A stretch of 37,411 nucleotides of DNA from Candidatus Woesearchaeota archaeon (GTDB taxonomy: Archaea; Nanobdellota; Nanobdellia; Woesearchaeales; GW2011-AR4), in contig NZDH01000006.1 in assembly GCA_002688775.1 (NCBI GenBank), positions 42,141-79,551 of the forward strand, given 5' to 3'. This document shows positions 1-37,411 of this stretch, in pieces. A program made the translations under genes and the position numbers. Position 1 is the first letter of the stretch. The number at the start of each line of letters is the position of its first letter. The notes beneath the pieces are model-generated. The model did no database searches, was not told where the DNA came from, and worked only from the letters and a program-made list of their open reading frames with translations.

Positions 1-66
1 TCAATAGAAAGCAAGCTGAAAAGTTTTACTTGATTAATTTTTATTTCTATTATATTTTTCAGTAAC

Positions 67-76
67 GTTTTTAAAG
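67..76 (+). promoter_or_regulatory. TATA box of the tRNA-Leu gene
   Basis: A TTTTTAAAG-type TATA element ends about 24 nt before the first tRNA nucleotide (G100). This is the normal archaeal TATA-to-start distance. Nothing else is recognisable in positions 1-99. Confidence 0.5.
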
Positions 77-121
77 CAATTTCTAATACTTAAACCTATG
101 CGGGGATGCCGGAGTGGCCAA

Positions 122-142
122 ATCTCTAAAATGAGAGGCTAT
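122..142 (+). other. tRNA-Leu intron 1 (D loop, 21 nt)
   Basis: Central helix GGCC (116-119) pairs with GGCT (137-140), one G-U. The 3-nt bulges are AAA (120-122) and ATA (141-143). The inner helix is TCTC (123-126) with GAGA (133-136). Cutting between bulge nucleotides 2 and 3 joins A121 to A143 and restores D loop GAGTGGCCAAA closed by CCG/CGG. The position is non-canonical. Confidence 0.8.
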
Positions 143-151
143 ACGGGATAG

Positions 152-182
152 TGTTTCGGCATTGGGGTGCTAAAACATCCAA
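152..182 (+). other. tRNA-Leu intron 2 (anticodon stem, 31 nt)
   Basis: Central helix GGAT (146-149) pairs with ATCC (177-180). The bulges are AGT (150-152) and AAA (181-183). The inner helix is GTTT (153-156) with AAAC (173-176), then GCA (159-161) with TGC (168-170). Cutting between bulge nucleotides 2 and 3 joins G151 to A183 and creates anticodon-stem strand ATAGA, perfectly complementary to TCTAT (240-244). It lies between tRNA positions 30 and 31. Confidence 0.85.
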
Positions 183-189
183 ACTCAAG

Positions 190-238
190 TTTGCTGAGTA
201 ACGAAGCTCGAAAGGCTGATGAAGAACTCAGATGAGCC
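190..238 (+). other. tRNA-Leu intron 3 (canonical 37/38, 49 nt)
   Basis: Central helix CTCA (184-187) pairs with TGAG (233-236). The cut bulges are AGT (188-190) and CCA (237-239). The intron is held by CTGAGT (194-199) with ACTCAG (226-231), slightly offset from the bulge, so the inner side is a relaxed form. Splicing joins G37 (189) to A38 (239) and gives loop CTCAAGA. Confidence 0.85.
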
Positions 239-376
239 ATCTATTGGCTTAGTGCCTACAGGGGTTCAAATCCTCTTCCCCGCACTTAATATTTCTATTT
301 GTATCTTAAGACTTATTTTTTAAATATATCTGCATTTTACATAGATTTAACGTTCAACTTTCAAATTATGATTCTT

Positions 377-402
377 GACCACTGGACATTTGCTGACGTA
401 AG
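377..402 (+). repeat. Upstream element, copy 1 (before LAGLIDADG gene)
   Basis: GACCACTGGACAT, then TTGCTG, then ACGTAAG. It is nearly identical to 29176-29199: one substitution and a 2-nt length difference. A TATA-like sequence (ATATATAAA, 403-411) follows directly, as in the other copy, and the endonuclease start codon lies about 47 nt further on. Apart from this and the TATA box, 285-457 holds nothing recognisable. Confidence 0.65.
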
Positions 403-457
403 ATATATAAATCAATAATCATTTACAAAATTTCACCTAAAAAAATGTTGATGTAAA

Positions 458-1210
458 ATGCATAAACAAAAAATAAATCATAATTTAATTAATCCAGAAA
501 TTGCTGAAATATTGGGTGCTTTTATAGGTGATGGATGGATTGAAAGTAATAAAGGTGCTCTATATATAACGGGAAGTCCTAGTGAAGACAAATTGTATTA
601 TGATAATCATCTGTCTGTATTATTTTCTAAGTATTTTGAGTCTGTAGAACCTAAGAATTTTGCTTATTGGGGTGTTTATGGGATTTCCTCATATAAGAAA
701 AAAGTAATTAGAAAAGCTATAGATTTGGGTTTTCAAATTGGTCATAAATCTTCAGTTGCGAAAATTCCAGACTATATAGTGAATTCCAAAGATATGAAAA
801 TAATAAAAGCTGTCATAAGGGGAATTTTTGATTCAGATGGTTCCTTTTGGTGTGAAAGATCAAGAGCAAAGACTTCAACAGAATGGAAAAAAACACATAA
901 CTATCATCCTGAGATGTGTATTAGTTCTTGTTCCAATATATTGCTGGAGCAAATTAGAATACTTCTAAATAAATTAGGGGTAGAATCTCAAGTGAGGTTA
1001 AAACACATTAAAGGATTTAAGAATAATAGGAATATTAGTGATTCTTATCAATTAAATATAAGAAAAATTGCAGAAATTGAAAAATTTTTCTATATTATAA
1101 AACCTAGTAATCCTAGACATCAAACAAGATATCAAGTTTGGAAGAAATTAGGATATTTGGATCCGTATACTAAGATTGAAGATAGATTAAAAATTCTTGT
1201 TAGAATTTAA
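458..1210 (+). CDS. LAGLIDADG homing endonuclease
   Basis: A 250-residue protein with two LAGLIDADG motifs, ILGAFIGDG (about 18-26, acidic residue D25) and IRGIFDSDG (about 120-128, D127), as in monomeric homing endonucleases. Each motif supplies one metal-binding acid for cutting a long asymmetric DNA site. Start ATG458 is used because the earlier ATG444 reaches a stop after three codons. Archaeal members usually lie inside rRNA or tRNA introns or inteins. This one is free-standing, 173 nt downstream of a three-intron tRNA-Leu gene and upstream of RNase J, and no host gene is interrupted. It probably arrived by transfer, and may act on a tRNA-intron site; that role is inference. The family call is firm, the target unknown. 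Confidence 0.88.
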   Translation: MHKQKINHNLINPEIAEILGAFIGDGWIESNKGALYITGSPSEDKLYYDNHLSVLFSKYFESVEPKNFAYWGVYGISSYKKKVIRKAIDLGFQIGHKSSVAKIPDYIVNSKDMKIIKAVIRGIFDSDGSFWCERSRAKTSTEWKKTHNYHPEMCISSCSNILLEQIRILLNKLGVESQVRLKHIKGFKNNRNISDSYQLNIRKIAEIEKFFYIIKPSNPRHQTRYQVWKKLGYLDPYTKIEDRLKILVRI

Positions 1211-1263
1211 TTATCTATTATAACGAGCCATATATTTATAAATCTTTATCTAAAACAAAATTG

Positions 1264-2592
1264 ATGGTTGAAATATGTGCTGTTGGGGGCTATAATGAAG
1301 TAGGTAAGAACTCTACAGCTGTAAAGATTGATGATGAAGTTTATATTCTTGATTTAGGATTGCATCTTGAAAATTATATCAAGTATACTGAAGATGAGGA
1401 TTTTATTGATGTCAATCCCAAAGAATTGATGAATGCTGGCGCTGTTCCGGATATTTCCATAATTGATGATTGGAAAGATAAGGTAAAGCTAATATTGCCA
1501 ACGCATGCCCACCTTGATCATTTAGGTGCAATTCCTTTTCTTTCGAATAAGTTCAAAGCAAATATTATGTGCACCCCATTCACATCAGAAGTATTGAAAG
1601 GAATTTTGACTGAAGATAAAATCAAGCTCAACAACAAGATAAGAAGCATGCCTTCTAATTCCACCTTTCAAGCCTCATCTAATGTCAAAGTTGAATTTAT
1701 TCATGTTACACATTCGACACCCCATACTGTAATGATTGCCTTGCATACAAGGGAAGGTATTATATTATACGCAAATGACTTCAAGTTTGATTTGACCCCT
1801 ACTCTTGGCAAGAAACCTAATTTTAAAAGATTGGAAGAATTAGGAAAACAAAATGTGCTTGCACTGATCTGTGATTCAACTTATGCTTCTGATGCAAGAA
1901 AAATGCCGTCTGAATCTGTTGCAAAGCAGATGCTAAAGGAAGTTATGCTCGGCATTGACTCAAAAAATAAGCATGTTGTTGTAACTACATTCGCTTCCCA
2001 TATAGCAAGGCTAAATTCTATTGTAGAATTCGGGCAAAAAATGGGAAGGAAGATTGTATTTATGGGACGTTCGATATCAAAATATGTAAGAGCTGCTGAA
2101 GCTACAGGAGTTGCTAATTTCACAAATAAAGTAGAAGTTCTGAAATGGAGCAATCAAATCAGAAAAAAATTGAAAAAAATTGCCAAAGACAGAGGAAAAT
2201 ACTTGATGGTTGTCACAGGGCATCAAGGCGAGCCAAAATCTACACTTTCAAAGATGATGAATGGTGAGATTAAGTTCAAATTTTTTCCGGAAGATCATGT
2301 CATATTTTCATGCAAAGTCATTCCGACACCGACAAACATAAAGAACAGGCAGAAATTAGAAGAAAGTTTAAAGAATTACAATGTTAGGATCTTCAAAGAC
2401 ATCCACCAAAGCGGCCATGCAGCAAGAGAAGATATAAGGGATTTGATTAAATTAGTTAAGCCAAAACATATTATTCCTGCTCATGGTGAACCAAGTATGA
2501 CAAATGCGTTGGCTGGCTTAGCTGTTGAGATGGGTTATAAAAAAGGACAGAATGTGCATGTTATGAACGATGGGGATAGAGTTAGACTTTAA
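1264..2592 (+). CDS. rnj: Archaeal RNase J-type metallo-beta-lactamase/beta-CASP ribonuclease
   Basis: 442 residues. The N-terminus GGYNEVGKNSTAV and the zinc motif HAHLDH (residues 81-86) are those of the RNase J branch of beta-CASP nucleases. The downstream THSTPHT and DFKFD segments and the C-terminal SGHAAREDIRDLI and PAHGEP motifs supply further metal and beta-CASP residues. Family members degrade RNA 5'-to-3' and can cut internally. The length fits archaeal RNase J, which lacks the bacterial C-terminal domain. The start is ATG1264, not TTG1261: a TATA element (TTTATAAATC, about 1234-1243) lies about 25 nt upstream, suggesting a leaderless mRNA. Confidence 0.93.
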   Translation: MVEICAVGGYNEVGKNSTAVKIDDEVYILDLGLHLENYIKYTEDEDFIDVNPKELMNAGAVPDISIIDDWKDKVKLILPTHAHLDHLGAIPFLSNKFKANIMCTPFTSEVLKGILTEDKIKLNNKIRSMPSNSTFQASSNVKVEFIHVTHSTPHTVMIALHTREGIILYANDFKFDLTPTLGKKPNFKRLEELGKQNVLALICDSTYASDARKMPSESVAKQMLKEVMLGIDSKNKHVVVTTFASHIARLNSIVEFGQKMGRKIVFMGRSISKYVRAAEATGVANFTNKVEVLKWSNQIRKKLKKIAKDRGKYLMVVTGHQGEPKSTLSKMMNGEIKFKFFPEDHVIFSCKVIPTPTNIKNRQKLEESLKNYNVRIFKDIHQSGHAAREDIRDLIKLVKPKHIIPAHGEPSMTNALAGLAVEMGYKKGQNVHVMNDGDRVRL

Positions 2593-2670
2593 AATTTCAT
2601 TTTATAATTATTTTCAGATTTACTTTTTGCAAAAGCTTTAAATAGTTTTTATTATTTCTTGAGTAGTAAC

Positions 2671-3024
2671 ATGGCTGATTCGTTAACATATCTTGAATTA
2701 AGACTTGGGAGAAAAGATGCTCTTATGGAAGGGTTAAAGGTAGTCAAGCGAGTCGATGTTGGTGATCCTGTAGAAGTTATTGTAGCTAAAGAGTTTGACG
2801 AGCATAGGCAACCTAAAGATCATACCCTTGATACGCTTGATAGATATTCTGGACATATTCATTCAATAACGCCTGAAAAACTAATTCTATCAAATAAAAA
2901 TCCTTTGATTAGATCAGAAGATGGAGCTCCAAATATTGAAGAAACACAAACTGAAATTCCTATTGATAGTGTCTACGAAGTGAATAGAGTATACAGAGAT
3001 ATGCCTATTTCTAAAAATGAGTAA
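2671..3024 (+). CDS. Conserved-looking hypothetical protein
   Basis: 117 residues from ATG2671, starting MADSLTYLELRLGRKD. The ATG is preferred over upstream TTG2659 because TTTAAATAG (about 2638-2646) sits about 25 nt before it. The protein is soluble and charged, with short beta-like segments and no signal peptide, membrane helix, cysteine cluster or catalytic motif. I do not recognise the family. It lies between RNase J and PCNA on the same strand with its own TATA box. Confidence 0.7.
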   Translation: MADSLTYLELRLGRKDALMEGLKVVKRVDVGDPVEVIVAKEFDEHRQPKDHTLDTLDRYSGHIHSITPEKLILSNKNPLIRSEDGAPNIEETQTEIPIDSVYEVNRVYRDMPISKNE

Positions 3025-3084
3025 TTGATTTCCAACCATAAAAGTTATAAATGAGGCGAGCATACCAATTATTTGGGGGTAATA

Positions 3085-3828
3085 ATGAGACTTACTTTAG
3101 CAGAACCAAGCTATTTAAAGGAAAGTATATCAATAATTTCTGATTTAGTAAATGAAGCTAGGTTTAAGATAACCCCTGATGCTATAGAACTGGTTGCAAT
3201 GGATCCTGCCAATGTTGCAATGGTTGTTTTCAAGCTCTTGAGCAGCTCTTTCACAGAATATGATGTCAAAAAAGACATTGAAATTGCAATTAACTTAAGC
3301 AATTTAAAGCAGGTATTAAGAAGAGCTTCTCCTAAAGACATGCTGACTCTTGAAATGGATTCTGACAACAGGTTAAAGGTTGAGTTAAAGAGCAATACAA
3401 CAAGGACTTTTAATCTGCCGATAATAGAATTAGAAGAAAAAGAACAGAAAGTGCCTGATTTGAAGTTCCCAATCACAATCAAGACCTCTTCAAGCGTGTT
3501 TAATGAAGCAATTGCTGATGTTGATGTTGTTGGAGAGAGTGTTGCTTTTATCGCTGAACCAAAGAAGTTTACACTGCAGGCAGAAGGCGATTTAAATCAA
3601 GCAAAAATCGACATCAAGGAAGATGAAACAACAAAAGTCAATATAAGCGGTGAGAAGGCAAAAGCCAAGTATAGCATAGAATACCTAAAAAAGATGATAA
3701 ATGGATCAAAGCTTAGCGAAGATGTTGTAATTCAGTTCAATAAAGATTATCCATTAAAACTCGAGTATAAGGCTGTTGATAAAGTAATGCTTTCTTTTAT
3801 TCTAGCTCCAAGAGTTGAGAATGAATAG
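3085..3828 (+). CDS. pcn: DNA polymerase sliding clamp (PCNA)
   Basis: 247 residues, the usual length for archaeal PCNA, with the two-domain clamp fold: N-terminal MRLTLAEPSYLKESISIISDL, central LEMDSDNRLKVEL, and C-terminal LKLEYKAVDKVMLSFILAPRVE. It forms a ring around DNA and tethers polymerase, FEN1, ligase and RFC; its C-terminal strand and interdomain loop form the PIP-box pocket. The start is ATG3085, with GGGGGT 4 nt upstream as ribosome-binding site; the in-frame TTG3073 lies ahead of that site and is unlikely. The FEN1 and RFC small subunit genes in this window encode direct partners. Confidence 0.96.
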   Translation: MRLTLAEPSYLKESISIISDLVNEARFKITPDAIELVAMDPANVAMVVFKLLSSSFTEYDVKKDIEIAINLSNLKQVLRRASPKDMLTLEMDSDNRLKVELKSNTTRTFNLPIIELEEKEQKVPDLKFPITIKTSSSVFNEAIADVDVVGESVAFIAEPKKFTLQAEGDLNQAKIDIKEDETTKVNISGEKAKAKYSIEYLKKMINGSKLSEDVVIQFNKDYPLKLEYKAVDKVMLSFILAPRVENE

Positions 3829-3888
3829 GTTTATAATTGGATTATTTTTCTGATTTAGTTTAATGATATTATACTTAAGTGATTGAAA

Positions 3889-4218
3889 ATGGCAACTTAT
3901 CCTGATAGCGCTTATGAACCTGTAATGGATTATTATAGGGGAATTCCTGAAGGACCTTTGAAAGAAAGGGCAAACAAAGTAATAGGGAGATTCAAACAAT
4001 TTCCAGAAGGTGATGCCCCTCCTGATGAAATGCTATCTGCATTGAAAAGCATCACCAGTGAAGGTGGACTTGAAACAGCAACTAATGCTGCCCATGCTGA
4101 AATGGCCCATAAGACTCCATCTAGTGCAGGTTTTAGTTTACCAATATTAACTCCTCAACAATCTGCAGTTGGCTTAGCTATTATTGGTTTATTAATGGGT
4201 ATTCCTTATATTATATAA
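3889..4218 (+). CDS. Small C-terminally anchored membrane protein
   Basis: 109 residues from ATG3889 (MATYPDSAYEPVMDYYRG); the TTG two codons earlier is less likely. A soluble helical N-terminal region of about 85 residues ends in one hydrophobic segment, SAVGLAIIGLLMGIPYII, at the C-terminus, suggesting a tail anchor. No family is recognised. It follows PCNA on the same strand after a 60-nt gap with a TATA-like sequence (about 3866-3876). Confidence 0.65.
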   Translation: MATYPDSAYEPVMDYYRGIPEGPLKERANKVIGRFKQFPEGDAPPDEMLSALKSITSEGGLETATNAAHAEMAHKTPSSAGFSLPILTPQQSAVGLAIIGLLMGIPYII

Positions 4219-4255
4219 CCAATAATTTTATAAATAATAATTCTAAGAAATCGTT

Positions 4256-4723
4256 ATGGAAAATAAATCTCATTCTTTCTTATTGGAATGGACCATAAGC
4301 TTCATTAAAAACAAGGATATAATTTCTAAAAGAATAGAGAAGATTGAAAGGGGAAAATATGGATTTGATTTGTATGTTAAATACAAAGACAGGGAGCATT
4401 ATTTCATAATTGCTCCAAAAATTGTGGATATTGGTCCGATCATTCAAAAAATTAATGATAAAAGCTATTTCAGTCTTGTAACGTTAAATTCGAGAGAAAA
4501 TTTTGACGTGATTTTGAAAAATTGGAAAAGATTTATTGATTTCAAATTTTTTAGTATAATCTTCACAAATCCATTTTCAGAGCTTGACAAGAAATGGGTT
4601 GTTTTCCCCCATACACATCATAAAATAAGCGACGAGTCTGCTTTAGAAAATGGGTTAAAATCTATGTTTCAAACAGTTGAGCCAATAGGTGAGCAGCAAT
4701 TAGCTGCGAAGATCACAAGCTGA
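4256..4723 (+). CDS. Hypothetical cytosolic protein
   Basis: 155 residues with mixed helix and strand and no signal peptide or membrane helix. Segments such as HYFIIAPKIVDIG and KWVVFPHTHHKISDE look like beta-rich cores with a His-rich loop, but match no family I can name. Its TATA box (about 4227-4234, TTTATAAAT) lies about 25 nt before ATG4256. Its last 11 nt overlap the end of the convergent kinase gene. Confidence 0.65.
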   Translation: MENKSHSFLLEWTISFIKNKDIISKRIEKIERGKYGFDLYVKYKDREHYFIIAPKIVDIGPIIQKINDKSYFSLVTLNSRENFDVILKNWKRFIDFKFFSIIFTNPFSELDKKWVVFPHTHHKISDESALENGLKSMFQTVEPIGEQQLAAKITS

Positions 4724-5321
4724 ACAGGATTATCTGCCCTACAAATCCGGAAAATATTGGAATTAGTAAATTATCGTCGAGCTCGTCAACTAAAGTTTCT
4801 ACAATTGTTGCCACAATAGCCATGCCCAATATCACATAGATGCTGTCAAGTATCAAAAATCCAACAATGAGATTTACAGCCAATTCACCAGAAAATCCTG
4901 CCCAAGTCTTGTTGCCGTAAATAAGAGTCGTTCCATATCTTTTACCTATTAATGCAGCTGCCATATCACCAAATGTTGTCATGAGCAAAGCTGCCAAAGC
5001 AATCTTATAATCAAAAACCGCTAAAGATATGGTAGTTGCTGAAAGAAAATAGATTACTCCGTACATCCTATGCTGTTCTTTGGCCCTTATAAACTGGGAG
5101 AAGAAGGGCATTTTCCAGTTTAATTCGAGTCTGAAATATTCCAACACCAAAAAAACTATTAATAATGCTACTAAGGAAAGAAGTGCAACCTGTTTTGCCA
5201 ATGTTGGTGTGTAACCTGCACTTACAAGAATATCTTGTATAATAAAAAAGGCTGCAAGTACAATAAGAATTGTGATATGTATTATCTTTCTTCCAATTTC
5301 ATGCAAGAATCCCCAAGTCAT
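4713..5321 (-). CDS. Dolichol/phytol kinase-like membrane protein (CTP-dependent family)
   Basis: 202 residues with about six membrane helices. The segment TFGDMAAALIGKRYG, then NKTWAGFSGELAVN, and a late VETLVDELDDNLLIP match the pattern of the SEC59/DGK1/VTE5 family, which transfers phosphate from CTP to polyprenols, phytol or diacylglycerol at the membrane. In archaea such enzymes probably act in prenyl-lipid or dolichol metabolism; the substrate here is unknown. A TATA box (AAATATATAAACC, about 5345-5357) precedes ATG5321. The 3' end overlaps the neighbouring + strand gene by 11 nt. Confidence 0.8.
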   Translation of the reverse strand: MTWGFLHEIGRKIIHITILIVLAAFFIIQDILVSAGYTPTLAKQVALLSLVALLIVFLVLEYFRLELNWKMPFFSQFIRAKEQHRMYGVIYFLSATTISLAVFDYKIALAALLMTTFGDMAAALIGKRYGTTLIYGNKTWAGFSGELAVNLIVGFLILDSIYVILGMAIVATIVETLVDELDDNLLIPIFSGFVGQIILFSL

Positions 5322-5403
5322 AGCTAAAAGATAGTCAACTGGGTTTATATATTTTTCTGGCGAAAACGCAATTTATTTAAATTATAAGTCTATTAAGACT
5401 ATT

Positions 5404-5508
5404 ATGCCAAGGGTAAGGTCTGTTGAAAGTTTATTGATAACGGTAATTGCTTCACTTATTCTTATTGTTATGGGTATTATGGTTGGTTCTGCTATCAAGA
5501 ATGCTTAA
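5404..5508 (+). CDS. 34-residue single-pass membrane protein
   Basis: The frame ATG5404 to TAA5508 encodes 34 residues, starting MPRVRSVESLL. A basic N-terminus is followed by one hydrophobic helix, LLITVIASLILIVMGIMVG, and a short basic end. TTTATTTAAATTATAAG lies about 25-30 nt upstream, so a leaderless transcript is plausible. It resembles small type-IV-pilin-like or transporter-accessory peptides only in general shape. No function can be assigned. Confidence 0.55.
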   Translation: MPRVRSVESLLITVIASLILIVMGIMVGSAIKNA

Positions 5509-5556
5509 TACACAGCTATATTTCATGAAATATACAATGAGATTACAAAAAAAGAG

Positions 5557-6399
5557 ATGCTTAAATTGAATAAAAAATTTATTTTATATTCTTTATTTTT
5601 GATAACTTTAGTTCTTGTAATAAGTTGTGGATCAAAGGATGAGCAATCGGAAGCTGATCCTTCTAATCTTGTAGATTTTCCTGTTCAACCTCAAAATCCT
5701 GCTCCCGCAGCAGATACAACCGGAGGAGAATTGGTGGGTGATTCAGGTACTGAAATAAAGGACATTAATGAAGAAGTGTTAGAAGAATTTGAAAATCTGG
5801 CAAAAAACAGAGTATCGTATAAAGTAACTTATGATGCTACAACCTCTTCTGAAGAGGGTACTATTACATCAGAAATAGGAATTTATCTGAAATACGTAAA
5901 TGATGAATTCAAACAAAAAATAGAATCGATTACAAAAGCTGACGTAATGACTTCTTTTCATTCAATTGGGACTGTATCTGATTTTAATTCTTATACATGT
6001 TCCAGAGGTTTAGAATTAGAATCTCCATTTTGTCTTTCAGTATCTAGTAAGGATGCGCCTTCTAAGCCAGAACTTAGTGTTGCAGAAGAAGTTAAAGAAT
6101 ATGAAGATTTTGAATTTAGCAAAGATGGTACAATAAAATTTATTGGAATTACTACTCAATGTTATAAGTGGTCTTATAACAATCTTGCTTTTGATACAAA
6201 AGTTTGTGTTACAAAAGATGGAGTTCCACTTTATTATAAAGTAATTCATGATGGAGATACCGCATTGGAGTGGATAGCAAAAAGTTATACTACTGATGTT
6301 AAAGATAGTGATGTTGCGCTTCCAGCTGGAGCTGAAATAGTATCTATGGGTGATCTAACACAAGGAATTGGTGATTTACCACAAGGTGGAATAGGATAA
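5557..6399 (+). CDS. Secreted lipoprotein, unknown function
   Basis: 280 residues. A basic start (MLKLNKKF), a hydrophobic stretch and lipobox LVISC place the lipid-modified cysteine at C24. A Ser/Asp/Pro-rich linker (about 25-65) follows. The remaining roughly 210 residues are beta-rich with four cysteines (CSRG, FCLS, QCYKW, KVCVT) that could form two disulfides. Segments such as SYKVTYDATTSSEEG and CVTKDGVPLYYKV recall outer-surface beta folds, but no family is assigned. It is followed after 63 nt by another exported protein gene. Confidence 0.75.
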   Translation: MLKLNKKFILYSLFLITLVLVISCGSKDEQSEADPSNLVDFPVQPQNPAPAADTTGGELVGDSGTEIKDINEEVLEEFENLAKNRVSYKVTYDATTSSEEGTITSEIGIYLKYVNDEFKQKIESITKADVMTSFHSIGTVSDFNSYTCSRGLELESPFCLSVSSKDAPSKPELSVAEEVKEYEDFEFSKDGTIKFIGITTQCYKWSYNNLAFDTKVCVTKDGVPLYYKVIHDGDTALEWIAKSYTTDVKDSDVALPAGAEIVSMGDLTQGIGDLPQGGIG

Positions 6400-6417
6400 G
6401 ATAATTTTGAAAATAAA

Positions 6418-6436
6418 CAATACGGCAACTGTATTC
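6418..6436 (+). terminator. Possible stem-loop after the lipoprotein gene
   Basis: AATACGG, a 3-nt loop CAA, then CTGTATT form a 7-bp stem including one G-T pair, just after the lipoprotein stop codon. No strong T tract follows, so it may be an mRNA 3' stem or a terminator. Confidence 0.35.
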
Positions 6437-6462
6437 CCACTAAGATACGATATTTAAAAAAG

Positions 6463-7989
6463 ATGTTCAAATTGAAAATAAGATTTATGATAGTTTTTGT
6501 ATTTATTATTTCTTTACTTTTAGTAGGAACTGCATTTGCACAAGGTACAAGCATTGAGACAGCTGAATTAATCGTTCCTGGAGAATATTCAGGATCTGGT
6601 CTTCAGGATGGAGATCCTCCACAATTCTATAAAATCAATGTTAAACCAGGGCAGACATTGATGACCGAAGTTGAATTCTTTAAATCGAAGGGTTCTCCAG
6701 ATGAATTTCTTATAGAAGGTATTCTAAGTATTTACAATGAGGATAAAGTTGAAATAATAAAATCATTTGGTGATCAAGTAGAAAAAGAATCATTTTCACC
6801 AAATTCAGAAAATATTTTTTTTATAAAATTAAACGGTTTGCGTGATTGGGAATTTGTCCATGCGTATTCATTAAAGGTTTCTTTTGTGGATACATATGAT
6901 GCAGGTTTGCAGACAGATGCTGGGGATAGTTTTGGAAATGCGTTGGACATTAATCCTGGCGTTTATCCGTCCAATTGGCTCTCACTATCTAAAGTAGCTG
7001 GAAGTGACCAAAAAGATATTTTTAAGATTTCGATTAAAAAGAATGAAAAGATCTCTGTAAAGGTTACACCTAATAGTGAGTCGTCCATAAGCTTGAAGAT
7101 TTATGATGATAGCAGGCAATTAGCTACCTCAGAATTGACCCAAAACCTAGGAGCCATAACAAAAACATCTTATTTATCATTCAAGGATCAGGAGGCATAT
7201 ATAGAAGTATTATCAGAATCTTCATTTTTTGAAAAATTAAGTTTTGAGGATATAGGGAAAAAATATGCATTAGAGGTAATTGTGGAGTCTGTACCTGAAG
7301 AAGATGTAAAGATTTTATCATCCAGATATGGGAATGAGAATGGTATTAAGTGGGATTTTAGTCAAGCGGAATTAGATAGTCTGAAGCAAGAGGCAGAACT
7401 TCTGGAAAATTATAACCCATTTGGATTAAACTCTAATGATAATCCAGAGGAATTACAAAATGCATTGGAAGATCTAGAAGATGATCCAGACAACGTACAG
7501 AAACAGTTGAAGGTGGCAGAAGCTTTGGCAAATCTAGGTCAAGACGCATCGGATAATGACATTAGAGGGTTAGGAAATTTAGAAACGGCAGCAGCTACCG
7601 GATTTTTTGCAATTGGTGGCATTATAATATTAATTTATGCTGTGATTATAATAGGCAGCTTAATACTTTTTATTGTTGCTGCAATAAGCATTTTTACATC
7701 AAAAAATGAGCAGAGTTGGAAAATTCTTTGGATTGTAGTGGTGTTTTTCGGAGGCTTTGTAGGCGCCATTATTTACTTTATTATAGGTAAAAAGTCAAGG
7801 ATAACATCAGAAACGGATCGAGGAATTAGCAATCAACCTCAGGAAGAAAGCCCATCTAATGATCCGAGAATACAACAATTGAAAACTTATGTCAATCAGG
7901 CAATAAAATCAGGTAAATCAAAGGAAATTATAAGGGCTGAACTTTTAAAATCTGGGTGGCCGGAAAATCTTGTAAACCAGGTTTTATGA
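6463..7989 (+). CDS. Exported membrane-anchored protein with PPC-like domains
   Basis: 508 residues. A signal peptide (cleavage likely after GTAFA, about residue 26) precedes two beta-rich domains resembling pre-peptidase C-terminal (PPC) folds: about 28-145 (ETAELIVPGEYSGSG, FYKINVKPGQTLMTEV) and about 155-290 (GNALDINPGVYPSNWLS, DIFKISIKKNEKISVKV). An acidic helical linker follows, then two membrane helices (about 380-415 and 425-450, GFVGAIIYFIIGKKSR, similar to phospholipase-D N-terminal membrane segments). A cytosolic tail ends in LLKSGWPENLVNQVL. The same tail module opens the next gene, suggesting a functional link. The PPC call is moderate. Confidence 0.75.
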   Translation: MFKLKIRFMIVFVFIISLLLVGTAFAQGTSIETAELIVPGEYSGSGLQDGDPPQFYKINVKPGQTLMTEVEFFKSKGSPDEFLIEGILSIYNEDKVEIIKSFGDQVEKESFSPNSENIFFIKLNGLRDWEFVHAYSLKVSFVDTYDAGLQTDAGDSFGNALDINPGVYPSNWLSLSKVAGSDQKDIFKISIKKNEKISVKVTPNSESSISLKIYDDSRQLATSELTQNLGAITKTSYLSFKDQEAYIEVLSESSFFEKLSFEDIGKKYALEVIVESVPEEDVKILSSRYGNENGIKWDFSQAELDSLKQEAELLENYNPFGLNSNDNPEELQNALEDLEDDPDNVQKQLKVAEALANLGQDASDNDIRGLGNLETAAATGFFAIGGIIILIYAVIIIGSLILFIVAAISIFTSKNEQSWKILWIVVVFFGGFVGAIIYFIIGKKSRITSETDRGISNQPQEESPSNDPRIQQLKTYVNQAIKSGKSKEIIRAELLKSGWPENLVNQVL

Positions 7990-7999
7990 GGTGATTTTA

Positions 8000-8554
8000 A
8001 TGGCAAAACAGGCATTAACAGATTACATAAACAAGTATAAGGACCGATACCCAATTGATTCATTGAAGCAGCAACTTATTAAACAGGGTTTTCCAGAAAG
8101 CGAAGTAGAGCAAGCCATTCAAGCAGTAGATTCAGCTCCAAAATTTAATCCAAGTCCACCACAATATTCTCAAACACAATCATCTGGCAGCCTTGATCCA
8201 GACACTGGAAAGATACTTGCAGCTCTGAGTTATCCAATCTGGATTATTGCAATAGTTACAATTGTAATGGCTAAAAATGACCGCTTTGCCCGTTACCATG
8301 GCTTCCAAGCATTGTTTTGGGGCATAGGATTTTTCATCTTGGGATTTATTCTCAACTTGATAATTAGTTTTATATTTAACGCCTCTGGAATATTTGGGGT
8401 ATTTTTTGGTATTTTCGGAGGAGGAATCTTTACATTGATATGGTTGGTATGGATAGTGTTTTCAATACTATTTGCCATGAAAGCCTATAAAGGCCAGATG
8501 TTTTCAATACCCTTAGTCACAAATATAATGAAATCTATTGTTAAAGATTTGTAA
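8000..8554 (+). CDS. DUF4870-type membrane protein with N-terminal helical module
   Basis: 184 residues from ATG8000; GAGGTGA lies about 7 nt upstream, so the in-frame GTG7991 is part of the leader. The N-terminal module (LTDYINKYKD to LIKQGFPESEVEQAI, about 5-42) copies the C-terminal module of the preceding protein. A Pro/Ser/Gln linker follows. The membrane domain (about 70-180; KILAALSYPIWIIAIV, ARYHGFQALFWGIG) fits the DUF4870/Tic20-like family, of unclear function. It starts 11 nt after the upstream gene and is probably co-transcribed. Confidence 0.8.
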   Translation: MAKQALTDYINKYKDRYPIDSLKQQLIKQGFPESEVEQAIQAVDSAPKFNPSPPQYSQTQSSGSLDPDTGKILAALSYPIWIIAIVTIVMAKNDRFARYHGFQALFWGIGFFILGFILNLIISFIFNASGIFGVFFGIFGGGIFTLIWLVWIVFSILFAMKAYKGQMFSIPLVTNIMKSIVKDL

Positions 8555-8700
8555 TTTAGTTTTAGAAATATACTATGCTATCATTATAATAACAAAGATT
8601 CGTACTTTTCTAAAATTAGTCAAAATATGTATAAAGCTTGCATCAAAATTTATCATAGTGTTACCAGAATATTTAGAAATAAACAATACGGCTGCCGGGA

Positions 8701-8730
8701 CTTTCATGTGCAGCGGCTCGCTTTTCACAA
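8701..8730 (-). other. tRNA-Gly T-loop intron (59/60, 30 nt)
   Basis: A textbook bulge-helix-bulge. In the sense strand the outer helix CCGGG/CCCGG is the T stem, central helix TTCG pairs with TGAA (one G-U), the two 3-nt bulges are ATT and AGT, and inner helix TGTG pairs with CACA. Cutting between bulge nucleotides 2 and 3 yields T loop TTCGATT. Confidence 0.88.
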
Positions 8731-8751
8731 ATCGAACCCGGACCAAGAGCT

Positions 8752-8764
8752 CTCTCCTTTGCAA
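8752..8764 (-). other. tRNA-Gly anticodon-loop intron (37/38, 13 nt)
   Basis: Central helix TTCC (tRNA positions 32-35) pairs with GGAG near the intron end, one G-U. The bulges are CAT and AGA, and a 6-nt TGCAAA loop replaces the inner helix (relaxed bulge-helix-loop). Cutting gives anticodon loop TTCCCAA. It is very short. Confidence 0.85.
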
Positions 8765-8822
8765 TGGGAAGCTCCGATCATACCACTAGACCACAGCCGT
8801 ATAGAAAGAAGATTTAAACCAT

Positions 8823-8836
8823 AATATTTAAATATT
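8823..8836 (+). promoter_or_regulatory. Palindromic TATA element shared by tRNA-Gly and zinc-ribbon gene
   Basis: AATATTTAAATATT is a perfect 14-nt palindrome. Its centre (8829/8830) is 29 nt from the tRNA-Gly 5' end (8800, minus) and 30 nt from ATG8859 (plus). One TATA site could therefore serve both directions. A second AT-rich TTTAAA (8813-8818) is too close to the tRNA. Confidence 0.45.
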
Positions 8837-8858
8837 TTAGTTAATAAGATAATAAAAT

Positions 8859-9158
8859 ATGGAAGAAATAATGGTTTTATGCAGAAAGTGCAACAACAAG
8901 ACTTCTGTTTCATCCCTGAAGCTGGATTTTGATGAAAAGATGATGATTTGCCCAGAGTGCATCAAAAACAAGAATGCACATAATCAGATCCAGGAAGAAA
9001 TCTCACCAAAAGAAGAAATAAAGGAAGATGTTGAAGAAGAGAAAATATTAAAAGTCGGTCATAAGTGCAATTCCTGCGATTATGAGTTTAAAATAGGAAT
9101 TGATACAGATTTACCTAAGAAATGCCCTTACTGCAATGCTAGAATCTTAAGCTTCTAA
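8859..9158 (+). CDS. Small protein with two zinc-binding CxxC pairs at each end
   Basis: 99 residues. CRKC and CPEC near the N-terminus (about 8-11 and 32-35) and CNSC and CPYC near the C-terminus (about 72-75 and 90-93) would make two zinc ribbons, joined by an acidic coiled linker (KEEIKEDVEEEK). Such proteins often bind nucleic acids or other proteins; no specific function is assigned. It is leaderless-type, with a TATA palindrome about 25 nt upstream. The stop overlaps the convergent PRC-barrel gene by 4 nt. Confidence 0.75.
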   Translation: MEEIMVLCRKCNNKTSVSSLKLDFDEKMMICPECIKNKNAHNQIQEEISPKEEIKEDVEEEKILKVGHKCNSCDYEFKIGIDTDLPKKCPYCNARILSF

Positions 9159-9436
9159 GCTGCTTTTTGTTCTGCTTCTCCTTCGCTGTAAGAAGGCACT
9201 GCAGCTTTGCTGATTATCATTATGTCGCCGATTGACTTTACAAGCTGGTGCGGCACGATAACTCCTTTTGCAGAACCTAAAACTTTGTTCAAGAAAGAAT
9301 TTTTTGTTGCTCTGACTCGCCATCCAAAAACCTTATTCTGAGTTAAAATTGATTCTTCAACATCACCGAAGTATTCACCATTATCTGTGAATACTCTCAT
9401 GTCAAATGTTTCGCTTATTTTCTTCATTTTCAGCAT
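9155..9436 (-). CDS. PRC-barrel domain protein
   Basis: 93 residues. The fold pattern SETFDMRVFTDNGEYFGDVEE, then KGVIVPHQLVKSIGDIMIISK, is that of PRC-barrel proteins, small beta barrels found in archaea and in RimM-like RNA-processing factors. Start ATG9436 is chosen because GGTGAG lies 5 nt upstream; ATG9427 is possible. The Ala/Glu-rich C-terminal tail is short. A second PRC-barrel gene lies at 30414-30677. Confidence 0.8.
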   Translation of the reverse strand: MLKMKKISETFDMRVFTDNGEYFGDVEESILTQNKVFGWRVRATKNSFLNKVLGSAKGVIVPHQLVKSIGDIMIISKAAVPSYSEGEAEQKAA

Positions 9437-9538
9437 ATAAACTCACCTTTTTAGCATTAAGATTGGTAATTTTATCTACTGGCTAGTATTTAAATCTTTT
9501 GGAAAATATTATTAAAAACCTCGAGATTATTTTAACTC

Positions 9539-10240
9539 ATGAAGTACAAAAATTTGGTATTTTTGGGCACATCTCATATAGCTCAGCAAAGCCTCAAGGA
9601 AGTTAAAAGTTTGATTGAAGAGGAAAAACCCAGTATAGTGGCTTTAGAGCTTGATAAAAGGAGATTACCGGCCTTAATGAGCAAAGATAGAAGAAAGATC
9701 GAACTCAGAAGTATAAGGTATATTGGCTTGAAGGGTTTTATCTTTTCTTTGATTGGGGCTTGGGCAGAAAGAAAATTAGGCAAGATAGTTGGGGTTGCTC
9801 CTGGATCTGAGATGAAACAAGCAATTAAGATCGCTAAGAAGAAAAATATCAATATAACCCTTATAGATCAAGATATAGAGATTACCCTAAAAAGACTTTC
9901 AAAATCAATAACTTGGAAGGAAAAAGGAAATTTCGTTGCTGATGTGATTAAAGCATTATTTACAAGAAAGAAAGAGATTGATTTCGATTTGAGGACTGTT
10001 CCTGATAAAAAGATAATAAAGAAATTAACAGATAAATTAAAAGATCGTTACCCTAATATTTACAAAGTGTTGGTTGAAGAAAGAAATACTGTTATCGCAA
10101 GTAATATCAGAAAATTGATGGATTCCAACCCTGATAAAAAGATTCTTGTTATTTTAGGAGCAGGTCATATAGATGATGTTTTAAAATTAGTAAAATCCGC
10201 AAAAAGTCCTAGAATAAGTTTTAGTTTTTCTGTTGGGTAA
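9539..10240 (+). CDS. TraB/PrgY-like (GumN-related) protein
   Basis: 233 residues. The N-terminal signature VFLGTSHIAQQSLKEVKSLI followed by PSIVALELDKRR, and the later ILVILGAGHIDDVLKLV, is the TraB family pattern, with the paired histidines (GTSH, GAGH) and ExD typical of the group. TraB proteins may be metal-dependent peptidase-like enzymes; in enterococci the PrgY member blocks pheromone signalling. Archaeal members usually also have C-terminal membrane helices, absent here, so this is a short soluble form. The cellular role is unknown. Confidence 0.8.
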   Translation: MKYKNLVFLGTSHIAQQSLKEVKSLIEEEKPSIVALELDKRRLPALMSKDRRKIELRSIRYIGLKGFIFSLIGAWAERKLGKIVGVAPGSEMKQAIKIAKKKNINITLIDQDIEITLKRLSKSITWKEKGNFVADVIKALFTRKKEIDFDLRTVPDKKIIKKLTDKLKDRYPNIYKVLVEERNTVIASNIRKLMDSNPDKKILVILGAGHIDDVLKLVKSAKSPRISFSFSVG

Positions 10241-10280
10241 AACCAATAACCTTAAATATCATATTTCTAAATTATATAAT

Positions 10281-11039
10281 ATGGGAGAATTAGTTGATTT
10301 GACTGACAAGATAAAGAAATATTACAAATTTTCAATCCATGAAGTAAGGGGATTTGTAATTGCTATCTTAATAATTGCATTTATAATATCATTTAGAGAG
10401 TGGGGTGGGGCAAGCTTTGATTTATCAACAGGCTTGTTTAATTTATTCAACGCTGTTTTGATTGTTGCATTGTCTATTCTTATTCACGATGCAGGCCAGC
10501 GAATATGGGGTCTTGCCATAGGCTTTAGGATTGAATATAAAATGTGGACTTTTGGATTGATTGGTGCTCTGATCCTGGCATTTCTAAGCAATGGGAGGTT
10601 GTGGCTTATTGTGCCAGGCGGCTTTTTACTACACCACATGGCAGGCCATCGATTGGGCTATTTCAGATATGGCTTGAATATAATGGGACAAGCTATGGTT
10701 GCCTTAGCAGGACCTTTGTTCACTTTTATGCTGATAATCCTGCTAAAAGTATTGAATGAATTCACCCCCAGTTTATTGTTGGAAAAGGCAATACTCTTCA
10801 ATGTCATTTATCTGATAACAAGCATGCTGCCCATCCCACCTTTGGATGGAAGCAAGATATACTATGGAAGCAGAATGGCTTATGCTTTTGTATTGCCGGC
10901 TCTAGTTGCTGCTACAATCCTTATGATTGTTGATATACCAATATTTTTCTCATTGGTATTGTCGCTTTTGATTGGTGTTGTGCTGTGGCTTATATATTAC
11001 GTAAGTTTTGAAAATAAAGTCTGGACAGGTCCGAAGTGA
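10281..11039 (+). CDS. Site-2-protease-like (M50) membrane protein with degenerate zinc motif
   Basis: 252 residues from ATG10281, chosen because TTAAATAT (about 10252-10259) lies about 25 nt upstream; the GTG at 10233 would overlap the preceding gene. It has six or more membrane helices. The M50 arrangement is visible: ILIHDAGQR where HExxH should be, a central QAMVALAGPLFTF helix, and LPIPPLDGSKI where the NPDG motif should be. In HDAGQ the catalytic Glu is Asp and the second zinc-binding His is Gln, so normal protease activity is doubtful. It may be a pseudoprotease. The last 4 nt overlap the leader of the next gene. Confidence 0.75.
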   Translation: MGELVDLTDKIKKYYKFSIHEVRGFVIAILIIAFIISFREWGGASFDLSTGLFNLFNAVLIVALSILIHDAGQRIWGLAIGFRIEYKMWTFGLIGALILAFLSNGRLWLIVPGGFLLHHMAGHRLGYFRYGLNIMGQAMVALAGPLFTFMLIILLKVLNEFTPSLLLEKAILFNVIYLITSMLPIPPLDGSKIYYGSRMAYAFVLPALVAATILMIVDIPIFFSLVLSLLIGVVLWLIYYVSFENKVWTGPK

Positions 11040-11044
11040 GTTTT

Positions 11045-11368
11045 ATGTTTCAATTTTACAAAAATTATATGGAATTTTTCTTTCTGATACTTACAATAAT
11101 CGGTTTGTTATTTGCATTATTAGCGCCAAGTGCTGTTATAAGCTACATAATAATATTCATATCAGGACTGTTTGCAGGCAGGGTTATTTATGAGAGAAAA
11201 TCCAAGATAGTCTTCCCTTACTTAGTTATTATTGCAGGATTTTTGATTGGCTACTTAATTGGCGCAAGATATGGAAATCATATTTTTGTTTTTGTTTTAT
11301 TTTTAGTTGGTGCTGTATTGAGCTATAAATTGTATGATAAAAAAATCTTGAGAGATACTAGGTATTAA
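11045..11368 (+). CDS. Small multi-pass membrane protein
   Basis: 107 residues from ATG11045, preceded by GTGAG 4 nt upstream; the in-frame GTG11036 belongs to that site and overlaps the previous stop. Four hydrophobic segments (about 9-26, 30-45, 55-72, 78-94) make a compact four-helix membrane protein ending in a basic tail. No family recognised. The tight spacing suggests co-transcription with the M50-like gene. Confidence 0.65.
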   Translation: MFQFYKNYMEFFFLILTIIGLLFALLAPSAVISYIIIFISGLFAGRVIYERKSKIVFPYLVIIAGFLIGYLIGARYGNHIFVFVLFLVGAVLSYKLYDKKILRDTRY

Positions 11369-11369
11369 A

Positions 11370-11562
11370 ATGAGGTTTGTTTTTTGGGTTTTTTTTAATT
11401 TTGATAATTGCATCGTGCACTCAGGAAATTGAGATAAGGGATTCTGAAAGTGCAAATGTAGATATTGATGATGCTTATATTAGAACAACAAGAATAGAGA
11501 TTGAAGAACAACCCGAAAACGGACAAATCATAAATAATTCTACTGTGACTGTAGAAAAATAG
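11370..11562 (+). CDS. Small lipoprotein with apparent frameshift in a T tract
   Basis: ATG11370 lies directly after the upstream stop but its frame is lost in the run of eight T (11392-11399). Removing one T would give MRFVFWVFLILIIASC, a normal lipoprotein signal with basic residue and lipobox, continuing into the open frame that ends at 11562. Without a frameshift the frame can start only at TTG11377, which lacks a basic N-terminus. The mature part is about 45 residues, acidic and Asn/Glu-rich. Possible causes are a sequencing error, phase variation or real decay. Confidence 0.5.
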
Positions 11563-11623
11563 GGTTTTTTCTTATTCATATATTGTCAATAAATTTTATA
11601 AAGCCAGAAAATACCCCATTCCT

Positions 11624-13837
11624 ATGATAAAAAACTTTGAGCCCAGGCTATATCAGCAAACTATTCTGGCCACAGCTGCTGAAAAGAACACGTTAGTTGT
11701 GCTGCCGACGGGGATGGGCAAGACAAATGTTTTCTTGATGCTGGTTGCTCAAAGGCTTAAGCAGTACCCAAACTCCAAAATTCTTTTCATTGGGCCAACA
11801 AGGCCATTGATTGAGCAGTACTTGAATGTATTTAGGGAGCATTTTGACATTGATAATGGAGATATGGCTATTTTTACCGGCATGGTGAGACCTGACAAAA
11901 GAAAGGAACTATGGAAAAAATCAAAAATAATTTTTTCGACTCCGCAAGGGCTTGAGAATGACATAATAAGCAGAAGAATAAATTTGGAAGATGTTTGCTT
12001 GCTTGGTGTTGATGAAGCACATAGGGCTGTTGGAGATTATGCTTATGTTTTTGTTGCAAAGCAGTTCATGAAACTCTCAAAGTTTCCAAGGATAATTGCA
12101 TTGACAGCATCTCCTGGAAGCGACATGAACAAAATACAGGAAGTATGTAGAAATCTTTTCATTGAGGATATTGAGGTAAGGACTGATGAGGATCCGGATG
12201 TCAAGCCCTACATACAGGAAATGCAGATAGACTGGGTTAAAGTGGACCTTCCAAGGGTTTTCACAGATATACAGAAATTCCTGCTTTTGTTTTTAAGACA
12301 GAGATTTGAAAAATTAAAAAAATGGGGGATACTGAGAAGAGCTGACTTGAGATATGTGACAAAATCGGATTTGCTTCAATTACAAGGAGAGTTAAGAAGC
12401 AGAATTTCACAGGGTGAAAAGGATTTTACAGTATGGAACGGCATTTCCATGCTTGCTGAAGTCATGAAAATCTATCATGCGCTTGAATTGCTTGAAACGC
12501 AAGGGATTGCATCTCTTCACAAATATTTTGAAAAATTAATTACTGAATCAAGGACGTCAAAAACCAAGGCTATCAAATCTATAATGAATGACTCAAATTT
12601 CAAGACTGCAATGATAAAGGCAAGGATTTTGCACGAGGAAAAAGTGGAGCATCCGAAATTGATAGAACTGCAAGACATTGTGGAAAATGAGATTAACCGC
12701 AATGGCAGCATTAAGATGATCATATTCAACCAATACAGGGACAATGCCCTTGACATAGTTGAAAAATTGAATAATATTCAGAATGTGAGTGCCAGGATTT
12801 TTGTCGGCCAACAGAAAAAGGGAGGTACTGGGTTGAGCCAAAAAGAGCAAAAGCAGATGCTTGATGATTTCAGAAATGGCTTGTTTAATGTGCTTGTTGC
12901 AACTTCTATTGGAGAAGAGGGACTTGACATCCCGAAAGTTGATCTTGTGGTTTTCTTTGAGCCAATTCCGAGCGCAATAAGAAGCATACAAAGAAGAGGA
13001 AGAACTGGAAGGCAGGAAAAAGGAAGGGTAATTATGTTGATGGCCAAAGGGACAAGAGATGAAGGCTATAGGTGGGTTGCACATCACAAAGAAAAAAAGA
13101 TGTATAGGAATTTGGCGAATATAAGAAAAAAACTAAATCTTACTGTTATTGATAAAAAAGAAGTTCCAATCACCAAATACATAGAAGAAAAAACAAAAAT
13201 ATTCGCTGATCACAGGGAAAAAGGAAGTGGGATTATAAGAGAATTGGCCGAAAATGGAATGACTGTGGTCATGGAAAGGCTTGATAATGCTGATTATATT
13301 GTTTCCTCTCGCTGTGGAATTGAGATGAAAACCGTCGAGGATTTTGTTGATTCCATTATTGATGGTAGATTATTGCAACAAGTTAAGAATTTAAAAAACA
13401 ATTTTGAAAGGCCCATTATTGTGATTGAAGGTACTAGAGATATATACTCTGTCAGGAATGTCCATCACAACTCGATATTAGGGATGATGTCAACGATTGC
13501 TGTTTCTTATGGAATTCCTATAATCCAGACAAGGAATTTCAAAGAAACTGCTTCCTTGCTGCAGATCATGGCAAGAAGAGAGCAGAAAGAAACTGGAAAA
13601 GACTTTAGTTTGCATGCAGACAGAAAGCCAATAACATTAAAGGAGCAACAGGAATATTTTGTAAGCTCATTGCCTGGAATAAATTTGACTTTATCAAAAC
13701 CATTATTGAAACATTTCAAGACTGTGAAGAATATTGTAAATGCAGGTGAGAAAGAACTGCAGGAAGTTGAAAAAATAGGACCTTCAAAAGCGAAGAAGAT
13801 AAAGGATGTTGTTGATAAGGAATATAAAGAGGATTAG
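11624..13837 (+). CDS. hef: Hef: helicase fused to XPF/ERCC4 nuclease and HhH domain
   Basis: 737 residues, the full archaeal Hef layout. The SF2 helicase (about 1-490) has PTGMGKT (28-34), DEAH (130-133), TASPGS and QRRGRTGR (456-463). The ERCC4 nuclease (about 525-660) starts ADHREKGSG. A tandem HhH region (about 675-737; VEKIGPSKAKKI) closes it. Hef processes stalled forks and branched DNA and is related to FANCM. In the nuclease core the usual GD...ERKxxxD reads AD...EMKxxxD (E567, M568, K569, D573), so Arg is replaced by Met while the acids and Lys remain. Activity may be altered. The end overlaps convergent htpX by 4 nt. Confidence 0.94.
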   Translation: MIKNFEPRLYQQTILATAAEKNTLVVLPTGMGKTNVFLMLVAQRLKQYPNSKILFIGPTRPLIEQYLNVFREHFDIDNGDMAIFTGMVRPDKRKELWKKSKIIFSTPQGLENDIISRRINLEDVCLLGVDEAHRAVGDYAYVFVAKQFMKLSKFPRIIALTASPGSDMNKIQEVCRNLFIEDIEVRTDEDPDVKPYIQEMQIDWVKVDLPRVFTDIQKFLLLFLRQRFEKLKKWGILRRADLRYVTKSDLLQLQGELRSRISQGEKDFTVWNGISMLAEVMKIYHALELLETQGIASLHKYFEKLITESRTSKTKAIKSIMNDSNFKTAMIKARILHEEKVEHPKLIELQDIVENEINRNGSIKMIIFNQYRDNALDIVEKLNNIQNVSARIFVGQQKKGGTGLSQKEQKQMLDDFRNGLFNVLVATSIGEEGLDIPKVDLVVFFEPIPSAIRSIQRRGRTGRQEKGRVIMLMAKGTRDEGYRWVAHHKEKKMYRNLANIRKKLNLTVIDKKEVPITKYIEEKTKIFADHREKGSGIIRELAENGMTVVMERLDNADYIVSSRCGIEMKTVEDFVDSIIDGRLLQQVKNLKNNFERPIIVIEGTRDIYSVRNVHHNSILGMMSTIAVSYGIPIIQTRNFKETASLLQIMARREQKETGKDFSLHADRKPITLKEQQEYFVSSLPGINLTLSKPLLKHFKTVKNIVNAGEKELQEVEKIGPSKAKKIKDVVDKEYKED

Positions 13838-14679
13838 TGGAACTTCATCTCCCTTAATCTTCTTGTCCTTTCCTTAGTTAAGGGATGAGTTCTAAATAAC
13901 TTCATAAATGCACCGCCCCTGAATGGGTTTGAGATAAACAAATGAGCTGTTGATTGGTTTCCGAATCTAAGCGGATGGACATCAACATTTTTTTCTATCT
14001 TTTCTAGAGCATCTGCCAGTGAATTGCCGTTTTTTACAAATTTTGCCCCTATCTCATCAGCTAAGAACTCCCTGCTCCTCGATATGGCTAATTGGATTAT
14101 TACAGCAATCAAAGGAGTTATTATACCTAAAATTAAGAGTTGGGCTAGACCACCGCCTCTGTTCCTGTCTCCTCCAAAAATTGCAGACCATCGTGCCATC
14201 AACCCTACATAAGATATGACTCCTGCAATAGTCCCGACTATGGTAGATATCAAAATATCCCTGTTCTTGATGTGTGCAAATTCATGGGCGATAACTCCTT
14301 TTAATTCTTCCTCGCTCAGGATATTTATAATCCCTTCTGTTGCAGCAACTGCAGCGTGTTTTTGATTTCGACCAGTGGCGAATGCATTTGGAGAATTAGT
14401 TGGTATGACATAAACTTTAGGCATGGGCAAATGGCTTCGCTGAGATACTTCCCTTACAATTTCGTATAATTTAGGATAATCATTTTGCTTGACTTCCTTA
14501 GCCTTGTACATCTTAAGCACTAATTTGTCAGAAAACCAGTAAGAACCAAAATTCATCAAACCAACAAAGATTATAGCAAAAATCAATCCTGTCCTTCCAA
14601 AAAAGCTACCTATCCACAAGAATAGCGCTGTAAGCAATGCTAACAAGACTGCAGTTTTGAGCTGATTTTTAATCGCCAT
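13834..14679 (-). CDS. htpX: HtpX-family membrane zinc metalloprotease (M48)
   Basis: 281 residues. Two N-terminal membrane helices (about 9-50) precede the catalytic domain with HEFAH (about 129-133) and the third zinc ligand in SREFLADE (about 205), plus two further membrane helices between them. HtpX proteins degrade damaged membrane proteins, with the active site facing the cytosol. PTNSPNAFATGRNQKHAAVAATEGI is the conserved segment before HEXXH. A TATA box (TTTTTAAATGG, about 14703-14713) precedes ATG14679. Confidence 0.93.
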   Translation of the reverse strand: MAIKNQLKTAVLLALLTALFLWIGSFFGRTGLIFAIIFVGLMNFGSYWFSDKLVLKMYKAKEVKQNDYPKLYEIVREVSQRSHLPMPKVYVIPTNSPNAFATGRNQKHAAVAATEGIINILSEEELKGVIAHEFAHIKNRDILISTIVGTIAGVISYVGLMARWSAIFGGDRNRGGGLAQLLILGIITPLIAVIIQLAISRSREFLADEIGAKFVKNGNSLADALEKIEKNVDVHPLRFGNQSTAHLFISNPFRGGAFMKLFRTHPLTKERTRRLREMKFH

Positions 14680-14775
14680 ATAGCATTTAGCAGGTATTTT
14701 CCATTTAAAAATTTAATGTTTAGAGGTTAGAGTTTATAGCAAAAACATTATATAGCAAAAAATATTCCTAGAGCT

Positions 14776-16128
14776 ATGATCCCTATCAATGTTTCATTGA
14801 GCCACTATAAAAGAAGTGATATCCAGGAGGAGATTATCGCTAATTCCAAAGACAGGGAAATTGCTGTCAGATTCAATGATAAGTTCTCCAAAAGGCCAGA
14901 TACTTTAAGGCATAAGAATGATGTCTTGGAGCTTGCTAAGCAAGGCGCAACTTCTTTCCATGCTTCTGAAGAATTGTGGAGAAATGCTCTGCAGCTTGAT
15001 CCTTCAATGAGAAGGCATGAATTGGATAATTTAAGAAGCGGGTGGGATTTGGTGATAGATATTGATTGCGGTATTTTTGATTATTCAAAGATTGCTGCGG
15101 ACTTGGTTATTAAGGCTTTGAAATTTCATAAGCTAAAATCTGTTTCGTGCAAGTTTTCAGGAAACAAGGGTTTTCATATTGGAGTACCTTTTCAAGCATT
15201 TCCTGACAAAATAAGAGACAAAGAAACTAAAAACATGTTTCCTGAAGCTCCTAAGAAAATAGCCATGTATATAAAAAATATGATGCTTAAGGAGTTTGGC
15301 ACCAGAATTATGGAGTTTGAGAAAAATGATTTTAACAAGATTTTGGAAAAAACAGGAAAAAAATCAAATGATATAATTTATTATGAAAATAAAATAAGAA
15401 AATTTAATCCAGAATCTATTTTGGAGATGGATACTTTGCTTATTTCTCCCAGACATTTGTACAGGATGCCATATTCACTGCATGAAAAATCAGGATTAGT
15501 GTCAACTCCATTAAATCCGGAAAAAGTCATGATGTTTAAGAAAGAATTTGCTATTCCTAAGAATGTGAGAATAAGCAGGCACAGATTTCTTGGAAAAAAC
15601 AATGCTGACAAAAATGAGGCTAAACAACTGCTAACTGAAGCACTTGATTTTAGTGTTAAGAAGGAAACTGTAAAATTAAAAAAGGAGCATGAACTTGAGA
15701 TTCCACAAAATGCTTTGCCGGAGGAATTATTTCCACCTTGCGTGAAATTGATTTTAGATGGATTGGATGAAGGAAGAAAAAGAGGATTGTTTACTTTGAT
15801 TAATTACTTTACTTCAATTGGATGGGACTATGATATGATAGAAAAAAAGCTTAAAGAGTGGAACGCTAAAAATAAAGAGCCTTTAAGAGAGGTCTATTTA
15901 CTTGGTCAGTTGAAGTATCACAAACAAATGAGAAAAAGGATTTTGCCTCCGAATTGCGATAATGAAATGTATATGGTTGGAATAGGTGTTTGCAAGCCTG
16001 ACAGTTTTTGTTCAAGGATAAAGAATCCTGCCCAGTATACAACAAGAAAAGCATGGCTGATAAATAGAGGAAATAAGGGCAAAACAAAGAAAGGAGACAT
16101 TATTCCTAATCAAAAGGTAAAGATATGA
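14776..16128 (+). CDS. Single-chain DNA primase (PriS fused to PriL C-terminal Fe-S domain)
   Basis: 450 residues. The first about 270 are PriS-like: YKRSDIQEEI, catalytic DLVIDIDC (D95, D97), SGNKGFHIG (H134), a likely third acid D219 and RMPYSLHEKSGLVSTPL. After a short linker, residues about 315-420 match the PriL C-terminal domain, with four cysteines C322 (FPPC), C394 (PPNC), C406 (GVC) and C412 (FC) that would hold a 4Fe-4S cluster. The PriL N-terminal domain is missing. It makes primers for replication. Separate PriS and PriL genes are usual; single-chain forms are known in some DPANN archaea. A TATA box (about 14748-14755) suggests a leaderless mRNA. Confidence 0.93.
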   Translation: MIPINVSLSHYKRSDIQEEIIANSKDREIAVRFNDKFSKRPDTLRHKNDVLELAKQGATSFHASEELWRNALQLDPSMRRHELDNLRSGWDLVIDIDCGIFDYSKIAADLVIKALKFHKLKSVSCKFSGNKGFHIGVPFQAFPDKIRDKETKNMFPEAPKKIAMYIKNMMLKEFGTRIMEFEKNDFNKILEKTGKKSNDIIYYENKIRKFNPESILEMDTLLISPRHLYRMPYSLHEKSGLVSTPLNPEKVMMFKKEFAIPKNVRISRHRFLGKNNADKNEAKQLLTEALDFSVKKETVKLKKEHELEIPQNALPEELFPPCVKLILDGLDEGRKRGLFTLINYFTSIGWDYDMIEKKLKEWNAKNKEPLREVYLLGQLKYHKQMRKRILPPNCDNEMYMVGIGVCKPDSFCSRIKNPAQYTTRKAWLINRGNKGKTKKGDIIPNQKVKI

Positions 16129-16191
16129 TTTTCGAAAACTATATAAATGACCAAGTAAATAGCTTATAAAAGTAAAAATTGAGGTGAGTAG

Positions 16192-16383
16192 ATGGTATTT
16201 GGCGTTCAGGAAATAACACTTGCTATAATTATAGGCACTTTGATGGCAATAGTGTACTCTCTAAGAATACTTGTTTTAATGGAGCGCAGAATAGCAAGAA
16301 TAGAGATGCATATTGAAAGAGTGGTTGACAAGATAGTAAAGGAAGAAGTAAAGATCGAAAGAGCGATGAAAAAAAGGCGATAA
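16192..16383 (+). CDS. Small membrane protein with cytosolic coiled tail
   Basis: 63 residues. One N-terminal hydrophobic helix (EITLAIIIGTLMAIVYSL) is followed by a long charged amphipathic helix (RRIARIEMHIERVVDKIVKEE) ending in lysines and arginines. ATG16192 has GAGGTGAG just upstream. No family name is recognised. It lies between the primase and the convergent hjc gene. Confidence 0.7.
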   Translation: MVFGVQEITLAIIIGTLMAIVYSLRILVLMERRIARIEMHIERVVDKIVKEEVKIERAMKKRR

Positions 16384-16395
16384 ATTTTTTTTGTT

Positions 16396-16785
16396 TTAAT
16401 ATGATATTATTTCTTCAAATGATAAACCCCTTAATTCTGCCGTTTTGAGGTTGATGACATATCCCTTTGGTGTTTTTTCAATGTCTTCTAGATTCAAAAA
16501 TAGCCACTCTTTTCTTGCAAATCTAACTGCAAATAATGGCTTGGCGTCAAATATTTTAGAGAAATCTTTTAATTGATTTATATCATGATTGTCGAGATAA
16601 ATTTGGTTTTTTTTTGTTGATTTGCATTCGATTGACATCCTTCTTGATTTGTTGCCTACAAGCAAGTCAGGACCTGGATATTTCATAGAGCCGGAGCCGG
16701 CACTTCTCAAACATGCCCATTTTTTAGACCAGAACATATGCAATAATTCCCTTTCTGCATTACTTCCCTTGCTTTTTACAGACAT
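16396..16785 (-). CDS. hjc: Holliday junction resolvase Hjc
   Basis: 129 residues, normal for archaeal Hjc. Motifs: KGSNAERELLHMFW with the first catalytic Glu, RSAGSGS, PGPDLLVGNK (catalytic Asp) and SIECKSTKK (ExK). This is the PD-(D/E)XK fold. The dimer cuts four-way DNA junctions symmetrically. It starts 2 nt after the RNase Z stop on the same strand, so the two are co-transcribed. Confidence 0.95.
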   Translation of the reverse strand: MSVKSKGSNAERELLHMFWSKKWACLRSAGSGSMKYPGPDLLVGNKSRRMSIECKSTKKNQIYLDNHDINQLKDFSKIFDAKPLFAVRFARKEWLFLNLEDIEKTPKGYVINLKTAELRGLSFEEIISY

Positions 16786-16786
16786 T

Positions 16787-17677
16787 TTACAGATTTATCT
16801 TCATAAAATCTTTTGCGCAGATTACATTATCAAAAATATTCCTTGCGTCTTCCTCTAATTCTTGGGTATTCTTATAACGAGCACTAAAATGTATCAAAAC
16901 CAGTTGCTTGACGTTTGACTTGTTTGCCAGCTGTGCAGCCTGCTTTGCTGTCATATGACCATATGCTTCGCTCTTGCCAGCTAATTTTGAAGAGTAAGTT
17001 GCTTCAGAAATCAACAAATCAACATCATCTGCAATTTTATAGCATGAATCACACAGCACCGTGTCTGTGATATAAGCTAATTTCTTTCCGCTTTCAATAT
17101 AAGTGACATCGTCAGGATCAATCTTTTTCCCGTTTAGGGTTATTATTTCCCCTTCCTGCAATTTTCCAAGCAAAGGCCCATGAGGTATGTTGAATTTATT
17201 GACTTTTTTTAAATCGATCTTTCTTTTGTCTTTTTCAACAAACCTGAAACCTAAGGTCTCAACACCATGCTCTAGTGGATAGGCCCCTAATTGAAATTTA
17301 TTATTCTCAAAAAAAACTCCGCTTTTGACATCTTTAACTACAAAACTCAATTTTTTGTCAAAAACAAAAGCCTCAAACATTTTTTCAATTCTTTTTTTAG
17401 TTCCAACAGGACCGTAAATCTCAAGTTTGCTGTTGTAATCTGATGAGCTTAGGGTCTGCATCAAGCCCGGCAAGCCAAGCACATGATCCCCATGCCAGTG
17501 ACTTATCAGGACTTTTGTAACTTTAGTCAGGCTGATCCCTGCAATCTTGAACTGCCTTTGAGTGCCTTCACCGCAGTCAATAAGGACCCCATCAGAGTCA
17601 TGACTAACAAAAACTGCTATTTGGTTTCTGTCTTTTGTTGGAACCATTGATGAAGTTCCCAGAAAGGTTATTTGCAT
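16787..17677 (-). CDS. rnz: Ribonuclease Z (tRNA 3' endonuclease)
   Basis: 296 residues from ATG17677 (MQITFLGTSS). The upstream ATG17722 is rejected because CTTATAAATTC (about 17698-17708) lies about 25 nt before 17677 and MQITFLGTS is the conserved start. Zinc motif HWHGDH is at residues 60-65; DVDLLISEATY, GHMTAKQAA and LVLIHFSARY supply the remaining ligands. The short form removes tRNA 3' trailers. Both tRNA genes in this window lack encoded CCA and so need this step. Followed by hjc with a 1-nt gap. Confidence 0.95.
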   Translation of the reverse strand: MQITFLGTSSMVPTKDRNQIAVFVSHDSDGVLIDCGEGTQRQFKIAGISLTKVTKVLISHWHGDHVLGLPGLMQTLSSSDYNSKLEIYGPVGTKKRIEKMFEAFVFDKKLSFVVKDVKSGVFFENNKFQLGAYPLEHGVETLGFRFVEKDKRKIDLKKVNKFNIPHGPLLGKLQEGEIITLNGKKIDPDDVTYIESGKKLAYITDTVLCDSCYKIADDVDLLISEATYSSKLAGKSEAYGHMTAKQAAQLANKSNVKQLVLIHFSARYKNTQELEEDARNIFDNVICAKDFMKINL

Positions 17678-17798
17678 ATTAGTGCGAAGAGGAATAGAAT
17701 TTATAAGGGTTTTTGTTTTCAATATGGAAAGTTAATATATAAATATTAATAAGTTTTTTAAATCGAATTAATTACCAAATTACTATATAATCACAATT

Positions 17799-18371
17799 AT
17801 GACCAAGAAGAAAGCAGAGACTAAAGAACACAAAGAATTACCAAAGGAGCCTGTCAAAGCAACTTTTTCAAAGGAAAGGGTGCTTACAGAAAGCTCAGAT
17901 AATGCTAGAGAGCTCTATAATCAAAGCAGATATGGCAATTTGCTTGATGATGGAAGAGTTCAACTTTCTCTTATTGAAGCGCTTTATTTGGTAGATAAGA
18001 AGAAACTCGTAGTTTATGATTCTAGAAACAAGGAAATCAAACCTGAATTTCTTTTGAAGAAATCCCAAAAATCAGAGCCAAATTTCTGGGTCAGATACTG
18101 TGTTTATCGCGACATAAGGAACAGGGGCTATATAATCAAGACAGCACTGAAGTTTGGTGCAGATTTCAGGATTTATGACAGAGGCGTAAAGCCAGGTGAA
18201 GATCATGCCCGCTGGGTTGTTTTTCCGGTTCATGAAGGTTCAACTCTTACATGGTATGAGTTTGCAGCAAAAAATAGGGTTGCGCATTCTACAAAGAAAA
18301 GATTGTTGCTTGGCATAGTAGATGCAGAAAATGATGTTACGTTTTATGAGACGAGATGGTTGAGACCATAA
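17799..18371 (+). CDS. endA: tRNA-splicing endonuclease (EndA)
   Basis: 190 residues with N-terminal domain (about 20-90) and catalytic domain (about 95-190). The catalytic triad is visible as Y126 (FRIYDRG), H136 (EDHARW) and K167 (STKKRLL); the spacing of 10 and 31 residues equals that recalled for the M. jannaschii enzyme. It cuts pre-tRNAs at bulge-helix-bulge motifs. The size is that of a homotetramer subunit or the catalytic subunit of a heterotetramer; no partner gene is seen here. Homotetramers generally prefer canonical introns, yet this window holds tRNA introns at three non-canonical sites. Divergent from rnz. Confidence 0.95.
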   Translation: MTKKKAETKEHKELPKEPVKATFSKERVLTESSDNARELYNQSRYGNLLDDGRVQLSLIEALYLVDKKKLVVYDSRNKEIKPEFLLKKSQKSEPNFWVRYCVYRDIRNRGYIIKTALKFGADFRIYDRGVKPGEDHARWVVFPVHEGSTLTWYEFAAKNRVAHSTKKRLLLGIVDAENDVTFYETRWLRP

Positions 18372-18390
18372 CCCTAATTGTCAAAAACCA

Positions 18391-18437
18391 CCAATCACAG
18401 ATTGGCAGAATTCCGTTGTTTCAACTTTTTTAACAAC
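18391..18437 (+). terminator. Two stem-loops after endA
   Basis: CCAATC, loop ACA, GATTGG (18391-18405) is a perfect 6-bp hairpin. GTTGTT (18415-18420) and AACAAC (18432-18437) form a second inverted repeat around a run of six T. Placed just after the endA stop and before a TATA box (ATATATAAAC, 18441-18450), they look like a 3' end signal. Confidence 0.4.
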
Positions 18438-18471
18438 AAAATATATAAACAAAACTTCTTTAGTTTGGCCA

Positions 18472-19362
18472 ATGGAAACTCGAGACAAAATTCTGGAAAT
18501 TGTACATACTAAAGGACCTGTTTTGCCAGTTCAGGTTTCAAAGGAAATTGGAAGCAATATTCTTATGGCTTCTGCACATCTTGCAGAGCTGACAGCAAAT
18601 GGAAAATTAAGAATTTCTACAATCAAGGTAGGCGGTTCGCCGCTTTATTTTTTGCAGGGTCAAGAAGTAATGTTAGAGAAATATACAGGAAATATGAATG
18701 ATAAGGAGAAAAAGGCATTTGATTTACTCAATGAAAATAAAATATTAAGGGACTCTGAGCAAACACCTGTGATGAGAGTTGCATTAAGAGAAATTAAAGA
18801 CTTTGCAATCCCTTTTAATGTAAATTATAATGACAGCAAAGAAATCTTCTGGAAATGGTATATTATAAAAAATGAAGAAGCTGAGCAAATAATAAAATCC
18901 AGGTTAGATATTAAGGAAAAAAGACCAGAAGAAAAAATTGAGAGAAAAGAGCCTAAAAAGCTTGATTCTATTGAACATCGAATAAAGGAGCCTGAGATAG
19001 AAAAAGTTCAAAGTGTGAAAAGAGAGAGAAAACCAAGACAAAGAGATAAAGAAGATGGTTTTATGAAGGATTTAACAAAATATTTTGAAAAAAATAAGAT
19101 AAATGTTATTCATAGCGAAGTTCTGAAGAAAAATTCAGAGATTGATTTTATCGTTGAAATTCCAAGTGTTGTTGGAAATCTGCAATATTACTGCAAGGCA
19201 AAGAATAAGAAAAGAGTGAGTGACTCTGATTTAAGCAATGCCTATGTAAAAGGGCAATTCAAAAAATTGCCTGTTATTTTTATTTCTCCAGGAGAATTAT
19301 CGACAAAAGCCAAGGATATGATGAGCAAAGAGCTGAACAACATAACTTTCAAGAAGGTATAA
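18472..19362 (+). CDS. Winged-helix protein with C-terminal endonuclease-like domain
   Basis: 296 residues. The first about 65 form a winged HTH (RDKILEIVHTKGPVLPVQVSKEI, GGSPLYFLQG). The middle is a predicted helical region, then a highly charged Lys/Glu/Arg linker (about 145-190). The last about 100 residues have a restriction-endonuclease-like core: NSEIDFIVEIP then LQYYCKAKNKKRVSDSDL and PVIFISPG. In PD-(D/E)XK enzymes the second motif is ExK; here CKAK shows Cys where Glu is expected, so catalysis is uncertain. It ends 1 nt before FEN1, so is probably co-transcribed and perhaps linked to DNA handling. Confidence 0.72.
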   Translation: METRDKILEIVHTKGPVLPVQVSKEIGSNILMASAHLAELTANGKLRISTIKVGGSPLYFLQGQEVMLEKYTGNMNDKEKKAFDLLNENKILRDSEQTPVMRVALREIKDFAIPFNVNYNDSKEIFWKWYIIKNEEAEQIIKSRLDIKEKRPEEKIERKEPKKLDSIEHRIKEPEIEKVQSVKRERKPRQRDKEDGFMKDLTKYFEKNKINVIHSEVLKKNSEIDFIVEIPSVVGNLQYYCKAKNKKRVSDSDLSNAYVKGQFKKLPVIFISPGELSTKAKDMMSKELNNITFKKV

Positions 19363-19363
19363 A

Positions 19364-20401
19364 ATGGGTGTTGCTTTAACTGAATTATTGGTAATGAAAG
19401 AAATTGATCTTGACTTTCTAAGAAATAAGGTTTTGGTTGTTGATGCGCCGATGTGGCTTTACCAGTTCTTGAGCTCCATAAGGCAAAGGGATGGCTCCTT
19501 ATTGACTGATTCAGAAGGGAATGTTACTTCCCATTTAATGGGACTAATGACAAGAATATCTAATTTGTCACAACAAAATATCAAGCTAGCTTTTGTTTTT
19601 GATGGTGAGCCGCCTAAGCTTAAAAAATTGACTCTTGAAAAGAGGAAAGAAACAAAGATTGAAGCTCAAAAAAAATTTGAAAGAGCTAAAGAAAAGGAAG
19701 ATTTAGAATTAATGAAAAAATATGCTGCAAGAACATCGAGATTAACTCCGGAGATGATAGATGAAGCGAAAAAACTCGTAGAAGCATTTGGATTGCCAGC
19801 CATCAATGCTCCGTCTGAAGCAGAAGCTCAGGCTTCCTTTATAGTCAAGAATGGTGATGCTTTTGCTTTAGCAACTAATGATGCTGATGCGTTGTTGTTT
19901 GAATCTCCACAGGTTGTCAGAAACTTGAATATGGCCGGTAAAAAGAAGAGAACAAATAAATTAAGCTATGAAACGATAAATCCGGAATTGATACGCCTTG
20001 AAGAAAACCTTAAGCATTTAGGAATCAGCCAGGAACAGCTTATTGCATTGGCAATGCTTATCGGGACTGATTACAATGCTGGTGGAATAAAGGGCATTGG
20101 ACCAAAAAATGCACTGAAGCTAGTAAAGAAATATGGTAATAATCTTGACACTATGTTTAAAGAAGCGAAATGGTCAGAAAATTTTGATTTTTCATGGAAT
20201 GAAGTTTTTGATCTGATAAAAAGTATTGATGTGGACAAGGATTACGGCCTTGAATGGTCTCCTGTCGACGAAGAGAAAATAATGAAATTGCTTGTTGACA
20301 AGCATGATTTCTCTGAAGAAAGGGTAAAATCCCAAGTTGAAGCTCTTGTAAAGGAAAACAAAAAAAAGAATCAAAAAGGTTTGAGTGATTTCTTCAATTA
20401 A
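19364..20401 (+). CDS. fen: Flap endonuclease 1
   Basis: 345 residues, full length. Catalytic acids are visible at D27 (VVDAPMW), D80 (FVFDGEPP), E152 and E154 (SEAEAQ), D173 and D175 (TNDADALL) and D236 (GTDYN), followed by the HhH GIKGIGPKNALKLV. The C-terminus is QKGLSDFFN (337-345), a classic PCNA-interacting PIP box. It removes 5' flaps in Okazaki-fragment maturation and repair with the PCNA encoded at 3085-3828. It sits in a tight run with the upstream wHTH gene (1-nt gap) and the downstream Trm5-like gene (1-nt gap). Confidence 0.96.
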   Translation: MGVALTELLVMKEIDLDFLRNKVLVVDAPMWLYQFLSSIRQRDGSLLTDSEGNVTSHLMGLMTRISNLSQQNIKLAFVFDGEPPKLKKLTLEKRKETKIEAQKKFERAKEKEDLELMKKYAARTSRLTPEMIDEAKKLVEAFGLPAINAPSEAEAQASFIVKNGDAFALATNDADALLFESPQVVRNLNMAGKKKRTNKLSYETINPELIRLEENLKHLGISQEQLIALAMLIGTDYNAGGIKGIGPKNALKLVKKYGNNLDTMFKEAKWSENFDFSWNEVFDLIKSIDVDKDYGLEWSPVDEEKIMKLLVDKHDFSEERVKSQVEALVKENKKKNQKGLSDFFN

Positions 20402-20402
20402 A

Positions 20403-21236
20403 ATGAAAAAGAACCTGAAATATTTTTTAAAAAATAAGTTAAGCAATAAATATCTGGAATATGTTCCATCTTCCTTTGATATAGTGGGGGATATAATGAT
20501 ATTCTCGGAATTTCCTGAGCAATTAAGAAAATATGAGAAATTGATAGGTAAAACAATCCTGGATAATTATCATAATGTTAAGGTTGTATTAAAAAAAACT
20601 AAAAAATATTCTGGAAAATACAGGACACCTGGATTAAAAGTTATTGCTGGTGAAAAAAGAAAGGAAACAATATGCAAAGAAAATGATGTTTTTCTAAAAT
20701 TAGATGTGGAGAAGGTATATTTTTCTTCAAGAATGGGTAATGAAAGGAATAGAATAGTGAATATGGTTAAGCCAAAAGAAACTGTTCTAATTATGTTTTC
20801 AGGTTGTGCCCCTTACCCTTTAGTTATTGCAAAAAATACAAAATCTAAAGAAATTTATGGAATTGAGATTAATCCAGTTGCTCATAAATACGCGTTGGAA
20901 AACATTAAAAAAAATAAGTTGGAAAAGAGAGTTAAGTTGTTTCTAGGAGATGTGGAGAAGGTGCTGCCGAAAATAAACAAAAAATTTAATCGAATAGCTA
21001 TGCCTTTGCCTAAAGGTGGGGAGAATTATTTGAATTTAGCATTAAAACACATTAAAAGCAAAGGAATTATTCATTTTTATGATTTCCTGCATGAAGATGA
21101 ATTCTATAAAGCTGAAGATAAAATAAAGAAAGCCTGCAATAAGGCAAAGAAAAGATATAAAATTATCAGGACTGTAAGATGTGGTCAATATTCACCTGGA
21201 TTTTACAGGGTTTGTGCGGATTTTAAGGCTATTTAG
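20403..21236 (+). CDS. trm5: Trm5/Taw2-family tRNA guanine-37 methyltransferase
   Basis: 277 residues from ATG20403, directly after the FEN1 stop; ATG20385 would overlap FEN1. The N-terminal domain (PSSFDIVGDIMIFSEFPEQL) matches the Trm5 D2 region. The Rossmann methyltransferase starts at VYFSSRMGNERNRI, with SAM loop MFSGCAPYPLVIAK and acidic EINP. The usual NLP motif appears as MPLPKGGE. The N-terminal D1 domain is short or missing. The reaction is m1G at tRNA position 37, which prevents frameshifting; the spliced tRNA-Leu here carries G37. Taw2-type wyosine transferases are related, but Trm5 is favoured. Confidence 0.85.
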   Translation: MKKNLKYFLKNKLSNKYLEYVPSSFDIVGDIMIFSEFPEQLRKYEKLIGKTILDNYHNVKVVLKKTKKYSGKYRTPGLKVIAGEKRKETICKENDVFLKLDVEKVYFSSRMGNERNRIVNMVKPKETVLIMFSGCAPYPLVIAKNTKSKEIYGIEINPVAHKYALENIKKNKLEKRVKLFLGDVEKVLPKINKKFNRIAMPLPKGGENYLNLALKHIKSKGIIHFYDFLHEDEFYKAEDKIKKACNKAKKRYKIIRTVRCGQYSPGFYRVCADFKAI

Positions 21237-21277
21237 CTGATGCAAACACTTAAAAATCGATATTGTTTTCTTATATT

Positions 21278-21355
21278 GGTACACGCAATGAGAGAAGTGA
21301 ACACCCTTTGAAGCGAAAGCTTATGATATGCGGTAGTAACTGCCGAGCGTGTGCC
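21278..21355 (+). ncRNA. Candidate structured non-coding RNA (about 78 nt)
   Basis: GGTACACGC (21278-21286) pairs with GCGTGTGCC (21347-21355), nine pairs with one G-T. Inside are AAGC-GAAA-GCTT (a GNRA tetraloop hairpin, 21311-21322) and CGGTAG-TAA-CTGCCG (21331-21345). A TATA-like CTTAAAAAT starts 29 nt before 21278 and a T-rich run (ATTATTTTTT) follows. It lies between two convergent genes, so it is not a leader of either. It is not a tRNA: there is no T-loop or anticodon arm. Box C/D motifs are at best degenerate (AATGAGA, CCGA). The family is unknown. Confidence 0.6.
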
Positions 21356-21372
21356 ATTATTTTTTAGAATTC

Positions 21373-22536
21373 TTAACCAAACATCTCCACATGATCTTGG
21401 CCTTCGGCTTTTTCTTCCTGCTTTACCTTATCAATGGCTTTTAAGAAATCTTCTTTTGTTACATGGCTTCTGTTGGATCGTATTGCAAAATAACCAGCTT
21501 CTGTACAAACTGCCTTTATCTCAGCTCCGCTGAATCCTTCCATCCTGGTGATAAGTGATTCAGCATTGATACCTTTACTAAATGTCATCCTTTTTGTATG
21601 AATTTTAAAGATTTCTTTTCTGGACTCTTTGTTTGGGATTGAAATATAAATAAGCCTGTCTAGCCTGCCTGGCCTTATAACTGCAGGATCCAGAATGTCT
21701 TTCCTGTTGGTTGCCCCTATGACCTTAACATTGTCTAACGGCTTGAAACCATCTAATTCTGCAAGAAGCTGCATGAATGTTCTGTTAACTTCCCTTTCAC
21801 CAGAAGTGCCAACTTCAATTCTTTTGGCAGCTAACGCGTCTAATTCGTCTATAAAAACGATCGCTGGTGCTTTTTTCCTTGCAAATTCGAAAATTTCCTT
21901 TACAAGCTTTGCCCCTTCACCAATAAATTTTTGCACTAACTCTGAACCGACAATCTCTATGAAAGTAGAATTTGTCGATGCTGCCACAGCCTTAGCCAAC
22001 AATGTTTTTCCGGTTCCTGGTTCGCCATAAAGCAAAACTCCTTTTGGCGGTGTTATTCCTACTTTCTTGAATAACTCTGGTTTCAATAATGGTAGTTCAA
22101 CAACCTCCTTGATTTCCTGCACTTGATTGCTTAGTCCACCTATATCGTGCCAAGATATAGTTGGTTTCTCTATAATTACATATTTTTCAATATTAAAACG
22201 CCTTGTAATGGGGACTTTTCTTATAACGGTAAGATTTTTTTGCTCTACTAAGACCAAATCTCCTGATTTAATCTTGTCACATCCATCTGATATATTGACA
22301 AGAAATTGATTTCCATTGGGGATCCTTATTATTGACTGCTTTCCAAATAATTCTTTAACTTCGCAGACCATTAATGGTGATGTCTTAAATCTTTCATTCT
22401 CTTCCTTGAGCCTGTTGATAGTTTCTTTAAGAATTCTGTTTTCTTCTTCATGGGGATTTGAAGATGTAGAATAAGTGTACATTATGCTGTCAATTATGTT
22501 TTTGTCCTTGGATTTGCTAGCTTCCTTTGTAGGCAT
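21373..22536 (-). CDS. pan: Proteasome-activating nucleotidase (PAN)
   Basis: 387 residues from ATG22536 (MPTKEASKSK). The upstream ATG22605 is rejected because it runs through a hairpin region and TTTTTATACC lies about 25 nt before 22536. An N-terminal coiled coil (EENRILKETINRLKEENERF) is followed by an OB domain, then the AAA ATPase with GEPGTGKT, IVFIDELDALAAK, sensor GATNRKDILDPA and arginine finger RPGRLDR. The hexamer unfolds proteins for the 20S proteasome. The C-terminus ends MFG, close to the HbYX gate-opening tail but with Phe for Tyr. M29 aminopeptidase genes lie upstream on the same strand. Confidence 0.94.
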   Translation of the reverse strand: MPTKEASKSKDKNIIDSIMYTYSTSSNPHEEENRILKETINRLKEENERFKTSPLMVCEVKELFGKQSIIRIPNGNQFLVNISDGCDKIKSGDLVLVEQKNLTVIRKVPITRRFNIEKYVIIEKPTISWHDIGGLSNQVQEIKEVVELPLLKPELFKKVGITPPKGVLLYGEPGTGKTLLAKAVAASTNSTFIEIVGSELVQKFIGEGAKLVKEIFEFARKKAPAIVFIDELDALAAKRIEVGTSGEREVNRTFMQLLAELDGFKPLDNVKVIGATNRKDILDPAVIRPGRLDRLIYISIPNKESRKEIFKIHTKRMTFSKGINAESLITRMEGFSGAEIKAVCTEAGYFAIRSNRSHVTKEDFLKAIDKVKQEEKAEGQDHVEMFG

Positions 22537-22578
22537 TTTATTCTCGATAAGGAAATATGGTATAAAAAGGTTTGTATT

Positions 22579-22658
22579 CAACCGCAAAATCGGTTGACGC
22601 CTCATCGAAAATCCCTTTGGGATTTATCGACATAATCAAGTGGGATTTTCAATCCCAC
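22579..22658. repeat. Three tandem hairpins between the M29 gene and PAN
   Basis: CAACCG/CGGTTG (22579-22596), an 11-bp stem with one bulge around CCC-TTT-GGG (22605-22630), and a perfect 8-bp GTGGGATT-TTC-AATCCCAC (22640-22658). The last contains the stop codon of the M29 gene (22649-22651, minus strand) and so may be its terminator. The other two lie in the PAN leader region, upstream of its TATA. Confidence 0.6.
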
Positions 22659-23599
22659 GAATTGGGTTTTCCGTTTTTCATTAATAGGACATTATCAGCA
22701 TATATTGTTGGGCTTTTAATTACAACATCAACATGAAACGGAACATCAACTTTACCTCCAAAATGCTTGTTATTACCGAAGGCTATGTGGCATGTTCCAG
22801 ATACTTTCTCATCCTCTAAAACATTGCCTGTAATTTTAGCTTTGTAATTAGTTCCAATTCCAAGTTCAGCAACATTCTTGTAGAATCTATTTTTTAAAGA
22901 ATTTTTAAAAAGTTTTGCTACTTTTCCGCCTTCGATATTTTCGATAAATCCGTGATTGATGCTAATTCCCATATTATTATCAACTATACCTAAACCCCCC
23001 ACACTTGCATCAACAATTAAAGTGCCGTTTGCTGTATTCTCTAATGGAGCGATGAATACTTCTCCTGCCGGTAGATTTCCAAATGCCCCTTTGGTGTTAT
23101 AAAATCCATTATCACTTATCCACTCTCTATTTTCAGTGCCTAATCTCAAATTTGTTCCTAATTCCGTTGAGATGTTGATTTGCTTCTTATCTTTTAATTT
23201 TGAAATCAAATTATGGTTCATTTCTTTTATTTTTTGAAAATCTACATCGAGTGTTCTTTGCATCATATCTTCTGTTATTCCGGGCAGTGTCGCTATTCTG
23301 GCTCCTTTATGACTAGCATCATTTCTTGCTTTTGTATGGCTCAGTGATTTTGTGGTTGGCAATAAAACAACATTGTATTTCAGCATCTCTTCAGCAATTT
23401 CTGCTGGCGGCTCTGTTCCATGTGCATCTGGGATTTCCATCAGAATTAATTTCGATTTTTTTGTAATTTCAAGTGAATTTTTTAATAAAATTTCCCCTAT
23501 CAATTTTAAGTTAGAATCTGTAACAATTAAACAACTTTCGTTACCTTGCAAATTCATGCAGTCTTTGAGAATTATTTTAGCGGATTTTTCAAGTGACAT
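22649..23599 (-). CDS. M29-family aminopeptidase, short paralogue
   Basis: 316 residues from ATG23599 (MSLEKSAKIILKD), placed right after the stop of the upstream M29 gene. Earlier in-frame starts lie inside that gene. Motifs: EIPDAHGTEPPAEIAEEM, THSL-like SLSHTKARNDA, GNLPAGEVFIAP (metal ligand Glu) and the C-terminal CHIAFGNNKHFGG with HVDVVI. M29 enzymes are cobalt- or zinc-dependent exo-aminopeptidases of the AmpS/AmpT type. It lies 1 nt downstream of a longer relative, so the two form an operon and may act together on proteasome products. Confidence 0.85.
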   Translation of the reverse strand: MSLEKSAKIILKDCMNLQGNESCLIVTDSNLKLIGEILLKNSLEITKKSKLILMEIPDAHGTEPPAEIAEEMLKYNVVLLPTTKSLSHTKARNDASHKGARIATLPGITEDMMQRTLDVDFQKIKEMNHNLISKLKDKKQINISTELGTNLRLGTENREWISDNGFYNTKGAFGNLPAGEVFIAPLENTANGTLIVDASVGGLGIVDNNMGISINHGFIENIEGGKVAKLFKNSLKNRFYKNVAELGIGTNYKAKITGNVLEDEKVSGTCHIAFGNNKHFGGKVDVPFHVDVVIKSPTIYADNVLLMKNGKPNSWD

Positions 23600-23600
23600 T

Positions 23601-25373
23601 TTACGCTGAAAAATTGCCATCTTTAAGTATCCAGTGTTTATTGCCTTCCTTATCAACGCCATAAACGTCAAGCTTTTGCCTAGGAGCATTGAAGACAATG
23701 TCCATGTGGTATTCTGTGCTTCTATCCGGTTCAAAACCTGAGCCAAGAGCTATGTGCATCATTTTTGCGATTTTTTCGTTGATAATCAAGTATTCACATA
23801 ATCTTGCCTTTGGGTTTGTGTTGATGGCAAATTCCCCAACCCTTTCGAAATTCTTCTTTTTCATATCAATTATTTCCTTTGGCAGGCTTTTGTGCTTCTC
23901 AGCTTCCAGCAACAGCTTCATTGCCTCATTCTTTCTTTGATTTATTTTATCCATTATGTCTTTAGGGCCGTCTATAATTTTATAATTATCACCATAACAT
24001 TCCACAACTAATGGGTTCTTTTCATCTAATCCGTAACTTTGGTCAACATGAACAACAACATCCCCTACAAAAATCCCTTTCATATACTCTGGTGTTGTAA
24101 AAGCCTCCCCCCCTGGTATGTTTCCCATGTTGCCTGCTTTAATGCCGGTCATCTCCAGATAAGTCTTGTTGATTTTTTCCCTAACATCTGTGTCAGAGCG
24201 CCTGACCCATCTTCTCGAGCCATCTTTTTTTACTAAACCAACCTCAAGTTTTGTTGTGTATTTTTCCTTTAATTTGCCCTCAACATAGATTACATCACAT
24301 TTATCCATTTCATCTTTAATTCTTTGATTTCTTGCCCTTATATCTGCCCAATCAACAAGGTTTGTTTCTATGAAAATATCAATAGGGATTGTTTCTGTAA
24401 AAGCAACTCTTGCCATTGGATCTCTATCATCAAATTTAGTTTGCGGGTAGAAATCCAGCTTGTATACCATTTGTCCAGGGGTCTGCCATCTTGTCTTTTT
24501 ATTTAGTGAAGGATACCCAATACTTTTTCCAAAAAGGTGTTTTCCTGGATATCCCTTTGCGCTTATATGGAAAGAAAGGTCAATGGGTTTGATTCTGCTT
24601 AAGTTTAATAGATCTGAGACTTGTTTATACTTAATGAACGGTTCCTCATCCAGATTTTTGCATAATTCACATCCCAATAGAGTAGCTCTAAGTTCAGATG
24701 TTCTTTCGCCTTTTTCAAGCATTGAATTTCTGGAAGTAGCGGCACTCATTGCAGGATTCGCTATTTTTTTTGCGGTCTGTGTCATAGCCCATATTATTGA
24801 GTAAGAATCAAGATAATCCTCCAAGGGGTGCCCGATCAAATCTTGGGTAGGTATAAGTGTGAATCCAATTCCCGCTCTTTCACCTTTTTTTAGATTATAA
24901 ACATCCCGCCATAGAATTTCAGAAGTCTGCATCAATTCTTCCATTCTGTGATCTTTGAACCACCCTGTATGGAACGGCAATTCTATAGAACCGACAAACT
25001 TATCTGACTTAGCTTCTAAAATAAATTCTGGTTTTTTGAATATTTCCTTAAACTCTCCTTTTGTTTTTTTATCAACTTCGCTAATGAATTCTATTAATGC
25101 TTTTGTTTTATCATTTTGAACTTTATTTTCATTATCGTCAAAAACTTTCCAGACATCCTGTAAGGCCTCCAGGGCTTCTGATTTTTTATTTATTCCTGCA
25201 CAGCTTACATCTGATCCAAGTTCATGTAATGCTCTTGATAACGGAGCTAATGAATAGAATGCTTCTTTATTATCTATATCAAATATTATGAAGAAATTCT
25301 TGTTTTTTGCATCTTTGATATGTTTTTTGTAATCTTCAACTGCAGAATTAAATTCGCTTTCGTTATATTTCAT
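23601..25373 (-). CDS. M29-like aminopeptidase, long form
   Basis: 590 residues. The C-terminal third aligns by eye with the short paralogue: GNIPGGEAFTTPEYMKG, VVHVDQSYG, ARLCEYLIINEKIAKMMHIALGSGFEPD and EYHMDIVF, with the M29 Glu and His ligands. The N-terminal about 200 residues (NFFIIFDIDNKEAF, LPFHTGWFKDHRM) are an added region. Usual M29 enzymes have about 400 residues, so this is an enlarged version. It is co-transcribed with the short form. A role in peptide turnover is likely; the substrate is unknown. Confidence 0.8.
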   Translation of the reverse strand: MKYNESEFNSAVEDYKKHIKDAKNKNFFIIFDIDNKEAFYSLAPLSRALHELGSDVSCAGINKKSEALEALQDVWKVFDDNENKVQNDKTKALIEFISEVDKKTKGEFKEIFKKPEFILEAKSDKFVGSIELPFHTGWFKDHRMEELMQTSEILWRDVYNLKKGERAGIGFTLIPTQDLIGHPLEDYLDSYSIIWAMTQTAKKIANPAMSAATSRNSMLEKGERTSELRATLLGCELCKNLDEEPFIKYKQVSDLLNLSRIKPIDLSFHISAKGYPGKHLFGKSIGYPSLNKKTRWQTPGQMVYKLDFYPQTKFDDRDPMARVAFTETIPIDIFIETNLVDWADIRARNQRIKDEMDKCDVIYVEGKLKEKYTTKLEVGLVKKDGSRRWVRRSDTDVREKINKTYLEMTGIKAGNMGNIPGGEAFTTPEYMKGIFVGDVVVHVDQSYGLDEKNPLVVECYGDNYKIIDGPKDIMDKINQRKNEAMKLLLEAEKHKSLPKEIIDMKKKNFERVGEFAINTNPKARLCEYLIINEKIAKMMHIALGSGFEPDRSTEYHMDIVFNAPRQKLDVYGVDKEGNKHWILKDGNFSA

Positions 25374-25387
25374 CTATAAAAGAAAAT

Positions 25388-26458
25388 TCAGATAATTAAT
25401 AAATCTTTTGATGTTCTTGTCAATAAAATCGGCTTATTCTTGAACAAGAGGGTATCTTCAATCCTAATTCCAAATTTTTTTGGAAAATAAACACCTGGTT
25501 CAACTGTAAAAACCATGTTATTCCTTATTTTATCTTTAGAATTTAATGTTAAATTTGGAAATTCATGTATTTCTGTGCCAACTCCATGTCCTAAGCCATG
25601 AGTGAAGTAATCCTTATATTTTCCTAAGCTTTTCACAACATATTCATACAACTTTGAACATTTTTTATTATTTTTTACTGAATTAATTGTATTTTTTTGT
25701 ATTTTTAGCAACATATTGTAAATATCCCTTTCAAATTTAGTAGGTTTACCGACGTAGATTGTTCTTGTTATATCAGAACAATAGCCTTTGTATTTTACCC
25801 CAAAATCTATGACGCAAAAACCTTTTTTTATTTTTACATTAGCCGGTTCATGATGCGGTTCGCTTCCATTAACTCCAGAAGCAACTATTGGATCAAAAGA
25901 AAGCTTCAATCCAAGTTTTTTTGTCTCAAATTCAAGGAAGGCTGCTACTTCGGATTCTGTTTTGAATTTTCTGAAATTTTTTATTGCTTTTTGAAGTATT
26001 TTATCAGCATAATTACATGATTTTCTCAATATTTGTACTTCCTTTTCTGCCTTTATTTCCCTTAATTTAACACAATCTTGAGAAATATTTTTAGTTTTAA
26101 TTTTTTTGAATTGTTTCTTAAAATGTTTATAAAAATTTAATGTAAAATTGCTATCATCAATGGCTATATTCCTGATTTTTATTTTTTTCTTCTTGATTGT
26201 TCTGTGTATGGACTCCAGAAATCTCTTCTTTTCCATTGAATATACTTTCTTAATCATTGATTTCCTTGCTCTTTGATATTCCATCTGGGGCACTATGAGG
26301 AATGGATGAGATTTTACTGGGATAATTAATGCTCCTAAGCCGTTATATCCAGAAAAATAGTACATATTTGGGTTATAATTAGTTGAATCTAGGTTATAGA
26401 AAAGAGCAAAACTACATTTCTTTTTATTCAATATTGCCTTAAGGTAGTTTATCTTCAT
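25388..26458 (-). CDS. M24 metallopeptidase (Xaa-Pro aminopeptidase type)
   Basis: 356 residues from ATG26458 (MKINYLKAIL); the codon three positions upstream is TTG. The N-terminal creatinase-like domain (about 1-125) precedes the pita-bread domain with all five metal ligands visible: DFGVKYKGYCSD (two Asp), HGLGHGVGTEIHE (His), FTVEPGVY (Glu) and IRIEDTLL (Glu). It releases N-terminal residues next to proline. A TATA-like TTTAAAT (26482-26488) is about 25 nt upstream, overlapping the promoter region of the divergent M16 gene. Confidence 0.9.
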   Translation of the reverse strand: MKINYLKAILNKKKCSFALFYNLDSTNYNPNMYYFSGYNGLGALIIPVKSHPFLIVPQMEYQRARKSMIKKVYSMEKKRFLESIHRTIKKKKIKIRNIAIDDSNFTLNFYKHFKKQFKKIKTKNISQDCVKLREIKAEKEVQILRKSCNYADKILQKAIKNFRKFKTESEVAAFLEFETKKLGLKLSFDPIVASGVNGSEPHHEPANVKIKKGFCVIDFGVKYKGYCSDITRTIYVGKPTKFERDIYNMLLKIQKNTINSVKNNKKCSKLYEYVVKSLGKYKDYFTHGLGHGVGTEIHEFPNLTLNSKDKIRNNMVFTVEPGVYFPKKFGIRIEDTLLFKNKPILLTRTSKDLLII

Positions 26459-26471
26459 GTATTTCAAAAAT

Positions 26472-26488
26472 CTTATATACCATTTAAA
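26472..26488. promoter_or_regulatory. Overlapping divergent promoters of M24 and M16 genes
   Basis: Only 45 nt separate the two start codons. TTATATA (26472-26478) is 26 nt before ATG26504 (plus) and TTTAAAT (26482-26488) is about 25 nt before ATG26458 (minus). Each TATA lies beyond the other, so the two initiation complexes would clash. Confidence 0.45.
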
Positions 26489-26503
26489 TTTTTTCTTTTG
26501 GTA

Positions 26504-27712
26504 ATGGATAAATTCAGGCTCAGGAACGGCATTACTGTGATTTTTGAAAAGAATTCATCAAAATCAGTTGCTGTAGAGGTAATGTTTAAGACAGGTTCCA
26601 ACAATGAAATCAGTAGATTAGCCGGAATATCCCATTTTCTTGAGCACATGCTGTTTGAAGGGACAAAGAACAGGAAGGACAGCAGAGAGATTGCAAATGA
26701 GATAGAGAAATATGGCGCTGAATTCAATGCATATACAACAGGGGATAGAACTGCGTTCTTCATTAAAATAATCAGCAAGAAGTTTGGTGTTGCTCTGGAT
26801 ATCTTATCAGATATGGTTGCTAATCCTGTTTTTGATGAAAAGATCATGGAAAAGGAAAAAAAGGTTGTTTTGAAGGAAATAAATATGGTAGATGATGACA
26901 ACAGGCTTTATCAATGGATTTTATTTCAGAAAAATTTGTTTGAGAAGCATCCTGCTAAAAATCCTACTTATGGAACTGTTGAAACTGTCAAAAAAATCAG
27001 TAGGAATGATATCCTTGATTATTATCAGAAACATTATGTTCCTAACAACATGGTGATATCTGTTGTTGGAAATGTAAGTAATATTAAAAAAAGGATTTCT
27101 AAATATTTTGGCAATTTAAAGCCAAAAATATTGATTAAGAGGCCTGAAATAAAAGAGCCAATCCAAACAAAAACCAAGAAATTCGTTGAAAAAAGAAAAA
27201 CATTCAATTCTTACATGGTTTTAGGTTATAAAACAGTTCCCAGAATCGATAAAGAAAGCTATATTTTTGAGGTTATAACTGCCATACTTGGAAGAGGCCA
27301 AAGCGGATGGATGTTTGATGAGATAAGAAACAAGAGGGGTTTGGCTTATCAGGTTGGCATCAATAATGAGCATGAATCGGATCATGGAATGTTTGCAGTG
27401 TATACGAGCTTGGATAAAAAGAACATAGGCAAAGCGATAAAAATAATATTTAATCAATTCAAAAGACTTCAGAATCTGAAAGATCAGGATTTAGAAGAAG
27501 CAAAAACATACATTGAGGGCAATTATGTTATACAAATGGAGGATAATTTTCATTTTGCTGACAACCTAGCCACATGGGAGTCGATTAAAGATGCTAAACT
27601 TACTGATTCGTATATCAAAAACATAAGAAAAGTCACCATTAATGATGTAAAAAAAGTTTCCAAGAAATTTTTGAATGACAAGTATACTTTGGTGGTTATT
27701 GAACAGAAATAG
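26504..27712 (+). CDS. M16-family zinc peptidase
   Basis: 402 residues from ATG26504. The inverted zinc motif HFLEH (H44, E47, H48) and third ligand E125 (77 residues after H48, as in pitrilysin-type enzymes) are intact, as are the GAEFNAYTTGDRTAF strand and the C-terminal half with RNKRGLAYQVG. It has the length of mitochondrial-processing-peptidase-like bacterial M16B proteins, i.e. two halves. The inside-out fold degrades short peptides. M16 is more common in bacteria, so transfer is possible. Convergent with tyrS with no gap. Confidence 0.92.
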   Translation: MDKFRLRNGITVIFEKNSSKSVAVEVMFKTGSNNEISRLAGISHFLEHMLFEGTKNRKDSREIANEIEKYGAEFNAYTTGDRTAFFIKIISKKFGVALDILSDMVANPVFDEKIMEKEKKVVLKEINMVDDDNRLYQWILFQKNLFEKHPAKNPTYGTVETVKKISRNDILDYYQKHYVPNNMVISVVGNVSNIKKRISKYFGNLKPKILIKRPEIKEPIQTKTKKFVEKRKTFNSYMVLGYKTVPRIDKESYIFEVITAILGRGQSGWMFDEIRNKRGLAYQVGINNEHESDHGMFAVYTSLDKKNIGKAIKIIFNQFKRLQNLKDQDLEEAKTYIEGNYVIQMEDNFHFADNLATWESIKDAKLTDSYIKNIRKVTINDVKKVSKKFLNDKYTLVVIEQK

Positions 27713-28789
27713 CTATCCTGTTACATTAAAAGTTTTAATATCTTGCATCAATTTATGGGCAGTATTGTTTTTTGCCAATTTTTCTCTGACTGGGTCAAGG
27801 AGTTCATTTAGGTAACTGCTGACTGCAGATTTTAAATCCATAGGGTGGAGCTTTCCTTGTGAATATACATTTTTAAGATCTTCGTAGGAACCCAGGGTAA
27901 TATCACCACCAAATTTTTTAGGTCTTTTAATTTCCATTGTCTTGAATTTTTCGAAAATAATATATCTGCAGTATTCCATGATTGGATTTTCTTCAACTAC
28001 TTTTACTGGACAATAAGCTTTATTTATTTTAGTTTTTATTTTCTCCTCAGGGTCATTCATAAAAATAGCATTTTCTGGTTTTGATTTTGACATTTTCATT
28101 TCTATAGCCCTCTTGACTGTGTTAGTGGTCCTTGGTGGCTCACTTAGCCCCATCAACATATGGTGGCTTACTACAACTGGCTTCCAAAATCCAAGTTTCG
28201 GACCGATTTCTCTTGCCAGAACATTGACTCTTCGCTGATCCATCCCCAACTGCGTTATATCACACTTTTGCCAAAATATATCAGTACATTGCATGCAAGG
28301 GTATATAATTTGTGAAGCCTGCAATGACTCGCTTTCAAGTCTCCCCATTATTTCAGAACACCGTAAAATTCTTTTGACAGTGTTGTTCCTTGCTACTTGC
28401 ATCAGAATTTTCCAATACTCTGGGTCTTTAATAAAATCATTGGCCCAGGTGAATTTCACATTATCCAAATCCATGTCACAAGCACGCCATACTTCAATCA
28501 GATACCTTCCTACTTTTTGTATATGCTCTAAGTTACCCCCCATCTTGTTATTAGCCCATGCGTGCCAGTCAGCTACCAGCATATTGAACTTTACACCAGC
28601 TTTAGTCATTTTGTTGATATTAATAGCTCGCAATAAACCTTGAGCTATGTGAATTGTGGTTCCAGAAGGCTCAAAGCCGTCATAAGCAATTGGATGAGAT
28701 TTTGTTTGGAGCAGTTTCTTTAGATCTTCTTCTGTTATTATTTCCTCTCCAACCTGTTTTATTAGATCTAGCTTGTTTTCTATATCCAT
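27713..28789 (-). CDS. tyrS: Tyrosyl-tRNA synthetase
   Basis: 358 residues. Class I Rossmann fold with HIGH-like TIHIAQG (about 45-51), YDGFEPSG for ATP/Tyr binding, LVADWHAW, SQIIYPCMQCTDIF, LGMDQRRVNVLARE and KMSKSKPENAIF. The size and motifs are those of the archaeal/eukaryotic type, without the bacterial S4 domain. It attaches tyrosine to tRNA-Tyr in the cytosol. TATA CTTAAATATT (about 28808-28817) precedes ATG28789. Confidence 0.96.
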   Translation of the reverse strand: MDIENKLDLIKQVGEEIITEEDLKKLLQTKSHPIAYDGFEPSGTTIHIAQGLLRAININKMTKAGVKFNMLVADWHAWANNKMGGNLEHIQKVGRYLIEVWRACDMDLDNVKFTWANDFIKDPEYWKILMQVARNNTVKRILRCSEIMGRLESESLQASQIIYPCMQCTDIFWQKCDITQLGMDQRRVNVLAREIGPKLGFWKPVVVSHHMLMGLSEPPRTTNTVKRAIEMKMSKSKPENAIFMNDPEEKIKTKINKAYCPVKVVEENPIMEYCRYIIFEKFKTMEIKRPKKFGGDITLGSYEDLKNVYSQGKLHPMDLKSAVSSYLNELLDPVREKLAKNNTAHKLMQDIKTFNVTG

Positions 28790-28833
28790 AAAGAAATAGT
28801 TTCAGAGTTAATATTTAAGGTTTTTGAGTGTAT

Positions 28834-29088
28834 TTAAGTTTTTTTGACATATGTCTGCCTGAATATCATCTGAGCCGATATCCCTATTGAAATACCTAAA
28901 ATTTCCAGAGCAAAGAATACAATCATGCTGAAAGGGAGATTACTTACATAGCCTTTGAAGGAGTTCTGGTCTGAAACAACATTTGCAGTTGGTATTATGC
29001 TGGCAGGAGCTCCATTATCCCCATATATCGGGAGCATTAAGTAAACCAGAAAAGCGATTAAAGCGCCTATATAAGCCCCTTCTTTCAT
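28834..29088 (-). CDS. Small two-helix membrane protein
   Basis: 84 residues with hydrophobic segments at about 5-22 (YIGALIAFLVYLMLPIYG) and 52-72 (FSMIVFFALEILGISIGI), a polar loop between them and a basic C-terminus. No recognised family. It lies upstream of tyrS on the same strand, with 44 nt between them that contain a TATA box for tyrS. Confidence 0.6.
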   Translation of the reverse strand: MKEGAYIGALIAFLVYLMLPIYGDNGAPASIIPTANVVSDQNSFKGYVSNLPFSMIVFFALEILGISIGISAQMIFRQTYVKKT

Positions 29089-29117
29089 ATTTATTATTAA
29101 TTTAGGTTTGTATTAAA

Positions 29118-29203
29118 AAAGCTTACGGTTTATGTAAGCACTGCATGCAGCGTCCTGCATGCTAGGTGCTGAAGAGACCACTGGACATGCTCACGTAAGC
29201 TTT
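29118..29203. ncRNA. Structured element before the Cas4-like gene
   Basis: AAAGCTTACG (29118-29127) and CGTAAGCTTT (29194-29203) are a perfect 10-bp inverted repeat. Inside, AGCAC/GTGCT and GCATGCAG/CTGCATGC (29137-29170) make a long hairpin with tetraloop CGTC. The remainder includes the repeat shared with 377-402. Either an RNA (on the minus strand a T6 run follows it) or a DNA regulatory palindrome overlapping the TATA box CTTTATAAAG (29200-29209) is possible. Confidence 0.45.
29176..29199 (+). repeat. Upstream element, copy 2 (before Cas4-like gene)
   Basis: GACCACTGGACAT, then GCTC, then ACGTAAG. It is the same element as 377-402 with one substitution and 2 nt fewer. It is followed at once by the TATA box CTTTATAAAG and, about 27 nt later, by the start codon at 29237. 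Confidence 0.65.
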
Positions 29204-29236
29204 ATAAAGCAATTCTTCGATTAAATAACTGTTAAA

Positions 29237-30091
29237 ATGAAAATATCAGTTTCTTTATTGTCAAGTTATCTTTATTGTTCTAGAAAGCTGTTTCTGGAAA
29301 GGGTGCTGATGCTGAAAGAACCTCCAAAAGAAAGTCTAGTGATGGGTTCCATAAGGCACGAGACTTATGACAATATAAACAAAAAGGAAGAAAAATTAGT
29401 TACTTCCATTGCCAAAAAAATAAATTTGGTGGAAATACAAAATTTATACAAACAAAGCTATTTATCAGTTTTAAGAAAGGCAATTACTAATAATAAAAGA
29501 AGACTAGAAAATGTGAATTTGAGCATGTCAGACGCATATAAGAAAGCTTATTCATTTATTTTGGAAGAATCTTCCTTAAGGGCTTCTAATATATTCAATT
29601 TCATAGAAGAAAACAATGTATTTGGCCAAGAATTATGGCAAAAGTTAACTCCAAAAATAATGTCTGAGCTAAGAGTTGAGTCAGATGCGCTTAAATTAAA
29701 GGGCATAATAGACCAGGTTCATATTTATGACAATGATTATGTTCCATTTGAGCTTAAAACAGGGAGAACACCAGATAACGGTGTATGGCCATCTCATAGG
29801 ATACAAATAGCTGCTTATTCATTGCTATTGCAAGAGAGATTCAATAAGCCAATTAAAGAAGGATTTGTATTTTATCTTGATACAAAAGAAAAGAGGCATA
29901 TTGCCATAAATCCTTACATGAGGGAAGAAGTAAAACAAATTGTTGATGAGATAATGCAGTTGCTTGAAAGCAAAGAGCTTCCGGATTTTTGCAATAATGA
30001 AAATAAATGCAGGAAATGCGGCTTAAGAAAAACATGCTATAATGAAGAAGAAGTGAATAATCTGTTGAAAATCAAAGTTAAGGCCAATTAA
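29237..30091 (+). CDS. Cas4/Dna2-like RecB-family nuclease
   Basis: 284 residues. C14 (SSYLYCSRK) plus C258, C261 and C267 (CRKCGLRKTC) form the four-cysteine Fe-S cluster seen in Cas4 and Dna2-type nucleases. The nuclease core has MGSIRHE, KGIIDQVHIY (catalytic Asp), VPFELKTGR (ExK) and HRIQIAAYSLLLQ. Family members resect or trim single-stranded DNA ends. No CRISPR array or other cas gene is in the window, so this is a stand-alone form. The region at about 60-150 is a helical insert. Its promoter carries the repeat shared with the LAGLIDADG gene. Confidence 0.88.
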   Translation: MKISVSLLSSYLYCSRKLFLERVLMLKEPPKESLVMGSIRHETYDNINKKEEKLVTSIAKKINLVEIQNLYKQSYLSVLRKAITNNKRRLENVNLSMSDAYKKAYSFILEESSLRASNIFNFIEENNVFGQELWQKLTPKIMSELRVESDALKLKGIIDQVHIYDNDYVPFELKTGRTPDNGVWPSHRIQIAAYSLLLQERFNKPIKEGFVFYLDTKEKRHIAINPYMREEVKQIVDEIMQLLESKELPDFCNNENKCRKCGLRKTCYNEEEVNNLLKIKVKAN

Positions 30092-30140
30092 GGATTAATT
30101 GTCAATATCTAATACTCTAGCTTTCTGAAGTTGATTTTAT

Positions 30141-30310
30141 ATTTTCAATCCGTTGCCTTCGGCAACAATAATTAGTCTCGGCGAAATTTGTTTTGCCACT
30201 AAATTTCGCCTCGGAGTATTGCAATAATAGGTGAGGCCCGAGTGCCTGGCAACCAGCGAGGGCCGAGCACTATATGTTGTGAGCGCGATAGCGCGAACAG
30301 GTTGAAAAAT
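30141..30310. ncRNA. GC-rich palindromic island, possible structured RNA
   Basis: This occupies most of the 322-nt gap before the PRC-barrel gene. Four hairpins: GTTGCC-TTC-GGCAAC (30152-30166); GGCGAAATTT/AAATTTCGCC, perfect 10 bp, extended by CTC/GAG (30177-30216); GTG-GGCCC-CTGG-CAA-CCAG-GGGCC-CAC with internal loops (30231-30270); and GCGC-GATA-GCGC (30283-30294). TTCAATCC (30144-30151) and GGTTGAA (30300-30306) can close the whole. It is clearly richer in G+C than its surroundings. No known RNA family fits. The rest of the gap is AT-rich with TATA-like TTTAAATA (30362-30369). Confidence 0.5.
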
Positions 30311-30413
30311 AATAACAGAATGTACTTCAAGATGCTAAAATACTACTTTTATTACGAAAAGTTTAAATATAACTTAAATACTGATATTTCGTATTAACTG
30401 TAGAGGGAATAAA

Positions 30414-30677
30414 ATGCCTGAAGACGAAAAAAAATTCTCAAAGCAATTGATTGGAAAGACAGTTGTAAGCAAAACAGGAAAAAGATTTGGAGAAGTAGGT
30501 GATATAATATTTGAAACAAGATCTGGTGAATTGATCCATATGGTGCTTCACAATCCAACTTCTTACACAGAAAAGCTTGAGCTTGAAAAAGACAAGGAAG
30601 GCCATATTCTGATTCCTTTCAGCGCTGTTATTGCTGCTGGGGACTTCATGGTTGTCGCTGAAGAGGATATTATCTAA
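30414..30677 (+). CDS. PRC-barrel domain protein
   Basis: 87 residues. LIGKTVVSKTGKRFGEVGDIIFETRSGELIHMVL, shown here only to name the barrel strands in its first half, and GHILIPFSAVIAAGDFMVV in the second are typical archaeal PRC-barrel features. GAGGG lies 7 nt before ATG30414. Possible roles are RNA processing or cell division, as for other archaeal PRC proteins; unproven here. Second PRC-barrel gene in the window (the other is 9155-9436). Confidence 0.85.
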   Translation: MPEDEKKFSKQLIGKTVVSKTGKRFGEVGDIIFETRSGELIHMVLHNPTSYTEKLELEKDKEGHILIPFSAVIAAGDFMVVAEEDII

Positions 30678-30721
30678 GCAAGATTTTTAAACATAGTTGT
30701 TTTCTCAAGAGCTGGGGTTAA

Positions 30722-31693
30722 ATGCAACTAGAAAATGCTATGTGGACTGAGAAATATAGGCCTAGTGATTTCTCTGAGATAAAAGGCCAAAAAGAGATTG
30801 TAAAGAGAGTCAAGGCTTTTGTTGAACAAAAAAATCTACCTCACTTGCTTTTTGCAGGGCCAGCTGGGGTTGGAAAAACAAGCTTATCTTTAGTTGTAGC
30901 TAAAAAATTGTTTAAAGACTTATGGAGGCAAAATTTTCTTGAGTTGAATGCTTCAGATGAAAGAGGTATTGATATTATCAGGAACAAAGTCAAAGATTTC
31001 GCAAGGACAAGAGCTATTGGAAATGTTCCATTTAAGATTATTTATCTAGATGAGTGTGATGCATTGACAAGAGAGGCACAGCAGGCACTAAGAAGAACTA
31101 TGGAAAATTACACTCAAACTTGCAGGTTTATTTTATCTGCAAATTACTCTTCAAAGATAATTGAGCCGATTCAAAGCAGATGTGTTGTCTTTAGATTCAA
31201 GCAGCTGGACAAAAAGGATATTTTCACCCTTATTGACAATATAGCGAAAGAAGAAAAATTAAAAATAGATGAAAAAGCCAAGGAAGCGTTATTTGAGATT
31301 TCTGAAGGCGACTGCAGAAAGCTTGAAAACATTATGCAAAGCTCTGCAGCAATAACTGACAATATAACAGAAGATTTAACTCATTCAATGGCTTCTATTG
31401 CTAAGCCAAAAGAGATAAAAGAAGTTTTAGAATTAGCTATAAGAAATGAATTCATTGAATCAAGAAAAAAACTGCTTGATTTGATGCTGACATATGGTTT
31501 GGCGGGAATTGATGTAATCAAGCAAATTCAGAAGGAAATTCTGAACCTTAAAATAGATAATAAGGCAAAGATGGTTCTTATGGAGAAGTGCGGTGAGATA
31601 GAATTCAGAATGACTGAGGGTTCTGATGAATTTGTGCAATTAGAAGCACTATTAAGTCAATTCGTGTTGGTAGGAAGTAATAGCTCAAATTAA
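30722..31693 (+). CDS. rfcS: Replication factor C small subunit
   Basis: 323 residues. Clamp-loader AAA+ ATPase with WTEKYRP start, Walker A GPAGVGKT (46-53), DECD box (110-113), sensor FILSANYSSK and the SRC arginine-finger motif (152-154). It loads PCNA onto primed DNA together with RFC-L, which is not in this window. GGGGTT lies just before ATG30722. Convergent with the lipoprotein gene, 4-nt overlap. Confidence 0.96.
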   Translation: MQLENAMWTEKYRPSDFSEIKGQKEIVKRVKAFVEQKNLPHLLFAGPAGVGKTSLSLVVAKKLFKDLWRQNFLELNASDERGIDIIRNKVKDFARTRAIGNVPFKIIYLDECDALTREAQQALRRTMENYTQTCRFILSANYSSKIIEPIQSRCVVFRFKQLDKKDIFTLIDNIAKEEKLKIDEKAKEALFEISEGDCRKLENIMQSSAAITDNITEDLTHSMASIAKPKEIKEVLELAIRNEFIESRKKLLDLMLTYGLAGIDVIKQIQKEILNLKIDNKAKMVLMEKCGEIEFRMTEGSDEFVQLEALLSQFVLVGSNSSN

Positions 31694-32718
31694 CCTTCTG
31701 TTAAATGTTTTATTAAAACATTTGTTTCTCTTGTATCTAGAACATTATAAGTCAGCAATACGCCCATTACTTTCTGCAAATCCAGCCTGTCCTGGATCAA
31801 ATCAGCAGTGCATGTTATTGTTCTTCTTCCATTTACTAATCTTACAACTCCAATATGGTCATTGTCAAGTCCTCCACATTTTAGACTAGTAAAGATCGGA
31901 TCAACTGGAATTTCTGTTATTTCAACTTTGACATTACTTTCGCGCTCTCTTCTTGCTCTGGCTTCTCTTGGACATCCAAGATCAAAAGTTGTTGGCCTTA
32001 TATCCTGAAGCCTGTCCCAGAAAATGTCAACATTGCCACTCAATACAATATCGAAGCTGAATGAGATTTTGTCCCTGCCAACTACACTTTGCCTGAAATT
32101 TGTAACCTGTACCGGAGCTGAGGAGCTGTAAATTGGCCTGCCAGTAGTTCCTAAGGCAGTTGGTCTGCAAATGCTGTCATCTCGTACGTTAATCATGTCC
32201 CTTAATACGCATAATTGAGTTGTTGCGATTGTCTCATAATTGTAGCACATGTCTGCCCTAAATATAAATGGAGTGTTGCCTGGAAATTTTCTTGGTATAA
32301 AGTCTCCGCCTTGTCTTGGAAATTCTGCAAAAGTTGTTGTTCCTTCAACTATATTCCCTTCTGCATCCCGTGTTTTTGAAAGTAGATCGTCATCTGGTAT
32401 AACATCTCTTAAGTCATTAAAGTCCCTGCCAAAATCTGCTGGATCAAATCCAACCAAGTTTAATTTAATATCATCTCTTCTAACTGAAAACTCCCCTTCA
32501 TTCTTCAATCTGACTATGGCATTAAATGCGAATGATGAATCGTCTGTAACTTCTGGAGGTGGAGCATCTCTTTCAAAATCAATCAAAATGCCATTAGTTC
32601 CCCCTATAAAAGGTGTTTGTGGAGCACCTCCAATAGCTGCTCCGCTTCTATTGCTACAAGCAGATATAAGGAGGATTAAACATACGAACAATGCTAGGAT
32701 AAGGTATCTTTTATTCAT
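31690..32718 (-). CDS. Surface lipoprotein, paralogue A
   Basis: 342 residues with signal MNKRYLILALFVCLILL and lipobox LISAC (C21). The mature part is beta-rich. It shares with the next two genes the landmarks GILIDFERDAPPPEV, YNYETIATTQLC, APVQVTNF, GVVRLVNGRRTITC and ETNVLIKHL. Paired cysteines (YNYETIATTQLC, ICRP, LGCP, LKCG, TITC) suggest disulfides. GAGG 7 nt upstream and TATA CTTTATATATC (about 32760-32770) indicate its own promoter. Unknown family; probably cell-surface, anchored to the outer membrane face. Confidence 0.75.
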   Translation of the reverse strand: MNKRYLILALFVCLILLISACSNRSGAAIGGAPQTPFIGGTNGILIDFERDAPPPEVTDDSSFAFNAIVRLKNEGEFSVRRDDIKLNLVGFDPADFGRDFNDLRDVIPDDDLLSKTRDAEGNIVEGTTTFAEFPRQGGDFIPRKFPGNTPFIFRADMCYNYETIATTQLCVLRDMINVRDDSICRPTALGTTGRPIYSSSAPVQVTNFRQSVVGRDKISFSFDIVLSGNVDIFWDRLQDIRPTTFDLGCPREARARRERESNVKVEITEIPVDPIFTSLKCGGLDNDHIGVVRLVNGRRTITCTADLIQDRLDLQKVMGVLLTYNVLDTRETNVLIKHLTEG

Positions 32719-32787
32719 TTTAGCCTCTTTTGATTAATTAAATCTAAATTATTTCAATGTAGATATATAAAGTTTTCTGTTTGATGC

Positions 32788-33822
32788 TTATGGAGCTGTA
32801 CCATCACTTGGTGGTTCTCTCTTTATTTGTACATTTGTTTGTATAGTATCCCTATATTTATAACTTAACTTAATCGTTAAAGGTGTTGTAAATGGAGTTT
32901 TACTTTCCTCGTAATTGGAATAAGTTTCTTGATTTAAATCGCAAATTATTGATCCTTCACCATTTAATAGCCTAATTACCCCTTGCGTATCCATTATAGG
33001 ATCTTCTACAAATGGTTTACACTCTAGGTTTGTATCTGCTATTTTGACTTCTTCAAGGTAAACTTTATTTATATCCTCTCTTTGTAATTTATTTTGTCCA
33101 ACTGGATTACATTTATCAAAGTTTTCCGATCTGAACACATCTCCTGTGCCGACATTTTTTATCGTGATTCTAAACTGAGTTTTGTCTGAGAATGCTTCTT
33201 CAATGATTTGGGTTACGGCTATTGGACCCCCTTGGCTTGATAAAGTCAAATCTTTGACTTCACAAACTTTTTTTTCATTTGGATAAATAGTTGAATAAGG
33301 GTCTGGATCGATGCAAACAGTAGGTCCTGCAATGGTCTCATAATCATAACAAGCTGTAGCTAACATGATTAAATCATATTTATCAATATTTAATGTACTA
33401 TAAGCAACTGATCCATCAAAAGAGACTATATCTACTCCTCCATTTTGACTTATTATATTTTTTCCTTCTAAAGCTCTTGTACTCAAATCATCTGAATTGT
33501 CCTTTGGTTCTATAGTGATTATGTTACGATCATAGCCACTTAAATAAACCTTTCCTGGAGGGCCCCTAATTTTATCATCAGGTTGAGGAAATGCCCCCCT
33601 ATTCCTCAATTCAAGTATAACGCCAAAACTATTTTCTCCATTTGATTCTGCATGAATTATTGCCGGAGGATTATTCGGCAAAAAACTCATAGTAATGCCT
33701 TGAGTACCTGTTCTTAGATCAGCTAGATTGTCTGTGGTTTCTTTTTTTCCTCCGCAGCTAGAAATTAGGATTAATAAAAGCAAAAATAATGTAAATATTA
33801 GCTTATTTTTCAAATTTACCAT
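32788..33822 (-). CDS. Surface lipoprotein, paralogue B
   Basis: 344 residues with lipobox LISSC (C23). Same landmarks as paralogue A: GITMSFLPNNPPAII, LELRNRGAF, YDYETIAGPTVC, GPIAVTQI, GVIRLLNGEGSIIC, and TPLTIKLSYKY ending QTNVQIKRE. Two similar beta domains are likely, the first ending near the YETIA segment. TATA TTTATATAG (about 33848-33856) lies about 25 nt before ATG33822, so this copy looks leaderless. Its role is unknown. Confidence 0.75.
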   Translation of the reverse strand: MVNLKNKLIFTLFLLLLILISSCGGKKETTDNLADLRTGTQGITMSFLPNNPPAIIHAESNGENSFGVILELRNRGAFPQPDDKIRGPPGKVYLSGYDRNIITIEPKDNSDDLSTRALEGKNIISQNGGVDIVSFDGSVAYSTLNIDKYDLIMLATACYDYETIAGPTVCIDPDPYSTIYPNEKKVCEVKDLTLSSQGGPIAVTQIIEEAFSDKTQFRITIKNVGTGDVFRSENFDKCNPVGQNKLQREDINKVYLEEVKIADTNLECKPFVEDPIMDTQGVIRLLNGEGSIICDLNQETYSNYEESKTPFTTPLTIKLSYKYRDTIQTNVQIKREPPSDGTAP

Positions 33823-33876
33823 TTGATTTAATTCTTAGACTTTTCCTATATAAAACTTTTTATTAATTTTTATCTT

Positions 33877-34902
33877 TTAACTCACTGGTTTTTGTATTAA
33901 ATAATTTGCTGAGATTGATTGGGTGTATCCATAATTTAATTTTACTTCAAGAGGAGAAAAATAAGGATCTTGGTTTCTATCAATGCCTTCTTCTAAAATG
34001 CACCTTATTATGTCTTTTTTATCTTTGAGCTTTATGTGTCCTAGTTCATTGCTGCCCCTTTCAACATCCAGCTGGCATTTAAGAGGCTTACCAGACAATG
34101 ATACATCTACATAGACTATGTTGAAATTTTCATGGCTTGTATCGCTTTTTGTGCAAAAATCTGTCACAGATTCCTGTTTTATAACAATACCAGCACCTTT
34201 ATTTTCAACAAAGATAAGGAATTGTGGCTTTATTTTATCAGATACCTTATTTTCTCCAGTAACTTGGGTTGGCAGCATTTGAGTTTCAATTTTTGTTACA
34301 GAGACAGGCGCTCCTTGTCCATTACTAAAAATTATATCTTGATTATTGCATGCCTTTTTTATAGGTCTTAGATTATTTACATCTGTGTCAACGCAGACAG
34401 AGCTGCTTGATACAGTTTCATAAGGGTAGCATAAAGTTGCGATTACCGTTGATTTATGGAATTCACTTTGAGGGTCTATTTTTCCTGCCACAATATTGTA
34501 GCTGATTAATTCTTCCTCACCTAAAAGATTTATTTCGCTTCTTCCGTCTAAACTGAATGAAGCCACTGAGCTAATTCTGTCCAAAGTATTTACATTCCCC
34601 CCTTCCAATAAGTTTACACTCTTAGTGTAATCATTTTCAACACCAAGAGATAATATTGCTTTGTCAGGATCTATTATATCAAATGCACCGATATTTCTAA
34701 TTTTTAGAATAACTGGAAATGTTTCTTCTTCAAACACTTTTGGAGGAGGTATATTCTTAAGAAATTCCAGTGTCAGGCCTTTAAAACCAATACGCACATT
34801 TTCTGCAGTTTTCGATGTTTTATTAGTGGTAGTGGAGGTACAACTTGCGATTAGTATGACTAAAAATACAGTTACTATTATGAATTTGTTGCTTATTTTC
34901 AT
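33877..34902 (-). CDS. Surface lipoprotein, paralogue C
   Basis: 341 residues with lipobox LIASC (C21) and a Thr-rich linker. Landmarks of the family: GLTLEFLKNIPPPKV, LKIRNIGAF, YPYETVSSSSVC, APVSVTKIE, GHIKLKDKKDIIRC, and SPLEVKLNYGY ending SANYLIQKP. It begins 21 nt after the stop of the large lysozyme-like gene; a TATA (ATTAAATAAAG, about 34918-34928) overlaps that stop codon. Confidence 0.75.
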   Translation of the reverse strand: MKISNKFIIVTVFLVILIASCTSTTTNKTSKTAENVRIGFKGLTLEFLKNIPPPKVFEEETFPVILKIRNIGAFDIIDPDKAILSLGVENDYTKSVNLLEGGNVNTLDRISSVASFSLDGRSEINLLGEEELISYNIVAGKIDPQSEFHKSTVIATLCYPYETVSSSSVCVDTDVNNLRPIKKACNNQDIIFSNGQGAPVSVTKIETQMLPTQVTGENKVSDKIKPQFLIFVENKGAGIVIKQESVTDFCTKSDTSHENFNIVYVDVSLSGKPLKCQLDVERGSNELGHIKLKDKKDIIRCILEEGIDRNQDPYFSPLEVKLNYGYTQSISANYLIQKPVS

Positions 34903-34923
34903 ATTGTAATATGCTGTCTTTAT

Positions 34924-37411
34924 TTAATATGTAGATACGTCTGTTCTTCCTTCTGTATACTGCTGATTTGGTGCATTTGACAAAACTTCATATGTTATGA
35001 TAAGTGATACTTCATTTGGCTGTATTTTATTTGTGCAACTATATTCGTTTCTATTATCACTATTCACGTTACAAATAATATCATGACCTGTATTGCTAAT
35101 TGACCTAATTACCTGATAATCAGTTACACCAGCAAATTCAGACTTAGGCCATGAAATGGTTACTTCTTTGTTATTTTGATCGTAAGTTCCTGTAACCTCT
35201 GTAATTGTTGAGGTTTGGGTAGTTGGTTGTATATCTTGGTCTAAGCTATCATCAGAAATCATTCCGCTGCCTGTTCTGCTTGCAAAATAATCTCTTATTT
35301 GATTTTCATCTTGGATTTGCCCATTCTTAATTTGTTCGTATGTATTCAAAACTTTTTCAACATAGTCTACATCAAAATTGCTGCTTCTTCCCCATCCATT
35401 ATAGCCACGTACTGCAGCATCCCATTCCCTGTATGAGTCATAGCGAACTCCGCTGCTCGTCACACCATTTCCGCATCCATCTAAAAATGTTGGGTATGTT
35501 CTTTTAACTTCAGAGTCATCCCTATTTCTCCATATATATGTACTAGTGCATCCATTTTTATAATCATTGTATTTTTCTTTTAAAATATCAATACCTAGTT
35601 CAACATTACAATCAAAATCAAATATTGTCTGATCAGAATCACAAACTTTTCTTTCTCTTGTTTTTACTTCTTCCTGGATTCTTCTTTGCAGATCGGGATC
35701 TTGGGCATAATATCTAACCTGCATTATTCCTATGCTTGAACCGCTGCTTATAATCCCACTTCCAGAACATCTTTTTTGATCACTAGGATTGCAGGTAGTT
35801 CCAGGACCTCCATAATAGGATTGGCAACAATGTCTTAGGCCGCTTTCAACATAAGCAATCGCATATAAAAGATCAGGATCATCAAAACCTCTATCAAGCG
35901 CGGTTCTGATCAAAGATTCTGGAGCTGTTCCTGGTGAAACCAGAGATTGTTCTACATTAATTTGAACAGAATTTTCAATTAAATAATTATACTTGGCTCT
36001 CACTCTGAAATACTTTGTTGTTATTGGAGTATCATCAAGCACTCCTGGACTAGGATCAAAACGACATCTAAAGCTTCTGTGTTTATCTATATCCTTATTC
36101 AAGTCTCTAAATTCAAGGCTACCGACATCAAGAGCATATCCCTTATAGTCACCTTGTAAGTTTTCTTCTCCTGTTGGTTTAAAGAGGAAATCGCACTCGC
36201 TATTGCATTTTTCATTAGAAGTTTTACATTCATTTACACAGCTTAATCTTCCCGGTACATCCCCTGGATCTGTTTTTATGTAAGAATCAACACAAGCAGT
36301 ATTACATTCAAAAAGAAGATCTTCACATGTTTTTTTGCATTTAGTTTCATCGTACTCCTTAAATGGCATGCTACATGGACATTTTATTTTTTCCTCAATG
36401 TCTTTTTCTTTGCATTTATCAAGATTTGATATTTCTATTCCTGGCGGAACAAGTAAAATTAGTTCTGTAATGTTTTTTATTTTGCCTTCCCATCTTGTTA
36501 TTATATTTTTATCTTTATCTTTTATTTCTTGCCTGTTTGTTAACGTAATATCTATAGATGGTTTTACAGCATAACCTTCACTTACTGTAATTAATGATTC
36601 TCCTGTGCCAAGTCCAATCTCAACAGGCCCATTAGTGAATACTGCTACAGGATTTTTATCCTTAATTCCGAATTGTGAAAGTGGGTCTATGTTTTCGCGA
36701 GCATTCGCTCTAAATCTGTCTCTATCGATAAAATATGATTTAAGATATGCATCTGTACCGAAATTGTATTCTGCTGCAAATGTTATTATGTTAGGGCCTG
36801 GTTTTATATCCTTGCTTTTCTCTAATGATGGAAAAAATGTACACTCTGTGTCAACTTCCTCTAATGTAAAAATTGGAAACTTGAAATTTGGTACAATTTT
36901 ATCAGCATATATTTTTTTAGTGTTATCCTTCCATCTGTAACAACTAAAATTTACAATAACAGCATCTTGATATGTCTTGCTTCTTATAGTACCCCATACT
37001 GTAATTGGATCATCAGTATAAAATCTTGGGTCTGCTGCTCTTAGATTACCAAAGTACACTCCTAAGCTTTCATATTGGTTCTGTTCAACATTACCTCTGT
37101 AGAGGCCGGCGGTTGCTATGTCTAATCTGCCTTCTATTATATCCCTTATGCTATCTCCGAATTGACCGAAGAAATCTTTGTAGTCAGCACCTTTTTTAGG
37201 TTCAAACAAAGCACTTTGCGACGTATCTGCAAAGGCAGGAATAACTGAAATGACAAAAATCAGGACAATGAAGTAGGCGGACCATGTTGCATATGAATTG
37301 TCCTGAGCTTTGGACATGCAATACCACAAAACCAAGAGCACCAAAACTGGGACAAATTGCAATGCACTGTAAGAATCCGATCCCAACCATAAAAGATTAT
37401 ACAGGAAAAAA
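34924..37411 (-). CDS. Large membrane protein with lysozyme/transglycosylase-like domain (5' end cut by window)
   Basis: The frame is open to the window edge, so the N-terminus is missing; at least 828 residues are visible. Residue numbers count from position 37386. Two N-terminal membrane helices (about 10-25 and 35-53, ending IPAFA) come first. A beta-rich extracellular region (about 60-480) follows, containing a Cys-rich insert (about 335-400) and a segment ending TPITTKYFRVRAKYNYLI then ENSVQINVEQ, similar to the ends of the three lipoproteins. A goose-lysozyme/SLT-like domain (about 490-650) has YAIAYVESG with likely catalytic E514, SIGIMQVR (Q556) and AAVRGYNGWG. A fibronectin-III-like domain (about 715-820; VTISWPKSEFAGVTDYQVIRS) is last. 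Substrate unknown. Confidence 0.78.
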   Translation of the reverse strand, partial: FFLYNLLWLGSDSYSALQFVPVLVLLVLWYCMSKAQDNSYATWSAYFIVLIFVISVIPAFADTSQSALFEPKKGADYKDFFGQFGDSIRDIIEGRLDIATAGLYRGNVEQNQYESLGVYFGNLRAADPRFYTDDPITVWGTIRSKTYQDAVIVNFSCYRWKDNTKKIYADKIVPNFKFPIFTLEEVDTECTFFPSLEKSKDIKPGPNIITFAAEYNFGTDAYLKSYFIDRDRFRANARENIDPLSQFGIKDKNPVAVFTNGPVEIGLGTGESLITVSEGYAVKPSIDITLTNRQEIKDKDKNIITRWEGKIKNITELILLVPPGIEISNLDKCKEKDIEEKIKCPCSMPFKEYDETKCKKTCEDLLFECNTACVDSYIKTDPGDVPGRLSCVNECKTSNEKCNSECDFLFKPTGEENLQGDYKGYALDVGSLEFRDLNKDIDKHRSFRCRFDPSPGVLDDTPITTKYFRVRAKYNYLIENSVQINVEQSLVSPGTAPESLIRTALDRGFDDPDLLYAIAYVESGLRHCCQSYYGGPGTTCNPSDQKRCSGSGIISSGSSIGIMQVRYYAQDPDLQRRIQEEVKTRERKVCDSDQTIFDFDCNVELGIDILKEKYNDYKNGCTSTYIWRNRDDSEVKRTYPTFLDGCGNGVTSSGVRYDSYREWDAAVRGYNGWGRSSNFDVDYVEKVLNTYEQIKNGQIQDENQIRDYFASRTGSGMISDDSLDQDIQPTTQTSTITEVTGTYDQNNKEVTISWPKSEFAGVTDYQVIRSISNTGHDIICNVNSDNRNEYSCTNKIQPNEVSLIITYEVLSNAPNQQYTEGRTDVSTY

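Follow-up and report, generated by a model that had tools for sequence, protein, structure and literature searches.

A woesearchaeotal tRNA-Leu(CAA) gene with three predicted bulge-helix-bulge introns and a guide-like element in the canonical intron

Genes for tRNAs with three introns are a known kind in the Thermoproteales (Sugahara 2008; PMC8450103), in which multi-intron genes with bulge-helix-bulge (BHB) motifs contain up to three short introns, at the canonical 37/38 site and at non-canonical positions. Such introns can be closely spaced, and it has been described that one may have to be removed before the BHB of the next can form (PMC8450103). The set of introns has been linked to the type of splicing endonuclease (EndA): alpha-only enzymes are found in archaea with few, canonical introns and (alpha-beta)2 enzymes in those with non-canonical introns (PMC4090602). 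Among archaeal tRNA introns, that of tRNA-Trp is considered unique in carrying a guide (PMC4090602); the intron of pre-tRNA-Trp(CCA), 65-103 nt in length and located at 37/38, is a box C/D guide for Cm34 and Um39 with antisense to its own tRNA. In Pyrococcus, stand-alone C/D sRNAs target C34 of tRNA-Leu(CAA) (PMC7994747). Here, we describe a tRNA-Leu(CAA) gene of the Woesearchaeota (DPANN) which, judged from its sequence and from relatives, very probably has three BHB introns, a confidence that covers the three-intron reading only. New are the host group, the lone alpha-type EndA, a relative with four introns and the guide-like intron, whereas the multi-intron BHB tRNA itself is known.

The stretch of DNA analyzed (the window; 37,411 nt) is part of a woesearchaeotal MAG of 1.04 Mb in 19 contigs that is about 73% complete. 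An earlier note, made from the letters alone, had called the host DPANN-like, and correctly so: the neighboring RNase J is up to 83% identical to 'Candidatus Woesearchaeota' records. The same note had placed the tRNA gene and its introns at the coordinates given in Table 1, and this placement is correct in coordinates as well as in segmentation. With ARAGORN, no tRNA is detected in the whole window, nor in the unspliced 185-nt gene, whether or not an intron is allowed for; a perfect tRNA-Leu(CAA) of 84 nt is recognized once 122-142, 152-182, and 190-238 are removed, as had been claimed. The same three introns are returned by an independent spliced-alignment program that received only the mature consensus and the BHB rule. 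One-intron models are misleading at this locus, since ARAGORN, with one intron allowed and intron 1 alone removed, makes a wrong call of tRNA-Glu. A split or permuted tRNA gene is ruled out, the four exons being collinear within 185 nt. The acceptor stem and the T arm had been described as perfect; the acceptor and T stems are intact, but the T stem contains one G-U pair. An Rfam scan of the window gave no family at its threshold, and a weak match to sR10 at 215-253 (E=0.079, 18 bits against a cut-off of 45) is taken as chance. ARAGORN also suggests that several other tRNA genes of the host genome are interrupted.

Table 1. Features of the tRNA-Leu(CAA) locus and the EndA gene in the window (positions within the window).
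Feature	Position	Strand	Evidence
tRNA-Leu(CAA) gene, three introns, 84-nt mature product	100..284	+	ARAGORN (spliced only), spliced alignment, 86% identical full-length homologue in G001
Exon 1, acceptor 5' strand to position 21	100..121	+	
Intron 1 at 21/22, D loop	122..142	+	In G001, G009; exact-border absence in most relatives; in MFE fold
Exon 2, positions 22-30	143..151	+	
Intron 2 at 30/31, anticodon stem	152..182	+	49/97 orthologues; exact absence in L057, L058; compensatory exon-intron changes
Exon 3, positions 31-37, anticodon CAA	183..189	+	
Intron 3 at canonical 37/38 site	190..238	+	96/97 collected orthologues; absent in G126 (L272)
Antisense UGAGU, complementary to A31-A35 of own tRNA	195..199	+	
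D-box-like ACGA, N+5 = G pairing with C34	201..204	+	GA at fixed offset in 69/86 introns
Hairpin AGCU-CGAAA-GGCU, kink-turn stem between D-like and C-like boxes	205..217	+	Covarying in relatives
C-box-like GAUGA (relatives' consensus YGAUGA)	218..222	+	
Exon 4, positions 38-73: anticodon-stem 3' strand, variable arm, T arm, acceptor 3' strand, discriminator A	239..284	+	
Free-standing LAGLIDADG homing-endonuclease-like ORF, 250 aa, 173 nt downstream of the tRNA	458..1210	+	PF14528, E=3e-9
EndA tRNA-splicing endonuclease, 190 aa	17799..18371	+	PF01974 + PF02778, TIGR00324, best PDB match 3iey_A

All three introns have a central helix with 4/4 base pairs between two 3-nt bulges, and the rule proposed for them, a 4-bp helix with a cut between bulge nucleotides 2 and 3, holds at each. 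BHB 1 consists of the central helix 116-119/137-140 (GGCC/GGCU), the inner helix 123-126/133-136, and bulges at 120-122 and 141-143; in place of a clean outer helix it has an internal loop, with the D-stem pairs CCG/CGG beyond it, which makes it a relaxed BHB. The central helix of BHB 2 is formed by 146-149/177-180 (GGAU/AUCC) with bulges at 150-152 and 181-183, and that of BHB 3 by 184-187/233-236 (CUCA/UGAG) with bulges at 188-190 and 237-239. Introns 2 and 3 had been regarded as nested; they are instead neighbors, 7 nt apart. In 32 genes of a clade of relatives without intron 2 (e.g., L060, L200), the central helix of the 37/38 intron is CUCA/UAAG and contains a C34-A mismatch, which leaves the canonical site with an imperfect BHB.

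The gene proved widespread in a DNA search of 147 relatives, and 97 distinct tRNA-Leu(CAA) genes of the order Woesearchaeales served as the comparison set. The 37/38 intron is present in 96 of these, a proportion to be read in the light of the pattern used for collection, which extends over the three final bases of intron 3 and therefore under-samples genes lacking it. The 30/31 intron occurs in 49/97 genes and the 21/22 intron in 13/97; further intron sites within the set are 15/16 and, in the T loop, 59/60, where a TTCA/TGAA central helix was worked out manually on the sequences. Three introns are present in 18 genes by our own count. Full-length homologues with all three introns and 81-86% identity occur in two genomes of the same genus (G001, at 86%, and G009), and each genome carries a single locus. 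In other relatives precisely the 21 nt of intron 1 are missing (junction GGCCAA-ACGGG), or precisely intron 2 (junction GAUAG-ACUCAAG; L057, L058), and intron 3 is missing in G126 (L272). The search for the same introns in relatives, which the earlier note had recommended, thus supports a multi-intron tRNA-Leu(CAA) in a DPANN genome, and the exact intron-minus alleles confirm the predicted borders of introns 1 and 2. As far as these sequences indicate, related species differ through gain or loss of introns 1 and 2, and gains and losses at a single gene would provide a natural series for studying the movement of BHB introns. Three introns in a DPANN-like genome are less surprising than had been stated, since tRNA-Leu(CAA) genes with several introns are found repeatedly within the order and ordered removal had already been described (PMC8450103).

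For intron 2 the borders were set from the exons alone, without recourse to pairing; in the case of introns 1 and 3 pairing did help in the choice, and their pairing figures are consequently biased upward. Over 49 genes the central helix of intron 2 is 99.5% paired, and sliding it by 1-3 nt reduces this to 13-54%. Exon and intron change together in a compensatory manner (GGAU/AUCC, GGAC/GUCC, GGGU/ACCC, UGAC/GUCA). When the 3' quartets were re-dealt among the genes, pairing was still 93%, as most genes share one quartet, but the maximum was 95.4% and no shuffle reached the observed value.

With another copy supplying the tRNA, the locus could be a decaying pseudogene with insertions, a reading that we consider highly improbable. 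The gene appears to be the only tRNA-Leu(CAA) of the host genome: the V-arm pattern has one match, and in answer to the question of another intact copy, no second CAA gene is present among the ARAGORN/Rfam hits, in both cases within a genome that is about 73% complete, so that a second copy could be missing, the one circumstance in favor of a pseudogene. Besides this single matching locus, the spliced tRNA has every stem intact, the three-intron architecture is kept at 81-86% identity in two sister species, and the intron-2 helices covary; on the conserved architecture, intact stems, and covariation we reject the pseudogene reading. It is unlikely, too, that the introns are mobile elements which spread with the help of the neighboring LAGLIDADG protein. 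In G073, G126, and G184 a homologue of this protein is encoded directly downstream of tRNA-Leu(CAA), and in G295 one is encoded beside it; such an ORF thus adjoins the tRNA gene in five different families, that of the window and those of L051, L101/L272, L277, and L147, which at the level of sequence suggests repeated LAGLIDADG insertion at this locus. In the four cases with the ORF on the downstream side, the interval between the two contains a CACTGGACA motif (at position 380 in the window). Mobility would fit this recurrence in five families with its patchy distribution, as well as the gain or loss of introns 1 and 2 between related species, but the ORF is situated outside the introns, no cleavage site is known for it, and most intron-bearing relatives have no LAGLIDADG ORF. 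Elsewhere in the same genome, a LAGLIDADG-like ORF (L007, 822-1472) is located directly upstream of a tRNA gene that ARAGORN assigns to Val.

If the locus is, as we read it, a functional tRNA-Leu(CAA) gene with three introns, the transcript would fold into three bulge-helix-bulge motifs, EndA, encoded 17.5 kb away in the window, would cut at 21/22, 30/31, and 37/38, and a tRNA ligase, which we take to be RtcB, would join the four exons to the standard 84-nt tRNA. The gene, its borders, the covariation, and EndA come from the sequence and its comparison, and from these we infer splicing, its order, ligation, and the guide role considered below. Intron 2 would probably leave before intron 3, as the anticodon stem, which serves as the outer helix of the intron-3 motif, is complete only once intron 2 is out. 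In folding calculations, the central helix of intron 3 lies 7.2 kcal/mol above the minimum in the precursor and 2.0 kcal/mol above it after removal of intron 2, when the full anticodon stem forms together with it; the cost of the intron-2 central helix falls from 4.3 to 2.9 kcal/mol upon removal of intron 3. The motif of intron 1 is already part of the minimum fold. BHB 3 alone is not the minimum-energy fold (+12-17 kcal/mol under strict constraints, +2-7 for the central helix alone), and folding alone would not predict it, since in the minimum fold the end of intron 3 is base-paired to the variable arm. The model thus favors removal of intron 2 before intron 3 as the probable order, a preference and not a necessity, since all three central helices can coexist in one fold, 10.1 kcal/mol above the minimum. 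The question of splicing order raised earlier concerns a situation of a kind already described (PMC8450103).

The EndA of the window has as its closest solved relative chain A of PDB entry 3iey (E=2.7e-37), presumably the tRNA-splicing endonuclease of Nanoarchaeum equitans, and its residues Y126, H136, and K167 align with the catalytic triad in the numbering that we assume. The Nanoarchaeum enzyme has a separate structural subunit (NEQ261, chain B), whereas homology searches, which a very divergent subunit could escape, detected no second EndA gene or structural subunit in the host genome, and in the host and nearly all good relatives neither fused EndA domains nor a second subunit as in the (alpha-beta)2 and epsilon2 types. 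EndA was matched in 56 of 58 good relatives, with a second copy or fragment in only two genomes. Compared with the Thermoproteales, the host is thus a member of the Woesearchaeota with a single-gene, alpha-type EndA instead of an (alpha-beta)2 enzyme. Reviews tie non-canonical or multiple introns to (alpha-beta)2 or epsilon2 enzymes, yet this DPANN order appears to be multi-intron with a lone alpha-type EndA, and the combination, as read from the sequences, would be either an exception to the rule or the result of a divergent subunit missed by the search.

The 37/38 introns align on a common core composed of UUGAGU, one nucleotide, NNGA, a hairpin, and YGAUGA, in which NNGA and YGAUGA resemble D and C boxes and the hairpin the stem of a kink-turn. 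UUGAGU is complementary to tRNA positions 31-36, and the N+5 rule leads to the wobble base C34 in 82/86 introns. At most of its positions the stem of this hairpin is paired more often than in shuffled controls, and 54 of 92 introns contain the whole composite motif, compared with a mean of 0.01 for shuffled sequences, although these matches are not independent events, since the introns are homologous. In the window the antisense UGAGU forms 5 bp, with a mismatch at position 36, and pairs also with an intronic ACUCA. Antisense pairing reaches at most 7/7 positions tested; the element is also present in other orders of the class, in one of which the longest antisense noted by eye has 8 bp (UCUUGAGU against positions 31-38). 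The D-like box is exactly CUGA in 12/69 introns and otherwise NNGA, often AUGA or ACGA, and the C-like box is mostly YGAUGA, compared with RUGAUGA, its first letter being mismatched. The intron alignment contains one unit only and no second C'/D' unit, for which reason a standard two-unit C/D sRNA was rejected, and the antisense of 5-8 bp falls below the 10-12 nt of box C/D guides. Because of the short antisense, the single unit, and the deviating box letters, intron 3 is not filed as a box C/D RNA. Genes for fibrillarin and Nop5 are adjacent in the host genome (G000:C3). Of three genomes without fibrillarin, G045 has a 14-nt 37/38 intron without the element, G126 has no 37/38 intron, and G182 has lost the antisense; G114 and G505 keep the element with no fibrillarin detected, G296 has fibrillarin and a degraded antisense, and the antisense is also degraded in several members of the genus of the window (GAAGU in L032, L036, L044). 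As a natural test of a guide, the joint occurrence of fibrillarin and the element gives a mixed picture, with G045, G126, and G182 in agreement and G114, G505, and G296 not, and it is not used as proof. Some woesearchaeotal genomes (G045, G126, G182, G114, and others) appear to lack fibrillarin, and G045 Nop5 as well.

Two readings of this element have to be weighed. Intron 3 may be a compact box C/D-like guide, whose kink-turn would be bound by L7Ae, Nop5, and fibrillarin for methylation of C34 prior to splicing, a serious though tentative possibility that supplements the three-intron reading and does not replace it, with action in cis or from another precursor. The antisense is positioned directly 5' of the D-like box with N+5 on C34 in nearly all introns (82/86), the kink-turn stem covaries, versions in other orders have an antisense of up to 8 bp, fibrillarin and Nop5 are encoded, and both target and arrangement have precedents in the C34 of Pyrococcus and the intronic guide of tRNA-Trp (PMC7994747, PMC4090602). 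Loss of the element in the fibrillarin-lacking G045 and G126 agrees with a guide, but G114 and G505 keep it with no fibrillarin detected and G296, which has fibrillarin, lost the antisense, as did part of the window's own genus by degradation; the antisense is 5-8 bp instead of 10-12, there is a single C/D unit, the C box mostly does not begin with R, and AUGA or ACGA often takes the place of the D box. Nearly as plausible is that the motif is purely structural, with UUGAGU as part of an inner helix (GAGU/ACUC) and the kink-turn hairpin as an aid to binding by EndA or L7Ae. In the clade with intron 2, GAGU does pair with ACUC or GCUC at the 3' side of the intron; in the clade without intron 2, however, no ACUC partner is obvious and the antisense is no less well preserved (0.97-1.00 at positions 33-35), and the sequence of the internal loop, with its D- and C-like boxes, is conserved, not pairing alone.

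Intron 3 is an old intron, whose kink-turn-like hairpin and antisense to the anticodon loop are possibly kept as a compact guide for C34. It shares with the pre-tRNA-Trp(CCA) intron the 37/38 site, the C/D-like boxes, the antisense to its own tRNA, and the predicted target, the wobble C34, but it belongs to tRNA-Leu(CAA), has about 49 nt instead of 65-103 nt, and consists of a single unit of antisense, D-like box, hairpin, and C-like box with 5-8 bp of antisense and no second target. The predicted target is also that of the stand-alone C/D sRNA of Pyrococcus (PMC7994747), whereas here the antisense would be located within the intron of the tRNA itself. With due reserve, we suggest that the class-wide 37/38 intron might be a minimal single-unit guide for its own C34, the second independent case beside tRNA-Trp, in genes whose three to four BHB introns would be removed by an alpha-only EndA. 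An element aimed at the wobble base of its own tRNA would offer a testable reason for keeping a costly intron in very small genomes.

The Woesearchaeales differ from the Thermoproteales also in intron number and length. In one relative, L055 (G057:C32, gene from 1416), introns are located at 15/16 (30 nt), 30/31 (27 nt), 37/38 (45 nt), and 59/60 (40 nt), and all four central helices have 4 bp by eye. Without its four introns the gene is an 84-nt tRNA-Leu(CAA) that ARAGORN accepts, and the call is lost when the first or the fourth intron is left in. Four introns exceed the published maximum of three; the four-intron gene comes from one MAG, with each of its intron positions also seen in other genomes. 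T-loop introns are unusually long, with 178 nt in L142, 90 nt in L143, and by eye more than 100 nt in L274 and L275, so that lengths of about 178 nt or more are reached; the range stated in a review is 11-129 nt. Short exon-derived repeats (CCAAA, CCGGAG, GGCC) flank the D-loop introns of L034, L047, L154, L168, L213, and L227 and are possibly traces of the mode of intron insertion.
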